From: Candidatus Saccharimonadota bacterium
GTDB lineage: Bacteria > Patescibacteriota > Saccharimonadia > Saccharimonadales > UBA4665
Direction of reading: 5' to 3'
Length of the DNA stretch: 64,000 bases
Assembly (NCBI GenBank): GCA_029288485.1
Contig: JARIHC010000005.1
Span: 1 to 64,000 of the forward strand
The translations under genes and the position numbers were made by a program. The notes beneath the pieces are model-generated. The model was not told the origin of the DNA. It ran no database searches and saw only the letters and a list, made by a program, of their open reading frames with translations. This document shows, piece by piece, positions 1-64,000 of the stretch. Within the stretch, counting starts at the first letter, position 1; the number at the start of each line of letters is the position of its first letter.

Positions 1-20
1 TCGTATTACTACGTATTTCA

Positions 21-146
21 CTACTTAATAATACCTTTATCTTCCTGTACAATTGCAGCCTTAGCAGCAACTTTATTTACAATCTCCATTGGTATTTCAA
101 GATTTGCCGATATGACAGCTAAGTCTGTTTTGGTTGTATGGTGCAC
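21..146 (-). CDS. Short hypothetical ORF or gene fragment downstream of tRNA-Gln
   Basis: An open frame on the minus strand ends at a TAG at 21-23 and stays open back to the tRNA-Gln 3' end near position 200. The nearest usable start in frame is a GTG at 144-146, giving 41 aa; an internal ATG gives about 22 aa. The predicted peptide is charged and ends in EDKGIIK. I do not recognise it. The open reading runs in frame into the tRNA end without an ATG, so it may be the tail of a broken gene left next to the tRNA. It could also be a chance ORF. Confidence 0.25.
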   Translation of the reverse strand: MHHTTKTDLAVISANLEIPMEIVNKVAAKAAIVQEDKGIIK

Positions 147-201
147 GGTAATAGACCTATCGTCCCAGTCATTAGGGCCGTCAAAGTCAGGTATAAGAAC
201 A

Positions 202-275
202 TGGCTAGGGTGGAGGGATTCGAACCCCCGATCACGGGACCAGAACCCGTTGCCTTACCGCTTGGCTAATCCCCA
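202..275 (-). tRNA. tRNA-Gln (anticodon CUG), CCA encoded
   Basis: The minus strand folds as a tRNA. The 5' acceptor strand begins TGGGGAT, the D arm contains AAGCGGTAA, the anticodon stem is ACGGG/CCCGT around the loop TTCTGGT, and the T arm has the loop TTCGAAT. This gives anticodon CTG (glutamine, CAG codons). Discriminator G is followed by an encoded CCA. The two acceptor pairs nearest the D arm do not pair (6-67 A-A, 7-66 T-C), while pairs 1-5 hold. That is unusual, but the rest of the cloverleaf is intact. The fold was read by eye. Confidence 0.9.
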
Positions 276-287
276 ATACAGAGGTTG

Positions 288-293
288 ATTATA
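288..293 (-). promoter_or_regulatory. -10 box of the tRNA-Gln promoter
   Basis: The minus strand has a perfect TATAAT 12 nt upstream of the first tRNA base, which puts transcription initiation a few bases before the mature 5' end. No strong -35 is visible. Confidence 0.55.
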
Positions 294-412
294 CCTAAAA
301 GGCAGAGATTTGAACAGAGAGGGAACGATTGATAGCCCGCTGTGTTTATTCTCTTTTTCCAAGCTAACAATCTTGTAATTTATATTTAATATTTGTTTTG
401 TATGCTAAAAGT

Positions 413-940
413 GTGAAAGATGAGCAAATAGTGTTGCTTGATGATCAGTGTAGGCCTGCTGGCGTGGCCCCAAAGCTGGCTTCGCATAATGCTCATACGC
501 CGCTGCATCTTGCTTTCTCTTGCTATCTTTTGAATCCGGCCGGCAAGCTGCTAATAACTAAACGAGCGGCCAGCAAAAAAGTGTGGCCGGGGGTGTGGAG
601 TAATAGCGTTTGTGGCCACCCTCTGCCAGGCGAGTCGCTGCCGGCAGCTATTTTCCGGCGCGTGCTGTTTGAGATCGGCATTTCTGACATAACTAAAATG
701 CGCGAAGTACTACCCGGTTACCGTTACCAATCGCCTTTATACAATGGTGTAAGGGAGAATGAACTTTGTCCAGTTTATGCGGCAGTTACTGCTCAAACGC
801 CTAAGTTAAATAAGGATGAAGTTTCTGACTGTCGCTGGGTAAGCTGGCCTCAATTAAGGTACGAAGTTAGCAAGAAGCCGGATAACTTTTCTTACTGGCT
901 AAAAGATCAATTGCCGCTTTTAACAGATAAGTTTAGCTAG
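413..940 (+). CDS. idi: Isopentenyl-diphosphate delta-isomerase, type I (Nudix fold)
   Basis: This enzyme interconverts IPP and DMAPP in isoprenoid synthesis. From the GTG at 413 the protein is 175 aa and begins KDEQIVLLDDQ, which lines up with the start of E. coli Idi (recalled, not searched). Family residues are present: the SNSVCGHP motif with catalytic Cys67, metal ligands His25, His32 and His69, and the ENE motif with Glu115 and Glu117. The Nudix-like helix (GES..AAIFRRVLFEIG) follows. A TTG at 398 would add five residues, but GTG 413 fits the family better and lies just after a TATGCT -10-like box. It stands alone; no other isoprenoid gene is in the window. Confidence 0.92.
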   Translation: MKDEQIVLLDDQCRPAGVAPKLASHNAHTPLHLAFSCYLLNPAGKLLITKRAASKKVWPGVWSNSVCGHPLPGESLPAAIFRRVLFEIGISDITKMREVLPGYRYQSPLYNGVRENELCPVYAAVTAQTPKLNKDEVSDCRWVSWPQLRYEVSKKPDNFSYWLKDQLPLLTDKFS

Positions 941-1562
941 TGCGGCGACCAGAGTCTAAGTACAGCCTGGCTGACGCCAGCAAAGCGCCGCAGTAGATAG
1001 CTGTGTTCCAGGTTGGGCCAAGTGATTTGGAACGCTGGATCTTACCAAAGGTAGTATCTACTAGTATAGGTCTCTGATCTTCACCTATTATGATGTTTGT
1101 ATTCCCCAGCACATTGAAGCCTTGCTGAATATTAGCAATATCTGGCATAAGCCCGGTTTCCTTGTATACTTGGCGACACTTGCGCAAAAAATCTCTCAGC
1201 TCATCTACCGGATTACTTGCTTTGTTAAGAAAGTCTGGTAAATGAACACCCTCTATAAAGGGCTGTGTTGTTACTACGTGAGCGCCTTTACCGTCAACTC
1301 TTTCAACTACGGCATAATTAGTAGGCGGCATGTGGTCGCCTACATGGTTTTCGAGGAGATTGTGCTCGCCTAACATGCTGTCTAGCAAATCATGAGGGTT
1401 GTCTGTTTGGCTCGTAACTTTAACTACCTGGTTACCTATTTTCCATGGGCGAGAATTAAAACCCCTAGCTAGAGGTTCGGGCGTGACTCCTTCAGGAATG
1501 TCTATACTAACAGCGTTCCAATTAAGATCCGGAAAATTTCCCTGTCTCAGTAACATATTCAA
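933..1562 (-). CDS. Hypothetical protein, possibly kinase-like fold
   Basis: A 209-aa cytoplasmic protein with no signal peptide or membrane segment. The C-terminal third has an arrangement like aminoglycoside-phosphotransferase-type kinases: a hydrophobic strand with Asn (FNVLGNTNIII) followed by RPILVDTTFG, where an Asp ends a strand. The classical HxDxxxxN loop is not clearly present, so an atypical or inactive kinase fold is only a guess. It converges on idi with an 8-nt overlap of the 3' ends. A second ATG two codons downstream is an equally possible start. Confidence 0.6.
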   Translation of the reverse strand: MNMLLRQGNFPDLNWNAVSIDIPEGVTPEPLARGFNSRPWKIGNQVVKVTSQTDNPHDLLDSMLGEHNLLENHVGDHMPPTNYAVVERVDGKGAHVVTTQPFIEGVHLPDFLNKASNPVDELRDFLRKCRQVYKETGLMPDIANIQQGFNVLGNTNIIIGEDQRPILVDTTFGKIQRSKSLGPTWNTAIYCGALLASARLYLDSGRRTS

Positions 1563-1608
1563 TATATAAAAGCACTTAGTCTTCCCAAAGTCAAATCAAA
1601 CACTAAGC

Positions 1609-1636
1609 TTGCGGCCCGCATTATGTGTGCTACAAT
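1609..1636 (+). promoter_or_regulatory. Promoter of the methionine/SAM operon
   Basis: TTGCGG (1609-1614) and TACAAT (1631-1636) are separated by 16 nt. The start of transcription would be near 1643, just ahead of the riboswitch. Confidence 0.5.
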
Positions 1637-1654
1637 GATAACGTTAACAATTTG

Positions 1655-1759
1655 AATATAAAGAGTGCGGTAAGAGATCTAGCTCGTTGACCCGCCGGCA
1701 ACCTGTCCGTTATAAACGGATGTTGGTGCTCCATCTAGCCCGCCTGGCGGGAAAGATAT
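1655..1759 (+). promoter_or_regulatory. SAM riboswitch (SAM-I/S-box type) controlling the methionine operon
   Basis: The leader carries the conserved S-box blocks in order: AAGAG (1660-1664), a P2 arm (GCGG 1667-1670 with CCGC), GGCAACC (1697-1703), a P3 hairpin (TCCGTT/AACGGA, 1705-1719), GGTGC (1725-1729), and a P4 hairpin CCCGC/GCGGG (1739-1751). The P2 loop and the J3/4 segment both contain CTAG, so the S-box pseudoknot can form. A short P1 pairs ATAT 1656-1659 with ATAT 1756-1759, and the second strand includes the A and T of the start codon at 1758. SAM binding would therefore hide the start codon, so translational repression is inferred. SAM-IV is a related alternative. Confidence 0.82.
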
Positions 1760-2810
1760 GAATCACTCCATGTCCTTTCGTGCTACAGGCAGAAAGGATA
1801 TTTTTTTGTCAGCAGAAATAACAAGTACTGTATGGGGAATCACTCCTTGGAGCGATGAACTTCTAAAAATTAGCGGCGATGTCGGGCGAGGCCGGGCACT
1901 TGAATCGGATTACTGGCAGCAATACTTAGATGATTTTCAAAACTACTGGGATGTCCTCGAAGTTTCTGGAATAACTTACAGAAATGGCGATTGGGGAGGT
2001 GGAACTAAAGATTACTTCCGTGAAACTGTAGAAAGTTCCTATGGTTTTGAGGAAGGCGTAGACGAAGCTCCAGTTACTAGAATATTTGACACTAATACCT
2101 TTTATCGCCAGCCGACTATCGCCGGTCCTCTGGGCCGAAAGTATGAGCTGTGGCATGAACCCTACCAAATTTGGGTAGAAAATGTTGTGCCGGCTATAGA
2201 TCATCCGACGGTTTTACAGCCGACTTTGCTATCTCCTTACGCATTTTCGAAACTCGCTAATCGTAGCGATAAGGTCAGCGAAGACACGGTACATAGATTT
2301 GTCGACGAGCTGTACAGCTCTTTATTAGATGAAATTAGTGATCAAAGGGCGGGGCACGTACTGTTTCACGAGCCATACGCTCCGTACTATCAAGTTGGTC
2401 CATCGGAAAGGGCGTGGCTAAGACACTCTATCGGCAGTCTGGCCCTAGATCATCCAAAACTAAAAGTTGGCTTATATTTTAGTTATGGTGACGCATCTGA
2501 ATTTATAGCGGATTTTGCTAAAGACGACAGACTGGACGCGCTTGGCTGCGATCTTCAAAAGACGCCTATAGAAAGTCTGCCGCGATTGCCGAATCATCGT
2601 TTCCTGGCGGGACTGGTGGATGGAGCTAACACGTTGCTTAAAAGTGATGATGAAATTCATGAGTCGCTTAAAATAACTGCTAATGCGATTAGAGCTCGAG
2701 AAGTATCAGTCACGCACACTGTCGACTTAGAGCATGTGCCGCGGGCCTATGCGATCGAAAAAATTAAACAGCTCGGGCGAATCGGGCAAGTAAAACTGGA
2801 GGAGCAATGA
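1758..2810 (+). CDS. MetE N-terminal-domain-like protein (methionine synthase family)
   Basis: A 350-aa barrel protein resembling the N-terminal half of cobalamin-independent methionine synthase or the separate MetE-N proteins of archaea. Matching segments are FDTNTFYR (residues ~110-117), LQPTLLSPYAFSKLA and HVLFHEPY. It lacks the zinc-binding HxC and PDCG motifs of the catalytic half, so on its own it should not transfer methyl groups. It is first in the operon directly behind the SAM riboswitch; the stop overlaps the next start as ATGA (2807-2810). A second in-frame ATG at 1770 is possible, but only the ATG at 1758 lies inside the riboswitch P1 helix. Confidence 0.75.
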   Translation: MNHSMSFRATGRKDIFLSAEITSTVWGITPWSDELLKISGDVGRGRALESDYWQQYLDDFQNYWDVLEVSGITYRNGDWGGGTKDYFRETVESSYGFEEGVDEAPVTRIFDTNTFYRQPTIAGPLGRKYELWHEPYQIWVENVVPAIDHPTVLQPTLLSPYAFSKLANRSDKVSEDTVHRFVDELYSSLLDEISDQRAGHVLFHEPYAPYYQVGPSERAWLRHSIGSLALDHPKLKVGLYFSYGDASEFIADFAKDDRLDALGCDLQKTPIESLPRLPNHRFLAGLVDGANTLLKSDDEIHESLKITANAIRAREVSVTHTVDLEHVPRAYAIEKIKQLGRIGQVKLEEQ

Positions 2811-3964
2811 GCGAGCTTTTACTAACTCAGGAAGTGGGCAGTTTAGCCAAGCCGGACTGGCGGGTGCAGCCCATAAATGGCCAGCCGGTTAGCGACACGC
2901 ACATTAGCCAAGCGGTCGGTTTGGCTGAACGCTTAGACATAGATACTGAAGAAACACTTTCAATTTTACAGTTTGCTCAGCAAGAAGGGCATAATCTAAG
3001 TGCAGATTCCGAGCAAGCAATTAAATTGCTGGCGGCTCGCTATGCTATTAGGCTGCAAGAAAAAGCCGGTTTGGATATTTTGTACGACGGCGAACAAGAC
3101 CGCCCAGAGATGTACCAAGATGCCGTCGAAAAAATTGCCGGCTTTGAGCCGCGCGGGCGCCTGCGCGCATTCGATAATAAATCGTTTTTAAAGTCAGCTA
3201 TTACAGCCCGGCCAGAGTTTGAAGAGCCGTGGTATGATAGCGAGTTTCTGCGAGCTCAACATCTGACGAGCAGGACGGTGAAAGTACCGATTACCGGTGC
3301 CTACACCATAGCCGACTGGTCGTTTGATGAATATTACCAAAAGAGGCAGCAAGATGGCGGCTTGGGTTTGCCGATTGGCGAGGCAAAGCGAGCCTTTGTC
3401 CTCGACCTGGCAGATAGGGTTATAAGGCCGGCAATCGCTTCACTTGTGGAAAGCGGCGCAGAGTGGGTGCAGATAGATGAGCCGGCCGCTACGACCAAAC
3501 CAGCCGAGGTGCCGCTATTCATAGAATCTTTTAATCGCTCAGTAGCTGGTCTGGCCGGCAAGTTTAGCGTACATATATGCTTTTCTGACTACTCGTTGCT
3601 TTTTCCGCACATCGAAGAACTCGAAAACTGCAGCCAGTTTTCTTTAGAGTTTGCTAATCGGGATAGCCGAGATCTAGGAGTAGATAAACACCACAGACCA
3701 GCTTACGAAATTTTGCATGGATTTAAACAGCACGCACCAGATACCGCTATTGGTCTAGGTGTTACAAGTGTTCACGATAACAGCGTGGAAGAGGTGGGGG
3801 TGGTTCGCGACCGCATCTTAAGAGCGGTTGATATAGTGGGCGATCCATCAAAAATTTATCCTTCGCCCGATTGCGGTCTAAGGACTCGGTCATGGGAAGT
3901 TGCTTACGACAAGCTGGTCGCGACTGTTGAAGGTACTCAGTTAGCTCGACAGGCTATTGAGTAG
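2807..3964 (+). CDS. Core methionine synthase (MetE C-terminal catalytic domain)
   Basis: A 385-aa protein equal to the catalytic half of MetE, which methylates homocysteine to methionine. The zinc ligands are all present: His256 and Cys258 (HIC), Glu281, and Cys356 (SPDCGLRTR). The VQIDEPA motif at 221-227 is also typical. Full-length MetE is about 750 aa with both halves fused; here the halves are separate genes, as in many archaea. Such core enzymes (described as MesA-MesD families) often do not use methyl-tetrahydrofolate, so the methyl donor is unknown. A GGAGGAG Shine-Dalgarno precedes the ATG, which overlaps the upstream stop. Confidence 0.85.
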   Translation: MSELLLTQEVGSLAKPDWRVQPINGQPVSDTHISQAVGLAERLDIDTEETLSILQFAQQEGHNLSADSEQAIKLLAARYAIRLQEKAGLDILYDGEQDRPEMYQDAVEKIAGFEPRGRLRAFDNKSFLKSAITARPEFEEPWYDSEFLRAQHLTSRTVKVPITGAYTIADWSFDEYYQKRQQDGGLGLPIGEAKRAFVLDLADRVIRPAIASLVESGAEWVQIDEPAATTKPAEVPLFIESFNRSVAGLAGKFSVHICFSDYSLLFPHIEELENCSQFSLEFANRDSRDLGVDKHHRPAYEILHGFKQHAPDTAIGLGVTSVHDNSVEEVGVVRDRILRAVDIVGDPSKIYPSPDCGLRTRSWEVAYDKLVATVEGTQLARQAIE

Positions 3965-3976
3965 AAAGGAGTATGG

Positions 3977-4645
3977 ATGTCAATTGAAAGTTATGCGCCA
4001 GCCGAGTTCGAGAGAACTTCGTTAGACGAAGCGCAAATTGCTGATCTAAATGATGAGTTTTCAGAACTTCTGCCAGTTGAGAGAATTGAAAAAGCAGCTG
4101 AACTGTTTGCAGGGCGCCTGGTGTTATCTAGCAGCTTTGGGCCGACCGCGCCGTTACTATTGAAGCTGACAGATGAGGCTGCTGCAGAGATTCCCGTCGT
4201 GACTATAAGGCATGGCCATGAAACTGATAGAACTTTGGAGTTAGCGGATTGGTACCAGGAAGCCTTTGGATTTGATCTAAAGGTCTACAAGGCACCGTAC
4301 TTCGAAATTCCACCAGAAGGAACGGAAGCATTCACGGAGTTTCAGCAGCAAGTAAAGATAGGACCTTTCAAAGACATGCTGAATCAATTGCGGCCACAAG
4401 CTTATTTGTCTGGTGCTATGCGTTGGCAAACTGACTGGCGTGCCGAGTTGCCGTTTGTTCAAGATAAAGGATCAGCGCTGGCGATTTATCCTCTGGCTGA
4501 TATAGATCCAGAAGCAGTCGACGATTTCTTTAACGAGACCGGGCTGCCCAGGAACAACGACTATTTTGATCCGGCCAAAGGCTCTGATCAAAAAAGTGAG
4601 TGTGGCCTCAATCTTGCCCGCTATGCGTTAGGAGCTGCGGCCTAA
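3977..4645 (+). CDS. CysH-like PAPS/APS reductase family protein
   Basis: A 222-aa protein of the adenine-nucleotide alpha-hydrolase fold. The SSSFG loop (~residues 51-55), an SGAMRWQTDWRA segment matching the SGLRR region, and a C-terminal ECGLN resembling the catalytic ECG(I/L)H of PAPS reductase are visible. The paired Cys of iron-sulfur APS reductases are absent. The segment that usually reads DTG is RHGHETD here, so substrate use may differ. No sulfate-activating genes lie in the window. It sits 12 nt after the methionine synthase gene (AAAGGAGTATGG Shine-Dalgarno), which suggests it feeds reduced sulfur or another methionine-related reaction. Confidence 0.7.
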   Translation: MSIESYAPAEFERTSLDEAQIADLNDEFSELLPVERIEKAAELFAGRLVLSSSFGPTAPLLLKLTDEAAAEIPVVTIRHGHETDRTLELADWYQEAFGFDLKVYKAPYFEIPPEGTEAFTEFQQQVKIGPFKDMLNQLRPQAYLSGAMRWQTDWRAELPFVQDKGSALAIYPLADIDPEAVDDFFNETGLPRNNDYFDPAKGSDQKSECGLNLARYALGAAA

Positions 4646-5814
4646 TGAAAAATATTAAGAAAAGTTCAGTTCCATGTTTTGACTCGGTCAACGAGTTTAA
4701 ACACGGATTGGCAATCAAAGAGCGGTTTGAGCCGATTGATTTATATCCGCGTGACGGCTGTGTGCTATTAACTGAAGTAGAAAAGCAGATTGCAAGACTT
4801 GCGGGAAATAATGGCGGTACTACCATATCTTATAGTTCTGGGATGACAGCAGTATGTAGCGCTATCGAGGTAGCGCTTAAATATGCTGGGTCTGAAATTC
4901 CAACACTGGCTTATTCTCGCGGACTCTATAAACAAACCAGAAAATATATAGAGCAACACGCAGGAAGGCGCGTACATATTATCGTATTTGATAGCGGCAG
5001 CAATGAAGATGTTTGGCGCATGCTTAATAAGGTGCGGCCTGATGTAGTAGTGACCGAGACTATATCGAACCATATTGACGCACCGGTTCTCGACACCAAG
5101 CACTTACTTGGTCTAGCTCGTTTGCGTCGTCGCATACCGACACTAGTGATAGACAATACTTTGCCGCTGTCGACAGGCTTGCCTATAGCTGCACAATTAC
5201 ACGAAACAGACCAAATAATCGTAGTAGAAAGCGGCACTAAGTCATATACCTACAACCAAGAACTCTTAGGCATTGCCTATACTAGGCATGATGAGCTTGG
5301 AAAATCTTTACTAGAACGCCGCCGAACAGTCGGCACGATTCCTAATGGCGCTAGTTTGCGGCGCATCGCTAAACTATTGCCTAAAACCAAAAAGGAATTT
5401 GATGAACGCAATAAGCGTTTGTTCAAACATACTGAAACTTTGGCGCATGCATTGCACGAAGGCGGTTTACCAGTTTCGCATCCGGCAGTTAGTACGCACC
5501 GCAATCATGCACTGTACAGGCGGAATTACCCGGTTGGAGGGACGCCGGTGTTTTATATAAAACCGTCCGTTAACTACTGCGAACTAGCCACCCAATTATG
5601 GAGGCACCCGGCAGTCAGGCGGCACGCTCGGCTAGGTCAAAGTTTCGGCTTTGACGAGACGCGTATTTTAATAGACGAAAACGCAGGCGCGATTAGGATA
5701 GCTGGCGGTGCGGAAAGTGACGTTGACGTATTGGCTTCGGCTCTCGTCGAGGTAGTTAAGTTCAATGAAGCTAAAGGAGGAGTTTATGCCAAAACAAGTT
5801 ACCAGGTTCGCTAG
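4645..5814 (+). CDS. Cys/Met-metabolism PLP-dependent enzyme (trans-sulfuration family)
   Basis: A 389-aa fold-type I PLP enzyme of the cystathionine gamma-synthase/O-acetylhomoserine sulfhydrylase/gamma-lyase group. The SSGMTA phosphate-binding loop (64-69), Asp170 (VIDN) that would contact the PLP ring nitrogen, and Lys199 in ESGTKSYTYN that would bind PLP are visible. The exact reaction cannot be told from sequence. In this operon, formation of homocysteine from an activated homoserine is the natural guess. The ATG at 4645 is preceded by AGGAG (4630-4634) and overlaps the upstream stop as TAATG. The 3' end overlaps metK by 29 nt. Confidence 0.8.
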   Translation: MKNIKKSSVPCFDSVNEFKHGLAIKERFEPIDLYPRDGCVLLTEVEKQIARLAGNNGGTTISYSSGMTAVCSAIEVALKYAGSEIPTLAYSRGLYKQTRKYIEQHAGRRVHIIVFDSGSNEDVWRMLNKVRPDVVVTETISNHIDAPVLDTKHLLGLARLRRRIPTLVIDNTLPLSTGLPIAAQLHETDQIIVVESGTKSYTYNQELLGIAYTRHDELGKSLLERRRTVGTIPNGASLRRIAKLLPKTKKEFDERNKRLFKHTETLAHALHEGGLPVSHPAVSTHRNHALYRRNYPVGGTPVFYIKPSVNYCELATQLWRHPAVRRHARLGQSFGFDETRILIDENAGAIRIAGGAESDVDVLASALVEVVKFNEAKGGVYAKTSYQVR

Positions 5815-6895
5815 TGAATCGGTTTGCGCTGGACATCCGGACAAGGTGGCCGATCAAATCAGCGACGCCATTTTAGACGCTGTGTTAGAGCAGGACCCTA
5901 AAGGCCGGACGGCTGTAGAGACGCTAGTCGGCCATGACCAAATTGTTCTAGCGGGCGAGATTAACACCACTGCCAAAATAGATGTCGAGAAGATTGCCCG
6001 TGATCAAGTGCGGCGGCTGGGCTATGTTGAGCCCGCATGGGGTTTTAGCTATAAATCGCCAGTTACTAATTATTTGCACCAACAATCAGGTGAAATTGCT
6101 ATGGGCGTAGACGACTTTGGCGCAGGCGATCAGGGACTAATGTTTGGCTATGCCTGCAAAGAAACGCCGGAGTTAATGCCGACTCCTATAATACTGGCTC
6201 ACAGTCTAACGAGAGCACTTGACGAAGCTCGTGAAACTGGCAAACTGCCTCACCTTAGGCCCGACGGCAAAGCCCAGGTGGTGGTTCGTTACGAAGATGG
6301 CCATCCGGTGGCCGTGGAGCATGTTACTATCGCGGTGCCGCATAACGAAAAGGTATCGTTAGAGCGTGTTCGGCAAGATGTCTACGACGCGATTATTACG
6401 CCGGTTCTCAAGCGCTACGGTTACAGCGTGGGCGTAAAAGATATTGTGGTTAATGGTACTGGGGTGTGGCATATGCCTGGACCATCATCCGATGCCGGCC
6501 TGACTGGCCGCAAAATAGTGGTCGACAGTTACGGCGGTTACGCCCGAGTCGGCGGCGGCGCTTTCAGCGGTAAAGATCCTAGCAAAGTGGATCGATCCGG
6601 GGCTTATGCTGCTCGTTATATCGCCAAAAACATTGTAGCTAACCGCTTGGCTGATAAAGCCGAGGTAGCGCTGGCTTACTACATTGGCGCCAAAGAGCCG
6701 GTGAATTTCACAGTCGAAACGTTCGGCACTGGTAAAAAACCACAAGCAGCGATAGACGATTATGCGCGCAAGCTACTAACTCCGTCGGTCAAGGCAATTG
6801 TGCAAAAGTTAGACCTACGAAGGCCAATTTATTTGCCGACCGCGGCCTATGGCCACTTTGGTCGCAAAGGAGTGCCCTGGGAGGAAGTAGTTTAG
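5786..6895 (+). CDS. metK: S-adenosylmethionine synthase
   Basis: Makes SAM from methionine and ATP. The 369-aa protein has the family signatures: GHPDK near the N-terminus (about residues 16-20), GAGDQGLMFGYA (~113-124) and GGGAFSGKDPSKVDRSGAY (~259-277). The start is the ATG at 5786 because AAAGGAGGAG lies just before it; an earlier in-frame ATG at 5765 would place that Shine-Dalgarno inside the gene. It is the last gene of the operon behind the SAM riboswitch, so the end product probably controls its own synthesis. Confidence 0.96.
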   Translation: MPKQVTRFASESVCAGHPDKVADQISDAILDAVLEQDPKGRTAVETLVGHDQIVLAGEINTTAKIDVEKIARDQVRRLGYVEPAWGFSYKSPVTNYLHQQSGEIAMGVDDFGAGDQGLMFGYACKETPELMPTPIILAHSLTRALDEARETGKLPHLRPDGKAQVVVRYEDGHPVAVEHVTIAVPHNEKVSLERVRQDVYDAIITPVLKRYGYSVGVKDIVVNGTGVWHMPGPSSDAGLTGRKIVVDSYGGYARVGGGAFSGKDPSKVDRSGAYAARYIAKNIVANRLADKAEVALAYYIGAKEPVNFTVETFGTGKKPQAAIDDYARKLLTPSVKAIVQKLDLRRPIYLPTAAYGHFGRKGVPWEEVV

Positions 6896-6897
6896 CG

Positions 6898-6903
6898 TAT
6901 AAT
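6898..6903 (+). promoter_or_regulatory. -10 box for leaderless K+ channel gene
   Basis: A perfect TATAAT ends exactly 6 nt before the ATG at 6910. It begins 3 nt after the metK stop codon at 6893-6895, so the two features are directly adjacent. Confidence 0.55.
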
Positions 6904-6909
6904 CTAAAC

Positions 6910-7215
6910 ATGGACCCTCGGCGCTATGATTTCAATTTTGATAAGTATGTTTTTCGTTATCTAGCTGCCGCAGCGGCTATTACTCTTGGTGTCGGTACTG
7001 TCGTTTACCACGTGGTGGAGAAATTCAGCTGGCTTAATGCTTACTATTTTAGCGTCATCACACTGACTACTGTTGGCTACGGCGACTTGTCGCCGCACAC
7101 TGTCTTAGGCAAATTATTTACGACCTTTTATATCTTAATCGGTGTCGGCATTATTACTACGTTTATAACTATGATGATTAGGCGACGCGGTAGCAAACTG
7201 CGCGAGAAGAAGTAA
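6910..7215 (+). CDS. Two-TM potassium channel
   Basis: A 101-aa membrane protein with one helix at ~15-36, a pore loop carrying the K+ selectivity filter TVGYGD (~56-61), and a second helix at ~72-92 ending in a basic tail. This is the minimal KcsA-like pore, and four copies would form a channel. There is no RCK or other regulatory domain. No Shine-Dalgarno is seen; TATAAT lies 6 nt before the ATG, so the mRNA is probably leaderless. It converges with the ABC permease gene, with one base between them. Confidence 0.92.
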   Translation: MDPRRYDFNFDKYVFRYLAAAAAITLGVGTVVYHVVEKFSWLNAYYFSVITLTTVGYGDLSPHTVLGKLFTTFYILIGVGIITTFITMMIRRRGSKLREKK

Positions 7216-7216
7216 C

Positions 7217-8014
7217 TCAGGCTATATCGCGGCGCCGGAATGCTATGTAGGATAAAATGCCGCAGCCAACAATAACTCCCAAGAAATATAATGCGCTGGT
7301 CCAATGATACGTTTGGCGCAAGATAGCTTCTGATTGGAAATAGTTAAAGGGAAAAGCGCGGCTTGGCCCGTGCAACCAATGCACAGTGCCAGCTAGCGAG
7401 CTTATAATATAACCGCCAAAACCTACGACCGTGGCAACGCCGATAGCAGCGCCTCGGGCTCGTCCGGTAGCAGACAACAAGAACGCAATAGCGCCTGTGG
7501 TGTAGGCAAGCAAGAAACAGTTGAAGGTAGTCAGCGCTACGGCTGATGCGGGCACGCTAGATAAATCAAACAAGTGCGCCGCAATTACCACAGTGATAAG
7601 CGAAATTAGCGATACCACCACCAAAACTCCAGTGCCAGCAATTATTTTAGCGAACAGTAATTTACTGCGTGAGACTGGCCGAGACAATAATAATTCTATG
7701 GTCAAATCTTGTTCTTCACGGGCAATTAGAGAGCTGCCAAGCGCTACAGCAAGCATTGTAAGTAGTAGTGGTAGCATCAGGAAGAAAATCTGGCTGTTGA
7801 GGTAACCAACCGGCGAAAAGAAATCGGCGCTGCCGCCAAATAACCCAAGCGCGGCTTTAGGCAAGCTTTCAAAACTTTTTTGCAGCTGCATTCCGGCATC
7901 CTTGAAACTAGGGTAAAAGACCAAAGTCAGTAAAATGAAGAAGGCGATGCCAATTGCCCACCACATGGTGCTCCAGCGGCGTTGCCAGAGTGTCCATTTG
8001 ATAATTGATCTCAT
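7217..8014 (-). CDS. ABC-2 type transporter permease
   Basis: A 265-aa integral membrane protein with about six hydrophobic helices, the first near residues 18-36. It pairs with the ATPase gene just upstream, and together they form an exporter of unknown substrate. The start is taken as the ATG at 8014 because it overlaps the ATPase stop as ATGA and has GGAGG six nt upstream; an ATG two codons earlier (8020) is the alternative. Sequence such as EEQDLTIELLLSRPVSRSKLL in the first cytoplasmic loop is typical of ABC-2 permeases. Confidence 0.88.
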   Translation of the reverse strand: MRSIIKWTLWQRRWSTMWWAIGIAFFILLTLVFYPSFKDAGMQLQKSFESLPKAALGLFGGSADFFSPVGYLNSQIFFLMLPLLLTMLAVALGSSLIAREEQDLTIELLLSRPVSRSKLLFAKIIAGTGVLVVVSLISLITVVIAAHLFDLSSVPASAVALTTFNCFLLAYTTGAIAFLLSATGRARGAAIGVATVVGFGGYIISSLAGTVHWLHGPSRAFPFNYFQSEAILRQTYHWTSALYFLGVIVGCGILSYIAFRRRDIA

Positions 8015-8925
8015 TTCCATCCTCCATTTTGTTTGTAAAAACGAAGGAAAATTTCTTCTAGATCCAGGTTTTGAGTGTCTAACTTAAGTATGTCGTGTTG
8101 GGCAAGTTCGGTGAATAGAGGCCTGAGTTCGCCATGGAAATGCAAGGTAACAGTGTTGCCGTGTACACTAGTTTCTTTAGTGCCTTTGATTTGCTTTAGC
8201 TTGCCAATCGGCGGCTTGTCCTTAAAGACGATATCGAATGTCTGAGCGGCTTCTTGGGCTAGGTCGGCTATGGAGCGTTCGGCAATCAGCCTGCCTTCGC
8301 GGATTATGCCCACCCGGTCGCACATTTTCTGAACTTCGCCTAGGATATGACTGCTGCTAAAAACAGCTGCGCCGCGCTGCCGTGCCTCTGTTAAAAGTTC
8401 GTAAAATTCTTCCTGCATCAAAGGGTCGAGGCCGGAGGTTGGCTCGTCTAGAATAAGGACTGCCGGCTGGTGCATAAAGGCCTGCACAATACCAATCTTT
8501 TGGCGGTTGCCGCGACTGAGCTCCCCGAGCGGTTTATGTAATTCAGCCTGAAAACGCTTAATTAGCTCTTTGCGGTAAGCCTGGCTGACCGGCGGCTGCA
8601 ACTCTCCCATGTATTCTAAAAACTGCGCTCCGGTCATTTTAAGGTACATAGATAGATCGCCGGACAAATATCCTACGCTGCGTTTTATAGTGACGCTATC
8701 TGCTACGATGTCCTTGCCCATAATAGTGGCGCTGCCACTAGTGGGTTGAATAAAGTTCATGAGTGTACGGATTGTGGTGCTTTTGCCTGCGCCGTTGGGG
8801 CCTAGAAACCCATAAATTTCTCCGGCTTTGACATGAATGGTCAGGTCATGCAAAGCATCAACTTTGGTGCCGCGGTAGCGCTTAGTCAGATTTTTGCAGT
8901 CAATAGCAACGTCGCCGCTTCTCAT
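8011..8925 (-). CDS. ABC transporter ATP-binding protein
   Basis: A 304-aa ATPase of the drug/multidrug or Nat-type exporter family. Walker A is GPNGAGKST (~residues 43-51), the signature reads LSRGNRQK instead of LSGGQ, Walker B is VLILDEPTSGLD, and a switch His follows (SSSH). A C-terminal domain of about 80 aa follows the nucleotide-binding domain, as is usual in this family. It overlaps the permease start by 4 nt. Its likely promoter (TATACT) lies 7 nt before the ATG, in a region shared with the divergent DUF488 gene. Confidence 0.92.
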   Translation of the reverse strand: MRSGDVAIDCKNLTKRYRGTKVDALHDLTIHVKAGEIYGFLGPNGAGKSTTIRTLMNFIQPTSGSATIMGKDIVADSVTIKRSVGYLSGDLSMYLKMTGAQFLEYMGELQPPVSQAYRKELIKRFQAELHKPLGELSRGNRQKIGIVQAFMHQPAVLILDEPTSGLDPLMQEEFYELLTEARQRGAAVFSSSHILGEVQKMCDRVGIIREGRLIAERSIADLAQEAAQTFDIVFKDKPPIGKLKQIKGTKETSVHGNTVTLHFHGELRPLFTELAQHDILKLDTQNLDLEEIFLRFYKQNGGWK

Positions 8926-8951
8926 AATTAGTAGTATACAATAATAAAAGT
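8926..8951. promoter_or_regulatory. Overlapping divergent promoters
   Basis: Only 26 bp separate the two divergent genes. TATACT on the minus strand (8933-8938) is 7 nt from the ABC gene start, and TACAAT on the plus strand (8937-8942) is 9 nt from the DUF488 gene start. The two -10 boxes overlap by two bases, so initiation in the two directions should be mutually exclusive. Confidence 0.55.
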
Positions 8952-9317
8952 ATGACGGTAATGATTAAACGCATATATGATGAACCAGCCAAACAGGACG
9001 GATATAGAGTCCTGGTTGATAGGCTATGGCCGCGCGGCGTTAGCAAAGATAAGGCCCAACTGGACGAGTGGCTTAAGGATGTTGCGCCATCGCCTGAACT
9101 GCGGACTTGGTTTGATCATAAACCTGAGCGGTTTCAAGAATTCAGCGCTCGTTACCAGGTTGAGCTGGCGCATAACCCGGCTGCTCAAGAGATTAAAAAA
9201 TTATGCGCTCAGCAGGATAAAATAACTCTGCTATATGGCGCTCGCGACCCTGAGATTAATCATGCGGTCATTCTAGAGGCATATATTAATAAAGTAATCT
9301 TGCCGACACTTCTCTAA
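8952..9317 (+). CDS. DUF488 family protein
   Basis: A 121-aa cytoplasmic protein of the DUF488 family. The hallmark is RVLVDRLWPRGVSKD near residue 20, and the family ending with LLYGARDPEINHA is also present. The family is widespread in bacteria and its function is not firmly known. It is a single gene with its own -10 box and no clear Shine-Dalgarno. A second ATG three codons downstream is an alternative start. Confidence 0.88.
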   Translation: MTVMIKRIYDEPAKQDGYRVLVDRLWPRGVSKDKAQLDEWLKDVAPSPELRTWFDHKPERFQEFSARYQVELAHNPAAQEIKKLCAQQDKITLLYGARDPEINHAVILEAYINKVILPTLL

Positions 9318-9460
9318 CTACTCAACGGCAATAGATCACAAGCTACTATTAGGCGACAAGATTGCCATTGACTAATCATGTCAAGTGTGTCATTACTTAT
9401 GAGTTCGTTACAGTAATTTTGTGATGGCTGTACATTTACATGTAGGCGAAGTGTTTTTGG

Positions 9461-9490
9461 TTGACGCCAAGAGTTGCTGGTGGCTATAGT
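9461..9490 (+). promoter_or_regulatory. Sigma70-like promoter of the membrane protein gene
   Basis: TTGACG (9461-9466) and TATAGT (9485-9490) have an 18-nt spacer. Between here and the GTG at 9569 is a 70-nt leader with a perfect palindrome and a Shine-Dalgarno. From 9318 to 9460 I see no convincing gene. Confidence 0.55.
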
Positions 9491-9529
9491 CGCATGGCTT
9501 GGCAATCGGTATCTCTTGGCAGCCCCTAA

Positions 9530-9543
9530 CTGAGTGAACTCAG
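9530..9543 (+). promoter_or_regulatory. Palindrome CTGAGT-GA-ACTCAG in the leader
   Basis: A perfect 6-bp inverted repeat with a 2-bp centre lies downstream of the promoter and 25 nt before the start codon. It is short and symmetrical, like a repressor operator. A chance occurrence cannot be excluded. Confidence 0.3.
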
Positions 9544-9568
9544 AAAAACACAACAAAGGAGACGTAAA

Positions 9569-10408
9569 GTGAAGCGTCTTGAACATAGTCTTTCCATGAA
9601 AGATCATTCGTGGCATGTTCGCTGGTACCGCTACTGGGTGAGCCTTGGCGGTAAAGAAGCGGAGTACAAGGAGAATTTCTGCCGCTACGTGCGCGTGCTG
9701 CTTTTTTGGGCGCCGCAACGCTGGTTCTGGCAGGGAAAAATCAAAGGTGTGCTTCCGCCATGGGTAGCCTCTTTGGCTGCAATGGTTGTGGCATTTATTG
9801 TCACGGCTGCGGTCCTTTGGACGGGAACGTTTCTGGAGGTTCTGCTGGTTGTAGCAGGTGTAGCAATCGTTCTTGGCGCAGTCATAGCATTTGTCTACTG
9901 GGCGGACCAGAGCGATGAGAACGAGGAGAAGGCGATCGCAATCGTTAAGTGGTCGACCTCGCCGGTCTGGATTTTCCCCTATGCATTTTATTGCGCAGGA
10001 GAGCGATTGTGGGAGATTGTGAGCGAACCTGTGGAAGGTGTTTATCGTTGGTTCTTTGACCAGTCGTACATCGTGGAAGAACTGACGCCGTTCGCAATGT
10101 CGGTCATAGTCGCAGCAATAAGCTGTATCACGCTGCTGGCAATTTTTGACCCGATAGTTCTTCTGGTGATTGGGATTTTCATCGGTGTGATTGCTGCGAT
10201 GGTTGGGATATTTATTGGCCTTGTTCTGCTTGACGATGCAGGAAAGCTAAACTGGCTGAAGTCCAGCGGCCCAAAGCTGTTGAAGAAGACCATCGAGGGA
10301 ACGACCGACACGGTCAAGCTTGGATATACCTACGTCAAGGTGAAAAAGGAGGGAAGTGTTATTTGCCCCTTCATCGAGCTTGAGAAAACCGAGGCGAGCA
10401 CTTCCTGA
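9569..10408 (+). CDS. Membrane protein of unknown function, foreign-looking
   Basis: A 279-aa protein with an aromatic, basic N-terminal part (residues 1-60), helices at roughly 65-88 and 90-112, a cytoplasmic stretch with an acidic SDENEEK run, and two more helices near 175-220, then a Lys-rich tail. The GTG start has a textbook AAAGGAG 8 nt upstream, unlike most single genes here, which look leaderless. Codon choice also differs: the CTA, TTA and TAG-rich codons common in neighbours are rare, and third positions favour G and C. I do not recognise the family; acquisition from another lineage is inferred. Confidence 0.7.
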   Translation: MKRLEHSLSMKDHSWHVRWYRYWVSLGGKEAEYKENFCRYVRVLLFWAPQRWFWQGKIKGVLPPWVASLAAMVVAFIVTAAVLWTGTFLEVLLVVAGVAIVLGAVIAFVYWADQSDENEEKAIAIVKWSTSPVWIFPYAFYCAGERLWEIVSEPVEGVYRWFFDQSYIVEELTPFAMSVIVAAISCITLLAIFDPIVLLVIGIFIGVIAAMVGIFIGLVLLDDAGKLNWLKSSGPKLLKKTIEGTTDTVKLGYTYVKVKKEGSVICPFIELEKTEASTS

Positions 10409-10448
10409 CATCGCTTACACTGGAGTCCAACAGCCTAACGGACAAAAA

Positions 10449-10468
10449 AAGACCCTGTATAAGGTCTT
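10449..10468 (-). terminator. rarA: Rho-independent terminator downstream of rarA
   Basis: Read on the minus strand, AAGACC/GGTCTT forms a 6-bp stem with an 8-nt loop, followed by a run of T residues (A-run 10444-10450 on the plus strand). It lies 116 nt past the rarA stop. The unstructured remainder between the two genes carries the large hairpin at 10494-10551. Confidence 0.55.
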
Positions 10469-10493
10469 AAGGTCTTCGGGAAAATCCTGGAGC

Positions 10494-10551
10494 CGGCGGA
10501 AATGTTATTGTTGATCATCCTTTCTGGATGAACCAATCTACATTTCCGCCG
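10494..10551. repeat. Long inverted repeat / hairpin
   Basis: CGGCGGAAATGT (10494-10505) is perfectly complementary to ACATTTCCGCCG (10540-10551), a 12-bp stem. The enclosed 34 nt can continue pairing imperfectly (ATTG...ATCATCC with GGATGAACCAAT). There is no T-run, so it is not a simple terminator. It could stabilise mRNA ends, be a small structured RNA, or mark the edge of the foreign-looking gene. Confidence 0.6.
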
Positions 10552-10583
10552 CAAAACTTATCATTTTAATGACTGAATTAGTA

Positions 10584-11768
10584 TCAATTAAAGAAATCCA
10601 TATCTTTAATCTCGTCGGGCAGAAAACCTTTAGGATGTTTGAAGCCGGCTTGCCATTTAGTGCCTTTTCCGTAGCCCAAGTCTTTCATAAGTTTAGTTGG
10701 AGCGTTGCGTAGGTGCAATGGGACTGACAGATCCGGATATTCCTTTGCAGTAGCACGTGCCGAGGACATAGCGTCGGCTACCTCGCGCGATTTTGGGGCT
10801 TTGGCTAGCACGGTAGCGCAGTGGAACAAGTTATATTCAGCTTCGGGTAGACCGATCCGCTCTACAGCCAAGAATGTTGATACCGCCAAATTCAAAGCAG
10901 CCGGAGCGGCTATGCCAATATCTTCAGACGCAAAAATCACCATTCGCCGAGCAATAAATTTGGGATCTTCGCCAGCTTGCAGCATGCGAGCCAGATAATA
11001 AAGAGCGGCAGTTGGGTCACTGCCGCGCATCGACTTTATAAAAGCACTTATAACGTTGTAGTGCGTTTCGCCGGTCTTGTCGTATCCGGGTACTTTACTT
11101 TGAGCGGCTGTCTCGACAACCGACTTAGTAATGGTTTTGCGCCCGGCTAATTGCTTAGATAACTCCAAGTTGCCAAGCGCTACCCGCGCGTCGCCGCCGG
11201 ATAACTCGGCAATTAAATCAATGCTACTGGCTGGCAGTTTTTTAGCCGTTAGTTTTTCATCCTTAGCGGCTCGTTTAATAATGTGCACGATTTCATCCTT
11301 ACTAAGCGGTTCGAGCACCAGTACACGTGACCGCGACAACAAAGGATTAATAACTTCAAAACTAGGGTTTTCTGTGGTCGCGCCAATCAACGTAATTACA
11401 CCGCTCTCGACATGCGGCAAAAAGGCGTCTTGCTGGGCTTTATTAAAGCGATGAATTTCGTCTACGAACAATATCGTTCGCATTTCCAGGCGTTGATTTT
11501 GCTCGGCATGCTCAATAACTTTTACGACATCGGCCTTGCCCGAAGTAACTGCCGACAGCTCCACGAATTCGGCGCCAGTTTCACGGGCTATTATCCGAGC
11601 CAGCGTAGTTTTGCCGCTGCCTGGCGGCCCCCAAAGTATCAATGATGTCGGCTGGTCGCGCTTGATCATTTCGCGAATAATCTTGCCCTCGCTAACCAGA
11701 TGCTCTTGGCCGACAATGTCGTCTAGCCTTTCGGGTCTTTGCCGCTCCGCTAAAGGTCGTGTATCCAT
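10584..11768 (-). CDS. rarA: Replication-associated recombination protein A (RarA/MgsA)
   Basis: A 394-aa AAA+ ATPase related to clamp-loader and RuvB proteins, acting at stalled replication forks. Walker A is GPPGSGKT (~residues 47-54), Walker B is FVDEIHRF, sensor 1 is GATTENPS, and the C-terminal MgsA domain (HYNVISAFIKSMRGSDPTAALYYLARML) is complete. The start is set at MDTRPLAE (11768) because a perfect TATAAT (11775-11780) is 6 nt upstream, a leaderless arrangement; the ATG at 11789 would lie upstream of that promoter. Confidence 0.94.
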   Translation of the reverse strand: MDTRPLAERQRPERLDDIVGQEHLVSEGKIIREMIKRDQPTSLILWGPPGSGKTTLARIIARETGAEFVELSAVTSGKADVVKVIEHAEQNQRLEMRTILFVDEIHRFNKAQQDAFLPHVESGVITLIGATTENPSFEVINPLLSRSRVLVLEPLSKDEIVHIIKRAAKDEKLTAKKLPASSIDLIAELSGGDARVALGNLELSKQLAGRKTITKSVVETAAQSKVPGYDKTGETHYNVISAFIKSMRGSDPTAALYYLARMLQAGEDPKFIARRMVIFASEDIGIAAPAALNLAVSTFLAVERIGLPEAEYNLFHCATVLAKAPKSREVADAMSSARATAKEYPDLSVPLHLRNAPTKLMKDLGYGKGTKWQAGFKHPKGFLPDEIKDMDFFN

Positions 11769-11820
11769 ACTCTTATTATACTGTGACATAATATACAGCG
11801 AACACCAGGGGCACAGTGTT

Positions 11821-11826
11821 TATAAT
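11821..11826 (+). promoter_or_regulatory. -10 box for a leaderless gene
   Basis: TATAAT is followed by exactly 6 nt and the ATG at 11833. It lies about 40 bp from the divergent rarA -10 box (11775-11780). Confidence 0.5.
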
Positions 11827-11832
11827 CTTGTT

Positions 11833-13044
11833 ATGTCAGAAATTGAGCGCGAGAGCATAATATATGATGGCGCTGGCCAAAACCACTCTGTAGCCAGGTC
11901 GGAATTAAAGGGTCTGCATGAGCCTGATATCTCCAAGCAGGCTTATTTTGATCGTCTCGATGAAATAAACGATACTTGGGGTAGCATCTTTGATTATATG
12001 ACTGGCTACGAATTTGAAACAGCCGTAGTCAATAAGCAGCATATAGGCGAAAACGCCATATTGTTTTTGTCTACTGATTTTTCTAGCCTAACCCAAAATA
12101 TAGGCAACGCGATTGAGCTTGCTGCTAACGGTGCAGAAAAGCCGAACACGGCAATTATCTACGTAGCATTTCCTGGCAACGGTAAGAGCGCAAGTATTTC
12201 CGGCGTGGATCGGCAGCATTTTATAAATACGGGACGATTTACCATGGGTGAACATACTCACCATAGGTATGAGCCGCTCAACATCGCAGCTGCTGCTGCC
12301 AGAGCCGTTGCCTGGCAATATGGCAAACCGGAACATATAAGTGCTGATGTAAACGGCGCTCGGTTTGGGCTGGGTGTCATGGCCGCTTTGCCTAAAGACA
12401 GCATCAGCGACGCTTACTTTAACGGTATAAGCGGCATTTCCCCAAACGCTCACTACGCTAGTTCCATGCTCAGAGAAGACCTGGCTGGCCGGCGGGAACG
12501 GCACGCCCGCGGCGAAGAGTATGTGCCTGGCGAGGTTACCAAGGCCAGCATCCGTGAAGCTAAAACGCACCTAGATAACATATATGAAGGCTGGGATCAC
12601 AAAGCGCTGTGGCTCAAGACTTACATCAGAGCAGCTGTTAACGCGCCCACTAATCTTATGGCGTTCAAGGGTCATAACGATCTGGGTCGCCTAGAAGACC
12701 ATGCCGTCTTTCAGGATACTGTGGCAGCTTTGGTCCGCCAGGAAGCGATGATCAGAATGCAGTTTAACCGCGAAAGTTCGTTACACAGCATTGATGATTG
12801 TATTCGTTTTGGCAAACTTGTCATGGATAATATACCGATAGAACTACAGTCCGAAGATCGCGGGCTGGAACTTATAATTGGCACCGGGTCTCTAGATGAA
12901 CATACTCTGAACCCAGCTGGCCGATTGGCTACAGAACGCTACGGACTGCGCTCTATCGCGCGGTTTATGAGACTTGTATTAAGCGGCGACGGCAGCAATA
13001 TAACCGAGCTGCCGGCAGAAGAAATTGAGGTTAAAGCGGCGTAG
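11833..13044 (+). CDS. Conserved-looking hypothetical protein (403 aa)
   Basis: A 403-aa soluble protein that I cannot assign. A hydrophobic strand TAIIYVAFPGNGKSASI (~residues 102-118) looks like the first strand and loop of an alpha/beta-hydrolase or P-loop fold, but the loop lacks the GxxxxGK[ST] spacing. His-rich stretch HTHHRY follows. There is no signal peptide or membrane segment. A longer open frame extends upstream to 11536, but it overlaps rarA on the other strand, so the ATG at 11833 is chosen. That ATG has TATAAT 6 nt upstream. Confidence 0.7.
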   Translation: MSEIERESIIYDGAGQNHSVARSELKGLHEPDISKQAYFDRLDEINDTWGSIFDYMTGYEFETAVVNKQHIGENAILFLSTDFSSLTQNIGNAIELAANGAEKPNTAIIYVAFPGNGKSASISGVDRQHFINTGRFTMGEHTHHRYEPLNIAAAAARAVAWQYGKPEHISADVNGARFGLGVMAALPKDSISDAYFNGISGISPNAHYASSMLREDLAGRRERHARGEEYVPGEVTKASIREAKTHLDNIYEGWDHKALWLKTYIRAAVNAPTNLMAFKGHNDLGRLEDHAVFQDTVAALVRQEAMIRMQFNRESSLHSIDDCIRFGKLVMDNIPIELQSEDRGLELIIGTGSLDEHTLNPAGRLATERYGLRSIARFMRLVLSGDGSNITELPAEEIEVKAA

Positions 13045-13047
13045 ATT

Positions 13048-13296
13048 TCATTGATTATCTTCAGAGTCGCCAGTCGGTCTGCGAAAAACGCGCCACTCGT
13101 AAATTGATAAGCCGGTGAAAAAGAGCGCCATTATCCCAAGTGCGCCCGCGGCACCAGCAGCGTCTGGTGCGTGCTCTTCCACAAGGTTGACGCCTGTGGC
13201 AATGGCGTAAGCGGCTACGCCGGCGCAGATGACGCTCATGATAGCGTCGAACGCCTGTCCACCGTGTTGCTCTCGTTCGTTACCGCTTAAATTCAT
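13048..13296 (-). CDS. Small membrane protein, paralog of the one at 20262
   Basis: An 82-aa protein with two predicted membrane helices (~residues 16-38 and 50-66) joined by the acidic loop VEEHAPDA, ending in YEWRVFRRP and an acidic tail. It is similar in length, topology and key residues (G-(V/I)-x-L-(A/V)-E-x-x-AP and EWR after helix 2) to the 73-aa protein at 20262-20483. GAGG precedes the start at a normal distance. It converges on the unknown 403-aa gene with 3 bp between them. Function unknown. Confidence 0.65.
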   Translation of the reverse strand: MNLSGNEREQHGGQAFDAIMSVICAGVAAYAIATGVNLVEEHAPDAAGAAGALGIMALFFTGLSIYEWRVFRRPTGDSEDNQ

Positions 13297-13420
13297 TTAT
13301 GCCTCGTAACTCTTATTAATATTGTGTAACATGCTTTGCTAAACACCAAATCCACCCCAGGAATAGTTAAATCTTCATTAAATTTTTCATCTGTCGCACC
13401 GTGGTAAAACAGAGGAGAAA

Positions 13421-13456
13421 ATGTTACTCTATAGCAAATGCAAGGTAAGCAGGTAA
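13421..13456 (+). CDS. Short upstream ORF overlapping the restriction gene start
   Basis: ATG at 13421 opens an 11-codon ORF ending in TAA at 13454-13456, with a strong Shine-Dalgarno AGAGGAG (13411-13417) at ideal spacing. It overlaps the start of the restriction-modification gene (13438) in another frame. That gene has no Shine-Dalgarno of its own at proper spacing. The ORF may be a translational regulator. The gap 13297-13420 otherwise holds only AT-rich sequence and a weak -10. Confidence 0.35.
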   Translation: MLLYSKCKVSR

Positions 13457-16400
13457 TAACTAAATATGTTGACGAAGTAAACCAGCAATTTAGTTCTGGT
13501 CATGCTCGTGAACACGCCTACCGACCTGCGCTTCAGCGGTTAATGGATAGCATTGACGACTGTCGTGCTATCAATGAGCCCAAACGTTCTGAATTTGGAA
13601 ACCCGGATTTTATTTTTCTAAAAAGATCCAATACTAGCATCATAAAAGGCTATGCTGAAGCAAAAGACATAACAGAAACAGACTTAGACAAAATCACAAA
13701 AACCGAACAGCTGCATCGCTACGGCGGCTACAACAAACTTTTCTTGACTAACTACTTAGAGTTTCGCTTCTATCGAAACGGAGAAGAGTATGAGCGCATC
13801 AATGTCGGCAAACTACATGGCGGATCTATTAAGTTTGATGAGTCGCAATTCGGACGTTTAGTAAATGAGCTACAAGCGTTTTTAGAGCTCCCGCCCGAAC
13901 CAATAAAAAGCGGCAAACAGCTTTCAATAATTATGGGCCAAAAAGGGCGACGTATTCGCGATAGTGTATCGCGTTTTCTAAGAAGTGGCAGCGACAAAAA
14001 CCAGGAGCTTGAAAGAATCTACAAAATGATGAAGGAGCTCTTAGTGCATGATCTCACGACCGATAAATTTGCTGATATGTATGCGCAAACACTTGTGTAC
14101 GGACTTTTCGCTGCACGCTATAACGACAAGAATCCAGATAGCTTCAAGCGTAGTAATGCTAGCGAACTGGTGCCTGCTAGTAACCCCTTTTTGCGTGAGT
14201 TTTTTGCGCACATAGGTGGTATTCATTTCGACCAGCGCCTAGCTCATGTTGTAGATGAGCTTTGTGAGGTGTTTGCAGTTAGCAATGTGGACGCACTTGT
14301 TCACAAGCACCTAAGGCTCTTTGAGGTGGAAAACGAAAAAGATCCGATCATTCATTTTTACGAAGACTTTCTTAAAGAATATGATCCCGCAGAACGCAAA
14401 AAAATGGGCGCATATTATACGCCCGTGCCAGTCGTGCGTTTTATTATTAGACAAGTAGATGAAATTCTCAAAGAAGAGTTTGGCTTAAGTCAAGGCTTAA
14501 CTGACACGGCCACAATTAACCACACCATTAGTGATAGCGGAGGGAAAAAGCATACCTTCCCTACCCATAAAGTACAGATCTTAGATCCGGCCGTAGGTAC
14601 GGCTACTTTCTTAAATGAAATCATTAAACATATTCACCAGGGATTTGAGGGTCAGGAGGGTAGATGGCCGGCATATGCTGAAGAGGAATTGTTGCCGCGG
14701 CTTTACGGCTTCGAGCTCATGATGGCGCCCTATACTATAGCTCACCTTAAGCTCGGTATGACACTCCAAGAAACAGGAATCACAAACTTTAAGAAGCGTC
14801 TAGGTGTCTATTTAACCAACACGCTCGAAGAAGGCGTAAAACGCCAGCAAGAACTATTCACCTCTGTGGGCTTGGCAGAAGCGGTAAGTCACGAGGCCAA
14901 CGAAGCCGCCAAAATCAAGCACGAACGACCCATTATGATTGTAATTGGCAATCCTCCATATAGCGTCAGCAGCAATAACAAAAATGAATATATAGACACA
15001 CTGGTTGCCGCGTACAAAAAAGATTTAAACGAAAAAAATATCCAACCGCTAAGTGATGATTACATAAAGTTTATCCGTTTTGCCGAATCAATGATCATAA
15101 AAAATGGCGAGGGAATCGTCGCAATGATCACGAACAATAGTTATCTCGATGGCTTAATTCATCGTCAAATGCGTAAACACCTTACAAAGTCATTTAATAA
15201 GATATATATATTGAATCTACATGGTGATAGCAAAAAAGGTGAGGTTAGTCCGGACGGTAGTAAAGACTCCAATGTGTTTGATATCCAGCAAGGTGTCTCA
15301 ATCATAATTGCAGTTAAAAATAAGAAACAAAATCCACGCGAATGCAAAGTTAAATACGCAGAATTATTCGGCGATAAACGCACAAAATTCTCAGGACTTA
15401 ATGAATTTAAAAAGTCATGGGAGACTATATCGTCAGCTCAACCAAACTATTACTTTATTCCTAAAGACGAAACACTACTAGATGAGTATTCTGACTTTAT
15501 AAAAATTAGTGATCTTATGCCTGTGGGTGATGTTGGGGTCAGCTCATATAGGGATCAATTTGTAATCGATTTTAACAAACAGAACTTAAATAAGAGAATC
15601 ATAGATTTTTATGAGCTATCACCAGATGAAGTAAAAAGTAAATATAAAATAAAATTTACTCAAGGTCCTTCTCTTTCAGAAAGGCAATCTACAAACTCGT
15701 TTGAGCCCAATAAGATCACAAAAACTACGTATAGACCGTTTGACGAAAGGTATATTTACTACTCAAACGAGCTTATTGATCGACCTCGAACGAAGACCGC
15801 CAGTAACCTTATAGGTCATGAGAATTTGGCACTTGTAACTATACGTCGCTCACGCGAGAGTGTAGGCCCCTGGAGACAGGTCTTTATAGCCGATAAGCTT
15901 CCCAGCGGCTCAACAACTATTACATCTTTAGATCGTAACTACGTGTTACCGCTCTACATATACCATGAAGATGGTACAAGAACCCCTAATCTAGACTCCA
16001 GGACCCTTAAGAAACTAACCGCAAACTTAAGCACTGAATGTAGTCCTGAAAATATTATCGATTATATATATGCGACACTACACTCTTCATCTTATAGAGA
16101 AAAATATCGAGAATTTCTGAAAAGTGACTTCCCGCGCGTGCCTCTGCCACAAAATAACGGTCAGTTTAATAAACTCGTCGTTCTAGGAGAACGGCTGCGC
16201 GCGTTGCATCTCATGAAGGCCAAGGAACTGAGCAAGTTAATTACAACTTTTCCAATAGGAGGCAAAAATGCGGTAGAGGTCATCAAGTATGACGATGAAA
16301 AAGTGTGGATTAACAACCAACAGTATTTTGGGAATGTGCCGAAATTGGCCTGGGATTTCTTTATTGGAGGCTACCAACCGGCTCAAAAATGGCTAAAAGA

Positions 16401-16515
16401 CCGAAAGAGCAGTCAGTTGTCTAACGCAGACATAGAACACTATCAAAAAATTATTAGTGTCTTGGTGGAGACTGGCAAAATTATGAAAGAAATTGATGAG
16501 GTTGGAGCAATGTAA
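13438..16515 (+). CDS. Type IIG-like restriction-modification enzyme (nuclease-methylase-specificity fusion)
   Basis: A 1025-aa protein. The N-terminal PD-(D/E)xK nuclease core has Asp57 (NPDF) and Glu74-x-Lys76 (YAEAKD). A helical region follows, then an N6-adenine methyltransferase with SAM motif I LDPAVGTATFL (~381-391) and catalytic NPPY at 505-508. The C-terminal ~450 aa should hold the target recognition domain. There is no helicase, so it is not type I or ISP; a single-chain type IIG enzyme fits best. Its adenine methylation would protect host sites. The stop overlaps the next gene by one base. Confidence 0.88.
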   Translation: MQGKQVITKYVDEVNQQFSSGHAREHAYRPALQRLMDSIDDCRAINEPKRSEFGNPDFIFLKRSNTSIIKGYAEAKDITETDLDKITKTEQLHRYGGYNKLFLTNYLEFRFYRNGEEYERINVGKLHGGSIKFDESQFGRLVNELQAFLELPPEPIKSGKQLSIIMGQKGRRIRDSVSRFLRSGSDKNQELERIYKMMKELLVHDLTTDKFADMYAQTLVYGLFAARYNDKNPDSFKRSNASELVPASNPFLREFFAHIGGIHFDQRLAHVVDELCEVFAVSNVDALVHKHLRLFEVENEKDPIIHFYEDFLKEYDPAERKKMGAYYTPVPVVRFIIRQVDEILKEEFGLSQGLTDTATINHTISDSGGKKHTFPTHKVQILDPAVGTATFLNEIIKHIHQGFEGQEGRWPAYAEEELLPRLYGFELMMAPYTIAHLKLGMTLQETGITNFKKRLGVYLTNTLEEGVKRQQELFTSVGLAEAVSHEANEAAKIKHERPIMIVIGNPPYSVSSNNKNEYIDTLVAAYKKDLNEKNIQPLSDDYIKFIRFAESMIIKNGEGIVAMITNNSYLDGLIHRQMRKHLTKSFNKIYILNLHGDSKKGEVSPDGSKDSNVFDIQQGVSIIIAVKNKKQNPRECKVKYAELFGDKRTKFSGLNEFKKSWETISSAQPNYYFIPKDETLLDEYSDFIKISDLMPVGDVGVSSYRDQFVIDFNKQNLNKRIIDFYELSPDEVKSKYKIKFTQGPSLSERQSTNSFEPNKITKTTYRPFDERYIYYSNELIDRPRTKTASNLIGHENLALVTIRRSRESVGPWRQVFIADKLPSGSTTITSLDRNYVLPLYIYHEDGTRTPNLDSRTLKKLTANLSTECSPENIIDYIYATLHSSSYREKYREFLKSDFPRVPLPQNNGQFNKLVVLGERLRALHLMKAKELSKLITTFPIGGKNAVEVIKYDDEKVWINNQQYFGNVPKLAWDFFIGGYQPAQKWLKDRKSSQLSNADIEHYQKIISVLVETGKIMKEIDEVGAM

Positions 16516-17372
16516 TGGCTTACTATGTATTTCAAGTATCGGATTTGTCGGCAGGCAACAAACAGCGCAAGGCGATCGAAGTTTTTAATTTTTTGGTTCG
16601 AGACAATAACGTCTGGGGGTTTGGTCAGCATACTGCAAACAGGAGAGCGATAAAAGCTGGCGACAAAGTACTTTTCTATTTAACCGGAGTAAACAACCAG
16701 AATTTTGTAGGGGCGGCTAGGTTAACCAGCGGCGCATATGAAAACAAAGATCCAAAAACACAAAACTTATACCTAGACTCAGAAACTCTGCGGATTGACC
16801 TAGAGGACGTTATTGTTTTTCCAGAGCCAAAACCCAGGAAATCGTTTGCAAGTATTGATTGGCGGCCAGCGCAGGGTGGCTCAAGCAAAATCTCCGAACG
16901 CGACTATGAAGTAATAATGGGCAATGAGCCAGATAAGATTGGCGGCGCGGAGGAAATGGCCGAAGAAGAAATGGCCTATGCGTTAGAAAAACATCTCGAA
17001 GATTTTATTGTAGAAAACTGGCAAAAAATAGACTTTGGTGAAAAACTTGATTTGTTTGTAGATGAAAACGGCAATAAAGGCCAGCAGTATTACACAGAAG
17101 AGGTTGGCTACATAGATTTACTAGCACAAGATTCCAATAAAAACTTTGTAGTAATTGAACTTAAAAAAGGTCGCAAAAATGACGAAGTTATTGGCCAGGT
17201 GCTGCGCTACATGGGCTGGGTGCGCAACAACCTCTGCTCTAAAAAACAAGATGTGCGTGGTCTGGTAGTAGTTGGCGAACGTGATCCGAAACTGCAATAC
17301 GCGCTGCAGGAAATTAATGCCAAGGTCTCAGCCATGATTTATCAAGTTAATTTCAAACTCAAGAAATATTAA
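16515..17372 (+). CDS. EVE-domain / NucS-like PD-(D/E)xK nuclease fusion
   Basis: A 285-aa protein of two parts. Residues 1-~130 match an EVE domain of the PUA fold, which can read modified bases: it starts YYVFQVSD and has VLFYLTG and FVGAARL strands. Residues ~150-285 form a nuclease of the NucS/EndoMS C-terminal type: Glu162, Gly198-Tyr-Ile-Asp201, Glu215-x-Lys217 and QVLRYMGWV. The two parts are joined by an acidic EEMAEEEMAY linker. Its start codon overlaps the stop of the restriction gene (TAATG), so they are co-translated. A modification-dependent nuclease partner is inferred. Confidence 0.82.
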   Translation: MAYYVFQVSDLSAGNKQRKAIEVFNFLVRDNNVWGFGQHTANRRAIKAGDKVLFYLTGVNNQNFVGAARLTSGAYENKDPKTQNLYLDSETLRIDLEDVIVFPEPKPRKSFASIDWRPAQGGSSKISERDYEVIMGNEPDKIGGAEEMAEEEMAYALEKHLEDFIVENWQKIDFGEKLDLFVDENGNKGQQYYTEEVGYIDLLAQDSNKNFVVIELKKGRKNDEVIGQVLRYMGWVRNNLCSKKQDVRGLVVVGERDPKLQYALQEINAKVSAMIYQVNFKLKKY

Positions 17373-17396
17373 CTGGCCATTACTCGACAAGTACAT

Positions 17397-18293
17397 TCAC
17401 AGCCAATAAGCGACACCACCGTGATATGAACAGGCTCCCTGATGATGTAGGGCGTGTGTGTATGTCCCGTCATTACATACGCCAGTGGCGCCGCTCGAGT
17501 TACTGTCCGGAGACTCTACCCGGTTACCATCGACATTTGTGTAAGAGCTACCATATGACGAAGCTGGTGTTGGTGCTACATACGTTCCTACGGTCGTTAT
17601 TTGTGTAACGGGCTGTACAGTTATATTTGTATTAATAAGCTTTTTATTAATCTGCTTTCCGTTACTATAAGTAATTCTGTAAGTTAATATTTCACTACCG
17701 TTTGAGCCGATAGTAGTAATTTTGCTTGTGCCTTTAACAAGTGCGGATGATTGAGTTGAGGTGCTTGAAAAGGGGATGGACTTTATTTCGGCAACATCCT
17801 GAGTGGTGATTGTTGGGAATAGTTTAGCAACCTCAGATCTAGTGTAGCGGTGTATTATAATTGTTTTTTTGCTTTGTTTGCCATCGTTCACTACGACTAT
17901 GTCAATATTATTGTCGCCTTCATTTAAGCCTACTCGAGCCGTAAAAATTCCTCCTTTTACGCTAACTTTCTTTCCGTTAACAGTGACTACTGAATTTGGC
18001 GGGTCTACTTTCCCGTTGAGCGTGTAATCACTACCTTTTACTGGTGAGAGCGCGCTAGTTACATTAATGCTTGGTGGGGCAAATATAACAGCTAGAATAA
18101 TGAACATTATTAGTGCCGCACATGCAAATGCAGTAGCAAATTTTTTCTTACGCCGTTGCCAAAGAGGATGTTTCCAGATCAATAAAAAACCGATTGGGAA
18201 AAATATAAAAAAAGACAAAACTATAGCCCAAGTTTTGTAATACCATCTATATTTGGAGTGATTGCTACTGGTAGAGGTAGCTTGCTGACTCAT
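17397..18293 (-). CDS. Membrane-anchored protein with G5 and DUF3761 domains
   Basis: A 298-aa protein. Helices at ~22-42 and ~52-70 anchor it, followed by an extracellular bacterial Ig/glucodextranase-like module (DYTLNGKVDPPNSVVTVNGKKV), a G5-type module (SEILTYRITYSNGKQINKK) and a C-terminal DUF3761 module with CNDGTYTHALHHQGACSYHGG, where two Cys could form a disulfide. It is probably displayed on the cell surface. The role is unknown; G5 domains have been linked to adhesion and N-acetylglucosamine binding, but nothing here proves that. Confidence 0.75.
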   Translation of the reverse strand: MSQQATSTSSNHSKYRWYYKTWAIVLSFFIFFPIGFLLIWKHPLWQRRKKKFATAFACAALIMFIILAVIFAPPSINVTSALSPVKGSDYTLNGKVDPPNSVVTVNGKKVSVKGGIFTARVGLNEGDNNIDIVVVNDGKQSKKTIIIHRYTRSEVAKLFPTITTQDVAEIKSIPFSSTSTQSSALVKGTSKITTIGSNGSEILTYRITYSNGKQINKKLINTNITVQPVTQITTVGTYVAPTPASSYGSSYTNVDGNRVESPDSNSSGATGVCNDGTYTHALHHQGACSYHGGVAYWL

Positions 18294-18388
18294 AACATTC
18301 CCTTAAGTTATCTTATGTATAACAAACAATTATTAAATTTTTATTAACTAAAGCTGAGAAGCATATAGCTGCTATACTTTAACCCTGA

Positions 18389-19603
<1,215 letters not shown>

Positions 19604-19636
19604 CTTTACAACTTATATGTGGTATAAATGATTCCC

Positions 19637-20251
19637 ATGAGCGATCTCTTGGAGCGTTTAAGCGGCCCGCCTAAAAACGGCGAATACCATACGATAGGTA
19701 TAGACGGCCGCGGCGGCGCAGGCAAATCAACCCTAGCTAACTGGCTAGCTGAGCACATGCTGGAAGGTTTTGTGGTTTCTGGAGCCGACAATTATTACGA
19801 ACCCGTAAAAGACGACTTAGTGCCGGGACTGTTTAATACCGAGCGCTTTATGGTTGAGGTCGGCGCTTCTATAATAGCTGGCCGCCGGCAAATAGAGTAC
19901 CAACCCTACAGTTGGCCAAACCGTCCGGCTGCATTGCCTAGAACCGTTGAGGTATCCGGGGGATTAATTCATGAAGGCGTAAAGACCTTGGCGTTACCTA
20001 TTGATTGGGATGTCACTATATGGGTGGATTCGCCGCGCGAACTATGCCTGGAGCGATATCTTGACCGCCCGTTCAACGAACGCAAATCAAACTTTTCTCA
20101 TAAGCAACTTGAAGTTGCTGGCAAGGAATATGCTCGTCATGCCGACCAGCATATAAATGCTGTAGACCCGCTTCACACAGCGGATATCGTTATCGACGGA
20201 ACAGTTTCGTTTGAACAACAGTTTGCTGCAACTCACTTAGCGGCAGCTTAA
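19637..20251 (+). CDS. Uridine kinase-like P-loop NTPase
   Basis: A 204-aa P-loop kinase of the nucleoside kinase/phosphoribulokinase superfamily. Walker A is GIDGRGGAGKST (~21-32) and an acidic GADNYYEP segment follows, where uridine kinases carry DxFY(xx). A lid-type Arg-rich segment is seen (RYLDRPFNERKS). Likely substrate is a nucleoside, inferred from the fold. ATG 19637 is preferred over 19628 because the first ATG overlaps the TATAAA -10 box (19623-19628). Confidence 0.78.
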   Translation: MSDLLERLSGPPKNGEYHTIGIDGRGGAGKSTLANWLAEHMLEGFVVSGADNYYEPVKDDLVPGLFNTERFMVEVGASIIAGRRQIEYQPYSWPNRPAALPRTVEVSGGLIHEGVKTLALPIDWDVTIWVDSPRELCLERYLDRPFNERKSNFSHKQLEVAGKEYARHADQHINAVDPLHTADIVIDGTVSFEQQFAATHLAAA

Positions 20252-20261
20252 AGCTTATAGT

Positions 20262-20483
20262 CTAACCCCGCCAGAGATCGCGCCATTCTAGGACCGAGCC
20301 GGTTGTAAAACCAATAGCAAAAGCGTCTGATATAAATATAGCAATTTCTGTGTTGGGCGCGTCTTTTTCGGCTAGCTCAATACCAGCTGCACCTAAGGCT
20401 GCGGCACAGGCCGTAAAAAATAGGAAAGCACCAAGGCGTTTGGCTGTTTCCGCGCGATTACTTTCTGAAGGCAAACGTTCCAT
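20262..20483 (-). CDS. Small membrane protein, paralog of the one at 13048
   Basis: A 73-aa protein with two membrane helices (~15-35 and ~47-62) around the loop AEKDAPNT and ending EWRDLWRG. It resembles the 82-aa protein at 13048-13296 in topology and in the APD/APN loop and EWR end. Its promoter is unusually clear: TTGACA, 17 nt, TAGAGT, then exactly 6 nt to the ATG, so it is leaderless. It converges on the kinase gene. Function unknown. Confidence 0.68.
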   Translation of the reverse strand: MERLPSESNRAETAKRLGAFLFFTACAAALGAAGIELAEKDAPNTEIAIFISDAFAIGFTTGSVLEWRDLWRG

Positions 20484-20524
20484 ATTATTACTCTACCATA
20501 ATCAGTATCATATGTCAAAAATGG

Positions 20525-21517
20525 TTACGACTTCTTGGTGATGGGTCCGCGCCGCCGATCGGTCTCGTCTTCTATCTCGCGGCCGACGATCTCTTCTATC
20601 AAGTCCTCAATAGTTACCACGCCGACAATAGCATCGTCTCTTTCTATAGGTATCAAGTGCGTACCAGTAGCGATAAATTTGCGGAACATGGTATCTAGTG
20701 CTGTCATGCTGCCGACTAGCTGAACCGGATGCAGCGTCATATCTGCCACTTTGTAAGTGTGGTGGTCGAAGTCTATGTCTACCAAATCTTTCATCAGCAG
20801 CACTCCATAGCTGCGGGTCAAAGCTTGGTTAAACACCGGTATACGACTAAAGCCCTGTTCTTTTATTTCGTCGATTTTGTCGTCGCTCAGCTCAGTATTA
20901 GGGGTTAGCCAGTAGGTGTGCCGAACGTCGGTCATAATATCGCGCACCCTTTTTTCGGATAGCTGAAGAGCGCCGCGTATAATTTCGACCTCGTCGTCGT
21001 CAAGCTCGCTCTCGTCAGTTCCTAGGTGCTCGGCGATCATTAAACCTAGTTCTTGGCGGCTTTGTAGCTGCGGGTGCTCGCGCGGCAGTATTTCATCTAG
21101 TAAGATTTGCAGCGGTTTGCTCACTATATAAGTAATAGCCACCATTATTTTTAGAAGCGGCGCAAAGGTGCTGGTCCACTTGAGAGGATTGCGGGCAAAG
21201 AAAGCCTGCGGCAAAATTTCTCCAAAAATAACAATTAATAGTGTGCTCACTAGTCCGGCCAGCCAACCGTTAAGCTGTTGTTCTAACACCAATGAAGTGG
21301 CGCTAACGGCTGCAACGTTGACTAATAATATGCTAGCTAGAGTTAAATGAGTACGCTGTCTGAGCGGTAAAATCGCTCGCGCTTGACTGTTGCCTAGCCG
21401 GGCCTTACGGCGCAGTTCGGCTGGGTCCAGCGCCATTATGGCAATATTCAGGCCGGAACAAACCGCTGAAAATATGACCAGCAAGAGCACCTCAAGCGCA
21501 ACTACAACGGGACTCAT
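20525..21517 (-). CDS. CNNM/CorC-type membrane protein with CBS domains
   Basis: A 330-aa protein of the hemolysin C/CNNM family, linked to Mg2+ or other divalent-cation transport. The DUF21 membrane part spans residues 1-~140 with three to four helices and the IFGEILPQAFFARNP motif. A paired CBS domain region follows from about 190 (VRDIMTDVRHTYWL) to 315 (VGVVTIEDLIEEIVGREI). The C-terminal CorC_HlyC domain common in this family is missing, so it is a short version. Confidence 0.9.
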   Translation of the reverse strand: MSPVVVALEVLLLVIFSAVCSGLNIAIMALDPAELRRKARLGNSQARAILPLRQRTHLTLASILLVNVAAVSATSLVLEQQLNGWLAGLVSTLLIVIFGEILPQAFFARNPLKWTSTFAPLLKIMVAITYIVSKPLQILLDEILPREHPQLQSRQELGLMIAEHLGTDESELDDDEVEIIRGALQLSEKRVRDIMTDVRHTYWLTPNTELSDDKIDEIKEQGFSRIPVFNQALTRSYGVLLMKDLVDIDFDHHTYKVADMTLHPVQLVGSMTALDTMFRKFIATGTHLIPIERDDAIVGVVTIEDLIEEIVGREIEDETDRRRGPITKKS

Positions 21518-21600
21518 GCTTTTTTGGCTCCATTGTTTGTTGCGGGGGCGTCAATCGGTGACATTACTACTTATCATTATAGCGCATTTATAATATAAGA

Positions 21601-22434
21601 ATGGTAAATGAGTTTAAGGATAAATTGTGGCACAAGCTGCTAAGGCGGCCGTATCGTTTGGCTGTTGCGCTGGATGCTGGGAGCGGCCAGCCAATAGTGT
21701 TGTTGCATGGCATAGGCCGAACTGGCCAAATCTGGCGGCATGTTTCGGATCTCTTAGCCGCCAAGCCATATCGTTTAGTAGCGTTTGATCTGTTAGGATT
21801 TGGCGCTTCGCCCAAGCCCGAGAGGGCTTCCTATAATGTCGATGATCACGCGCGAGCAGTAATTGCTACCATTAAACGACTTAAACTTAAGCAACCGGTT
21901 ACATTAGTGGGTCACTCGATGGGTTGTTTAGTGGCTGTAAAGGTAGCGCTTCTTCGGCCCGATATGGTGCGACACCTAGTGCTTTATCAAATGCCCTTGT
22001 ACGACGGCCTGCCAGAAAAACGGCGTTACCGGGCGCAGTTAGGCATTTACCGTCGACTGTATGCTCGTATTTTGCGCTTTGAGCCGAGGTTTGAGCTAGA
22101 GAATGCACGGCTAATCGAACGCTTGGCGCAGCGAATCGCGGGGTTTGAAGTGAATCAAGACACCTGGTTGCCGTTTGTGAAAAGTTTGGATAATACTATT
22201 ATGCGTCAGACGGCCGCCAAAGACATTAAACAAATTAAGGCGCCCATGGACGTCATTTATGGTACATATGACATGTTAGTTATCCGCGGCAAAACCAAGC
22301 ATATTTTTGGTAAAGATAGTCCTAACGTTACTGCTCATAAAATCCGTGAGCGCCACGTAATATCAAAAAAAGCTAGCCGGTTTATAGTGGAAAGGATTAT
22401 GGCAGCAGAAACAATGGAGCTAGATGCTCTATGA
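21601..22434 (+). CDS. Alpha/beta hydrolase
   Basis: A 277-aa alpha/beta-hydrolase. The oxyanion region is VLLHGIGRTG (~33-42), the nucleophile elbow is GHSMGC with Ser106, an acidic residue is likely Asp in YGTYDML, and a His near RERH at ~254 could complete the triad. Substrate unknown. TATAAT is 6 nt before the ATG (leaderless). Its stop overlaps the glycosylase start as ATGA, so the two are one transcription unit. Confidence 0.87.
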   Translation: MVNEFKDKLWHKLLRRPYRLAVALDAGSGQPIVLLHGIGRTGQIWRHVSDLLAAKPYRLVAFDLLGFGASPKPERASYNVDDHARAVIATIKRLKLKQPVTLVGHSMGCLVAVKVALLRPDMVRHLVLYQMPLYDGLPEKRRYRAQLGIYRRLYARILRFEPRFELENARLIERLAQRIAGFEVNQDTWLPFVKSLDNTIMRQTAAKDIKQIKAPMDVIYGTYDMLVIRGKTKHIFGKDSPNVTAHKIRERHVISKKASRFIVERIMAAETMELDAL

Positions 22435-23003
22435 GTAATCTAACTAGTTTATTATCAATTCCTGCGGAGTTGGCAGCGCCGCGTCTACTGGGTTGCGTGC
22501 TAGAGCGACAAGTAAACGGTCAAATACTTAGAGGACGTATAGTTGAAACCGAGGCTTATAGCCAAGAAGATGTCGCCAGCCATAGCTACCGCGGCGAAAC
22601 ACCTCGCACCAAAGTAATGTTCGGGCCAGCCGGATATCTTTATGTCTACTTTACTTACGGCATGCATTATTGCTGCAACATAGTTACAGGTAAGATTGGC
22701 CACGGATCAGCTGTGCTGATCCGTGCTTTAGAGCCGCTAGAAGGGCAAGAAATAATGAGCGATAATCGCCGTGGTCAGAGCGGCGAAAGCCTAACCAACG
22801 GCCCGGCTAAACTTTGCCAGGCGTTAGTGATTAATAAAGAACTTAACGGTCATAATCTGCGGCAAGATCCGCTCAAGCTAGTTATAAAACCGCCAATAGC
22901 TCAAGAACAAATTATCCAGACAACACGCATAGGCATATCTACTGGTCAGGATACTCCTTGGCGCTTTTATATAAAAGGTAATTTATATGTTTCTAAAGTT
23001 TAA
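22431..23003 (+). CDS. 3-methyladenine DNA glycosylase (AAG/Mpg family)
   Basis: A 190-aa DNA repair enzyme of the alkyladenine glycosylase family that removes alkylated and deaminated purines. Family motifs: RIVETEAY (~37-44; the catalytic Glu lies here), YVYFTYGMHYCCNIV (~71-85), VLIRALEP and NGPAKLCQAL. The length is typical. It is coupled to the hydrolase by a 4-nt overlap, and a strong terminator lies just downstream. Confidence 0.92.
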   Translation: MSNLTSLLSIPAELAAPRLLGCVLERQVNGQILRGRIVETEAYSQEDVASHSYRGETPRTKVMFGPAGYLYVYFTYGMHYCCNIVTGKIGHGSAVLIRALEPLEGQEIMSDNRRGQSGESLTNGPAKLCQALVINKELNGHNLRQDPLKLVIKPPIAQEQIIQTTRIGISTGQDTPWRFYIKGNLYVSKV

Positions 23004-23057
23004 ATATATGTGAGCATAATCACATTGCATTTTTGCTTGCAAAAGCATAATCTGAGA

Positions 23058-23078
23058 TTGGAAGTGTGAGGCTTCCAA
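23058..23078 (+). repeat. Hairpin between mpg and the fur terminator
   Basis: TTGGAAG (23058-23064) pairs with CTTCCAA (23072-23078), with a 7-nt loop, immediately upstream of the terminator stem. Its role is unclear; it may be part of a composite 3' structure of the glycosylase mRNA. Confidence 0.4.
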
Positions 23079-23114
23079 AAAGGTCCGGGTTCGTCCCGGA
23101 CCTTTAGGTTTTTT
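23079..23114 (+). terminator. Strong Rho-independent terminator
   Basis: An 11-bp perfect stem AAAGGTCCGGG/CCCGGACCTTT (23079-23089 with 23095-23105) closes a TTCGT loop and is followed by six T residues (23109-23114). It ends the hydrolase-glycosylase unit. The upstream A-run makes it able to act on the opposite-strand Fur-family gene as well. Confidence 0.85.
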
Positions 23115-23532
23115 AGTCTTTTCTACAGCTTTCGCATAGGCCCTGAATTTCCAGCTGATGGCTCCGTATTTTGAATCTATTATGAGCGGCTACCCAGCGA
23201 AGTTCTTTGATAAGCTCGGTGCTCTCGTCAAAAGCTATTACTCGGCCGCACTTAAGACAAGTAAGGTGATGATGATGGCGGCTGAAACTATCTGTTAGTT
23301 CCAATTTATATTTCCAACCTATCTGTAGGCGTTGAACAATGCCAAGCTTTTCGAATAACGCGATTGTACGGTAGATGCTTGCTCGGTCTATGCTGGGGCA
23401 GGCAGCTATTAATCGGCGCATAGTTTGCGGCTCTTGGTCCTGCAACGCCGCGAATACCGCTAAGCGCGGTTTAGTTAGACTATGTCCGGCTTTTTGCATG
23501 TGCTGGCGCAGCTGGTTTTTTGATCTGTCCAT
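23113..23532 (-). CDS. Fur-family transcriptional regulator
   Basis: A 139-aa metal-dependent repressor with an N-terminal winged helix (residues ~1-80, including SIYRTIALFEKLGIV) and a C-terminal dimer domain. The structural zinc Cys pairs are present: Cys92-x-x-Cys95 and Cys133-x-x-Cys136. The regulatory site has the His-rich HHHHL run (86-89). Divergent pairing with a ZIP transporter suggests a zinc (Zur) or manganese sensor rather than classic iron Fur; this is inference. TATATT lies 6 nt before the ATG, so it is leaderless. Confidence 0.9.
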   Translation of the reverse strand: MDRSKNQLRQHMQKAGHSLTKPRLAVFAALQDQEPQTMRRLIAACPSIDRASIYRTIALFEKLGIVQRLQIGWKYKLELTDSFSRHHHHLTCLKCGRVIAFDESTELIKELRWVAAHNRFKIRSHQLEIQGLCESCRKD

Positions 23533-23549
23533 GATGCAAATATATCATA

Positions 23550-23570
23550 AATTGCGACAAATTTGCAATT
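23550..23570. promoter_or_regulatory. Putative Fur/Zur operator between regulator and ZIP transporter
   Basis: An inverted repeat AATTGC (23550-23555) and GCAATT (23565-23570) with a 9-bp AT-rich centre lies in the 66-bp divergent region. It sits around the -35 position of the ZIP promoter (-10 TAGAAT 23587-23592) and close to the -35 of the regulator. It fits a Fur-type dimer site in size and layout. Confidence 0.5.
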
Positions 23571-23598
23571 AATAGAGACGTCGACGTAGAATCAAGAC

Positions 23599-24324
23599 AT
23601 GATAGTTTTTCTTTTAACTTTGGCGGCTTCGGCAGCAGCCTTAGTGGGCGGCTACACGGCTATAAAAAGCCAAAAGTGGCTGAGCGTGGCGCTGGCGTTG
23701 ACCGCCGGCCTGGTACTCGGACTGGTGATGTTCGACCTGTTGCCGGAAATTTTCGATATCGTGCAGACCCAGAAGCTAGATCCAGTCTGGCCGATGATTG
23801 CCATGACCGCCGGCTTCCTGACCTTCCATCTGTTCGAGAAGTTCGTACCGGTACACGAGGGGAGCGAAAAACAGTACGGTCCGCACCGCCACCCGCGGCT
23901 GGGCGTAGCTCGCGCTGTGGCGCTCAGCGGCCATAGTTTCCTAGACGGACTGAGCATCGGCGTGGCTTTCCAGGTGAGCACGGCGGTTGGCCTGGCGGTG
24001 GCGCTGGCTGTAATCGGACACCGTTTTGCCGACGGCTTTGATACCACCACCTTTATGCTATTCCATAAAAATAAGCTAAAACACATTAAAAGGTGGCTGG
24101 CTGTAGTGGTGATTATGCCGGTTGCCGGCGGCTTAGTCAGCTTAACGTTTTCGCTTTCGGAAAGCGTGCTGGCAATATATCTAGGTTTCTTCGCCGGACT
24201 TATTCTATATATAAGCGCTAGTAACTTATTGCCGCAGGCTCACGCCAAAGAATCATCCAATAAAAGCTTTATATTAACTTTCTTAGGTGTAATTTTCATG
24301 TTTGTAGTAACGCGCTTTGTTTAA
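23599..24324 (+). CDS. ZIP-family metal transporter
   Basis: A 241-aa membrane protein with about seven to eight helices. Metal-site motifs of ZIP carriers are seen: GHSFLDGLSIGVAF (helix IV) and IGHRFADGFDT (helix V), with a final NLLPQAH. It would import Zn2+ or Mn2+/Fe2+. A short His-containing loop (YGPHRHPRLG) lies before helix IV. TAGAAT sits exactly 6 nt before the ATG. Base composition is mosaic: codons from about 23680 to 24010 are much richer in third-position G/C than the rest. Confidence 0.88.
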   Translation: MIVFLLTLAASAAALVGGYTAIKSQKWLSVALALTAGLVLGLVMFDLLPEIFDIVQTQKLDPVWPMIAMTAGFLTFHLFEKFVPVHEGSEKQYGPHRHPRLGVARAVALSGHSFLDGLSIGVAFQVSTAVGLAVALAVIGHRFADGFDTTTFMLFHKNKLKHIKRWLAVVVIMPVAGGLVSLTFSLSESVLAIYLGFFAGLILYISASNLLPQAHAKESSNKSFILTFLGVIFMFVVTRFV

Positions 24325-24342
24325 AATGTCATAACAGAGTGG

Positions 24343-24348
24343 TATAAT
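24343..24348 (+). promoter_or_regulatory. -10 box of the L,D-transpeptidase gene
   Basis: TATAAT in the context GGTATAATAC, with an AT-rich leader of about 60 nt before the ATG at 24414. No structured element is evident in that leader. Confidence 0.45.
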
Positions 24349-24413
24349 ACGTAAAGTATCTATAAAAATACATACAGTCAAAAAATAAAAACAGACTAAA
24401 ATAAAGAGTTACT

Positions 24414-25103
24414 ATGAAGTCTTCGTCGCTCCAGGGTAAGACAGTCCGGCCAGGTTTGATGGCTTATTCGTTCTACCGGTCAGACCGGCATCCGGTTAGC
24501 CGACGGACGGCTAAAGCTGCCAAGCCGCGGCCAAAAGTACGTCTCAGGGGCCTGGCGGTGGCTATTTTAGCTATAGTTGTTGTTACCTGCGCCTGCGCCG
24601 TAGCGGTCAAGGCTTATCAATCTTCCCAGCATAATTCTTCTGGGACCGGGGTGCCGGCAGTGGCTGATGGACCCAAACAGTGTGCCTCCAATTCGCTAGA
24701 CAAGTTAGTTATCGTAAGTGTTGGCGAGCGACACTTATGGGCCTGCCAGCATCACAAAGTTGTGTATGATACACCTGTGGTTACCGGCATGGAACACTAT
24801 GCGGCCGACACAACACCTCGCGGCACTTTTCATGTTTACGCCAAACAGACCGATACCACGCTAACCGGCTCTGACAGTACTGGTAGCTGGAGCGACCCGG
24901 TGCACTACTGGATGCCTTTTTTGCAAAATCAGTACGGCACATACGGTTTCCACGACGCAACCTGGCGCAGCAATAACGACTTCGGCAACATAGACCCTAA
25001 CACCGACAAAGCATCGCACGGTTGCGTGGAACTGCCGCTTAATGCCTCGCACTGGCTTTATAGCTGGGCGCCAAGCGGTACCACTGTCACCATCAAGGAT
25101 TAG
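24414..25103 (+). CDS. L,D-transpeptidase (YkuD domain)
   Basis: A 229-aa cell-wall enzyme. A positively charged N-terminus leads into one membrane helix (~46-67). The YkuD catalytic domain follows, with the KLVIVSVGERHLW strand, HYWMPFLQ and the catalytic SHGCVELP with Cys204. It would crosslink peptidoglycan stem peptides on the outside of the membrane. The domain is complete to the end of the protein (SGTTVTIKD). No peptidoglycan-binding domain is fused. Confidence 0.92.
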   Translation: MKSSSLQGKTVRPGLMAYSFYRSDRHPVSRRTAKAAKPRPKVRLRGLAVAILAIVVVTCACAVAVKAYQSSQHNSSGTGVPAVADGPKQCASNSLDKLVIVSVGERHLWACQHHKVVYDTPVVTGMEHYAADTTPRGTFHVYAKQTDTTLTGSDSTGSWSDPVHYWMPFLQNQYGTYGFHDATWRSNNDFGNIDPNTDKASHGCVELPLNASHWLYSWAPSGTTVTIKD

Positions 25104-25119
25104 TTGTTAAAATAGTAAT

Positions 25120-26178
25120 ATGATAGCTGCGGTGATAATTTTGGGGGTTTTGGCGCTCGCCTTGTTTGGTGCGGTAGTTTTCTTATTACTGCGTAGACCT
25201 GCGGCTGATACAGAGAGCGCACTGCTGCTCAAAGCCGACATGACCGAATTAACCAAATCCATGGGTCAGCTAAAAGATGGTTTGCAGAAGCAGCTGAGCG
25301 ATCAGCTTGGCGCCAGCAATAAACAACTGGCTTCACAATCCGCGGCCAGTATCAAGATTCTTCAACAGGTGACCGAAAAGCTGACCAAATTGGAAGGAAC
25401 TAATAAAAACGTCGGCGACATTGCCGCCGAGCTAAAAACCCTGCAAAACGTGCTGCAAAATCCCAAGCAGCGCGGCGTTGTTGGCGAATTTTACCTGAAA
25501 CAGATTCTCGATAACGTTTTACCGGCCGGCACGTTTGAGCTGCAATACAAACTCGGCGAAGGCTTAGTTGTAGATGCCGTGGTCAAACTCGACGATAAGC
25601 TGTTGCCGCTCGACAGCAAGTTTCCTTTAGAAAATTACAACCGTTTGCTAGAAGCCGAAGAGTCTGAAAAACCTGAACTAACACGTGCTTTTAAAGAGGA
25701 CGTTAAAAAACGTATCGACGAAACTGCCAAATACATTAAACCCGGAAAGGGAACTTTGGATCAGGCGCTAATGTTTATTCCTAGCGAAGCTATTTATTAC
25801 GATCTGTTGGCTAATAAAGTTGGTGTTGGTAATGTTAGCGGGCGTAACCTGATGCAATACGCTGTAGAGAAGAAAGTAACTATTGTCGGGCCTAGTACTT
25901 TGAGCGCTATGTTGCAGACTATTGCCCAAGGTCTTCGTTCTATTGAAATCCACAAAGACACCGAAAAGATCCGTAAAAATGTCGAGCAGCTACGAAAACA
26001 TCTGATAGCTCACAACGGTTATATGCAGCGTCTTGGCAGCAGCCTGGGTACAACCGTCGGACATTTCAACAACACATACAAAGAGCTTGGTAAGATCGAC
26101 CGCGATGTGGTCAAGATAACCGATACCGAAGTAACCGTTGAGCCGCAACTGCTCGAGAAACCGCCGCTAGAAGACTAA
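25120..26178 (+). CDS. rmuC: DNA recombination protein RmuC
   Basis: A 352-aa RmuC family protein: an N-terminal membrane helix (3-25), a long coiled-coil segment (~30-115), then the conserved core with GVVGEFYLKQILDNVLP and LDSKFPLENYNRLL, FIPSEAIYYDLL and TIVGPSTLSAMLQTI. RmuC proteins affect DNA rearrangement and contain a nuclease-like fold; the precise activity is not settled. TAAAAT is 6 nt from the ATG, so it is leaderless and separate from the transpeptidase gene 17 nt upstream. Confidence 0.92.
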   Translation: MIAAVIILGVLALALFGAVVFLLLRRPAADTESALLLKADMTELTKSMGQLKDGLQKQLSDQLGASNKQLASQSAASIKILQQVTEKLTKLEGTNKNVGDIAAELKTLQNVLQNPKQRGVVGEFYLKQILDNVLPAGTFELQYKLGEGLVVDAVVKLDDKLLPLDSKFPLENYNRLLEAEESEKPELTRAFKEDVKKRIDETAKYIKPGKGTLDQALMFIPSEAIYYDLLANKVGVGNVSGRNLMQYAVEKKVTIVGPSTLSAMLQTIAQGLRSIEIHKDTEKIRKNVEQLRKHLIAHNGYMQRLGSSLGTTVGHFNNTYKELGKIDRDVVKITDTEVTVEPQLLEKPPLED

Positions 26179-26227
26179 ATAAATTAGCCATTTTATGGTA
26201 TATTAGTGCAAAGCCAAGTTGTTAAAT

Positions 26228-26533
26228 ATGGAACAAGTAACTGAGCAGACCGAAGCTTGCCTCGAAGCCGCTGATCCACCCCAGGGGGCGAGCGTAAGAG
26301 TGACACCTTTGCACATGAATGTGCGAGATGATTTTAATGACGCACCCGTATCGTTTGTGCGAAGAGGTGTTCAGGTGGACGTGATAACTCCAGATGGGAG
26401 AATCCCCTATTCAAAAGAAGTATGGCAAAGAGGGGTTTATCTTCCTTTTAGGCCTTTTTATGAACAACGTATTGAACATGCTAAAAATAGAGCTGCGAAA
26501 ATTGCCGGCGCTCTTGCTGTAGCGGCCAGCTAA
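26228..26533 (+). CDS. Hypothetical protein (101 aa)
   Basis: A short soluble protein with no recognised domain. It starts MEQVTEQTEACLEAAD, has a middle of beta-like segments (VRVTPLHMNV, GVQVDVITPDGRIPYS) and ends in an Ala-rich helix. The ATG at 26228 is preferred over an in-frame TTG at 26219. A TATATT box lies upstream. Its stop shares four bases (CTAA) with the stop of the convergent glycosidase-like gene. Confidence 0.5.
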   Translation: MEQVTEQTEACLEAADPPQGASVRVTPLHMNVRDDFNDAPVSFVRRGVQVDVITPDGRIPYSKEVWQRGVYLPFRPFYEQRIEHAKNRAAKIAGALAVAAS

Positions 26534-27849
26534 CGTTTGAGCAGGTCGATGACCAAAGCGGCAGTCCAGGAGAAATCAGCGACACCGGCTGGCGACGCAT
26601 CTAGCGGGTCAAAGTACTCATAAAAGCCGGATTTCTTGACCATTTCCAGTGTACTTTCTCGAAGTGCCTCGGCATGATCTTTGAACCCATAACGATTTAA
26701 GCCGTCAATGATTAACCAGTTCATATTCACCCAGGTAGGTCCCTGCCAATAAAGTTTGCGCTGAAACCAAAAAGAGTTAAGCGGCACACTGGGCACCGGG
26801 TAGGATGGGCCGAACGAGTGCTCATTTTCTATTAATCTAAGCAACTTTTCTGCACGGCTTTTATCTATATGGCCGGCATATAAAGGCAGTAAGGTGGCTA
26901 TAGACGGAGTCTTTAGCAGTTTATGGGTAACGAAATCGCGCGAGTAGTATTGGGCAGAGTACATATCCCACAGGTCTTCAAAAGCCTGCTCGGTTTTTTT
27001 CATGCGCTCCAACAGTTCCGGCGGCAGTTCTTCTTTTAAAGATTTAGCGATTTCACGCAGGTGTTCATTGGCGCGAATAAAAATGCTATTGAACGCGAGA
27101 TCTTCTATGGCGAAAAGCGAGTGGTCTAGAATTTTGTTGATATCGTAGCGTTTACGGCGCAGCCGGCGCTGCGTGTCCATCAGCACCAACGATTCTATGG
27201 TAGAAAAGCGCTGGTCGGCGTGAACCGATTTAGTGTCGCGGCGAAACAAAGTAATAACCCGGTCCAGCCGAGTTTTTTCTATTAGGCGGATCCATAGAGG
27301 CATTAAGTGCTCATGCATTTCATCCATCCAGGGTGGGGTGTTATCCAAGCCGGTTTCCCAAGGATGAACCAGCAGAATCAAACCTTCTTTATGCGGATCT
27401 CGTTCGTTGTAGAGCCACTGGTGATAGCTAAGGAGTGCGGGGTAAACCATGCGGTACCACAAGCGTCTCTCCGGCCACTCTAGCTTTTTGCCGATTTGGA
27501 CTACCGCCTCGGCAAACATTGGCGGTTGAGTTATTCCGGTAGTAGAAATGTCATTAGGTGCAAAAGGGTTAAGCCAGCTCCGCCAAAGATTACGGTCAAA
27601 ATGGTATTGGGGGTCATCGCGAAAAATAATATTTGGCACCATGCCATTATGCCACTGTCCGCGCAGCAAACTCAGGAGCTCCATCTTTGCTCGCTCGACA
27701 TCAAGGTGCCTAAGGCCTATGGCAATAAAGCAGCTGTCCCACAACCACTGGTGCGGGTAGAGATTATGCGCTGGCTGAGTATAGTTACCCCGGTCGTTCA
27801 TTTTTAGAACTTCAGTTGCCTGGGTGAGCAAATCAGGCTTTTTAGGCAT
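26530..27849 (-). CDS. GH63/trehalase-like (alpha/alpha)6 glycosidase
   Basis: A 439-aa protein of the GH63/mannosylglycerate hydrolase or glycogen-debranching-like (alpha/alpha)6 fold. Recognisable segments are HQWLWDSCFIAIGL (~33-46), PWETGLDNTP (~183-192), and YWQGPTWVNMNWLI (~371-384), which form the sugar site in this superfamily. Candidate acids are Asp38 of LWDSC and Asp190 of GLDN. No signal peptide, so it acts in the cytoplasm. The substrate is not predictable from sequence alone. Confidence 0.75.
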   Translation of the reverse strand: MPKKPDLLTQATEVLKMNDRGNYTQPAHNLYPHQWLWDSCFIAIGLRHLDVERAKMELLSLLRGQWHNGMVPNIIFRDDPQYHFDRNLWRSWLNPFAPNDISTTGITQPPMFAEAVVQIGKKLEWPERRLWYRMVYPALLSYHQWLYNERDPHKEGLILLVHPWETGLDNTPPWMDEMHEHLMPLWIRLIEKTRLDRVITLFRRDTKSVHADQRFSTIESLVLMDTQRRLRRKRYDINKILDHSLFAIEDLAFNSIFIRANEHLREIAKSLKEELPPELLERMKKTEQAFEDLWDMYSAQYYSRDFVTHKLLKTPSIATLLPLYAGHIDKSRAEKLLRLIENEHSFGPSYPVPSVPLNSFWFQRKLYWQGPTWVNMNWLIIDGLNRYGFKDHAEALRESTLEMVKKSGFYEYFDPLDASPAGVADFSWTAALVIDLLKR

Positions 27850-27889
27850 ATGCTTAGTATAGCCTACTTAAAAATGAGTCAGTTGATGA

Positions 27890-29137
27890 TCATTGGCGGC
27901 CGAGAGGGTGCCTTGCAGGAAGGTTTTGAGATTTGGGCCCGCGTTTGGTAGCCGCGCCGATAACCTCATCTAGGCTGCTAGCTTCCGGGTGCCTTGCGGC
28001 AACCAGCATTGCTAACTCACGCTCAATAGTTCTAGGGCCGCTTATACCAAGTTTACGTATACCCGTATTTATACCGACTGCGCTGCCGCCATTTTCTATA
28101 AATTTTAGCGCTTGCACGCCGCTGTCACAGCCACCGGTACCGATAATATCTATCTTGTTGCCAACCGCTTCATAAACGTATTTTACGGCCGATAGCGCTA
28201 ACTCCTGGTATTCTTTATCTGCACCGGCCAGGCCGCCCGGTAAATTTTCTGCTCCATATTTCGCTTTTATATGGCTGAGGGAGGTAGTATTTATAAGTTC
28301 AAACGCATCAATCATGCCTGCATGATACTCGATCCATTTACAATACATCTCTAGCTGAGCCTCGCCGCCATCACCGTCGCCTTTGTATATAATCGGCACA
28401 TCGTAACCTGAACGGTCTACTGCTTCTCTGGCAGGTGCGACAACTGCCAGCATGAAACGGTCGCCAGCGTCCTGGGCTTCGCGCATACCCTTGGTGTTCG
28501 GCGATGTCAGTCCTAAGCTGATAGCGCTGGCTACCGGCAGGACCTTTTTGACTGTCATTCCAACCAGCTTTCCGATGAGGCCCAGGTCGTTTTCCGCATA
28601 GAATTCCTTATTCAGCGTGACCTGCGGGATAATCGGTATAGTCACGTCGCCTGCATCCTGTTGTTCCTGAATGTTATGCACCACTGCATCCGAGCCTGGG
28701 CTCCAGAAGCTGAAGCTATTCAGAGAAATAGCCTTTCCGTGGTCGCCGATCCGCTGATCCATGGTGCGCAGCCGAGGCATCCGGCCGCCGGCCTGCCCAA
28801 AGTAAGGTATCCCGCCGATAGTCATATGACGGGCGCCAGCTGCCTGCCAAGCCAAAACTGTCTTGCCGGTTTTATCCCATCCGGCAGCGATGCCTACCGG
28901 ACCATCCATGTCTATTCCGGCTACGTTAGTACGCAGTATTTCTTCGCCAACTTCATTCCCGGCTAATCTGTCGATGGCCAGCCGGCCCAGTTTTTTACTG
29001 CCGGCAATATACATTCCCGCCTCAACTACCTTCTTAAGACCTTCATGGCGTAAGGTGTCGCCGGCGGCGTCAAATTCATGGTTCCGAATATGCCCATATG
29101 CTTCAGAGAGAACAGTTGTGCTGGTATTCTCAGCCAT
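27890..29137 (-). CDS. pyrD: Dihydroorotate dehydrogenase-family flavoprotein
   Basis: A 415-aa FMN barrel protein resembling class 2 DHODH, longer than the usual 340 aa. Visible features: GPVGIAAGWDKTGK (~72-85) for phosphate/FMN contact, SLGLTSPNTKGMR (~215-227), an NTTS segment, and GTGGCDSGVQALKFIENGGSAVGINTG, matching the C-terminal phosphate-binding GG(I/C)xS and (V/A)xxxTG motifs. The active-site Ser of class 2 is not certain from reading. A related flavin enzyme is possible. A GAGG Shine-Dalgarno precedes the ATG. No other pyrimidine gene is in the window. Confidence 0.72.
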   Translation of the reverse strand: MAENTSTTVLSEAYGHIRNHEFDAAGDTLRHEGLKKVVEAGMYIAGSKKLGRLAIDRLAGNEVGEEILRTNVAGIDMDGPVGIAAGWDKTGKTVLAWQAAGARHMTIGGIPYFGQAGGRMPRLRTMDQRIGDHGKAISLNSFSFWSPGSDAVVHNIQEQQDAGDVTIPIIPQVTLNKEFYAENDLGLIGKLVGMTVKKVLPVASAISLGLTSPNTKGMREAQDAGDRFMLAVVAPAREAVDRSGYDVPIIYKGDGDGGEAQLEMYCKWIEYHAGMIDAFELINTTSLSHIKAKYGAENLPGGLAGADKEYQELALSAVKYVYEAVGNKIDIIGTGGCDSGVQALKFIENGGSAVGINTGIRKLGISGPRTIERELAMLVAARHPEASSLDEVIGAATKRGPKSQNLPARHPLGRQ

Positions 29138-29185
29138 TGCCTCTAGTTAATATATTTGCTCGATATGTTGCAAGCAGTAGCGTGA

Positions 29186-30623
29186 TCAGTCAGCGTATTG
29201 CATGCTGACTGGTTCGACAATTTCACGTTTGCGGCGGCCAATGTTGATAGGGTATTCGCCCGTAAAACAGGATAGATTAAAATTATCATCCGGCACACCA
29301 GTAGCTTCGACCATACCGCGCAGCGACAAAAATCCTAGATAGTCACACTCGATCTCGTTTTTTATTTCCTCAACTGTTAAATTAGCGGCCGCTAACTCGT
29401 CTTGGCTGGGCGTATCAATACCGTAAAAATCAGGGAAACGGATAGGCGGCGAGCTAATCAAAACTGACACTGAGCGCGCCCCAGCCGCTTTGGCTAGCTG
29501 AGTGATTACAGGAATAGTATTTAGTCTGACTATGGAATCATCTATCACCACCAAGTCTTTGCCTTTGATGGCGCTACGTACCAGGTTATGCTTAAGGCGT
29601 GGATGATCTTGGCGTTCGCCATCTTCTACCGACATAAAGGCCCGGCCAATATAACGGTTCTTAATAATTAGTTGTTCGACTGGCAATCCCAGCTCGGCGC
29701 CGTAACCTTCGGCGGCCGGGATAGATGTGTCTGGCACAGGCACAACTACCGTGTTATCGGTGTTATCACGAAGCGGTCCATGCTCGCGTGCTAGCTGCCG
29801 GCCAAATGCCCGCCTTACTTCGTTAACACTTTGACCATACAGTTGACTGTCATGACGGGCAAAATACACCATTTCAAACATGTCTAACTTATTGGTGCCT
29901 TCGGCTAACTGGTAGGTTTCTATGCCGTCACTGCTAGCTATAACCAGTTCACCCGGCTGCACTTCGCGCTCGTAATCGGCGCCGATTATATCTAGACCGC
30001 AAGTTTCTGAACTAAAAACAGTCCCACCTTCTGCCGTAACACCCATTGCTAACGGGCGTATGCCGTAAGGATCGCGGAAGGCGGCCAGCATTCCATCTTG
30101 AGAGGCGACACAAGAAAAAGCGCCCGTAAATAAGGGGGTAAGTCTCTTTAATTGCTTCTGGCAGAGCTTTGCCTTCACGCAGTACCTGGGCAATTGCGTA
30201 CCCCATCATTTCTGAGTCGTTGAGCTGATTGTGTCTAATATGGCGTTTTTCCAAAAAACTAGCTGCAGCGGTGGTATCAGGTATGTTGCCGTTGTGCGCT
30301 AATGCTAAACCGACAGCCGGATCAACCACCGGCTGTGGGTGTTTTTGTTTGGAACCGGATGTTGAGTAGCGGTTGTGGCCGATAACTGGATTACCAGCAG
30401 ACAAATGGTCTGTCACCGCTTCGTTGTCATAAACGTCGCGCACCATACCTGGTCCAAAATGATAAGCTATGTCGCCATCCGGCACCTGGCTAGCCATGCC
30501 AGTTGCTTCGGTGCCTCGGTGCTGCAAAGCAAAAAGAACATCGTAGGTTGCAGCTGCTGCGGTCGATGGCTCATTGGCCAATACCCCAGAAACGGCGCAT
30601 TTTTCGTTTAGCTCCCCTGCCAT
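29186..30623 (-). pseudogene. purF: Amidophosphoribosyltransferase, interrupted by one frameshift
   Basis: PurF makes phosphoribosylamine from PRPP and glutamine, the first step of purine synthesis. The glutaminase half begins MAGELNEKCAVSG, with Cys9 as the probable catalytic residue, and continues through IGHNRYSTSG and LAHNGNIP. The phosphoribosyltransferase half has the VVIDDSIVR PRPP loop. The reading frame breaks at a run of five G on the plus strand (30134-30138): one frame gives AIKETYPL and the other continues LFTGAFSCVA. Deleting one base restores a full-length protein of about 478 aa. Either a sequencing error, a recent inactivation or a recoding event. Confidence 0.85.
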
Positions 30624-30686
30624 TTCTCTTTATTTATAGCAAAAAATCTGCATTAACGAAACCATGACTGGTATAATCTTTATAAG

Positions 30687-31733
30687 ATGAGCTACCAACA
30701 TCAAAAGATAGCCGAAACTGCGCAGTTGCTCAAAAAACGTCTGGCCGAGCTAGAAGACAAAAGCCGTATCTTGCGGTCCGTAGAGCTTCGGGCTTTGTTT
30801 GATGAGTTAAAGACTTTGCCGCCGGAAGAACGCTCTGGTTTCGGACAGGAAGTGAACGCTTTGCGCCAAGAGTTGCAAGGCCTAGTTGATGCTAGCCGCG
30901 ATGAAGCTGAGCAGCCGCCGCCGATAGATATCACAGCACCATTTGGCGTGAACTCCCCCCAACCGCAATTACTATCTACCGAGCAAGGAAGCCGCCACCC
31001 GTTAATGACTGAGCTGGAACAGATCCTCGATATTTTTTACCGTATGGGTTTCACGGCGGTTGAGTCTCGCGAGATTGACAATGACTTTAATATGTTCAGC
31101 ACACTGAACTTCCCAGAAGGCCACCCGGCTCGCGACGACTATGACACATTTGTAACGGTTCAAAAAGACAAAGAAGGCAAACCGCTGATTGCACCGGCAC
31201 ACACGTCCACAATGCAGAACCGCGTTTTGAAACAGCTCAAAACGAATTTAAAAAAAGGTGAGCCAATTGCTGCGGTTATCCCTGGCCGCGTTTTTCGTAA
31301 CGAAGACCTGGACGCTCGTCACGAACATACGTTTTACCAACTAGAGGGTATATACGTAGATAAAGGTGTTAATGCCGGCCATCTGATTGCTACTCTCAAA
31401 ACTTTCTTGCAAGAATATTATAGTAAAGAGCTAGATGTCATGACCCAGCCATTTTATTTTCCATTTACTGAACCTTCGTTTGAGTTTGCCCTCAGCTGCC
31501 CGTTCTGCGACAAAAAAGGCTGCCATATTTGCTCTCAGACCGGTTGGATTGAACTGCTGGGTTGCGGCATGATCCATCCGAATGTATTAAAAGCTGCCGA
31601 TATAGACCCGGCTGAATATACTGGTTTTGCTTGGGGCGGGGGCATTGAGCGGCTAGTAATGATGAAGTACGGCATAGAGGACATTCGCCACTTTGAATCA
31701 GGCAAATTAGATTTCTTGAGGCAATTTTCATGA
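30687..31733 (+). CDS. pheS: Phenylalanyl-tRNA synthetase alpha chain
   Basis: A 348-aa class II synthetase subunit: an N-terminal coiled coil (~1-70), then motif 2 (RNEDLDARHEHTFYQLEG) and motif 3 (GFAWGGGIERLVMMKYGI). A four-Cys zinc-ribbon-like insert (CPFC and CHIC, ~271-281) occurs in several bacterial PheS lineages. It forms the alpha2beta2 enzyme with PheT, whose start overlaps the stop as ATGA. The -10 box TATAAT lies 9 nt before the ATG. Confidence 0.97.
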   Translation: MSYQHQKIAETAQLLKKRLAELEDKSRILRSVELRALFDELKTLPPEERSGFGQEVNALRQELQGLVDASRDEAEQPPPIDITAPFGVNSPQPQLLSTEQGSRHPLMTELEQILDIFYRMGFTAVESREIDNDFNMFSTLNFPEGHPARDDYDTFVTVQKDKEGKPLIAPAHTSTMQNRVLKQLKTNLKKGEPIAAVIPGRVFRNEDLDARHEHTFYQLEGIYVDKGVNAGHLIATLKTFLQEYYSKELDVMTQPFYFPFTEPSFEFALSCPFCDKKGCHICSQTGWIELLGCGMIHPNVLKAADIDPAEYTGFAWGGGIERLVMMKYGIEDIRHFESGKLDFLRQFS

Positions 31734-34207
31734 AAGTCAGTCTGAATGCGGTTAAGCAGTTTATAGATTTTGAATTGCCGCCGGTGGACGAACTGGTTGA
31801 GAAGATTGGAGCGCAGCTGGGCGCAGTAGAAGAAGTTGTTAACCTGGGCGACAAGTATCAAGGAATAGCTGTCGTTAAAGTCGTCAAAGTTGAAAAACAC
31901 CCCGACGCTGATAAATTGCATGTTTGCCAAGTGGACGCAGGAAAGAGCGAGCTAGTGCAGGTGGTGTGCGGTGCGCCTAATGTGCGTGAAGGTATATTAG
32001 CCGCTTGGTTGCCGCCGGGCGCAGTTGTGCCAAGCACGTTTGGCAAAGACCCCTTCAAGCTGGAAGCCCGCGAAATTCGCGGCCAAATGAGCAGTGGCAT
32101 GCTGGCCAGTTTGAAAGAGCTGGATTTAGGCGACGATCATAGCGGCATTTTAGAAATAGACAAAGACGCTGCCCCCGGCGAGGATTTTGCCAAGTTATAC
32201 AAACTAGACGATTACATTATTGATATAGAGAACAAGATGTTTACACATAGGCCGGATTGTTTCGGCGTTTTGGGCGTGGCCCGCGAAATAGCCGGTATAT
32301 TGCATAAGCCGTTTGAGAGCCCGGACTGGTACACGCCTGCGCCTAAACTGCTTGGTGCCATGAACGAGACCTTAAGGTTTTCGGTCAAAAATGAATTGCC
32401 GGAGTTAACGCCTCGCTTCACGGCTGTTGCCTTAAGTGGCGTAAAAGTTGGACCAAGTCCGGTTTGGCTGCAGGTCGCGTTAACTAAATTTGGCCAAAAA
32501 CCGGTTAACAATGTAGTCGACCTTACTAATTTTTATATGGTGGTTACGGGCCAGCCTCTGCATGCTTACGATTATGACAAGGTAAAGGCTCTCAGCGGCG
32601 GCGAGCCAGCTATAGTCATACGCCATCCCAAAAAAGGCGAGAAAATTAAACTACTAAATGGCAAAGAAATTGAACCGCGCGAAAAAGCCATTATGATTGC
32701 TACCGACAAGCAATTGATCGGTGTTGGCGGCGTAATGGGCGGCAGCGAGACTGAAGTAGATGAAAAAACCCAGAATATTATTATAGAATGTGCCAACTTT
32801 GACATGTATTCTATTCGCCGGACAAGCATGGAGAATGGTTTATTCACCGACGCCGTCACTCGTTTTACAAAAGGCCAGAGCCCGTTGCAGTGCAAAACTG
32901 TTTCGGCCAAAGCGGTAGACGATATTCAAAAGTTAACTGGCGGTCAAGTAGCTAGCGAATTTATAGACATACTCAGTTGCAACGAGATTAACGCAGCAAG
33001 CGATGGCTGGAACGATAAAGAAGTGAACGTAACGCCTCAGTTCATCAATGCTCGCCTCGGTTTAAACTTATCAGCGGCTGAGATCATTAAGCTCTTGGAA
33101 AACGTTGAGTTTGGTCAGGATAATAGTGGTGACAACCTCAAATTCTACTCTCCGTTCTGGCGTACTGACATCGAAATTCCCGAAGATATAGTAGAGGAAG
33201 TTGGTCGATTATGCGGCTATGATCATCTACCGCTAGAGCTGCCGAAGCGCGATTTAACACCGGCTGCAAAAAACAGTTTGTTGCAAGCCAAAACGGAAAT
33301 CCGAGACCAGCTAGCTAAAGCCGGCGCCAGCGAGGCTCTAACTTATAGCTTTGTCCATGGAGACCTGCTCGAAAAGACTGACCAGAATAAAGACAATGCC
33401 TTCCAAGTTGCCAATGCGCTTAGTCCGGACCTTCAGTATTACCGGCTTAGCTTAATGCCCAGCCTTTTAGATAAAGTTCACGCTAACATAAAAGCCGGCT
33501 ACAACGAGTTCGCCTTGTTCGAGCTGGGCAAAGTCCACGTGGCTGCTCATACTGATAAAGAAGGCTTGCCGCGCGAAGATGAACTAACAGCGTTAGTCGT
33601 GGCCGCCGCCGATAAACTCCGAAAGTCGGGAACGGCTTACTACGAAGCTCGCAAGTATCTAACTCACTTAGCACCTATAAAACTAACTTTTAAGCCAGTA
33701 CCGAACGATATGCAAAAATTTGACATCGCTAAGCCTTACGACATTAACCGGACGGCTTTTGTTTATGTTGGAGATGCATTCCTTGGGATTATAGGTGAGT
33801 TTAGAAGTGTTGTCCGAAGGGCTCTAAAGCTGCCTAAATACTCTGCCGGTTTTGAGCTGGATACAACAGTTTTACAAACCGTTATGCAAAAAAGTAATTA
33901 CGTGACTTTGCCGCGGTTTCCTAAGGTTTCGCAAGACATTACCCTAAAGGTCCTAGGCAGTCTGGCTTATCAAGATTTATTTGATTTTGTTTGGAGCGAG
34001 CTTAGCAGTGCACAGCCTAAAAACACGCTTCCTAGCTTGGGTCCGCGTGACATTTTCCAGCGTCCAGAGGACCAAGACCATAAGCAAATCACTTTCCATC
34101 TGGAGATCGCTAGCTATGATCGCACACTGACTGACGCTGAAGTCAATAAAATGTTGGATGTTGTAGCCGAAGCTGCGCACGAAAAATTTGGCGCTGAAAG
34201 GATCTAG
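31730..34207 (+). CDS. pheT: Phenylalanyl-tRNA synthetase beta chain
   Basis: An 825-aa synthetase subunit with all usual domains in order: EMAP-II-like tRNA-binding domain (~40-150), B3/B4 editing domain (~210-370), B5 domain (~400-470), class II-like core (~480-690), and the C-terminal anticodon-binding FDX-ACB domain (~730-825, FPKVSQDITLKV). The length is typical. Translated with PheS through a 4-nt overlap. Confidence 0.97.
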   Translation: MKVSLNAVKQFIDFELPPVDELVEKIGAQLGAVEEVVNLGDKYQGIAVVKVVKVEKHPDADKLHVCQVDAGKSELVQVVCGAPNVREGILAAWLPPGAVVPSTFGKDPFKLEAREIRGQMSSGMLASLKELDLGDDHSGILEIDKDAAPGEDFAKLYKLDDYIIDIENKMFTHRPDCFGVLGVAREIAGILHKPFESPDWYTPAPKLLGAMNETLRFSVKNELPELTPRFTAVALSGVKVGPSPVWLQVALTKFGQKPVNNVVDLTNFYMVVTGQPLHAYDYDKVKALSGGEPAIVIRHPKKGEKIKLLNGKEIEPREKAIMIATDKQLIGVGGVMGGSETEVDEKTQNIIIECANFDMYSIRRTSMENGLFTDAVTRFTKGQSPLQCKTVSAKAVDDIQKLTGGQVASEFIDILSCNEINAASDGWNDKEVNVTPQFINARLGLNLSAAEIIKLLENVEFGQDNSGDNLKFYSPFWRTDIEIPEDIVEEVGRLCGYDHLPLELPKRDLTPAAKNSLLQAKTEIRDQLAKAGASEALTYSFVHGDLLEKTDQNKDNAFQVANALSPDLQYYRLSLMPSLLDKVHANIKAGYNEFALFELGKVHVAAHTDKEGLPREDELTALVVAAADKLRKSGTAYYEARKYLTHLAPIKLTFKPVPNDMQKFDIAKPYDINRTAFVYVGDAFLGIIGEFRSVVRRALKLPKYSAGFELDTTVLQTVMQKSNYVTLPRFPKVSQDITLKVLGSLAYQDLFDFVWSELSSAQPKNTLPSLGPRDIFQRPEDQDHKQITFHLEIASYDRTLTDAEVNKMLDVVAEAAHEKFGAERI

Positions 34208-34210
34208 GGC

Positions 34211-34681
34211 TTGACGGATCAATCCGCTCTCTATGATCGTCACACTGCCCGTGGTATTGTGGTGCATAGCGGACAAATTCTGCTTATGGAGCGTTGGCGC
34301 CCCGGACTGCATTATTTTTCTATTCCGGGTGGTGGTATTGAGCCAGGTGAAACGCCGAAGCAGACTGTGGCGCGAGAAATATTGGAAGAGACATCAATCC
34401 GCGTGAAGGTTAAGCAGCAGGTTCTAGAGCTGCATGACCACAAGGCGCTACATAAGATATATCTTTGCGAGTACATGAGCGGCGAGCCAAAACTGCCGGC
34501 TGATGCACCCGAGGCCGCCCTGGGGCCAAATAATCGTTTTAAACCCGGCTGGGTGTCGCTAGATAAGCTTTCAGAACTACCATTTATTTATTGGCAGCCT
34601 TTACAGCAGCCGCTTGTAGACGGCTTAGCTAATGGCTTTAGTGAATCGGTCAAGATTGTCAGCCGCTCCGCCTCGCGTTAG
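34211..34681 (+). CDS. Nudix hydrolase
   Basis: A 156-aa Nudix protein. The box is GGGIEPGETPKQ..AREILEETSI, with the last canonical Gly replaced by Ser, while the metal-binding REILEE core is intact. Likely substrate is a nucleoside diphosphate derivative; the sequence does not say which. The start is a TTG at 34211 with AGGATCTAGG upstream, 4 nt after the pheT stop; no in-frame ATG fits before the box. Probably co-transcribed with pheST. Confidence 0.85.
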   Translation: MTDQSALYDRHTARGIVVHSGQILLMERWRPGLHYFSIPGGGIEPGETPKQTVAREILEETSIRVKVKQQVLELHDHKALHKIYLCEYMSGEPKLPADAPEAALGPNNRFKPGWVSLDKLSELPFIYWQPLQQPLVDGLANGFSESVKIVSRSASR

Positions 34682-34724
34682 AATATAACTAATGCACAAG
34701 ACAAACCGGGAGGTTAATTAAATT

Positions 34725-35264
34725 ATGGCCACCAAAGGTCAGAGAATTTTCGCAGGCTTTTTCGCGGCTTTATTTTTAATAACGTCGTCAGCCTTAGCTA
34801 TCACAGTTATTTTTACAGCAATTACTCAAAATAAAAAACCAGCCGACGATAAAACCAGTCAAACCCCGCCGCAAACTCTTAAGAATAAACTGCAGGGCAC
34901 CCAATTGGCCGATTTTACACCTGTTGCTACGGTTGGCCAGCTGCAACAAACTGATCTGAAGTCTGGCACCGGAGCTACTGTTAAGCCTGGGGCGACAATC
35001 ACGGCAGATTATACCGGCGCAGTGGCGAGCACGGGCACTATCTTTCAAAGCTCTAAAGACCTAGGTCAGCCTGCTACATTTTCGCTTAGCGAAGTTATTG
35101 CTGGCTGGTCGCAAGGTGTACCGGGCATGAAAGTTGGCGGTACCCGCCGACTGCTGATCCCGGCCGCATTAGCTTATGGCTCAAAACCTCCGCAAGGTTC
35201 GGGTATTCCAGTGAACGCCAATCTAGTCTTTGATGTCACTATTACGAAGATCGACAAACAGTAG
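34725..35264 (+). CDS. Membrane-anchored FKBP-type peptidyl-prolyl isomerase
   Basis: A 179-aa protein with one N-terminal membrane helix (~9-31), a Pro/Gln-rich linker to ~85, and one FKBP domain (~88-179) including GATITADYTGAV, VIAGWSQGVPGMKVGG and LAYGSKPP. The domain faces outside, where it would assist folding of secreted proteins. The core active-site aromatic residues (Tyr, Phe, Trp in these motifs) are present. A GGGAGG sits 11 nt before the ATG. Confidence 0.93.
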   Translation: MATKGQRIFAGFFAALFLITSSALAITVIFTAITQNKKPADDKTSQTPPQTLKNKLQGTQLADFTPVATVGQLQQTDLKSGTGATVKPGATITADYTGAVASTGTIFQSSKDLGQPATFSLSEVIAGWSQGVPGMKVGGTRRLLIPAALAYGSKPPQGSGIPVNANLVFDVTITKIDKQ

Positions 35265-35285
35265 TAGAGTGGGGTAAAAAGCACA

Positions 35286-35326
35286 ATATATAGCGTCTTG
35301 ATTTTCGCTTAAGCGCTATATATAAT
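35286..35326 (+). promoter_or_regulatory. Inverted repeat over the glutaredoxin promoter
   Basis: ATATATAGCG (35286-35295) and CGCTATATAT (35314-35323) form a perfect 10-bp inverted repeat with an 18-nt centre. It covers a TTGATT (35299-35304)/TATAAT (35321-35326) promoter with a 16-nt spacer. As DNA it could be an operator; as RNA it could end upstream transcripts. The leader from about 35333 to the ATG at 35501 is about 170 nt and has no assigned element, though CCGTT/AACGG pairing is possible near 35420-35451. Confidence 0.45.
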
Positions 35327-35500
35327 CTTATGCATAGTCAGATTCATTCTGCTAGCGCACCTCACCAGTGCAGACAAAAATTAATAAAATATTAGTTAAA
35401 AGTCGAAAAAGTGAGTAGGCCGTTTTCTCACGGGAAAGGAACGGTCCAGGTAGCTTGCTCTCTTGACGGCAAAACAAAATATCCAACGGAGGGGATCAAC

Positions 35501-35749
35501 ATGGTTAAAAATATTACTGTCTTCACGAGCAATACGTGTGCTTATTGTCAGATGGTTAAAAAGTATCTTGGCGCCAAAGGCATGACATACGAAGAGGTAA
35601 ATATTGATGAGCATCCCCATCGCCAAGCTGAAGCGATGAAAATGAGCGGTGCAACTACTGTGCCTGTAACGGTAGTCACTAAGGGTGACGACAGCAAAGA
35701 AGTTGTAGTAGGTTACAACCTGGCAAAATTAGCGCCGGCATTGGTCTAG
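35501..35749 (+). CDS. Glutaredoxin-like protein
   Basis: An 82-aa thioredoxin-fold protein with the redox motif Cys13-Ala-Tyr-Cys16, the cis-Pro loop TTVPVTVV and a C-terminal GYNLAKL. The CAYC centre and small size resemble NrdH-redoxin/glutaredoxin types reduced by thioredoxin reductase. The ATG at 35501 is chosen because GGAGGGG lies 6 nt upstream; an open frame continues to 35411 without a good start signal. The next gene encodes a thioredoxin reductase, which fits an electron-transfer pair. Confidence 0.88.
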   Translation: MVKNITVFTSNTCAYCQMVKKYLGAKGMTYEEVNIDEHPHRQAEAMKMSGATTVPVTVVTKGDDSKEVVVGYNLAKLAPALV

Positions 35750-35773
35750 AGTTTCACTGATACCAAGGAGTTT

Positions 35774-36736
35774 ATGGGCGACAGCAAAAGTATTCCTGAA
35801 CATGATGTAATTATAGTCGGTGCCGGCCCGGCCGCGCTGACAGCTGCTATTTATACGACCAGGGAAGATATAGAAACACTGTTATTCGAGCGTGGCGTTG
35901 TTGGTGGACTGGCGGCCGTTACGGACAAAATAGACAACTACCCTGGTTTCCCGAACGGCGTGGAGGGCTTAAAGCTAGCTGGGGAACTGCAAAAGCAAGC
36001 CGAACGCTTTGGCGCTAAAATTGAACTAGGAGAAGTTAGCGCCATAGAAGACCAGAACGAATGGAAGCTGCTTAAAACCACAGATGGCGATAAAAAGGCC
36101 CGCGCCGTATTAATTGCTACTGGCTCGGATTATAAAAAGATTGGCGTACCTGGCGAAGAAGAGTTTTACGCCCGCGGCGTCCACTATTGCGCTACCTGCG
36201 ACGGAGCTTTTTATCGGGATAAGCGGCTGGTGGTAGTTGGTGGCGGCAACTCAGCTTTTCAAGAAGCTATATTTCTAACCAGATTCGCGTCGCATATTGA
36301 TTTATTGGTACGCTCGACCGTCAAAGCCAGCGATGTATTAGAAGACGAGATGCAAAAGTTCGTCAAAGAAGGCAAGGTGACAATTCACTTGGGTACAGCG
36401 ACAGACGAAGTAGTTGGCGAAGAGGGCAAAGGCGTGACAAAGGTTATGGGCACTCAAGATGGTAAAAAAGTTGAGTTCCTGGCTGACGGTGTTTTTGTTT
36501 TTGTAGGTCTTAAACCTAATTCGCAGTTTGTGGCAGAGTCCAAGATCGAACTAGACGACATAGGTTTTATAAAAACTAATCCGGACTTAGAAACTGCTAT
36601 CCCGGGTGTATTTGCGGCCGGCGATATCCGTTCTGGTGCTACCATGCAAATTGCTTCGGCAGCAGGCGAAGGCGCTACCGCAGCGCTCAAAATACGCGAG
36701 TACCTAGAAGGCCGGCCTCATCCTGTCCAAAATTAA
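35774..36736 (+). CDS. trxB: Thioredoxin reductase (NADPH)
   Basis: A 320-aa flavoprotein that reduces thioredoxin- or glutaredoxin-type proteins. FAD motif GAGPAALTAA is at ~14-23, the redox centre CATCDG has Cys139 and Cys142, the NADPH motif GGGNSAFQEA follows at ~155-164, and AAGDIRSG binds FAD near the end. An AAGGAG Shine-Dalgarno precedes the start. It follows the glutaredoxin gene by 24 nt, so they are probably co-transcribed. Confidence 0.95.
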   Translation: MGDSKSIPEHDVIIVGAGPAALTAAIYTTREDIETLLFERGVVGGLAAVTDKIDNYPGFPNGVEGLKLAGELQKQAERFGAKIELGEVSAIEDQNEWKLLKTTDGDKKARAVLIATGSDYKKIGVPGEEEFYARGVHYCATCDGAFYRDKRLVVVGGGNSAFQEAIFLTRFASHIDLLVRSTVKASDVLEDEMQKFVKEGKVTIHLGTATDEVVGEEGKGVTKVMGTQDGKKVEFLADGVFVFVGLKPNSQFVAESKIELDDIGFIKTNPDLETAIPGVFAAGDIRSGATMQIASAAGEGATAALKIREYLEGRPHPVQN

Positions 36737-37444
36737 TTAAATAGCGTCGTAATTCGGGAATTCGTCGGTGACAATTTGTTGTTTACTGAGGCCGGCCTTA
36801 TGAAGGTCTTTTGCTAAAGCTTGGACCATAAGTTCGGGGCCGGAGACGTAAACCAGCGTATCTTCAGACGGTTTGTCGACGCCTAATATGAGTTCGGCGC
36901 TCAAGCGGCCGCGTTCGCCGCCCCAAGCATCCGATGGTTCGCCGACTACGATAGTAGGTTCTATGCCAGCAGCATGGAATGTTTCTTGAAAAACAATTTC
37001 TTCTTCATTGCGCACACCGTAAATCATTTTTATAGGCCGTTCTTCTACCGTATCGGCTAGCCACTTTAATATACTGTGAAAGGGTGTAACGCCAATACCA
37101 CCGGCTACAAATATTAAAGGTGTTTGGATAAGCTTTGGCAGCACGAAGTCTCCCATTGGATCGGCAGCATCCAACTCAGTCCCCGGCTTTAGATTAAAAA
37201 GTGCGCGCTTGAAAGAGCTTGACTTGGTGTCGCCGGCGTATTTAGTCGTAATACTCAGTAGTTCGTCTTCTGGAGATGAAGACAGAGTGAACCAACGTTT
37301 ATCGCCGCGGCTGTCAGGATGCGGATGGGGAACCTGCAGCTCAGTATATTGTCCGGCGGTGTAATGGACCGGACGTTCGGGCTTAAAATAAAATGTCCGG
37401 ATATTTTCGGCTTCCGGTTCAGAACGCATAAAAGTTACTTGCAT
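36737..37444 (-). CDS. Ferredoxin-NADP reductase-like FAD oxidoreductase
   Basis: A 235-aa FNR-family flavoprotein. It has the FAD-binding FTLSSSPEDELL segment (RxYS-like, here RWFTLSS), the NAD(P)-binding FVAGGIGVTPFHSIL (~111-125), and the C-terminal VYVSGPELMVQALAKDL. There is no iron-sulfur domain. Electron partner unknown; the neighbouring trxB suggests a redox context only loosely. It ends directly next to the trxB stop. Confidence 0.88.
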   Translation of the reverse strand: MQVTFMRSEPEAENIRTFYFKPERPVHYTAGQYTELQVPHPHPDSRGDKRWFTLSSSPEDELLSITTKYAGDTKSSSFKRALFNLKPGTELDAADPMGDFVLPKLIQTPLIFVAGGIGVTPFHSILKWLADTVEERPIKMIYGVRNEEEIVFQETFHAAGIEPTIVVGEPSDAWGGERGRLSAELILGVDKPSEDTLVYVSGPELMVQALAKDLHKAGLSKQQIVTDEFPNYDAI

Positions 37445-37458
37445 AAGTATAGTATAGC

Positions 37459-38127
37459 TTATTTTTTGAAACGGTCAGGATAATCTGTGATAGCACCGCT
37501 AAGACCCCATTTGGCCCAGCGGCGGGCTTTTGCAGGATTGTTTAGAGTATAGGCATAAAGTTGATACTCGCTGTTTTTAAAACCACGTATAAAACCCCAC
37601 CACAACCATAGCTGGTTCATGGCTATTTCTTTAGCCCCTAGCTCCTTGGCTCGACGGTGCGCTCGCACACCACTCCAGCGCTCAATGATTATTAACGGTG
37701 TATCGGGCATAATTTTACGGAGTTCGCGCAGCGTAGCTTGGCTCTTTGATGCTAAACGCAAGCCATCAGCCAAATAGGTATCGCCAATGTAGCTTTTTAA
37801 AACTTTAGCTATGGGTTTTACAGGCTCGTTTTGCTTAACCTCTATATAAGGCACAGCTTGACCGTTAATCTGGTCTAGGGCTTGGCTTAGCTTGGCGATG
37901 TCTGGGAAGTGAGTCTTCAGGTCTTCGTATGAGTAATTGCTGATCTTTAATTTTTTACCGTCTGCGCCGGTCATTTTAGAGTCGTGATGCAAGATTGGAA
38001 TGTCGTCTTTAGTGACCCGTAAGTCAAACTCCACCATGTCTACTTTACAGCCGAGGCCTTTACTCAAGCTGGCTAGGGTGTTTTCCGGAGCTAGGCCGCG
38101 CGCGCCGCGGTGGCCGATTATTTTCAT
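37459..38127 (-). CDS. Glycerophosphodiester phosphodiesterase
   Basis: A 222-aa protein of the GDPD family that splits glycerophosphodiesters. The family start IGHRGARGLAPENT (~4-17) with catalytic His6, EFDLRVTKDDIPILHHD (~34-50) and the VKQNEP metal region are visible. The ATG at 38127 gives the canonical start right before IGHRG, with TACACT exactly 6 nt upstream. A longer reading from 38160 would start upstream of that -10 box. Confidence 0.9.
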   Translation of the reverse strand: MKIIGHRGARGLAPENTLASLSKGLGCKVDMVEFDLRVTKDDIPILHHDSKMTGADGKKLKISNYSYEDLKTHFPDIAKLSQALDQINGQAVPYIEVKQNEPVKPIAKVLKSYIGDTYLADGLRLASKSQATLRELRKIMPDTPLIIIERWSGVRAHRRAKELGAKEIAMNQLWLWWGFIRGFKNSEYQLYAYTLNNPAKARRWAKWGLSGAITDYPDRFKK

Positions 38128-38172
38128 AAGGATAGTGTACAATATTCTTGAAGTAAGCAAGGAATATCAACA

Positions 38173-38703
38173 ATGGCCGATTTTAACCAAGTTCTGACAC
38201 CGGGCGACTATAAAGAAGGCATAGTACATACTGTAGTCGAGATTCCCCAGGGTAGTATTTTAAAGATTGAATGGGACCGGAAGCGCGCCTGTTTCATGCT
38301 AGACCGGGTCGAGCCGGGAATTTATGCTAAACCAATCAATTACGGTTTTATTCCGCAAACACTGGATGAAGACGGCGATGAGCTGGATACTCTGGTAGTT
38401 TGTGCCGAGCCAATTCCAACCGGCGTCTGGCTAGAGGCAAAAATTATCGGTGTAATGAACTTTGAAGATGATGGCGAAATGGACCACAAAATTGTGGTTG
38501 TGCCGGCTGATGACCGCAATACTGGCGATAGCATAAAGCACTTGCGCGATTTAGGCGGACGCTGGCAGCAGCAAATCGCTGAACATTTCGCTCACTATAA
38601 AGATCTTAAAAAACCTGGGACTACTAAAGTTCTTGGGTGGGGTGACATAGATGACGCTAAGAAAATTATCGCTGAATCTATTGATCGGTATCAAAAACAG
38701 TAA
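38173..38703 (+). CDS. ppa: Inorganic pyrophosphatase
   Basis: A 176-aa class I pyrophosphatase that removes PPi released in biosynthesis. The family signature DEDGDELDTLVV (~64-75), metal-binding acidic residues and KIEWDRKRACFMLDRV substrate-binding segment are present. Length and layout are normal for bacterial enzymes. It is transcribed toward gap with a 65-bp gap. Confidence 0.95.
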   Translation: MADFNQVLTPGDYKEGIVHTVVEIPQGSILKIEWDRKRACFMLDRVEPGIYAKPINYGFIPQTLDEDGDELDTLVVCAEPIPTGVWLEAKIIGVMNFEDDGEMDHKIVVVPADDRNTGDSIKHLRDLGGRWQQQIAEHFAHYKDLKKPGTTKVLGWGDIDDAKKIIAESIDRYQKQ

Positions 38704-38768
38704 CTGTCGGGGTTTCACAATATAAACATAAGCGTTAAAATAAACATAACATAGGAGAAAACAGTTAT

Positions 38769-39794
38769 ATGAAAACTAGGGTGGCAATAAACGGCTTTGG
38801 TAGAATAGGGCGCAACGCTTTTAAAGTGGCTTTTGAACGCGATGATCTGGAAATTGTCGCCATAAATGACTTAACCGATACCAAGACACTGGCCCATCTT
38901 CTCAAGCATGACAGTAATTACGGCACATACCATCATGAAGTCGGCCATGACGAAAAAGGCATAAAAGTTAATGGAAAGCACATCGCTGTTTTGGCAGAAA
39001 AAGACCCGGCCACTTTGCCATGGAAAGCGCACAAGGTGGATATAGTTATTGAGTCCACCGGTTTTTTTGTAAAGCCGGAACTAGCTAAGGCTCATATTAA
39101 AGCCGGCGCCAAAAAAGTAGTTTTAAGTGCACCGTCGAAGGGCGATCACGCGGAAGATGCGGCTACCATTGTACTAGGTGTCAACGAAGACCAACTTGAG
39201 TCAGCTGGCGAGATCATTAGCAATGCCTCATGTACCACGAACTGTATTACTCCGGTTGCGGCTGTTATTGAAAGTAACTTTGGCATCGAAAAGGCCATGA
39301 TGACTACCACGCATAGCTATACGGCCAGCCAACGTTTGCAGGACGCACCGGCCAAAGATCTGCGCGAAGCTAGAAACGCTGCCGAAAATATAGTGCCGAC
39401 CACTACCGGCGCTTCTATTGCTGCCGCCCGCGCTCTGCCGGCTTTGAAAGATATATTTGGCGGTATGTCGATCCGCGTTCCAACACCAGTAGTATCACTT
39501 AGCGACTTCGTCATTATTACTAAGCGGAACGTTACAGTTGAAGAAGTTAATAAAGCCTTCAAAGACGCTGCAAAAGAGCCGTTTTACCAGGGTATCTTGG
39601 ATGTAACAGAGGAAGAGTTAGTGAGTAGCGACTTTATTGGCAACAGTCATTCGTGCATAATTGACCTCAATCTCACAGCTGTCATTGGCGGCAATATGCT
39701 CAAAGTTGTAGCCTGGTACGATAACGAATGGGGATATTCTAACCGGCTGGTCGAAGTTGTAGCCGATACTGGCCGACTGCTGCATAAAAAATAG
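38769..39794 (+). CDS. gap: Glyceraldehyde-3-phosphate dehydrogenase, type I
   Basis: A 341-aa glycolytic enzyme that oxidises glyceraldehyde-3-phosphate to 1,3-bisphosphoglycerate. The NAD-binding INGFGRIGRNAF (~5-16) and catalytic SNASCTTNC with Cys155 are present, as is the C-terminal WYDNEWGYSNR. TAGGAGAAAA precedes the start. It heads a run of sugar-phosphate genes with spacings of only 1-6 nt. Confidence 0.97.
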   Translation: MKTRVAINGFGRIGRNAFKVAFERDDLEIVAINDLTDTKTLAHLLKHDSNYGTYHHEVGHDEKGIKVNGKHIAVLAEKDPATLPWKAHKVDIVIESTGFFVKPELAKAHIKAGAKKVVLSAPSKGDHAEDAATIVLGVNEDQLESAGEIISNASCTTNCITPVAAVIESNFGIEKAMMTTTHSYTASQRLQDAPAKDLREARNAAENIVPTTTGASIAAARALPALKDIFGGMSIRVPTPVVSLSDFVIITKRNVTVEEVNKAFKDAAKEPFYQGILDVTEEELVSSDFIGNSHSCIIDLNLTAVIGGNMLKVVAWYDNEWGYSNRLVEVVADTGRLLHKK

Positions 39795-39797
39795 CTT

Positions 39798-40247
39798 ATG
39801 AAAGTTTACCTAGGTGCTGATCATAACGGTTTCGAATACAAGAACGATTTAGCTAAAGCGCTCCGGCAGGCTGGACATGAGGTTATAGATGAAGGCGATG
39901 AAGCGCTCGACCCAAACGACGACTACCCGCAGTTCGCCGGCAAAGTTGCCAGCGCCCTTTTAGCTGCCAATGACCCGGAAGCCCGCGGCATACTAGTCTG
40001 CGGCAGTGGGCAGGGTATGTGCATTGCTGCTAACCGCTTTAAAGGCATCCGAGCTGCGCTTTGCTGGAACCAAGCCGAAGCCCGCGCTGCGCGCAATGAC
40101 GACGACTGCAATGTTCTGTGTCTATCTTCCCGCTACACTTCGCTAGACGAAGCAGGTTCTATCATGGCTACTTTCTTGTCTACGCCTTTTGCCGCTGCGC
40201 CGCGCTTTACTCGGCGGATAGAGCAACTTGACGATCTAAGCTCCTGA
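39798..40247 (+). CDS. rpiB: Ribose-5-phosphate isomerase B
   Basis: A 149-aa RpiB/LacAB family enzyme interconverting ribose-5-P and ribulose-5-P. It begins VYLGADHNGFEYK (Asp8 and His9 are substrate residues) and has CGSGQGMCIAANRFKGIRAA, where Cys is the catalytic base. It starts 3 nt after gap and ends 1 nt before the epimerase gene, so it is clearly in one operon. Confidence 0.95.
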   Translation: MKVYLGADHNGFEYKNDLAKALRQAGHEVIDEGDEALDPNDDYPQFAGKVASALLAANDPEARGILVCGSGQGMCIAANRFKGIRAALCWNQAEARAARNDDDCNVLCLSSRYTSLDEAGSIMATFLSTPFAAAPRFTRRIEQLDDLSS

Positions 40248-40248
40248 T

Positions 40249-40881
40249 ATGGCAGTAGTTTGTCCTACGATTACTGCCTACGATCCGCACGAGTACCGCG
40301 AGCAAGTTGAGCGCGTTCAGCAATTCGCTAAACGCATACATATAGACTTGATGGACGGCCACTTTGCGCCCACTAAATCGCCCGGTCTCAACCATGTGTG
40401 GTGGCCTGAGGGCGCGGCAGCCGATATTCACTTAATGTATCGGCGTCCTCTGCCGCACTTGCCAATGCTTGTTAAGCTAAGGCCGCATCTGGTAATTATT
40501 CACGCTGAGGCAGAAGGTGACCATGCGTTATTTGCTGATAGCCTACACAAAGTTGGTATTCGAGCAGGTCTGGCGCTGCTTCATGATACGCAAGTGGAGG
40601 ACGTGAAAAGTATCGTGAAAAGTTTTGACCATCTGTTGGTTTTTAGCGGACACCTTGGCTATCACGGCGGTCAGGCCGATCTAAAGTTATTAGACAAAGT
40701 TAAGCAGCTGCGCGATTTAAAGCCATCTGCTGAGATTGGTTGGGATGGCGGTATAAACGATCATAATGCTAAACAGCTGGCAGGCGCCGCCGTGGATGTC
40801 CTAAACGTAGGCGGCTTTGTGCAAAAAGCCCCAGATCCAAAAGACGCTTATGTTAAACTGGAAGCAGTTTTACAGGGATAA
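40249..40881 (+). CDS. rpe: Ribulose-phosphate 3-epimerase family protein
   Basis: A 210-aa TIM-barrel protein. The family metal site shows in HIDLMDGHF (His-x-Asp..Asp-Gly) and IIHAEAEGDH, and the end has EIGWDGGINDHNAKQLAGAAVDVLNVGG, where the catalytic Asp and phosphate-binding Gly-Gly lie. It would interconvert ribulose-5-P and xylulose-5-P. It is more diverged from standard Rpe than its neighbours are from their families, so substrate is less certain. Confidence 0.85.
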   Translation: MAVVCPTITAYDPHEYREQVERVQQFAKRIHIDLMDGHFAPTKSPGLNHVWWPEGAAADIHLMYRRPLPHLPMLVKLRPHLVIIHAEAEGDHALFADSLHKVGIRAGLALLHDTQVEDVKSIVKSFDHLLVFSGHLGYHGGQADLKLLDKVKQLRDLKPSAEIGWDGGINDHNAKQLAGAAVDVLNVGGFVQKAPDPKDAYVKLEAVLQG

Positions 40882-40887
40882 TTCAAC

Positions 40888-41742
40888 ATGCAAAAATTAT
40901 CGCTCAAGCAACTGGAAACGATTGCTAATAGTATCCGGGAAGACATTATTCGGATGCTTGTCCATGCCGGTAGCGGACATTCTGCTGGTCCACTTGGTTT
41001 AGCAGATATTTTTACGGCTCTATATTTCGACATTTTAAAACACGATCCTAAAAATCCGGATTGGGATGAGCGCGATATTTTATTATTATCTAACGGCCAC
41101 TGTGTACCTGTACGCTATGCGACCATGGCGCGGGCTGGTTACTTTGACCGCAGTGAGCTGATGACATTGCGGCAGCTTGGATCCCGGCTGCAAGGGCATC
41201 CAGAGCGCACGCGTTTGCCGGGGCTAGAAAACACTTCTGGTCCGCTAGGTTCTGGATTAAGCCAGGCCTGTGGTATGTCGCTAGCTATGCGGATGGATAA
41301 TCAGTCGCACCGCTGGATTTACGTGGTAGTAGGCGATGGCGAACAAGACGAGGGCAACGTTTGGGAGGCCGCAATGCTGGCTGGCAAGTATAAACTCAGC
41401 AACATCATCGCCATTACTGACCGTAATAATATTCAAATTGACGGTCCAACAGAGCAGGTAATGCCCCTAGAAGACCTCAAGGCAAAATGGCAAGCTTTTG
41501 GCTGGCATGTGTTGGAAATAGATGGCAACGATATAGAAGCCGTAATTGACGCCTGCGCTATGGGTCGTGCAGTTGAGAATAAGCCAGTCATGATTATAGC
41601 CCATACTGTACCGGGCAAAGGCGTGGATTTTATGGAGTACGACTTTCATTGGCACGGCAAGCCGCCAAATAAGGAAGAAGCTAAAAAGGCTCTGCATGAA
41701 CTGCGAACTTTAGGCGGCAAGATCCGGAGCGAGCATGAATAA
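40888..41742 (+). CDS. Transketolase, N-terminal (thiamine pyrophosphate) subunit
   Basis: A 284-aa half-transketolase carrying the TPP-binding domain: SGHSAGPLGLADI (~29-41), the GDGEQDEGNVWEAA...NNIQIDG thiamine motif (~149-179), and a His-rich substrate end (HTVPGKGVDFMEYDFHWHGKPP). Split transketolases are known in archaea and many small-genome bacteria. The C-terminal half starts 8 nt before this gene ends, so the two subunits are translated together. Confidence 0.93.
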   Translation: MQKLSLKQLETIANSIREDIIRMLVHAGSGHSAGPLGLADIFTALYFDILKHDPKNPDWDERDILLLSNGHCVPVRYATMARAGYFDRSELMTLRQLGSRLQGHPERTRLPGLENTSGPLGSGLSQACGMSLAMRMDNQSHRWIYVVVGDGEQDEGNVWEAAMLAGKYKLSNIIAITDRNNIQIDGPTEQVMPLEDLKAKWQAFGWHVLEIDGNDIEAVIDACAMGRAVENKPVMIIAHTVPGKGVDFMEYDFHWHGKPPNKEEAKKALHELRTLGGKIRSEHE

Positions 41743-42709
41743 TATGAGTCTCGCTGAAATTACCGCCAAACTTGAACAGGAACCGATACGCAAAGGTTTT
41801 GGGCGTGGATTACTAGAGGCGGGAAAGCGCTGGGATAATGTAGTAGCAGCTTGCGCCGACCTTACTGATTCCACTCAGATGAACTTATTCGCTAAAGAAT
41901 TTCCGGAACGTTATATAGAAATTGGAGTAGCTGAACAAAACTTAGTGACCACCGGCTCAGGTTTAGCCGCCATGGGAAAGGTTCCGTTTGTGTCTTCGTA
42001 TGCGGCATTTAGCCCGGGGCGTAACTGGGAGCAGATTAGAACTACTATTTGTTTGAACGACCGGCCTGTTAAAATTATCGGCTCGCACGCTGGAGTGTCC
42101 GTGGGCCCGGACGGTGCTACGCACCAAATGCTAGAAGATGTAGCTCTTATGCGTGTGCTGCCGAACATGGTCGTTATCGCGCCTTGCGACAGCGTGGAAG
42201 CCGAGAAGGCTACTATTGCCATGGCAACCGATAAGCGACCCAACTACATGCGCCTAGCCCGCGAAGCTACCCCGGTATTTACTACCGACAAAACCCCATT
42301 TGAGATTGGCAAAGCGTACGTATTTGAGCCAGGCGAAGATGTGTCTATTATCGCTACCGGAACTATGACTTATCAAGCGTTAGCGGCAGTCGACTTGCTT
42401 TATAAAAATGGTATTGACGCTGAGGTTGTCCATGTACCCACGATTAAGCCTTTAGACGAGTCCACTATTCTAAAAAGCACACGTAAAACCGGAGCAGTAG
42501 TTACTGTTGAAGAAGGGCAGATAAATGGTGGTCTGGGCGGTGCCATAGCTGAGCTGCTGGCGGAGGAACATCCGACTCCAATTAAGCGAATTGGTATGCG
42601 CGATCACTTTGGCGAATCTGGCAAGCCGGAAGAATTACTTAAACATTTTGGTCTTGATGCCAAACATATAAGACTGGCCGTTCACGCTGTACTAGAACGC
42701 AAAAATTAG
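41735..42709 (+). CDS. Transketolase, C-terminal subunit
   Basis: A 324-aa pyrimidine-binding and C-terminal domain of transketolase. ERYIEIGVAEQNLVTTGSGLAA (~52-73) has the conserved Glu that activates TPP, and the final domain has VVTVEEGQINGGLGGAIAEL. With the N-terminal subunit it moves two-carbon units between sugar phosphates. Its TAG stop shares bases (TTAG 42706-42709) with the stop of the convergent response regulator gene. Confidence 0.93.
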   Translation: MNNMSLAEITAKLEQEPIRKGFGRGLLEAGKRWDNVVAACADLTDSTQMNLFAKEFPERYIEIGVAEQNLVTTGSGLAAMGKVPFVSSYAAFSPGRNWEQIRTTICLNDRPVKIIGSHAGVSVGPDGATHQMLEDVALMRVLPNMVVIAPCDSVEAEKATIAMATDKRPNYMRLAREATPVFTTDKTPFEIGKAYVFEPGEDVSIIATGTMTYQALAAVDLLYKNGIDAEVVHVPTIKPLDESTILKSTRKTGAVVTVEEGQINGGLGGAIAELLAEEHPTPIKRIGMRDHFGESGKPEELLKHFGLDAKHIRLAVHAVLERKN

Positions 42710-43074
42710 AAATTGTCGATTGCTTTTAACACCTTGGTTACGCTTTTCCCGGACTCGGCGTGCACATTTAACCCGTACTCAGCCATACTTAGCGAGGAGA
42801 AACCCACTATCTTGATTCGATCTGCTGCTGGTTTCAAAGCTTTTATGATTTCTCGGGCATCGTTGCCGCTTTTATCCGTAAACCCAAGATTTCCGTCAAG
42901 CACAATAACGTCAGCCAATATCTCATTACTAATAATTCGATCGACCACGCTTAAAGCGTCTGCTAGGTTTCCAGCTTCTGCAATAACGCTATGGCCTTCT
43001 GCTGTGGCAAGGGGCCCAAAAGCTTCTCTTAGGAATGTGTCATCCTCAAACACCACTATATTGGCATTTTCCAT
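42706..43074 (-). CDS. Single-domain response regulator
   Basis: A 122-aa CheY-like receiver domain with no output domain. The acidic pair is in FEDD (~8-11), the phospho-acceptor Asp in VIVLDGNLGF (~56), and Ser/Thr of FSSLS (~89-93) with Lys107 of GKSVTK are the switch residues. No histidine kinase is in the window. It starts at the ATG 43074 with TATAAT 6 nt upstream; a longer reading to 43113 is unlikely. It lies among sugar-phosphate genes, but no link is proven. Confidence 0.85.
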   Translation of the reverse strand: MENANIVVFEDDTFLREAFGPLATAEGHSVIAEAGNLADALSVVDRIISNEILADVIVLDGNLGFTDKSGNDAREIIKALKPAADRIKIVGFSSLSMAEYGLNVHAESGKSVTKVLKAIDNF

Positions 43075-43132
43075 GTTTACATTATATAAATATCTTTTGG
43101 CATATGCAAACACAAGCGTTTAAAATAGAAAC

Positions 43133-44050
43133 ATGCCGCAAACACTTAGACAAATGAGACAGAATTGCGCCCTGGCCAGGGAACGTATGGTCCAGGCGCG
43201 AAACGAACACTGGGCTTTCGGTGCCTTTAACCTTGATGACGAGCCGACGCTCCGAGCTGTAGCCCAGGCCGCAGCCGCGAAAAAAGCTCCCGTTTTAGTT
43301 GAGGTGAGCCATGGCGAGGTTGCCGACATCGGACTCGATAATGTGCGCGACCTAGTGGATAACTTCAAATATGAATACGGCGTGGAGATTTACGTTAATC
43401 TTGACCACAGCCCAAGCGTTGAAGCTGCTAAAGATGGCATAGAGGCTGGTTTTGAGTTCATCCATATAGACTTGAGCCAGGCCAAACATGATGCTAGCGA
43501 TGAAGAGATCATTAATGCCACTAAAGAGGTGGTAGCTTACGCTAAACTCACGGGGGCGTTAGTCGAAGCCGAGCCACATTATTTTGCCGGTAGCTCTAAC
43601 CTGCATACCGAGGAAATTGATTACGATGAAATCAAGAAGACCTTCAGTACACCGGAGGGCGCACGAGACTTTGTAGCAGCTACCGGTATTGATACCTTCG
43701 CGGCCGCGATTGGCAACCTGCACGGCAAGTATCCAGTGCCGAAAATCCTAGACTTAGAGTTACTTCAGCGTATCCGCGAAGCTATTGATTGTAACATTAG
43801 TTTGCACGGCGGTAGCGGTACGCCCGGACATTATTTCCGCGACGCTGTACGCATAGGCGTTACCAAGGTGAATATTAATAGCGATATGCGCTACGCTTAC
43901 CGTGAGGCGCTGGAAAAGGTTCTTAAAGAAAATCCGGACGAAATATCTGTTGCCAAACTAGTCAGCAAAGAAGTAGTGCAAGCCGTTCAGGCCGTAGTGG
44001 AAAGCAAAATAGATGATTTTAATTCAAGCGGTAAAGCGTTGCCTACTTAG
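43133..44050 (+). CDS. fba: Fructose-bisphosphate aldolase, class II
   Basis: A 305-aa zinc-dependent aldolase that cleaves fructose-1,6-bisphosphate. The metal site shows as NLDHSP (His, ~residue 91) and other His residues in EAEPHYF and NISLHGGSGTP, and the phosphate loop is NINSDMR. Promoter: TAAAAT 6 nt before the ATG (leaderless). It adds the FBP step to the GAPDH and pentose-phosphate enzymes upstream. Confidence 0.93.
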   Translation: MPQTLRQMRQNCALARERMVQARNEHWAFGAFNLDDEPTLRAVAQAAAAKKAPVLVEVSHGEVADIGLDNVRDLVDNFKYEYGVEIYVNLDHSPSVEAAKDGIEAGFEFIHIDLSQAKHDASDEEIINATKEVVAYAKLTGALVEAEPHYFAGSSNLHTEEIDYDEIKKTFSTPEGARDFVAATGIDTFAAAIGNLHGKYPVPKILDLELLQRIREAIDCNISLHGGSGTPGHYFRDAVRIGVTKVNINSDMRYAYREALEKVLKENPDEISVAKLVSKEVVQAVQAVVESKIDDFNSSGKALPT

Positions 44051-44954
44051 CTGCGGGCCAATCTTCATCCCATAAATTACGTTCTTCTACTAAATCAGCT
44101 CCCCAGTTAAGCAGTTGCATAAGTCTACCTTGTAATAACGTGATTGGGCAGCCGATAACTTTTGTTTTGCTGTCGGGAATGTCGCTAACTAACGTTGAGC
44201 CACTTAAAACTGGAACAGTTTCGTGAAGCACGTAACCAGCTGGCAACTTTAGGCCTTTGAAGTTTGCATAATCCAGGCTGGCAGAGCCGTCAGCATATCG
44301 ATGCAGCCGGTAATCGCTTGGGTCCAGCACCTGGTCGATATCTGACCAATAGTTATGTTCTTTTTCTCCAACTAAAGCACTTTGCGCGGCCATCATTTTA
44401 TTAATACTTCCTTTAGCTAGCGGCCGGAGCAGCATTGAAGATTGGGGATGTCTGACTATGGTGCTAACGTCCTCTTTAGTGCAGCCGGGTTCATGGTGGT
44501 TAACTATATTTGGAGCGTTGCGCAGCAGCGTAAGGGTTGAACTGGACCCGGTGCTAACGCCGCCGCCAAGCTGAAGCGATAAATCTATGTGACGATATGT
44601 GTTTAATAAGCCGATCATTCGGCAGAATCCTCTGGCGTTTTTATGCTCAGGTGTGTTTTTTATGGCTTGTTCTGCCTCTAAAAAAGTCGCCTTCATGCTG
44701 GCGGCAAGCTGTTGCCAGCCGGTATGCTGAACGATGTCGCTATCAAACTCAATCAGCCCGTTGCCGCTTTCGAACACTTTTTCAAATTGCAGATCCATGA
44801 CAAGCGCCAGGCCCGCAAAATGACGCTCTTCAATGGAGTTTAAGAAATCTAAAGCCTCTTCGGAGTTGGGCTCCAGTTCAGGCATAGCTGGCGGCGGTAT
44901 TTGTTCGCCTCTCCTAATTAAACTTAGCGTCTCGGCGCGAGCTGAGTGCGGCAT
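44043..44954 (-). CDS. Hypothetical protein (303 aa)
   Basis: A 303-aa soluble protein without any domain I recognise. The central part has a Gly/Ser-rich stretch (GGGVSTGSSSTLTLL) and a conserved-looking VIGCPITLLQGRLMQLLNWG near the end. Cys residues are scattered. TATGAT lies 6 nt before the ATG, so it is leaderless. Its 3' end overlaps the aldolase gene by 8 nt on the other strand. Confidence 0.6.
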   Translation of the reverse strand: MPHSARAETLSLIRRGEQIPPPAMPELEPNSEEALDFLNSIEERHFAGLALVMDLQFEKVFESGNGLIEFDSDIVQHTGWQQLAASMKATFLEAEQAIKNTPEHKNARGFCRMIGLLNTYRHIDLSLQLGGGVSTGSSSTLTLLRNAPNIVNHHEPGCTKEDVSTIVRHPQSSMLLRPLAKGSINKMMAAQSALVGEKEHNYWSDIDQVLDPSDYRLHRYADGSASLDYANFKGLKLPAGYVLHETVPVLSGSTLVSDIPDSKTKVIGCPITLLQGRLMQLLNWGADLVEERNLWDEDWPAAK

Positions 44955-45067
44955 TTACATATCATAAAATACATAGAAGGATTAAGCAAATAATGGCTAG
45001 CATAAGATTAGCCGTGGTACACTAAAATCATAAGCAATATTAATACGAAAAAAGGGTGGATTAAGTA

Positions 45068-46072
45068 GTGGCAGACAATCCGGACGTAATCAGTATCGGC
45101 GACATCGTAACAGATGACTTTATTGATCTGATCGAAAAGGAGGAGCACACTTATTCTAATGAACAGGGCAAATGGTTGGCGATACCATTTGGTACTAAAA
45201 TCCCATTTGACCATCACGAAGTTGTGCCAGCAGTCGGTAACGCCGCTAACGCGGCTGTAGCTTTTGCTCGTTTGGGCCTAAAGAGTAGTTTTGCGACTAA
45301 TATAGGTGGCGATCAAGAAGGCCGAGACATGATAGCCGTACTGCAAAAAGAAGGCGTGGACCATCGTTTTGTGCGGATTAACCCTAAACATAAAAGTAAC
45401 TTTCACTTTGTCCTGCGCTTTGGCGCTGAACGTACGATATTAATCAAACATGAAGAATACGATTACCATTGGCCACACTTGAGCAATAAAGAAATACCGA
45501 AGTGGGCCTACTTTAGTTCGATTAGCGAGCATGCGATAGAGTATCACGACCAAGTTGCTGATTGGCTGGACCATCATCCAGAGGTTAAGCTGGCGTTTCA
45601 ACCTGGAACTTTCCAGATGGCAGCTGGCGCTCACAGGTTAAGCCGGATTTATAAGCATAGCGAGGTGCTAATTTTGAACCGAGAAGAAGCTGTCACGGTT
45701 GGCGGTGGCAATCATGAAGATATTGATAACCTCTTTGATCATCTACACGCTCTGGGGCCTAAAATAGTGGTTATTACGGATGGACCAAAAGGCGCATATA
45801 CATCTGACGGGCAGCAGCGTTTGCGCATGCCGCTGTATCCTGATCCCGCGGAGCCAATAGACCGTACTGGCGCTGGCGACGCGTTCGCTTCTACTTTTGT
45901 AGCGGCACTTATTAAAGGCAACAGTGTGGAAGGCGCGCTGCAGTGGGCGCCCATTAACTCGATGAGCGTAGTGCAAAAAGTTGGTGCTCAGGCTGGGCTG
46001 CTAAGCGAAAAACAGATTGATCATTACCTGCGCCATTCTCCGGATAATTACCGGCCGTCGCCGCTTCGCTAA
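45068..46072 (+). CDS. PfkB-family carbohydrate kinase
   Basis: A 334-aa ribokinase/PfkB fold sugar kinase. The anion-hole and base motif DRTGAGDAFAS (~265-275) is complete, the N-terminal GNAANAAVAFARLGL (~57-71) is typical, and ILNREEAV lies mid-protein. The substrate (fructose-6-P, adenosine, ribose or another sugar) cannot be told. The GTG start has GGGTGG upstream. From context it may supply the phosphofructokinase step, which is speculative. Confidence 0.85.
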   Translation: MADNPDVISIGDIVTDDFIDLIEKEEHTYSNEQGKWLAIPFGTKIPFDHHEVVPAVGNAANAAVAFARLGLKSSFATNIGGDQEGRDMIAVLQKEGVDHRFVRINPKHKSNFHFVLRFGAERTILIKHEEYDYHWPHLSNKEIPKWAYFSSISEHAIEYHDQVADWLDHHPEVKLAFQPGTFQMAAGAHRLSRIYKHSEVLILNREEAVTVGGGNHEDIDNLFDHLHALGPKIVVITDGPKGAYTSDGQQRLRMPLYPDPAEPIDRTGAGDAFASTFVAALIKGNSVEGALQWAPINSMSVVQKVGAQAGLLSEKQIDHYLRHSPDNYRPSPLR

Positions 46073-46160
46073 CCTTTATTTATATATACTTCTTGTGGTA
46101 ATCTGTAGTTGACGGGGTCTAAAACTATGAAACGGCAAATAAAAATTAAGGGTGGGAAAA

Positions 46161-47405
46161 GTGACTAAATTTTTATCGCAAGCTCTGCAAGCTCCGGAAC
46201 CGTTTTTCCGGCAGGGTTTGGCGCGTTTAGAGGCCGCAAATGGCCATCCTAATACTGACATTCGTTTTTCTACCGAAGTTGTAGGCACAACAAAAGCTAA
46301 GCTGCGCGAACTCGGGCTTGACCCTAACGATACTACGCCAGAAGAGTTGTATCATGCCCTCCAAGAACGAGTAAAATCCGATGACAAACGATTAAATCGG
46401 ACATTGCGTACCTTAGCCGCCACACACGTATCTGCCGAAGCGGATTTAGTAGATGGAATGATACATGCTCTTAAAAGCTTGCCGGATTCTAGCCGCAGCT
46501 TTAGCCTTAAAAATAGTGTTTTAAAAACTATACTTAAGCAAGTACCGCCTAAAAAAGCTATGAAGCAACTGGGTTATCGATCGCTTGATTCATTTCTAAA
46601 ACATGAGTCATCGATTTCTATGCTGGCCTCTGCGTACTTGTGCGAAGACGATCATTGGCACAAGCGATTATTAGCTCAATACAAACAGCTAAAGGCTAGC
46701 GACTTCGAAAGCCGGAATATACATATCGAGCAGCCCAAAACTCAGCGCTGGCAAAAGTTAGCCCAGCAGACTGTTAGCCAAAAGAAGCACAATATATTAG
46801 CACTCAAAGAAATAGGAGCGTTAGTTTTTCTACCTTTGCCTGCTAAAGTGCCAGATGGTTCTACGGTTGCCAGCCTCAGCCTGGCGCTGCACGAGCTCAA
46901 CGAAATCAGGGCAAGCGGTACCTTCTTAAAACTTTGCCAGGTTCGTCCGGATTTTGGCAAAATAGTCCAAAAAGTTGCCAGCGATGAGCCCCAGCTTGAC
47001 TCGGGGCTGCTTGATCAGGTGGTTCCATGGCGGCTTATTCAGCACTATTACTCTAAGCTGACTCATCCTGATCATAGCGGAGCACTGGAGCCGCACTTGC
47101 AAATGGAAGATATAGCTTGGCATCCAATCGAGGCGTCTTTGTGTCGTATAGAACCAAGTTTAGATTTTTGGCAGCACTCTGGGCATCTTGGACTTTTGCA
47201 CGATAGGCGACCGGTATCTATGAACGTTCTAGACGCTGCTCTAGGCGCGTGCAATCGGCTGCCATTCGAACACCGCCCCGCTCATTACTTTCAACGCTCT
47301 TTGTGGCATGAGCTGATGCTACGCTACTTGCGTCCGGAAGCTGTCGAAAGGGCCGTTATAGGTGAGCTTCAACCCCAGTTAGCCGAGGAACTAGCTGTAG
47401 CATGA
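46161..47405 (+). CDS. Hypothetical protein (414 aa)
   Basis: A 414-aa soluble, mostly helical protein. I see no catalytic motif, signal peptide or membrane segment. It is rich in Leu, Lys and His in the first half and in aromatic residues toward the end. The GTG at 46161 is chosen over an in-frame GTG at 46152 because GGGTGGG lies just before the former. It overlaps the LOG-like gene by 4 nt (ATGA), so the two may work together. Confidence 0.6.
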   Translation: MTKFLSQALQAPEPFFRQGLARLEAANGHPNTDIRFSTEVVGTTKAKLRELGLDPNDTTPEELYHALQERVKSDDKRLNRTLRTLAATHVSAEADLVDGMIHALKSLPDSSRSFSLKNSVLKTILKQVPPKKAMKQLGYRSLDSFLKHESSISMLASAYLCEDDHWHKRLLAQYKQLKASDFESRNIHIEQPKTQRWQKLAQQTVSQKKHNILALKEIGALVFLPLPAKVPDGSTVASLSLALHELNEIRASGTFLKLCQVRPDFGKIVQKVASDEPQLDSGLLDQVVPWRLIQHYYSKLTHPDHSGALEPHLQMEDIAWHPIEASLCRIEPSLDFWQHSGHLGLLHDRRPVSMNVLDAALGACNRLPFEHRPAHYFQRSLWHELMLRYLRPEAVERAVIGELQPQLAEELAVA

Positions 47406-48043
47406 GTGCTGAAAGTTCGTTTTCTAGTTTACGATATTCTATTTGCTTGTCGGGGGCCGCTGCCGGTGATACCGTTGAAGCCTCGGCAAAGCTGGCCCGC
47501 GAGGTTGGTGCTGCAATAGCTCGTAGCGGGCACATTTTAACCACAGGCGCTACCGTTGGTTTGCCCTACCAAGCAGCCCTAGGAGCACAGAGTGCAGGCG
47601 GTACCAGTATCGGCTTTTCGCCAGCAGTTAGTTTACGCGAACACCTCCGCAAATATCGTTTGCCCAGCAACTGCTACGACTTTATTAACTTTACTGGCTT
47701 GCACTATGTAGGCCGTGACCTGTACCTGGTTCAATCCAGCGACGCGCTTATAACCGTGGGCGGTCGGTTTGGTAGCCTGCACGAGTTTACCTCAGCGCTA
47801 GAGGCGCATAAGCCCTGCGGAATACTAACGCACAGCGGCGGCACCGCTGACCAAATTCCAAAACTAGTAGAGGCGCTAGAGCTGCCTGACAACAGCCTGG
47901 TTATTTATGATGATGATCCAGACCGACTAGTAAAAAGAATAGTTAAAATTTTAGATGAAAAAAATGCAGACCTGCGAGATCTGCTAGAGCACCATAATCA
48001 GGAATGGTTCTTAGGCGATCCGCCCCGCCCGCGCACAGGCTAG
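47402..48043 (+). CDS. LOG/SLOG-type Rossmann protein
   Basis: A 213-aa Rossmann-like protein similar to the LOG/DprA-SMF superfamily (SLOG). A TTGATVGLP strand-loop (~54-62) and VGGRFGSLHEF (~119-129) match the nucleotide-binding PGGxGTxxE loop in relaxed form. LOG proteins cleave nucleotide ribosyl phosphates; SLOG proteins can instead sense nucleotides. Which applies here is unknown. Coupled by overlap to the unknown gene upstream. Confidence 0.7.
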   Translation: MSAESSFSSLRYSICLSGAAAGDTVEASAKLAREVGAAIARSGHILTTGATVGLPYQAALGAQSAGGTSIGFSPAVSLREHLRKYRLPSNCYDFINFTGLHYVGRDLYLVQSSDALITVGGRFGSLHEFTSALEAHKPCGILTHSGGTADQIPKLVEALELPDNSLVIYDDDPDRLVKRIVKILDEKNADLRDLLEHHNQEWFLGDPPRPRTG

Positions 48044-48077
48044 ACATACAGGTATCATAAGTTGGTACAATTAAATG

Positions 48078-50042
48078 ATGGCTAAGTTTAATTTAAAGTC
48101 AGATTATAGGCCTATGGGTGATCAGCCCGCAGCAATTGCGCAACTTTCTGATGGCATAACAAAAGGTCTGCATGAGCAGACTTTACTCGGCGTAACCGGA
48201 TCGGGTAAGACTTTTACGATGGCGAACGTTATACAAAAGCAGCAGAAGCCCACGCTTGTGCTAAGCCATAACAAAACTTTGGCCGCTCAACTTTATACCG
48301 AGTTTAGAAACTTCTTTCCGGATAACGCCGTCCATTACTTTGTCAGTTACTTTGATTATTATCAGCCCGAAGCGTACATTCCGCGTTCTGATACTTATAT
48401 AGAAAAAGATAGCCAAATAAACGAAGAAATTGACCGCTTGCGCCATGCTGCTACCGATGCTTTGTTGAGTCGCAAGGATGTCATCATTGTGGCTAGCGTA
48501 TCTTGTATTTACGGCATTGGTTCGGTCGAAGATTATAATAATTTATCGGTTGATTTAAAGGTGGGTGAACGCCGAGTGCGTGACAAGCTGCTTAGACAGT
48601 TAACCGATATCCAATACCAGCGTAATGATGTCGATTTTCATCGCAGCACATTTAGAGTGCGCGGTGATGTGGTAGATATCTTTCCGGCCGGCGAAGAGCT
48701 GGCTTATCGGGTGGAATTTTTTGGCGACGAAGTAGAACGGGTCACCAGGATCGATCCGTTAACTGGGGAGATATTGGCCAAGCTTAATGAACATAAAATA
48801 TTTCCGGGTAGCCACTATGTAACGCCGCAAGAAAAACTCAAAGTTGCGCTTGGGCAGATTGAAGAAGAGTTAGCCAAGCGGCTAGCCCAGTTTAAAAAAG
48901 AGGGCAAACTGCTGGAAGCTCAGCGTTTGGAGCAGCGGACCCGGTTTGATCTAGAGATGCTAGAAGAAACTGGTTTTGTAAAAGGTATCGAGAATTATAG
49001 CCGCTACTTAACCAATCGCGAACCAGGCGAACAGCCTGCAACTTTGCTTGACTACTTTCCGGATGACTACTTAATGTTTATTGACGAATCGCATATGACA
49101 ATGCCGCAAGTGCGCGGCATGTATAACGGCGACCGAGCGCGCAAAGAAGTTTTAGTAGAACATGGTTTCCGTTTGCCAAGTGCGCTTGATAACCGGCCGC
49201 TCACTTTCAGCGAGTTTGAACGTCATGTTAATCAAGCGGTGTATGTGAGCGCTACACCGGCGGAATATGAACTAAGCCGCAGCCCCAATCCGGCTCAGCA
49301 AGTAATTCGCCCAACGGGCCTACTTGATCCAAAGATTGAAGTCCGGCCGATCGAAGGGCAGATCGATGACCTAATAAACGAGATCAAAACTACTATAGAC
49401 AAGCGCCAGCGAGTGCTGATTACCACCCTTACTAAACGCATGTCAGAGGATCTGGCAGAGTATTTGCAAGAAATAAACATCAAGGTGGCTTATCTGCATA
49501 GCGACATCGATACTTTGGAGCGTAGTGATATTCTGCGTGATCTCAGGCTTGGCACTTATGATGTGCTGGTGGGGATTAACTTGTTGCGCGAAGGCTTGGA
49601 CCTGCCGGAAGTTTCGCTAGTTGCTATTCTGGATGCCGACAAAGAAGGCTTTCTACGTAGCGAACAGGCACTTATTCAGACGGTCGGCCGGGCTGCTCGC
49701 CACGAAGAAGGACGGGTACTAATGTATGCCGACCGAATAACCGACAGCATGAAGCGTACCATTGATGAAACCGCCCGCCGCCGCAAGCTTCAGGAGCGAT
49801 ACAATAAAGAACACGGCATCACCCCAACAGGTATTAAGCGCGAGGTAGATAAAGGCCTCAGGCCCGAGTTGCCAGAAGAAGCTAAGCGCGCTAAATTAGA
49901 TCTTAAAAAGATTCCTAAAGACGAATACGGATCGCTTATTAAAGACTTAACTTCGCAGATGGATCTAGCCGCCGCCAACCTGCAATTTGAGGCTGCCGCC
50001 GAACTCCGCGACCTTATTGATGAAATCAAGCAAAAACTTTAA
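48078..50042 (+). CDS. uvrB: Excinuclease ABC subunit B
   Basis: A 654-aa nucleotide-excision-repair helicase. Walker A GVTGSGKT (~38-45), beta-hairpin YYQPEAY, DEAD-like IDESH, helicase motif [11 protein letters not shown] and a C-terminal UvrC-binding UVR motif ([17 protein letters not shown]) are all present. The length is typical. The second ATG (48078) is chosen: TACAAT lies 6 nt before it, a leaderless arrangement, while the first ATG (48075) is only 3 nt away from that box. Confidence 0.97.
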
Positions 50043-50049
50043 GGATAAA

Positions 50050-51057
50050 TTATTCTTCGCCGTCTATCAATAGCCTGAGCTGGCGGAGATTTAGTATACC
50101 GTCCAGTGCTTTCCTAAATTTTCTACCTGTAGTGTCATGAGACATATTTGGGTGAAGAAAATCACGACCGCTCGTAGCGGCAATGTCGTCTGAAAAGCTA
50201 TTAGCCGGCAGCCAGATACTGTCCGGCTCTGCCATATAGTCAAACTTATCTATCTGAAGCGAAAAGGCCATTTCCTCAAAGATGCCCAACGCGCTCACAG
50301 ATTGACCAGCGATAGATAGCTGGCGACTGTCTTCTAGGCTAACAAACGATGGGCTAGTGTTTTCGCGAACCATAAGGCCAGGGTCATATGATGTCTGCGC
50401 CAGCATCATTCCCCACGGACCTTCCCGCGCGATCCTTTCATTAAGGTATGCTTCTGGTCCTAATGCCGAACCGCCAAGACGGTACATCACGTTATCGGCC
50501 TTAAGGTTCTCGACTGCTTCCATTTCAAAATCATTGAAACCGTGAAGCTCTATCAGGCTAGATTTCAAGCTTGGACCATTGGCTGCAGTTTGTGTTATTT
50601 CTCGTGCGAAATAACCCCAAGGTATTAGCAAGAAATGCATATCATCGCCGATATTATTGTCCTCCGGCGTCCTTCCTTCCGGAGTTTCTCCGAACTCCGT
50701 TAAATCTTTTTTGGCTTTGCAGAGAGCCCTGAATTTTTGATTGAAATTCTGATGACTTTCTTTGAACTCTTTGAAGCTCGTAGGAACAGGGTTGTCTTTG
50801 AAATCCCAATGAGGTTGGCCTTGATACATCACAGCTTCATGCCAGGACTCAATAGCTTCGGAGATATCCTGTATTGCCCACGCTTCGGTGCCGGACCGTG
50901 CTGCTGGCTCGGTCTGTTCACTCCCTGCAGGTTCGCTTATAAGGCTAGCTGCTTGCGATACGTCGCCTGCAGTTCCGCTAAGCTCGGTTATTACATGATC
51001 GGGTACTTCAAATTCCTGGGATTTGCTGCGTTCACCAATAGACTTTTGCCCTCTCAT
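50050..51057 (-). CDS. Tagged operon protein A (unknown; family AD)
   Basis: A 335-aa protein, last gene of the VWA operon. Near its start it carries the shared helical motif FEVPDHVITELSGTAGDVSQ (~16-35). The rest is related to the protein at 52457: LTEFGETPEGRTPEDNNIGDD...FLLIPWGYFA, YLNERIAREGPWGMMLAQTS and ALGIFEEMAFSLQID all have counterparts there. No catalytic motif is recognised. An AAGGAAG Shine-Dalgarno precedes the ATG, and it starts 8 nt after the stop of the previous gene. No signal peptide, so it is cytoplasmic. Confidence 0.7.
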   Translation of the reverse strand: MRGQKSIGERSKSQEFEVPDHVITELSGTAGDVSQAASLISEPAGSEQTEPAARSGTEAWAIQDISEAIESWHEAVMYQGQPHWDFKDNPVPTSFKEFKESHQNFNQKFRALCKAKKDLTEFGETPEGRTPEDNNIGDDMHFLLIPWGYFAREITQTAANGPSLKSSLIELHGFNDFEMEAVENLKADNVMYRLGGSALGPEAYLNERIAREGPWGMMLAQTSYDPGLMVRENTSPSFVSLEDSRQLSIAGQSVSALGIFEEMAFSLQIDKFDYMAEPDSIWLPANSFSDDIAATSGRDFLHPNMSHDTTGRKFRKALDGILNLRQLRLLIDGEE

Positions 51058-51065
51058 AAACTTCC

Positions 51066-51734
51066 TTATATTTTAACCGCCGGAGACCAAAACTTAATTT
51101 CATCATGAGGCGTTCCCTTCGGGCTTAAGGGCGGCAAAGCAGCAACCCAGAACTCTTCACTTTTGCCCATACCTACCTTTAATAATTTTGGAATAAACAC
51201 AGAAGTGTCAGCTAGGTTTTCAACAGCGAAACTTCCTTGGTCGATAGTAGAAAGCGAACCCATATCCTCGGGCGGCGGCCCAGGCAGAGGAGTCCCAAGA
51301 TGAGCCACATAATAGGTGCCTATACCCGTGCTTAAAAGTCCGATCGATTGCCTGTTAACTATAATTCCATTTTCTTCGTCGTTGTACCTAAAGCCCATAG
51401 CACTTCGCAGTGTGTCCGCCTTCATGCATTTCAAAGATGAAATTCTCCTGTACGTTTGCTGTGTTTCGCCGTCGATAAAGGAGAAGTTTCGGGCAGCTCG
51501 CCTAATTTCCTCCTCGCTTGGTTCGCTCACCGAGCGTTTTGGTTTGGGTTCTGCTGCTGCAGACTCAGTTATTAACTCAGCCGCTACTGAAACATTACCC
51601 GCCGCTTGACCTAGATCGTGCATTACTTTATCAGATACCTCGAACTCCGTAACTTCTTGATCCGCAGCACCGCTCTCGTCACTACTGGTAGCAACGTCTT
51701 CCAGGGCTTGTCGAGGGACTCTGAACTCTACCAT
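51066..51734 (-). CDS. Tagged operon protein B (unknown; family BC)
   Basis: A 222-aa protein of the second paralogous pair. It begins MVEFRVPRQALEDV and has the shared helical motif again at ~30-50 (FEVSDKVMHDLGQAAGNVSV). The core RNFSFIDGETQQTY matches the protein encoded at 51728. The ATG at 51734 overlaps the previous stop (ATGGTAG), a coupled arrangement; a longer reading to 51773 lies inside the upstream gene. Unknown function, no membrane segment. Confidence 0.65.
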   Translation of the reverse strand: MVEFRVPRQALEDVATSSDESGAADQEVTEFEVSDKVMHDLGQAAGNVSVAAELITESAAAEPKPKRSVSEPSEEEIRRAARNFSFIDGETQQTYRRISSLKCMKADTLRSAMGFRYNDEENGIIVNRQSIGLLSTGIGTYYVAHLGTPLPGPPPEDMGSLSTIDQGSFAVENLADTSVFIPKLLKVGMGKSEEFWVAALPPLSPKGTPHDEIKFWSPAVKI

Positions 51735-52453
51735 GTTTCCAACTTCGTAATTGCCAGTAATGCTGGCAGCCATTCGTTATCATTCAGTCTGGGAACTGCT
51801 TTTCGCGGGCTGCCAAACGGACCGCCAAATGTTTCACACGGCTCCATATCTAAAAAGTTTCGTATTGGGAATTTGCGGCCGCGGTATCTAATGAAATCGG
51901 ACTCGCTCTCTAGTTTGTCTGCGAGCCGAAGGTTCTCTAGCGGCTTGCCCATGCAAACAATATAAAATTCGTCATAAGCTTCACCCATTACAGCACCACC
52001 CGGATGTTTGCGAAAGTGACGCATTATATCATTATCTTTTACAAGGCCAACGGCTTGCTCGTTGACGCCTCTGTCTGAATAAAGCTCAATAAGTTTGTCA
52101 GCAAGCGAGGTTACCTTTTTTTGTTGCCGCGGACTCAACTCGTCAAATATTGCTGCGGTCTCGCCGCTATAGAACGAAAAGTTTCGCTTAGCAAGCTCTT
52201 GGTTTCGCTCGCGTGTCCATTGGTCAATGGCTGTTTCTGGTGGAGCGGGAGCTGCCGCGGCTTCTTCCTCGGCGCTAACCAATAGTTTGGCAGCATCTGA
52301 GGTTTCACCGGCAGTCCGGCCAAGGTCGTGCACTGCGCGGTCGGGGACTGAAAAATTAACGTCTTTATGGTCGGTTGAGGTGTCTCCGGTCTGGGCTGGT
52401 ATTACCGGACCGCTCTGTTCAACCGCGCGCCGCGGGACCTCAAACTCACCCAT
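51728..52453 (-). CDS. Tagged operon protein C (unknown; family BC)
   Basis: A 241-aa protein starting MGEFEVPRRAVEQSG, with the shared helical motif FSVPDRAVHDLGRTAGETSD at ~34-53 and a low-complexity Ala/Glu linker at ~63-80. The core RNFSFYSGETAAIF is also in the protein at 51066. It overlaps the downstream start by 7 nt and begins 3 nt after the upstream gene. I see no enzyme motif. Its C-terminal half contains FPIRNFLDMEP and ends WLPALLAITKLETW. Confidence 0.68.
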   Translation of the reverse strand: MGEFEVPRRAVEQSGPVIPAQTGDTSTDHKDVNFSVPDRAVHDLGRTAGETSDAAKLLVSAEEEAAAAPAPPETAIDQWTRERNQELAKRNFSFYSGETAAIFDELSPRQQKKVTSLADKLIELYSDRGVNEQAVGLVKDNDIMRHFRKHPGGAVMGEAYDEFYIVCMGKPLENLRLADKLESESDFIRYRGRKFPIRNFLDMEPCETFGGPFGSPRKAVPRLNDNEWLPALLAITKLETW

Positions 52454-52456
52454 AAG

Positions 52457-53593
52457 CTATTCTGCTTTCTCCCTCTCGTCGTCGGGATGGATGGCTATTC
52501 GGGCTACGTAATCATCGGGTTTGTAGTCATAGTCGTCCCTGAACCAGCCGTATGCAAAACGCTTATCTTTCTTGTCCCACACGCTATACGGACTTCCCAT
52601 ATGTTCTTCTCCGTCCCAGTGGTATTTAGTATAGTTGCCCATCATGAGGTTGCGTGGTCCATCAAACGTTCGGGGATCTTCTTGTAGTGTTAGCGCGAGC
52701 CATTCAAATATACCAAACGAGTCTGCCCTATAACCTTCTAGTCTGTATGTTCTATTTTCGATAAGTTCACTAGGGGGTTTACGCCTGCTTTGTCCTGCGG
52801 TGCTGCCCGTCTGGGCAAGTATGATACCCCACCAACCATCGCTCGCAAACCTGTCTTCTAAGTACTTGCCCCGATCTGCGTCGTACCCTGACCCATAGGA
52901 ATACGGTGCCCTGTAGGAGTAATTTATAGCGTTTCTATCAAAGAAGGCGGGGTCATCCAGGGCGTGCTCTTCTATGCCTTGCATAGATCGCATATATCTT
53001 ATTGCGGAGGTAGTGGTACCTTCGACATGATTTTTGAAAAATTCCCATGGCACAAGGAGCGGGGACAAGGATCTACCTATGTTATGGCCTCCGATTGTCC
53101 TGCCCTCGGTGGTTTTGCCGAAATCTATCATATCTAGCTTAATACGCGTTAATTGGTCTACGGTACCTTCATAATCACGCAGGAAACGTTTGAAGTGTTC
53201 CGGATCACGCGGCAAACGCAAACCCGGCGTGTCTATGTACTGTTTCCAGCTCTCAACAGCGTGTTCAATTCCTTGGATGATTGATTCACGCGTTACCTCA
53301 TAGGTGGCAGGTGGCTCGTCGCTTTGGGCCAGTTCTTCTATAGATTCCTCTACAGTAGGATCGCCCAAGTCTTCGCGCGCTCTTATAGAAACTTCAAAGG
53401 CGCTATTCGCGGCCGGCGCTTCTTCAGCCTCTGTCCCGGTCTCTGTAGGTACGGCTGCTGCATTACCTTCCAGCAGGTCGCCAGCCTGTGAAATATCGCC
53501 TGCTAGATCGCCTAAGCCCTTGACGGCTTCGGCGGACGGAGTGAAGCCGGCTTCCTCGGCGGTCTGAGGACCGTAAACTGCACGCTCAAGCAT
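52457..53593 (-). CDS. Tagged operon protein D (unknown; family AD)
   Basis: A 378-aa protein with the shared motif near its start (FTPSAEAVKGLGDLAGDISQ, ~17-36) and what looks like a second, weaker copy at ~66-80 (FEVSIRAREDLGD). From ~105 on it resembles the protein at 50050: MIDFGKTTEGRTIGGHNIG, LLVPWEFF, YLEDRFASDGWWGIILAQTG and FGIFEWLALTLQED. The region between is Ala/Glu/Pro-rich and probably disordered. Its ATG overlaps the VWA gene stop by 8 nt. Unknown function. Confidence 0.7.
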   Translation of the reverse strand: MLERAVYGPQTAEEAGFTPSAEAVKGLGDLAGDISQAGDLLEGNAAAVPTETGTEAEEAPAANSAFEVSIRAREDLGDPTVEESIEELAQSDEPPATYEVTRESIIQGIEHAVESWKQYIDTPGLRLPRDPEHFKRFLRDYEGTVDQLTRIKLDMIDFGKTTEGRTIGGHNIGRSLSPLLVPWEFFKNHVEGTTTSAIRYMRSMQGIEEHALDDPAFFDRNAINYSYRAPYSYGSGYDADRGKYLEDRFASDGWWGIILAQTGSTAGQSRRKPPSELIENRTYRLEGYRADSFGIFEWLALTLQEDPRTFDGPRNLMMGNYTKYHWDGEEHMGSPYSVWDKKDKRFAYGWFRDDYDYKPDDYVARIAIHPDDEREKAE

Positions 53594-55505
53594 AGAACTG
53601 CCTTTCGTAGTATCTTAAAATATTCAGTAAACTGGGCGGTAACTGAGAAGTGCGGTTAACGTTAGCGGCATACTTGCCAACTCCCAGAGAATCGCTTCCC
53701 CCAAGACTGAAGTTCCAAATCAGACAGTTATCAGGTTTCGACCGGACGATGCCCGTGGGGGAGTCGCCAAACATATTATCGCTGATAACTATACCTATAA
53801 TATCTCGCTCGGGGTTTTTCCTAGCTTCGTCAGTTATGGTGCGCAAACCCGGGCAAACCAAGGTATCAGAGTTGTCTGCCTTCTTAGTGTTAATGAACAT
53901 TCTAGCTCTGTCCTGGCCTGAAGGTTCATGCGAAAGAGGCATTATAGTTTCTGTGCTACCTGCAAAGATCATGCTAGCTACTCTTACGTCGGGCTGTTTA
54001 TTCTGAATTTCCTTGGCCTGATACCGCCTGGCCAATAAAAGGCCCTCGACAAGTACCAAGCTCATCTCTGCGGCGTGTAAAGCAGGGGCTCCGTTCATTG
54101 ATTTGCTCGAATCAATGTGCAGCCAAACGTCTAAGCCGTTAAATTGCCGGATGACTTTCGGCGCTTGCCGTTTCTTACCGCGCCAGATCTCCATCGGAAT
54201 GTCCATTTCAGCTTGAATAAAGGCTTCTGGGAGCCGCCCGGTATGCAGTTTTTCGCCGTCAGGCAAGGCTTGCCTGGTGTGTCGCATACGCGACTGCACC
54301 ATGTCTATTGTTGCTAAACGCTGGAAGATTTCTGCAGTTTCTTCTATGAGAGGTCGCCGAAGAACCAAAGCTCTGGCATAAGCCTCAGCGTCAGGACCGC
54401 GCAATCCCAGCTCGCTCTCCACGGTGCCACCCAGTCTGCCAATCATTTCTTCTACCGACTCTTTTTGACCCCTAGGGCTATTATCTTCTTGCTCGGAAGA
54501 TATGCTGTCTCGGATATCCTCCACAGCGTGCATTACTTTTTTGCCAAGGTTGGAAAAGAGATTGCCCTTATCGTTTCGCCCGTTTGTGGCGTCTTCTTGC
54601 GGCGCGCCCTCTTCGTCACCTTCATCATCTGCTTCTTCGTCAGATTCGCCTTCTTCTCCCTCGTCTTCAGGCTCGTAGGCTTTATACTTTTCGGCAGCTT
54701 CTTCTAGCTGCTCTTCGAAAGTGTTGCTTCCTTTGCCCTGATTGTCGCTACTAGACCCATTGTTAGTAGATTGGGTCATATCGGATTGGCGGTTAGCGTC
54801 GCCAGCTTCTTCCTCCATCTCCTCTTCAGATCTATTTTGCCGCTCTTCTTCAACTAATTTATCGTACTCCGGTTTGATAAATTTTTCGGCTAAGGCAATG
54901 CGTTGACGCAGAGTAGTTCCTTTGTGAATCAAAACTTCTGCGAGGTCATGCCCGTCGTGGTCGCGCAAGCCGTCAATGACTTTCTGAACCTCGGGATCAA
55001 TCTTAAGAGGAGACTTATCGCCCAACACAGACTGGAAACGCAGCCCCATCATCATTTGAATGTGTTTGGGTGCTTTGCGCATATCTGTATCCTTGACGAG
55101 AGTTTCGTAAAGATCGGGCGCGGTTTCACGGTAGCCTTTATAGTCGTTAACCGTACGGCCATCTATAGTTACGTCATGCACGCCGTTCCAGAATAACTTA
55201 TCGGTTTCTGAAAGCTTTGAAATATCCGGCTGATACTCCCATTCCGGATCTAGCATGTCGCCTGTGTGCTGCAATTCGTGGCGAGTTACAAAAAGAACAT
55301 CGTCTTCCTTAACTTCTCCCGAAGGTTGGGCTAGTTGAGACGGATCTATTGTAATCTTTATACCGCTTGTAGGGTCCGCTCCGCAGCTCCAACCCTTGCC
55401 AGGCGCAACTTCAGTGGCGACGTCAGACAGGTTAAAGACGCTGGATAAGTCTTCAACGTCTTCCGCCAAGTGGCTGAAGTCAATTGTGGAAGCTTGCTCT
55501 GTCAT
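53586..55505 (-). CDS. Metallopeptidase-VWA protein (DUF2201-like)
   Basis: A 639-aa three-part protein. The N-terminal part has a zinc peptidase motif His76-Glu-Leu-Gln-His80, followed by WNGVHDVTIDGRTVND, which could give the third ligand. An acidic, Glu/Asp/Ser-rich linker (~230-330) follows. The C-terminal VWA domain has a MIDAS motif DSSKS starting at Asp465, with a Thr-containing DTLVCPG later. VWA-metallopeptidase proteins of this type pair with MoxR AAA+ ATPases. Start at MTEQ (55505): TAAAAT lies 10 nt upstream. It is the first gene of a five-gene operon. Confidence 0.82.
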   Translation of the reverse strand: MTEQASTIDFSHLAEDVEDLSSVFNLSDVATEVAPGKGWSCGADPTSGIKITIDPSQLAQPSGEVKEDDVLFVTRHELQHTGDMLDPEWEYQPDISKLSETDKLFWNGVHDVTIDGRTVNDYKGYRETAPDLYETLVKDTDMRKAPKHIQMMMGLRFQSVLGDKSPLKIDPEVQKVIDGLRDHDGHDLAEVLIHKGTTLRQRIALAEKFIKPEYDKLVEEERQNRSEEEMEEEAGDANRQSDMTQSTNNGSSSDNQGKGSNTFEEQLEEAAEKYKAYEPEDEGEEGESDEEADDEGDEEGAPQEDATNGRNDKGNLFSNLGKKVMHAVEDIRDSISSEQEDNSPRGQKESVEEMIGRLGGTVESELGLRGPDAEAYARALVLRRPLIEETAEIFQRLATIDMVQSRMRHTRQALPDGEKLHTGRLPEAFIQAEMDIPMEIWRGKKRQAPKVIRQFNGLDVWLHIDSSKSMNGAPALHAAEMSLVLVEGLLLARRYQAKEIQNKQPDVRVASMIFAGSTETIMPLSHEPSGQDRARMFINTKKADNSDTLVCPGLRTITDEARKNPERDIIGIVISDNMFGDSPTGIVRSKPDNCLIWNFSLGGSDSLGVGKYAANVNRTSQLPPSLLNILRYYERQFYA

Positions 55506-55547
55506 ATTATTGCTTATTTTAACATAGTGTTGTATACTACTCAATCA
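55506..55547. promoter_or_regulatory. Divergent promoter region of the MoxR-VWA locus
   Basis: The 42 bp between the two divergent start codons hold a TAAAAT on the minus strand 10 nt before the VWA gene and a TATACT on the plus strand 9 nt before the ATPase gene. The two -10 boxes are about 11 bp apart, so the two transcripts are likely co-regulated from one site. Confidence 0.5.
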
Positions 55548-56996
55548 ATGAATAGTTTTGAATGTCCTGGCGTCGAAACCTGCCCGGTGCGCAATGTCTG
55601 TCTGGCGTTGGAGGCCAACGGCGTAGATATAGGTGCTGGCGAACCCGACAACCCCGCTTGCCAGGTACCTGGAATGTTCGAAGAAAAAATGATTAGCAGG
55701 CGCCGCGGAGACGCTAAATTCGAACCAGAGATGCAGGCTGGCGCTGAAAAAACCGACCTAGTTGGTGAGCTCGGAAAAGCCGCTAGGAAAGTAATGGCTC
55801 AGGAAGCCCTACCTGCGCGTGAAGAGTTGATCGCCGCACATACGAATGTACTCGAAGCTCGAATAGACTTATGGCGCGCCATGCTCGAAGCTCCCAAGCA
55901 AAACAGGCAGTTTACTAGAGAAGAAAGAGCAGCGTACGAAGCTGTTATTGCCAAGCGAGAGAAAAAGGTAAAAAAGACCCAGGCCAGCGGTAGCGACGCA
56001 GTGTTAGCTCTGGCTGGATTCGACAGTAGGTGCCTAGACGAGCACAATGTCCTGTTTGATGAGCAGATGATCTCTATTATAAATAGGATGGTTGGCAATA
56101 TGATGGATGGTCAGCCAACACTTCTAAGGGGCGATAAGGGTATAGCCAAAACTGCCCTCGCTAAGTTTGTTAGCCGGTTAAATGATGACGAAGAACCGTT
56201 AGTGATTTCCGGCCACGGGGACATGGGCACTAACGAATTTATCGGCGAGGTTGGCCTAAAAGACGGTAAAACCTATTTTAAAGAAGGCCGCATACCTCAA
56301 GCAGCGAGGGAAGGCCGCACAACTATCCTAGACGAAGTCGACGTGTCAGAGGTAGCGGTAATGCTCCGCCTCCAGGATATTCTGCTTAATCTTAAGCCGG
56401 GCAGAGAGCTGGTCTTGCAGGAGAATGGGCAAGGTAGCATTATAGTGCAGCCCGGATTCGCAGTTATTGCAACTGCGAACGAGGCCAGCCGGCGTTATGT
56501 GCATCGCCAAGTTTCGGATCCCGCTAACCGTGATCGTTACGATATTATAAGCGTGGATTACCCGGACATGGATAATCTTAATAATTCGGCTGATATATTA
56601 CGCCGCAACATGGCTAATCTGCGCCGTTTAGCTTATGCGGCTGTCAGTGATCACCAGGGCAATATTACCGGCGTAAACAGTGACGAAATGGAGAGGCTGG
56701 TGACTTTAGCTTCAGCCACGCAACTGCTCTATTCGCAACCATCCACTAGCGCCCTTAGGGAGATCGCCGGAGTTAGCGAGACGACAGCAGGTGCTTTAGA
56801 CGAGGAGCCTATAATGACTGATTGTATTACGCCGCGCCGCTTATATGCTGATCTTAACCGCCTAGCACCGGGGAATAAGCCCGGCTTTAATTTTAAGAGT
56901 GTTACACAGTCGCTTATAGAGCGGCTTGATGAAGGCGACCAGACTCACAATAGCGACATAGCTCGTCACTTATTGTCAGAGATTAAAAAGGTTTAG
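55548..56996 (+). CDS. MoxR-type AAA+ ATPase with N-terminal Cys motif
   Basis: A 482-aa ATPase. Walker A is GDKGIAKT (195-202), Walker B TTILDEVD (258-265), sensor 1 Asn311 in VIATANEAS, and an Arg-rich RDRYDII region follows with a C-terminal lid. The first 40 residues have Cys6, Cys12, Cys18 and Cys38, which could bind zinc or an iron-sulfur cluster. A long helical region (~65-145) lies between that and the ATPase core, which is unusual for MoxR. The ATG at 55548 follows TATACT. It faces the VWA operon, its likely partner. Confidence 0.85.
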   Translation: MNSFECPGVETCPVRNVCLALEANGVDIGAGEPDNPACQVPGMFEEKMISRRRGDAKFEPEMQAGAEKTDLVGELGKAARKVMAQEALPAREELIAAHTNVLEARIDLWRAMLEAPKQNRQFTREERAAYEAVIAKREKKVKKTQASGSDAVLALAGFDSRCLDEHNVLFDEQMISIINRMVGNMMDGQPTLLRGDKGIAKTALAKFVSRLNDDEEPLVISGHGDMGTNEFIGEVGLKDGKTYFKEGRIPQAAREGRTTILDEVDVSEVAVMLRLQDILLNLKPGRELVLQENGQGSIIVQPGFAVIATANEASRRYVHRQVSDPANRDRYDIISVDYPDMDNLNNSADILRRNMANLRRLAYAAVSDHQGNITGVNSDEMERLVTLASATQLLYSQPSTSALREIAGVSETTAGALDEEPIMTDCITPRRLYADLNRLAPGNKPGFNFKSVTQSLIERLDEGDQTHNSDIARHLLSEIKKV

Positions 56997-57811
56997 GCGA
57001 TGGCTGGTATAGGTTGGCTTGCTAAGGTTGTTTCTTCGACGCCTACACTAACTCCGGCTGATACAGCCCTGCTCTCGTTAATATGATTTATGATTACTGG
57101 TACGCGAGGCAGGTTGACGTGTTCGGTAGGATGCCAGGTTTTTAGTGTTTTAACGTCATCAGAAATTCCAAAACTACGTCTAATGGCCCACTCTGCCCCA
57201 GGGATTGGCGGCACAACCAACCGCTTATCTAGTCGGCGGCCTTCAGGTAAATTAACTTCTAGACCATGCGGCGGTATTATTAACGCGTCAGAAGGGCTAG
57301 CAATTAGGTGCAGCGGCACTCCGGCAGGCCATTCGTTGGCCATTTTTTCTTGGTGTTCTTGCATGAAAGGCGAATCATGTCGCAAATGCTCGGCTTCCTT
57401 AGGGTTGCCCAGCCCATGCCGCAAAGCAAGAGTTGCCGGAGTCTCGTGCTTATAGCCGGATTGAGCTCCGCCCAAAGATGCTACCTCGTCTACAAGGTCT
57501 GGCCTATCTAAAGCTATGGACGTGGCAATCAAACCGCCCAAAGAATGGCCTATCAAGAACATCCGCCGCCTGTCAAGGCGCTCGTATATGCATTCTAATA
57601 ACTCCGTAGTTCTTTTTTGGATTTCCCCCGGTTCGGCTATACCTCGGTCTGGCGGAGCAATAAAACGTTTAGCGGGCGGCAGATCAGTGGTTTTATCATT
57701 CAAAAGCGGAGCATACCAAAACGCCAGACGTTTTACGGTCAGCAAGCCGCCGATAGCTACAAGGGGTGCCATTTGTGTGTTCGAATTAGCCTCGGGGGCG
57801 AGCTCAGCCAT
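56993..57811 (-). CDS. Alpha/beta hydrolase, lipase-like
   Basis: A 272-aa alpha/beta-hydrolase with the nucleophile elbow GHSLGG (Ser90) and candidate acid Asp in LIASPSDALI; a His such as HPTEH near 226 could finish the triad. No signal peptide is obvious, although residues 15-24 are hydrophobic. It ends within the stop of the MoxR gene (shared TTAG). It is not in the tagged operon but borders it. Substrate unknown. Confidence 0.82.
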   Translation of the reverse strand: MAELAPEANSNTQMAPLVAIGGLLTVKRLAFWYAPLLNDKTTDLPPAKRFIAPPDRGIAEPGEIQKRTTELLECIYERLDRRRMFLIGHSLGGLIATSIALDRPDLVDEVASLGGAQSGYKHETPATLALRHGLGNPKEAEHLRHDSPFMQEHQEKMANEWPAGVPLHLIASPSDALIIPPHGLEVNLPEGRRLDKRLVVPPIPGAEWAIRRSFGISDDVKTLKTWHPTEHVNLPRVPVIINHINESRAVSAGVSVGVEETTLASQPIPAIA

Positions 57812-57917
57812 ATCTTTTAATTTATCTCATTAGTATAAGCGTATTCCCCGAGTTAATATTTGTAAAGTTTTATAGCTTCAATTTTTGTCTGCTTCTCTGC
57901 TACAATTAGAGGTAATC

Positions 57918-58211
57918 ATGGCAAAATTGACCCGGGAAGATGTATTAAAATTGGCTCTACTTGCGCGCCTAGATCTTACTGACGAGGAGATTGAGGAGTT
58001 CCAGGGCGAGCTCTCGGCGATATTGCAATATGTGGAACAGTTGCAAAGTGTCGAAGTTGATGGGCTGAAGCCGACCAATCAAGTTACTGGTCTCATCAAT
58101 GTTACGCGGCCAGACGAAGTTAAAGACTATGGCTACAAGCCGGAAAAACTACTAGAGAACGTACCAGAAGTTAAGGATAACCAGATCAAAGTCAAAAGGA
58201 TGCTCGGTTAA
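57918..58211 (+). CDS. gatC: Asp/Glu-tRNA amidotransferase subunit C
   Basis: A 97-aa GatC subunit that holds the GatCAB complex together. It starts AKLTREDVLKLALLARLDLTDEEIE, typical of the family, and ends VPEVKDNQIKVKRML. The ATG at 57918 fits the usual length and has AGAGG upstream; the -10 TACAAT lies 11 nt before it. The stop overlaps gatA by one base (TAATG). Confidence 0.95.
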   Translation: MAKLTREDVLKLALLARLDLTDEEIEEFQGELSAILQYVEQLQSVEVDGLKPTNQVTGLINVTRPDEVKDYGYKPEKLLENVPEVKDNQIKVKRMLG

Positions 58212-59626
58212 TGGGCCAGTGGTTGTCGATTAGCCAGATTGCCGGCGGGGTCAGCAGCGGCAAGTTAAAGGCTGTGGATCTAGTAGAGCAGTCCCTTAAA
58301 ATTATTACCGATAAAAAAGAGTATGATGCGATTATTGCTACTACCGAGGAGCGGGCTCTCCGGCGTGCCCAGCAAGTTGACGCTGGCGAAATAACTGGCC
58401 GCTTAGCTGGCGTCCCGTTTATAGCCAAAGATAATTTCTTAGCGTTTGGCGCTGAGACCACTGCTGCTAGCAACATTCTGCGCGGCTTCAATGCCCCATA
58501 TCAAGCAACCGCAATAGAAAAGCTAGAAGCCGAAGGCGCAATTTGCGTAGCCAAAGCTAATCTGGACGCTTTTGCGCATGGAACCTCCACGGAAAACAGC
58601 GACTTTTTCACTACCAAAAATCCTCACGACAAGACTCGGGTACCAGGCGGCAGCTCAGGTGGTTCTGCGGCGGCTGTAGTGCTAGATATGGCTCCGTTTG
58701 CACTTGGTACCGATACTGGTGGCTCCATTCGCCAGCCAGCCAGTTTTAGCGGATGTGTAGGCTACAAGCCGACCTATGGATTAGTTAGTCGCAGCGGTGT
58801 AGTGGCTATGGGGTCCAGCCTAGACGTGATCGGTCCGCTCACGCGTACGGTGGAAGATGCCGCGCTTGTGTTAGATGTTATAGCCGGCCGCGACGATCTG
58901 GATGGCACTACTATAGAGCGCGACCCAGCCGGTTATACCAAACTAGACGACTCCTCCTTAAAGGGTAAAAAGATTGGTGTCGTGTGCGAACATATGGGCG
59001 AAGAGCTGGATCCAAAAATTATAGAAATTGTTAATGGAGCGGTTAAAAAACTAGAAGATGCTGGCGCCGAGGTTACCGAAATACGTTTACCATCTTTGCC
59101 GATGGCCTTGGCGGCTTATTACATATTATGTCCGGCAGAAGTTAGCAGTAATCTGGGGCGCTACGACGGGCAGCGCTTTGGTTACAACTTCGGCGAGGCA
59201 AAAAACATGAACGATAGTTATTCTAAGTCGCGCGGCCGGGGTTTTGGCAAAGAAGCTAAACGGCGCATTATGATCGGTACGCATGTTTTGAGCACAGGCT
59301 ATTACGACGCCTATTATAAGCAAGCTCAAACAGTACGAACTAAGCTCATTAATGAGTGCGAAGAGGCTTTTAAACAAGTGGACTTTTTGGTCGGGCCAGT
59401 AGCACCGACGACAGCTTTCAAGATTGGTGAAAATACTGGCGATCCGCTAAAGATGTATCTGGGCGATGTCATGACAGTAGGAGTGAACTTAATTGGCAAC
59501 GCGGCTATTAGCTTGCCGGCTGGTGAAATAGAGGGTTTGCCGGTAGGTATACAACTTATGGCACCGCAACGAGAAGATCGTAAATTATTATCATTAGCCA
59601 AACAGGCAGAGGAGGTACTCGCATGA
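58211..59626 (+). CDS. gatA: Asp/Glu-tRNA amidotransferase subunit A
   Basis: A 471-aa amidase that supplies ammonia for transamidation of Glu-tRNA(Gln) or Asp-tRNA(Asn). The Ser-cisSer-Lys triad lies in the amidase signature: AKDNF (Lys ~77), GGSSGGSAAAV (~153-163) and TDTGGSIRQP (~171-180). The window also has a tRNA-Gln, which this enzyme would help charge in organisms without GlnRS. It overlaps the small gene downstream by 4 nt. Confidence 0.97.
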   Translation: MGQWLSISQIAGGVSSGKLKAVDLVEQSLKIITDKKEYDAIIATTEERALRRAQQVDAGEITGRLAGVPFIAKDNFLAFGAETTAASNILRGFNAPYQATAIEKLEAEGAICVAKANLDAFAHGTSTENSDFFTTKNPHDKTRVPGGSSGGSAAAVVLDMAPFALGTDTGGSIRQPASFSGCVGYKPTYGLVSRSGVVAMGSSLDVIGPLTRTVEDAALVLDVIAGRDDLDGTTIERDPAGYTKLDDSSLKGKKIGVVCEHMGEELDPKIIEIVNGAVKKLEDAGAEVTEIRLPSLPMALAAYYILCPAEVSSNLGRYDGQRFGYNFGEAKNMNDSYSKSRGRGFGKEAKRRIMIGTHVLSTGYYDAYYKQAQTVRTKLINECEEAFKQVDFLVGPVAPTTAFKIGENTGDPLKMYLGDVMTVGVNLIGNAAISLPAGEIEGLPVGIQLMAPQREDRKLLSLAKQAEEVLA

Positions 59627-59967
59627 GGCTGTTACGCCGCCGTATAAAGACCAAGAAATTTCAGCAGCGCTGGCATGACCTGCAAAAGCACTGCGCGACA
59701 CGTAAAACTTGGCCTGAGGCAGTTATAGCAGCTGATGATTTGCTTTGCGAAGCGCTTAAAAAAAGCGGTTATAAGGGCAAAACTACCGGGGAGCGGCTGG
59801 TGGCGGCGCAGCACGACCTGAGCGCTAACGAAGAAGTTTGGTTCGGCCATAAACTGCGAAACAAAATAACCGATACTGATGTTCGCAAACTTAAAAAACA
59901 AGACATTTTAGAGGCTTTAGCTGGTTTTCGCCAGGCGCTGCGTGATCTGGGGGCCCTGGAACAATGA
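59623..59967 (+). CDS. Small unknown protein between gatA and gatB
   Basis: A 114-aa basic, helical protein. It overlaps gatA at its start (ATGA) and gatB at its end (ATGA), so it is translated with the amidotransferase. It begins RLLRRRIKTKKFQQRW and includes RKTWPEAVIAADDLLCEALKKSGYKGKTTGERL, a HEPN-like helical pattern. GatCAB normally needs no fourth subunit. Possible roles are an accessory or tRNA-binding subunit; none is shown. Confidence 0.75.
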   Translation: MRLLRRRIKTKKFQQRWHDLQKHCATRKTWPEAVIAADDLLCEALKKSGYKGKTTGERLVAAQHDLSANEEVWFGHKLRNKITDTDVRKLKKQDILEALAGFRQALRDLGALEQ

Positions 59968-61403
59968 TCTCTCAAGAAGTGCGAGCCAAATATCGGCCCA
60001 CTATTGGTATTGAATGCCATGTTCAGCTTAAAACCAAGACCAAATTATTCTCAGCGGTCGGCAATGATGCTCGTGAAGCACCGCCTAATACTTTAGTTAG
60101 CCACATTGATTTCGGCTTGCCCGGCGCGCTGCCGGTTCTAAACGAAGAAGCTATTCATTTAGCTACGCGCGCTGCCTTCGCACTTGGAGCTGAACCGGAA
60201 CACTTCAGTAAATTTGACCGCAAACATTATTTTTATCCAGATCTTCCCAAAGGCTATCAGATTAGCCAGTATGACCAGCCGATTATTGCTGAGGGTTCTG
60301 TAGCTATAGAAGTAGATGGTCAGCAAATGACAGTTGGAGTTACTCGTGCTCACTTGGAAGAAGACGCTGGCAAGAGTATACACCACGCTGGTCAAGATTA
60401 CAGTCTGGTGGACCTGAACCGTGCAGGTACGCCACTGCTGGAAATTGTCAGCGAACCTGATATGCATTCAGCCGCCGAAGCCAAAGCCTATGCACGAGAG
60501 CTGTATCTACGTATGCGTTACGCCGATGTATCCGACGCCAACCTGTTCTACGGCAACATGCGCTTCGACGTTAACGTTAGCGTCAGTCAAACCGACCAGC
60601 TCGGCACGCGCTCTGAAACCAAGAACCTGAACAGCTTTAAAGCGGTCGAAAAAGCTATTGAATACGAAATAACTCGCCAGATTGAGCTATTGGAAGCTGG
60701 CAAAGAAGTTGTGCAGGAAACTCGCGGTTGGGATGACAGCAAACAAAAGACCTTCACTCAACGCACCAAAGAGGATGCGGAAGACTATCGCTATATGCCG
60801 GACCCTGACATCCCGCCAATTATTATCGAACAGGGCTACATCGACAAGATTAAAAAAGACATGCCAAAGCTACCGCCTGAGCTCAGGGAAGACTTGGCCA
60901 AGCTAGATGTTGAGACAAGTGTAATAGAAGATATCCTAGACAGGCCTGAAATTTTAGAAACGGTTACGAAGGTGCTGGAAAATGGCAACGCAAAAAGCGC
61001 ACGCCGCACAGCTTTTTGGTTACTGCAAACACAACCCCAAGATGGTGAAGAAAAGCGAAGCATTGAAATTGACATTGAACGCCTGAATGAATTGTCTGGT
61101 TTGCTGGATGAAAACAAGCTCAGTTCAACCAACGCTAAAATGGTCTTTGAAGAGATGTTATTTACTGATTTCTCTCCAACCAGAATCGCTGAAGACAAAA
61201 ACTGGCTGCAGGTTTCCGACGAAGGGGAAATCGCAAAGATAGTCGAGCAGGTTATTGCGGACAACCAAAAAGCCGCCGAAGACGTTAAGAACGGCGAGAT
61301 GAAGGCTATCGGTTTCTTGGTCGGCCAAGTTATGAAGGCTAGTCAGGGCAAAGCCAATCCATCGCTCGCTCAAAAACTTATCAAAAACCAGCTTGGTTTA
61401 TGA
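59964..61403 (+). CDS. gatB: Asp/Glu-tRNA amidotransferase subunit B
   Basis: A 479-aa subunit that binds and phosphorylates the misacylated tRNA. It starts RPTIGIECHVQLKTKTKLFS and contains KHYFYPDLPKGYQISQYDQP, LNRAGTPLLEIVSEPDMHS and the DYRYMPDPDIPP motif. The C-terminal YqeY-type domain (~330-479) is complete. Last gene of the gatC-gatA-orf-gatB operon. A T-run follows at 61418-61425, without a clear stem. Confidence 0.97.
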   Translation: MISQEVRAKYRPTIGIECHVQLKTKTKLFSAVGNDAREAPPNTLVSHIDFGLPGALPVLNEEAIHLATRAAFALGAEPEHFSKFDRKHYFYPDLPKGYQISQYDQPIIAEGSVAIEVDGQQMTVGVTRAHLEEDAGKSIHHAGQDYSLVDLNRAGTPLLEIVSEPDMHSAAEAKAYARELYLRMRYADVSDANLFYGNMRFDVNVSVSQTDQLGTRSETKNLNSFKAVEKAIEYEITRQIELLEAGKEVVQETRGWDDSKQKTFTQRTKEDAEDYRYMPDPDIPPIIIEQGYIDKIKKDMPKLPPELREDLAKLDVETSVIEDILDRPEILETVTKVLENGNAKSARRTAFWLLQTQPQDGEEKRSIEIDIERLNELSGLLDENKLSSTNAKMVFEEMLFTDFSPTRIAEDKNWLQVSDEGEIAKIVEQVIADNQKAAEDVKNGEMKAIGFLVGQVMKASQGKANPSLAQKLIKNQLGL

Positions 61404-61423
61404 TCTTTAAGCAGTGATTTTTT

Positions 61424-61975
61424 TTAACGCACCTGCGCCTGATCTAAGAAACTAATTGCTTGATCTATTGTAATAAAAGCTCCCTGGTCCCCAGAGTTAG
61501 TTATATCCAATGTGCGCCACCCAGTTATCCTATTGCTTTCGTCAAATTCAGGCCACTCAATTACATGGGTATGAACCTTTGCCAAGGGCAGAGTAATTTC
61601 TGAGCCAGTTAAGGGGTGCCTTAACGCAACGCCTAAATCTACTGGTACTTCTTTCCAGATTTCACTCTGATCGCTGCCCGTGGAGTGCTGGGGCAAATTT
61701 TCAGCCAACTCGGATTGACTGCTGACTAAGCCGACATCGTATGATACTCCATGAATATCTTGGGTCCCGCAGCTAGCCAAGGTGCCGTAACGGGTATTTC
61801 TATAGCCTTCTTCTGTGGGGCTACCATTTGCCCCTCCAGTAACGGTCCGAAAACTTCTTCGGTGCATAGCTTCCGCCGTTTGCTGATTAAGGGCAGTTTC
61901 CTGTTCTGGAGAGATGCGCAAAACCAGAGTATTTAAAATCTCTGCTCCACTTTGACTGGTCGATGTTTCGGCCAT
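61424..61975 (-). CDS. Hypothetical protein (183 aa)
   Basis: A 183-aa soluble protein. It has a TLVLRISPEQETALNQQTAE helix near the start, a Gly/Asn-rich middle, and LAKVHTHVIEWPEFDE, a strand that could carry a metal-binding His. No family is recognised. A GAGG sits 8 nt before the ATG. It lies 45 nt after the stop of the unknown gene upstream, so the two may be an operon. Confidence 0.55.
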   Translation of the reverse strand: MAETSTSQSGAEILNTLVLRISPEQETALNQQTAEAMHRRSFRTVTGGANGSPTEEGYRNTRYGTLASCGTQDIHGVSYDVGLVSSQSELAENLPQHSTGSDQSEIWKEVPVDLGVALRHPLTGSEITLPLAKVHTHVIEWPEFDESNRITGWRTLDITNSGDQGAFITIDQAISFLDQAQVR

Positions 61976-62020
61976 AAATTTACCTCGTATATCAACTTAT
62001 ATGCTTAAAACAAAACTTAA

Positions 62021-62569
62021 TTAAGCTCCGCTAGCGCCTACTTCCACTTCGGATTCGGCTGCCGAATGCCATTCTAAACCGCTAAGAGGCGTCTTGAATA
62101 ACTGCCCATCGAGCGCGAAATATACAACAGGCTCATACAGCAAGGCCTTCTGAAATGCCTCGTAATCATCGTCAGAGCCTTCGTCCTCGCGCTTACTCGC
62201 TTCGTCCGCATCTGGCACGATGATTTTAACATCTTCCGTTGTTTGTCCTAGCAATGGCTGGTAGCCGCCTGGCCCGATAGTTACGGAGTAAATTCCGCCT
62301 TCAGGAAGAGCTTCTATCTTGCCTTCTTCTAGAAAAGATTTGTGAACGTCGCTATTAATTTCAAATTCAACCCATGGATTACCATACTTATCCGTTTTGA
62401 TAGAATCAATAATTATGCCACCCCTCACAGTCTCATTTAGGCTATTTTCATATTCTTGCCGAGCTGTTTCTTTGCTGGCAATAGCTTCTTTAACTCGTTC
62501 GCCTGAATCGATGTATGCTTGCCTGGCTTCTTCCATATCTATTGTTGTGCCCGGTATTGTCTCTGGCAT
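62021..62569 (-). CDS. Hypothetical protein (182 aa)
   Basis: A 182-aa acidic protein. An N-terminal helix (~12-48, Glu/Lys/Ala-rich, coiled-coil-like) is followed by a compact beta-rich region (GGIIIDSIKTDKYGNPWVEFEI) and an acidic EDEGSDDDYE stretch. I recognise no domain. AAAGGAGAG lies just before the ATG. It is divergent from the methyltransferase gene. Function unknown. Confidence 0.58.
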   Translation of the reverse strand: MPETIPGTTIDMEEARQAYIDSGERVKEAIASKETARQEYENSLNETVRGGIIIDSIKTDKYGNPWVEFEINSDVHKSFLEEGKIEALPEGGIYSVTIGPGGYQPLLGQTTEDVKIIVPDADEASKREDEGSDDDYEAFQKALLYEPVVYFALDGQLFKTPLSGLEWHSAAESEVEVGASGA

Positions 62570-62658
62570 AATCTCTCCTTTATCTTAAGTCATATTATTT
62601 AATTCTCCTTTTAGCCAAAATGCAAGTATAAGCAATTAGGCGTGCTACAATCGTGCCC

Positions 62659-63354
62659 ATGAGAAAGCAGCAGGCTATTTGGTTGAAAGAGCATGGCTCG
62701 CAGGCTATGTTACCGGCATTGGCTGAGCAAAAACCTGCTAGCGGTGTAGTCAAGTTCATTGATTTTTTAAAAAGTCAGAGCGTCGATATTAAAGGCAGAG
62801 CTATAGATATAGGCTGTGGCCGCGGACGAAACACGGTTTATTTGGCCGAACTCGGGCTGGATGTTTTTGCTGTTGACTACATTCAGCCTGCGCTTGATTC
62901 TGCTCAAAAACTAGCCGAGTCTAAGGGCGTGGCAGAAAAAGTTCATTTAATTCACGCGGCAATTGACGAACCATGGGACTTTCCGAATGATTATTTTGAC
63001 TTTGCAATTGATTGCTTTTCTTCGATAGACATAGAAACCAAAGAAGGCCGCCAAACTTATAAAAACGAATTACTTCGCACTTTAAAGCATGGCGGCTATG
63101 CGTTGGTGCGTGTGGTGTCAGCTGACGACGAGTGGGAGATTGAGGCCGCTAAAAATGCTACAGGCTCAGAACCCAATAGTGTTATATGGAAAGAAAACGG
63201 CAAGTTTCAGAAAAATTATGATGAACAAGAACTAGGGGACTTCTATAAAGACTTCATGGTGCTTCGTATAGAAAAAATATCGAAGCCTGCTACTAAAGCC
63301 GGCCGCAAAGGTACGGCCACAGATTTCTGGATGGTTATACAAAAGAAGTCGTAA
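62659..63354 (+). CDS. SAM-dependent methyltransferase (class I)
   Basis: A 231-aa Rossmann methyltransferase. Motif I is AIDIGCGRGRNTVYLAELG (~48-66), followed by VFAVDYIQPALDSA (acidic residue for SAM ribose) and FDFAIDCFSS. The target is not predictable. The ATG at 62659 is used because TACAAT is 7 nt upstream; an in-frame GTG at 62653 overlaps the space behind that box. It would use SAM made by the MetK described above. Confidence 0.88.
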   Translation: MRKQQAIWLKEHGSQAMLPALAEQKPASGVVKFIDFLKSQSVDIKGRAIDIGCGRGRNTVYLAELGLDVFAVDYIQPALDSAQKLAESKGVAEKVHLIHAAIDEPWDFPNDYFDFAIDCFSSIDIETKEGRQTYKNELLRTLKHGGYALVRVVSADDEWEIEAAKNATGSEPNSVIWKENGKFQKNYDEQELGDFYKDFMVLRIEKISKPATKAGRKGTATDFWMVIQKKS

Positions 63355-63355
63355 G

Positions 63356-63880
63356 CTATTGTTGCCCTGATTGCAGCTCAGCAGTTTGGTGAACGTATGT
63401 TCGCAATGTGGCGAATGTGCCATTAACAGTTAAGTCACTATTGTCGTCGAAGCACATAACGGCACCTTCGCCGATTTGAGGAACGCCATTTTTGACGGGA
63501 AACTTAACGTGATCAACAGTAGTGCCCCATCCGTTATCTCTAGCGAAATTAAGAGTTAAATCATCTTGAGAGGCGGTTATTTCGGTCGTCGTCACGACAT
63601 TCCCGCTATACCTTGGGAGATCAATGCTCCCGCCTGCTTTAAGAGCCCGGGCCTGAAGAGTCAAGACATCTTGTCTAGCAGTTTCTAGTGCTTGAGGCAC
63701 CGTTTCCTGCGGATGGGGCGTTTCTGCCACACTATAATCAAGCCCACCGCAGGTGCCAAGAGGGTTAGTGTCTGCTGATTTTGTATTGCCGCAACCGGCA
63801 AACGCTAAACCTGCAAGCAGAACTGCCACAGCCGCTTTAGGGTGTTTTAGCCTTTCTATAATGCCAATGCTTTCACTCAT
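63356..63880 (-). CDS. Lipoprotein, tandem family
   Basis: A 174-aa secreted protein with a signal peptide and lipobox LAFAGC (lipidated Cys ~30). Mature part is small and polar, with two Cys (GTCGG and VMCFD) that could form a disulfide, and ends AVMCFDDNSDLTVNGTFA followed by TLRTYVHQTAEL. A related ending is found in the partial gene to its right. AGGAGGAG precedes the ATG. It converges on the methyltransferase gene. Function unknown. Confidence 0.7.
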   Translation of the reverse strand: MSESIGIIERLKHPKAAVAVLLAGLAFAGCGNTKSADTNPLGTCGGLDYSVAETPHPQETVPQALETARQDVLTLQARALKAGGSIDLPRYSGNVVTTTEITASQDDLTLNFARDNGWGTTVDHVKFPVKNGVPQIGEGAVMCFDDNSDLTVNGTFATLRTYVHQTAELQSGQQ

Positions 63881-63888
63881 AGCTCCTC

Positions 63889-64000
63889 CTATTTATCTAA
63901 ACCAGTTGTCTCGTGTGTATACTGCTGCAAGGTACCGAAAGTGCCGTTAGTGGCTAGCTGTTGGTTATCAACGTCGTAACAAATGACAGATCCTTTACTA
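63889..64000 (-). CDS. Partial lipoprotein-like gene (C-terminal end, cut by window)
   Basis: The final 36 codons of a minus-strand gene that runs off the window, ending at a TAG at 63889-63891. The peptide includes SVICYDVDNQQLATNGTF and then GTLQQYTHETTG, which parallels the C-terminus of the lipoprotein just downstream. It is therefore a tandem paralog. Its N-terminus is outside the window. Confidence 0.6.
   Translation of the reverse strand, partial: SKGSVICYDVDNQQLATNGTFGTLQQYTHETTGLDK

Follow-up and report, generated by a model that had tools for sequence, protein, structure and literature searches.

What does a MoxR-type AAA+ ATPase do when its gene faces an operon that encodes a metallopeptidase-VWA protein and four small proteins sharing an N-terminal tag? 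The question is raised by a locus in the stretch of 64,000 nucleotides that was analysed here (the window), which covers the first 64 kb of a contig of 88 kb from a Candidatus Saccharimonadota genome of 0.91 Mb that is 97% complete. The sequence-only reading had described a MoxR gene divergent from a five-gene operon, and the open reading frames do lie in this arrangement (Table 1). In gene order, the operon junctions are an overlap of 8 nt, a gap of 3 nt, an overlap of 46 nt and a gap of 8 nt; the third of these, between the genes for tagged proteins B and C, shortens to 7 nt should C start at the in-frame ATG at 51734. Only 3 nt separate the TTG start of the zincin-VWA gene from the divergent ATG of MoxR, and an in-frame ATG at 55505 is the likelier start of the former and would leave room for a promoter. 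The locus is surrounded by housekeeping genes, an observation that we counted against the explanation preferred below.

Table 1. Positions in the window of the genes, domains and motifs of the MoxR/zincin-VWA locus.
Feature	Position	Strand	Basis
MoxR-type AAA+ ATPase, 482 aa	55548..56996	+	Pfam AAA_5, PDB profile matches, context of relatives
N-terminal four-cysteine motif of MoxR, C-x5-C-x5-C-x19-C	55563..55661	+	Cys invariant in aligned relatives
Walker A of MoxR, GDKGIAKT	56130..56153	+	sequence
Zincin - acidic linker - VWA protein, 652 aa (TTG start)	53586..55544	-	alignment, CobT profile match
HELQH zincin motif (H89, E90, H93)	55266..55280	-	23/25 aligned proteins
D124, candidate third metal ligand	55173..55175	-	23/25 aligned proteins
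Acidic low-complexity linker (limits approximate)	54435..54857	-	sequence and alignment
VWA domain	53625..54137	-	MIDAS DSSKSM at 54096-54113, T561, D589
Tagged protein A, 378 aa	52457..53593	-	body and C-terminus homologous to L044 DGR targets
N-terminal tag of A	53456..53563	-	profile comparison, motif
C-terminal stretch of A aligning with L044 DGR variable regions	52487..52591	-	alignments
Tagged protein B, 241 aa	51728..52453	-	ORF, paralogy to C
Tag of B	52265..52372	-	profile comparison, motif
Tagged protein C, 235 aa (alternative ATG 51734)	51066..51773	-	ORF, paralogy to B
Tag of C	51555..51662	-	tag found by profile of A/D with L044/L020/L060 partners, E=2.6e-5
Tagged protein D, 335 aa, paralog of A	50050..51057	-	pairwise comparison, profile
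Tag of D	50923..51030	-	pairwise comparison

The window MoxR protein matched AAA_5 in Pfam (E=3.9e-15), and a profile of its family matched chains of Midasin, NorQ and CobS in the PDB. Relatives that adjoin zincin-VWA genes are 38-44% identical. A search of genome contigs with an alignment of four sequences gave relatives of 33-43% identity outside the phylum, in Coriobacteriia, in a Clostridiales Family XIII MAG and in a Treponema MAG. An N-terminal four-cysteine motif (residues 6-38) that the sequence-only reading had not mentioned is common to several relatives; the cysteines are invariant in the window and in loci L020, L044 and L060, and the pattern is also present in L018 and L021. It is possible that this motif forms a metal or Fe-S site.

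The HELQH metallopeptidase motif, the acidic linker and the MIDAS-type VWA domain that had been read in the first gene of the operon were all confirmed by alignment. The window protein itself had no match in Pfam; Pfam VWA was matched by 8 of the 10 aligned members of the family, and the family profile matched CobT in the PDB over a region that included the linker and the VWA domain. Among 25 aligned zincin-VWA proteins HExxH was kept in 23 (counting L022 and L023, which have one extra residue and read HExxxH), while the MIDAS residues D478, S482 and D589 were invariant in all 25, S480 was present in 23 and T561 in 22. The zincin motif was lost only in L066 and L067, both from Coriobacteriia (a Gordonibacter and a Coriobacteriia MAG), and these two loci carry no tagged genes. 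This suggests to us that the zincin may serve the tagged partners, the losses that point to it being few (two loci). Genes next to the Coriobacteriia pairs suggested a role in molybdoenzyme maturation, which we rejected because the pairs there are without tagged genes and, where aligned, without the zincin motif.

Of 93 genomes of the family, 5 carry the zincin-VWA gene; so do 12 in a sample of 393 from the class and 14 in a sample of 380 from the phylum, a distribution that is patchy at every level. Linked MoxR and zincin-VWA genes were present in genomes G012, G088, G017, G019, G057 and G003, in several f35 genomes and in other families of Patescibacteria, and several Candidatus Saccharibacteria are among the named relatives that carry them. 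At two Patescibacteria loci (L101 and L105) the pair was present with no obvious tagged gene. A search of phage records with window MoxR gave one match, to the AAA core only, and PADLOC matched neither the core nor the tagged proteins to a defence system. We conclude that the locus is a six-gene member of a MoxR/zincin-VWA system that extends across Patescibacteria.

The four small proteins had been proposed to form two pairs of paralogs, and this was upheld by pairwise comparison: identity is 31% between A and D over 241 aa (E=6e-23) and 32% between B and C over 154 aa (E=2e-16). The tag is what the pairs have in common. It can be seen in C against D (55% over 33 aa, E=2e-5) and in B against D (45% over 29 aa), and a profile comparison of A/D with B/C aligned exactly the 30-residue tag (E=7e-6). 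There are 7 occurrences of the motif [FY]xV[PST]xx[AVSR] in the four proteins (1176 aa in all) against 4 in the remaining ORFs of the window (19330 aa), a density some 29-fold higher in the tagged proteins. No catalytic domain was matched in Pfam by the tagged proteins, and no family annotation was found for the four. Weak Pfam matches to LigA and Gag_p30 were below threshold and were dismissed. Neither a signal peptide nor a membrane segment was evident in the 13 proteins checked, for which the highest 19-residue hydrophobicity mean was 1.44. Structure models, of too low quality for use, reached a pLDDT of 51 for A and 44 for B, and a fold search with the low-confidence model of A gave no PDB match; they do not show the C-type lectin fold that is characteristic of DGR variable domains.

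It had also been predicted that the tagged families would recur beside MoxR-VWA genes, and that finding them widely elsewhere would speak against a link. When 393 genomes of the order were searched with a profile of A/D and the L044, L020 and L060 proteins, matches were confined to the MoxR-VWA genomes G000, G012 and G057, apart from a weak match in G096 that lies in the GatB gene and was taken as chance. A search of 92 genomes of the family gave B/C proteins in the window's own genome and in no other; as far as their sequences have been searched, B and C are a private family. The outcome that was to speak against a link was therefore not seen. Tag sequences vary between lineages. An HMM of the tag alone gave no cross-detection between the window and other loci, and hhalign of the window tag against the tags of other loci scored 17.1, the best of 200 controls scoring 17.0, so that by sequence alone the relationship of the window tag to the L020/L044 tag is marginal. 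Homology of the tag across genera rests on its position, on the homologous bodies behind it and on this marginal profile comparison.

Within single loci the sharing of an N-terminus is far clearer. In L100 (genome G550) eleven paralogs surround the MoxR-VWA pair. Nine have homology to the L045 DGR target and the other two are WD40 propellers, yet the complete members share one 50-residue N-terminus, whose identity to that of the first of the propellers is 52-76% (E to 1e-20). Two paralogs in L060 are identical in DNA over their first 120 codons (360/360 nt) and diverge over the remainder; likewise, those of L044 are identical over their first 40 codons (120/120 nt) and have divergent bodies. 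Partners in the f35 genomes join a conserved N-terminus, MNCNELHKDI..., to propeller-like repeats, and there is an LRR body in L106 and other repeat bodies in L107. These comparisons show a pattern in which the N-terminus is conserved within a locus, and the bodies, judged by their sequences, are exchangeable and of binding type.

Some of the bodies are hypermutated. Two tagged-type proteins flank the MoxR-VWA pair in L044 (IMG/VR contig 3300033402_000781), where the target proteins have a template repeat and a DGR-type reverse transcriptase as neighbours, and the mismatches between the template and the two variable repeats, 16/16 and 16/16, all fall at template adenines (P=4e-12 each). In L020, from G012, the divergent MoxR and VWA genes lie between three paralogs that bear the tag ...LSDEARTALGGL...SPANLLL, and 17/19 mismatches fall at template A (P=1e-11). 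Corresponding counts are 21/21 for L103 (P=8e-16), 18/22 for L062 (P=2e-11), where the variable part is fused to MoxR, and 7/9 for L045. DGR-type reverse transcriptase genes adjoin the machine in L044, L045, L062, L102, L103 and L104, and the reverse transcriptase, the template and an A-specific variable repeat occur together in L044, L062 and L103. The L020 repeats have no reverse transcriptase nearby; one elsewhere in G012 (L049) was rejected as their partner, being on another contig and retron-like rather than DGR-like. The L060 pair yielded no template repeat. The terminase genes and the serine recombinase between which L044 sits indicate that its contig is probably a prophage.

The bodies of A and D are homologous to the L044 DGR targets by alignment, and the family that they form with the L044 proteins shows full-length homology to the L020 and L060 proteins (hhalign E=1.9e-7). 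For the B and C bodies no relatives were found beyond the window genome among the 92 family genomes. As the window genome had no RVT_1 match, and the 88-kb contig yielded no template/variable pair, A and D are DGR-less relatives of DGR targets. The set of tagged proteins in the window appears to be fixed; it may descend from a DGR-bearing locus.

We propose, with a probability of about 0.55, that the locus encodes a MoxR/zincin-VWA machine with tag-docked recognition proteins that plays a part in intracellular conflict, either in defence or between elements. In known pairs a MoxR ring and its VWA partner remodel, on ATP hydrolysis, a peptide captured at the MIDAS (PMC7159879). By homology, the window MoxR and zincin-VWA proteins would form a machine coupled as in CobS/CobT or NorQ/NorD, and the four small proteins would be its recognition subunits, each docked through its tag, which may itself be the peptide captured at the MIDAS or lie near it. 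The body of each protein would bind a target; binding by a docked protein would trigger ATP hydrolysis by MoxR and then remodelling of the VWA domain, whereupon the zincin would be opened or released and would cleave a cellular or invader protein. Apart from the zincin, with its predicted protease activity, no effector was recognised, which counts against the proposal. A role in conflict is favoured by the patchiness of the system, the hypermutation, the prophage or recombinase neighbours of L044 and L020 and the lack of export signals. Of the earlier idea of a complete machine with its own clients, the part upheld is that the machine recurs and has tagged partners of its own. That the VWA/peptidase acts on, matures or secretes them is not supported in that form, given the exchangeable recognition proteins of the relatives and the lack of any evident signal peptide or membrane segment; since the recognition proteins are exchangeable, 'sensor' or 'adaptor' fits better than 'client'.

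The main competitor is a dedicated chaperone or maturation machine that folds, metallates or trims the tagged proteins, with the tag as a recruitment signal or as a pro-peptide cleaved by the zincin. Known MoxR-VWA pairs do remodel dedicated clients (RavA-ViaA, NorQ-NorD and CobS-CobT; PMC7159879, PMC13036017), the machine profiles match CobT, NorQ and CobS chains, and the tag occupies the N-terminal position expected of a pro-peptide and co-occurs with the machine. However, a single tag on such unrelated bodies as a propeller and a DGR target in L100 suits docking better, and the tagged proteins have no Pfam catalytic domains and are in some cases hypermutated. We therefore regard maturation as unlikely. 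The four proteins might even be ordinary unrelated enzymes that are chance neighbours of the MoxR-VWA pair, as the failure to find a family annotation for any of them would allow, but this is very improbable in view of the shared tag, the paralogy, the operon overlap, the exclusive co-occurrence and the equivalent arrays in many genomes, and it is contradicted by the A/D-type profile matching only MoxR-VWA genomes.

Phage receptor-binding proteins are commonly diversified by DGRs, and the locus could be a phage-derived module, comprising a virion-assembly chaperone and DGR-diversified receptor-binding proteins, that survives in Saccharibacteria as prophage remnants. The position of L044 between terminase genes and a serine recombinase is in keeping with this, as is the MoxR and metallopeptidase-vWA pair of jumbo phages, which was proposed to act in virion assembly (PMC7824862). 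Yet no phage genes were recognised beside the window locus, L018, L025, L060 or L100, arrays of eleven paralogs and WD40 and LRR bodies are unlike tail proteins, and tblastn of the zincin-VWA protein against 50,697 phage records was empty; we give this origin rather little credence. Slightly less still is given to recognition of the host bacterium of an episymbiont, in which the variable proteins would bind molecules on the host surface. Patescibacteria are rich in DGRs and host interaction has been proposed for these (PMC10907252), but none of the 13 proteins checked has a hydrophobic stretch of membrane length, and the machine is cytosolic by homology.

Beyond the machine with docked recognition proteins in conflict, which we prefer, a broader form of it is put forward tentatively, as less likely than not: a receptor platform addressed by the tag, in which one ATPase/protease machine would be served by an expandable set of hypermutated, WD40, LRR or other repeat proteins and would provide Patescibacteria with an adaptive-like intracellular immune repertoire. 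If so, very small genomes maintain expandable recognition repertoires. The functional context of Patescibacteria DGR targets has been scant; the machine-linked subset is now tied to an ATPase/protease through a shared N-terminal tag, and their function becomes testable.

The closest known systems are the MoxR-vWA ternary conflict systems (Kaur et al. 2020, PMC7159879), which also combine a MoxR AAA+ protein and a vWA protein with variable third components, have a patchy distribution and include beta-propellers and links to DGRs; CPR bacteria, among them the host of the present locus, were left out of the habit statistics of that study for want of information. The ternary systems differ from the present one in that no VMAP, iSTAND or FtsH gene was found here, that the vWA protein here has an N-terminal zincin, and that the recognition proteins are separate arrayed genes with a common N-terminal tag. 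In the VMAP system the genes run VMAP, MoxR, vWA, whereas order and orientation differ in the window; no VMAP family was among the Pfam matches of window proteins, and a pattern search found the VMAP-type N-terminal MoxR motifs WxhapG and PsWRxa absent from 24/24 MoxR proteins. In beta-propeller/FtsH systems the vWA protein goes with a propeller or an FtsH partner and the MoxR P-loop is often GXXXTAKS, as against GDKGIAKT in the window, whose proteins contain no propeller or FtsH domain; the propellers of the relatives are separate tagged proteins. In the DGR-diversified MoxR ternary systems of multicellular bacteria (Dore et al. 2024, PMC10907252) the DGR target also adjoins MoxR and is a proposed antigen sensor, but there vWA or other signalling domains are often part of the same protein as the variable domain, which here mostly stands alone with the tag (L062, with its MoxR fusion, excepted). 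The same study saw no link to conflict domains for clade 5F CPR DGRs, and clade 2 CPR DGR targets are usually without recognisable domains (Roux et al. 2021, PMC8144416).

The two-protein architecture of the jumbo-phage MoxR and metallopeptidase-vWA pair (PMC7824862) is the same as that seen here, a MoxR gene beside that of a vWA protein with an N-terminal zincin; the passage on the pair assigns it to virion assembly and mentions no tagged or DGR partners. CobS-CobT and NorQ-NorD likewise pair a MoxR-type ring with a VWA partner, but act on a chelatase or reductase substrate, where the present system has tagged variable partners. The composition had been thought to be undescribed, which holds for the exact combination, of which we found no description in the literature searched, but not for its parts, since MoxR with a metallopeptidase-vWA protein (PMC7824862) and MoxR-vWA systems with DGR sensors (PMC7159879, PMC10907252) have both been described. 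As the ternary logic is similar, and the machine and the DGR-MoxR links have precedents but the architecture differs, we conclude that the locus represents a variant of known systems.

Three of the DGR-type reverse transcriptase genes found near the machine contain a long simple repeat (table). No repeats of this kind were seen in the four other reverse transcriptase genes that we checked, or in the window. Phase variation through these repeats could switch the mutator on and off at the three loci. The prophage-like contig (L074) carries an additional, second DGR with a reverse transcriptase of its own, and the template base was adenine at 24 of 25 mismatches.

Features of the compared loci and the window
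Locus	Coordinates	Feature	Detail
L074	20091-21122	DGR-type RT gene near machine	(AGAC)24
L103	6889-7941	DGR-type RT gene near machine	(GA)11
L102	4600-5750	DGR-type RT gene near machine	(GA)15
L074	17291-19330	Target of second DGR	679 aa
L074	19646-19755	TR of second DGR	
L022	6863-6981, 9645-9764	Decayed DGR-repeat-like stretches	
L064	6882-7802	Gene overlapping MoxR end	306 aa
L062	15338-17641	MoxR with C-terminal variable region	
Window	55520-55548	Region of TATACT box	
Window	1653-1762	SAM riboswitch (RF00162)	50 bits

In genome G057 (L022) two decayed DGR-repeat-like stretches flank the MoxR gene, next to an A/D-family gene that is itself broken; the arrangement looks like the remains of a degenerated DGR locus.

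A related MoxR-VWA pair is present in Coriobacteriia (Gordonibacter, Eggerthellaceae; L065, L066, L067 and L070), where tagged genes are absent from all four loci and no HExxH motif was found in L065-L067; a molybdopterin-oxidoreductase-like gene lies nearby in L065 and L067. The zincin motif is retained at L064, in a Clostridiales Family XIII MAG, and the 306-residue product of the gene that overlaps the MoxR end there may be a tagged partner outside Patescibacteria.

In the window, about 9 nt separate the end of a TATACT box from the ATG of MoxR, the spacing that a leaderless transcript would be expected to show. The window, part of a small Saccharibacteria-type genome, also has a SAM riboswitch.

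The MoxR protein of G399 (L062) carries the variable region as a C-terminal fusion, an arrangement reminiscent of the lectin-ATPase fusions of CPR bacteria described in earlier work that PMC10907252 cites.
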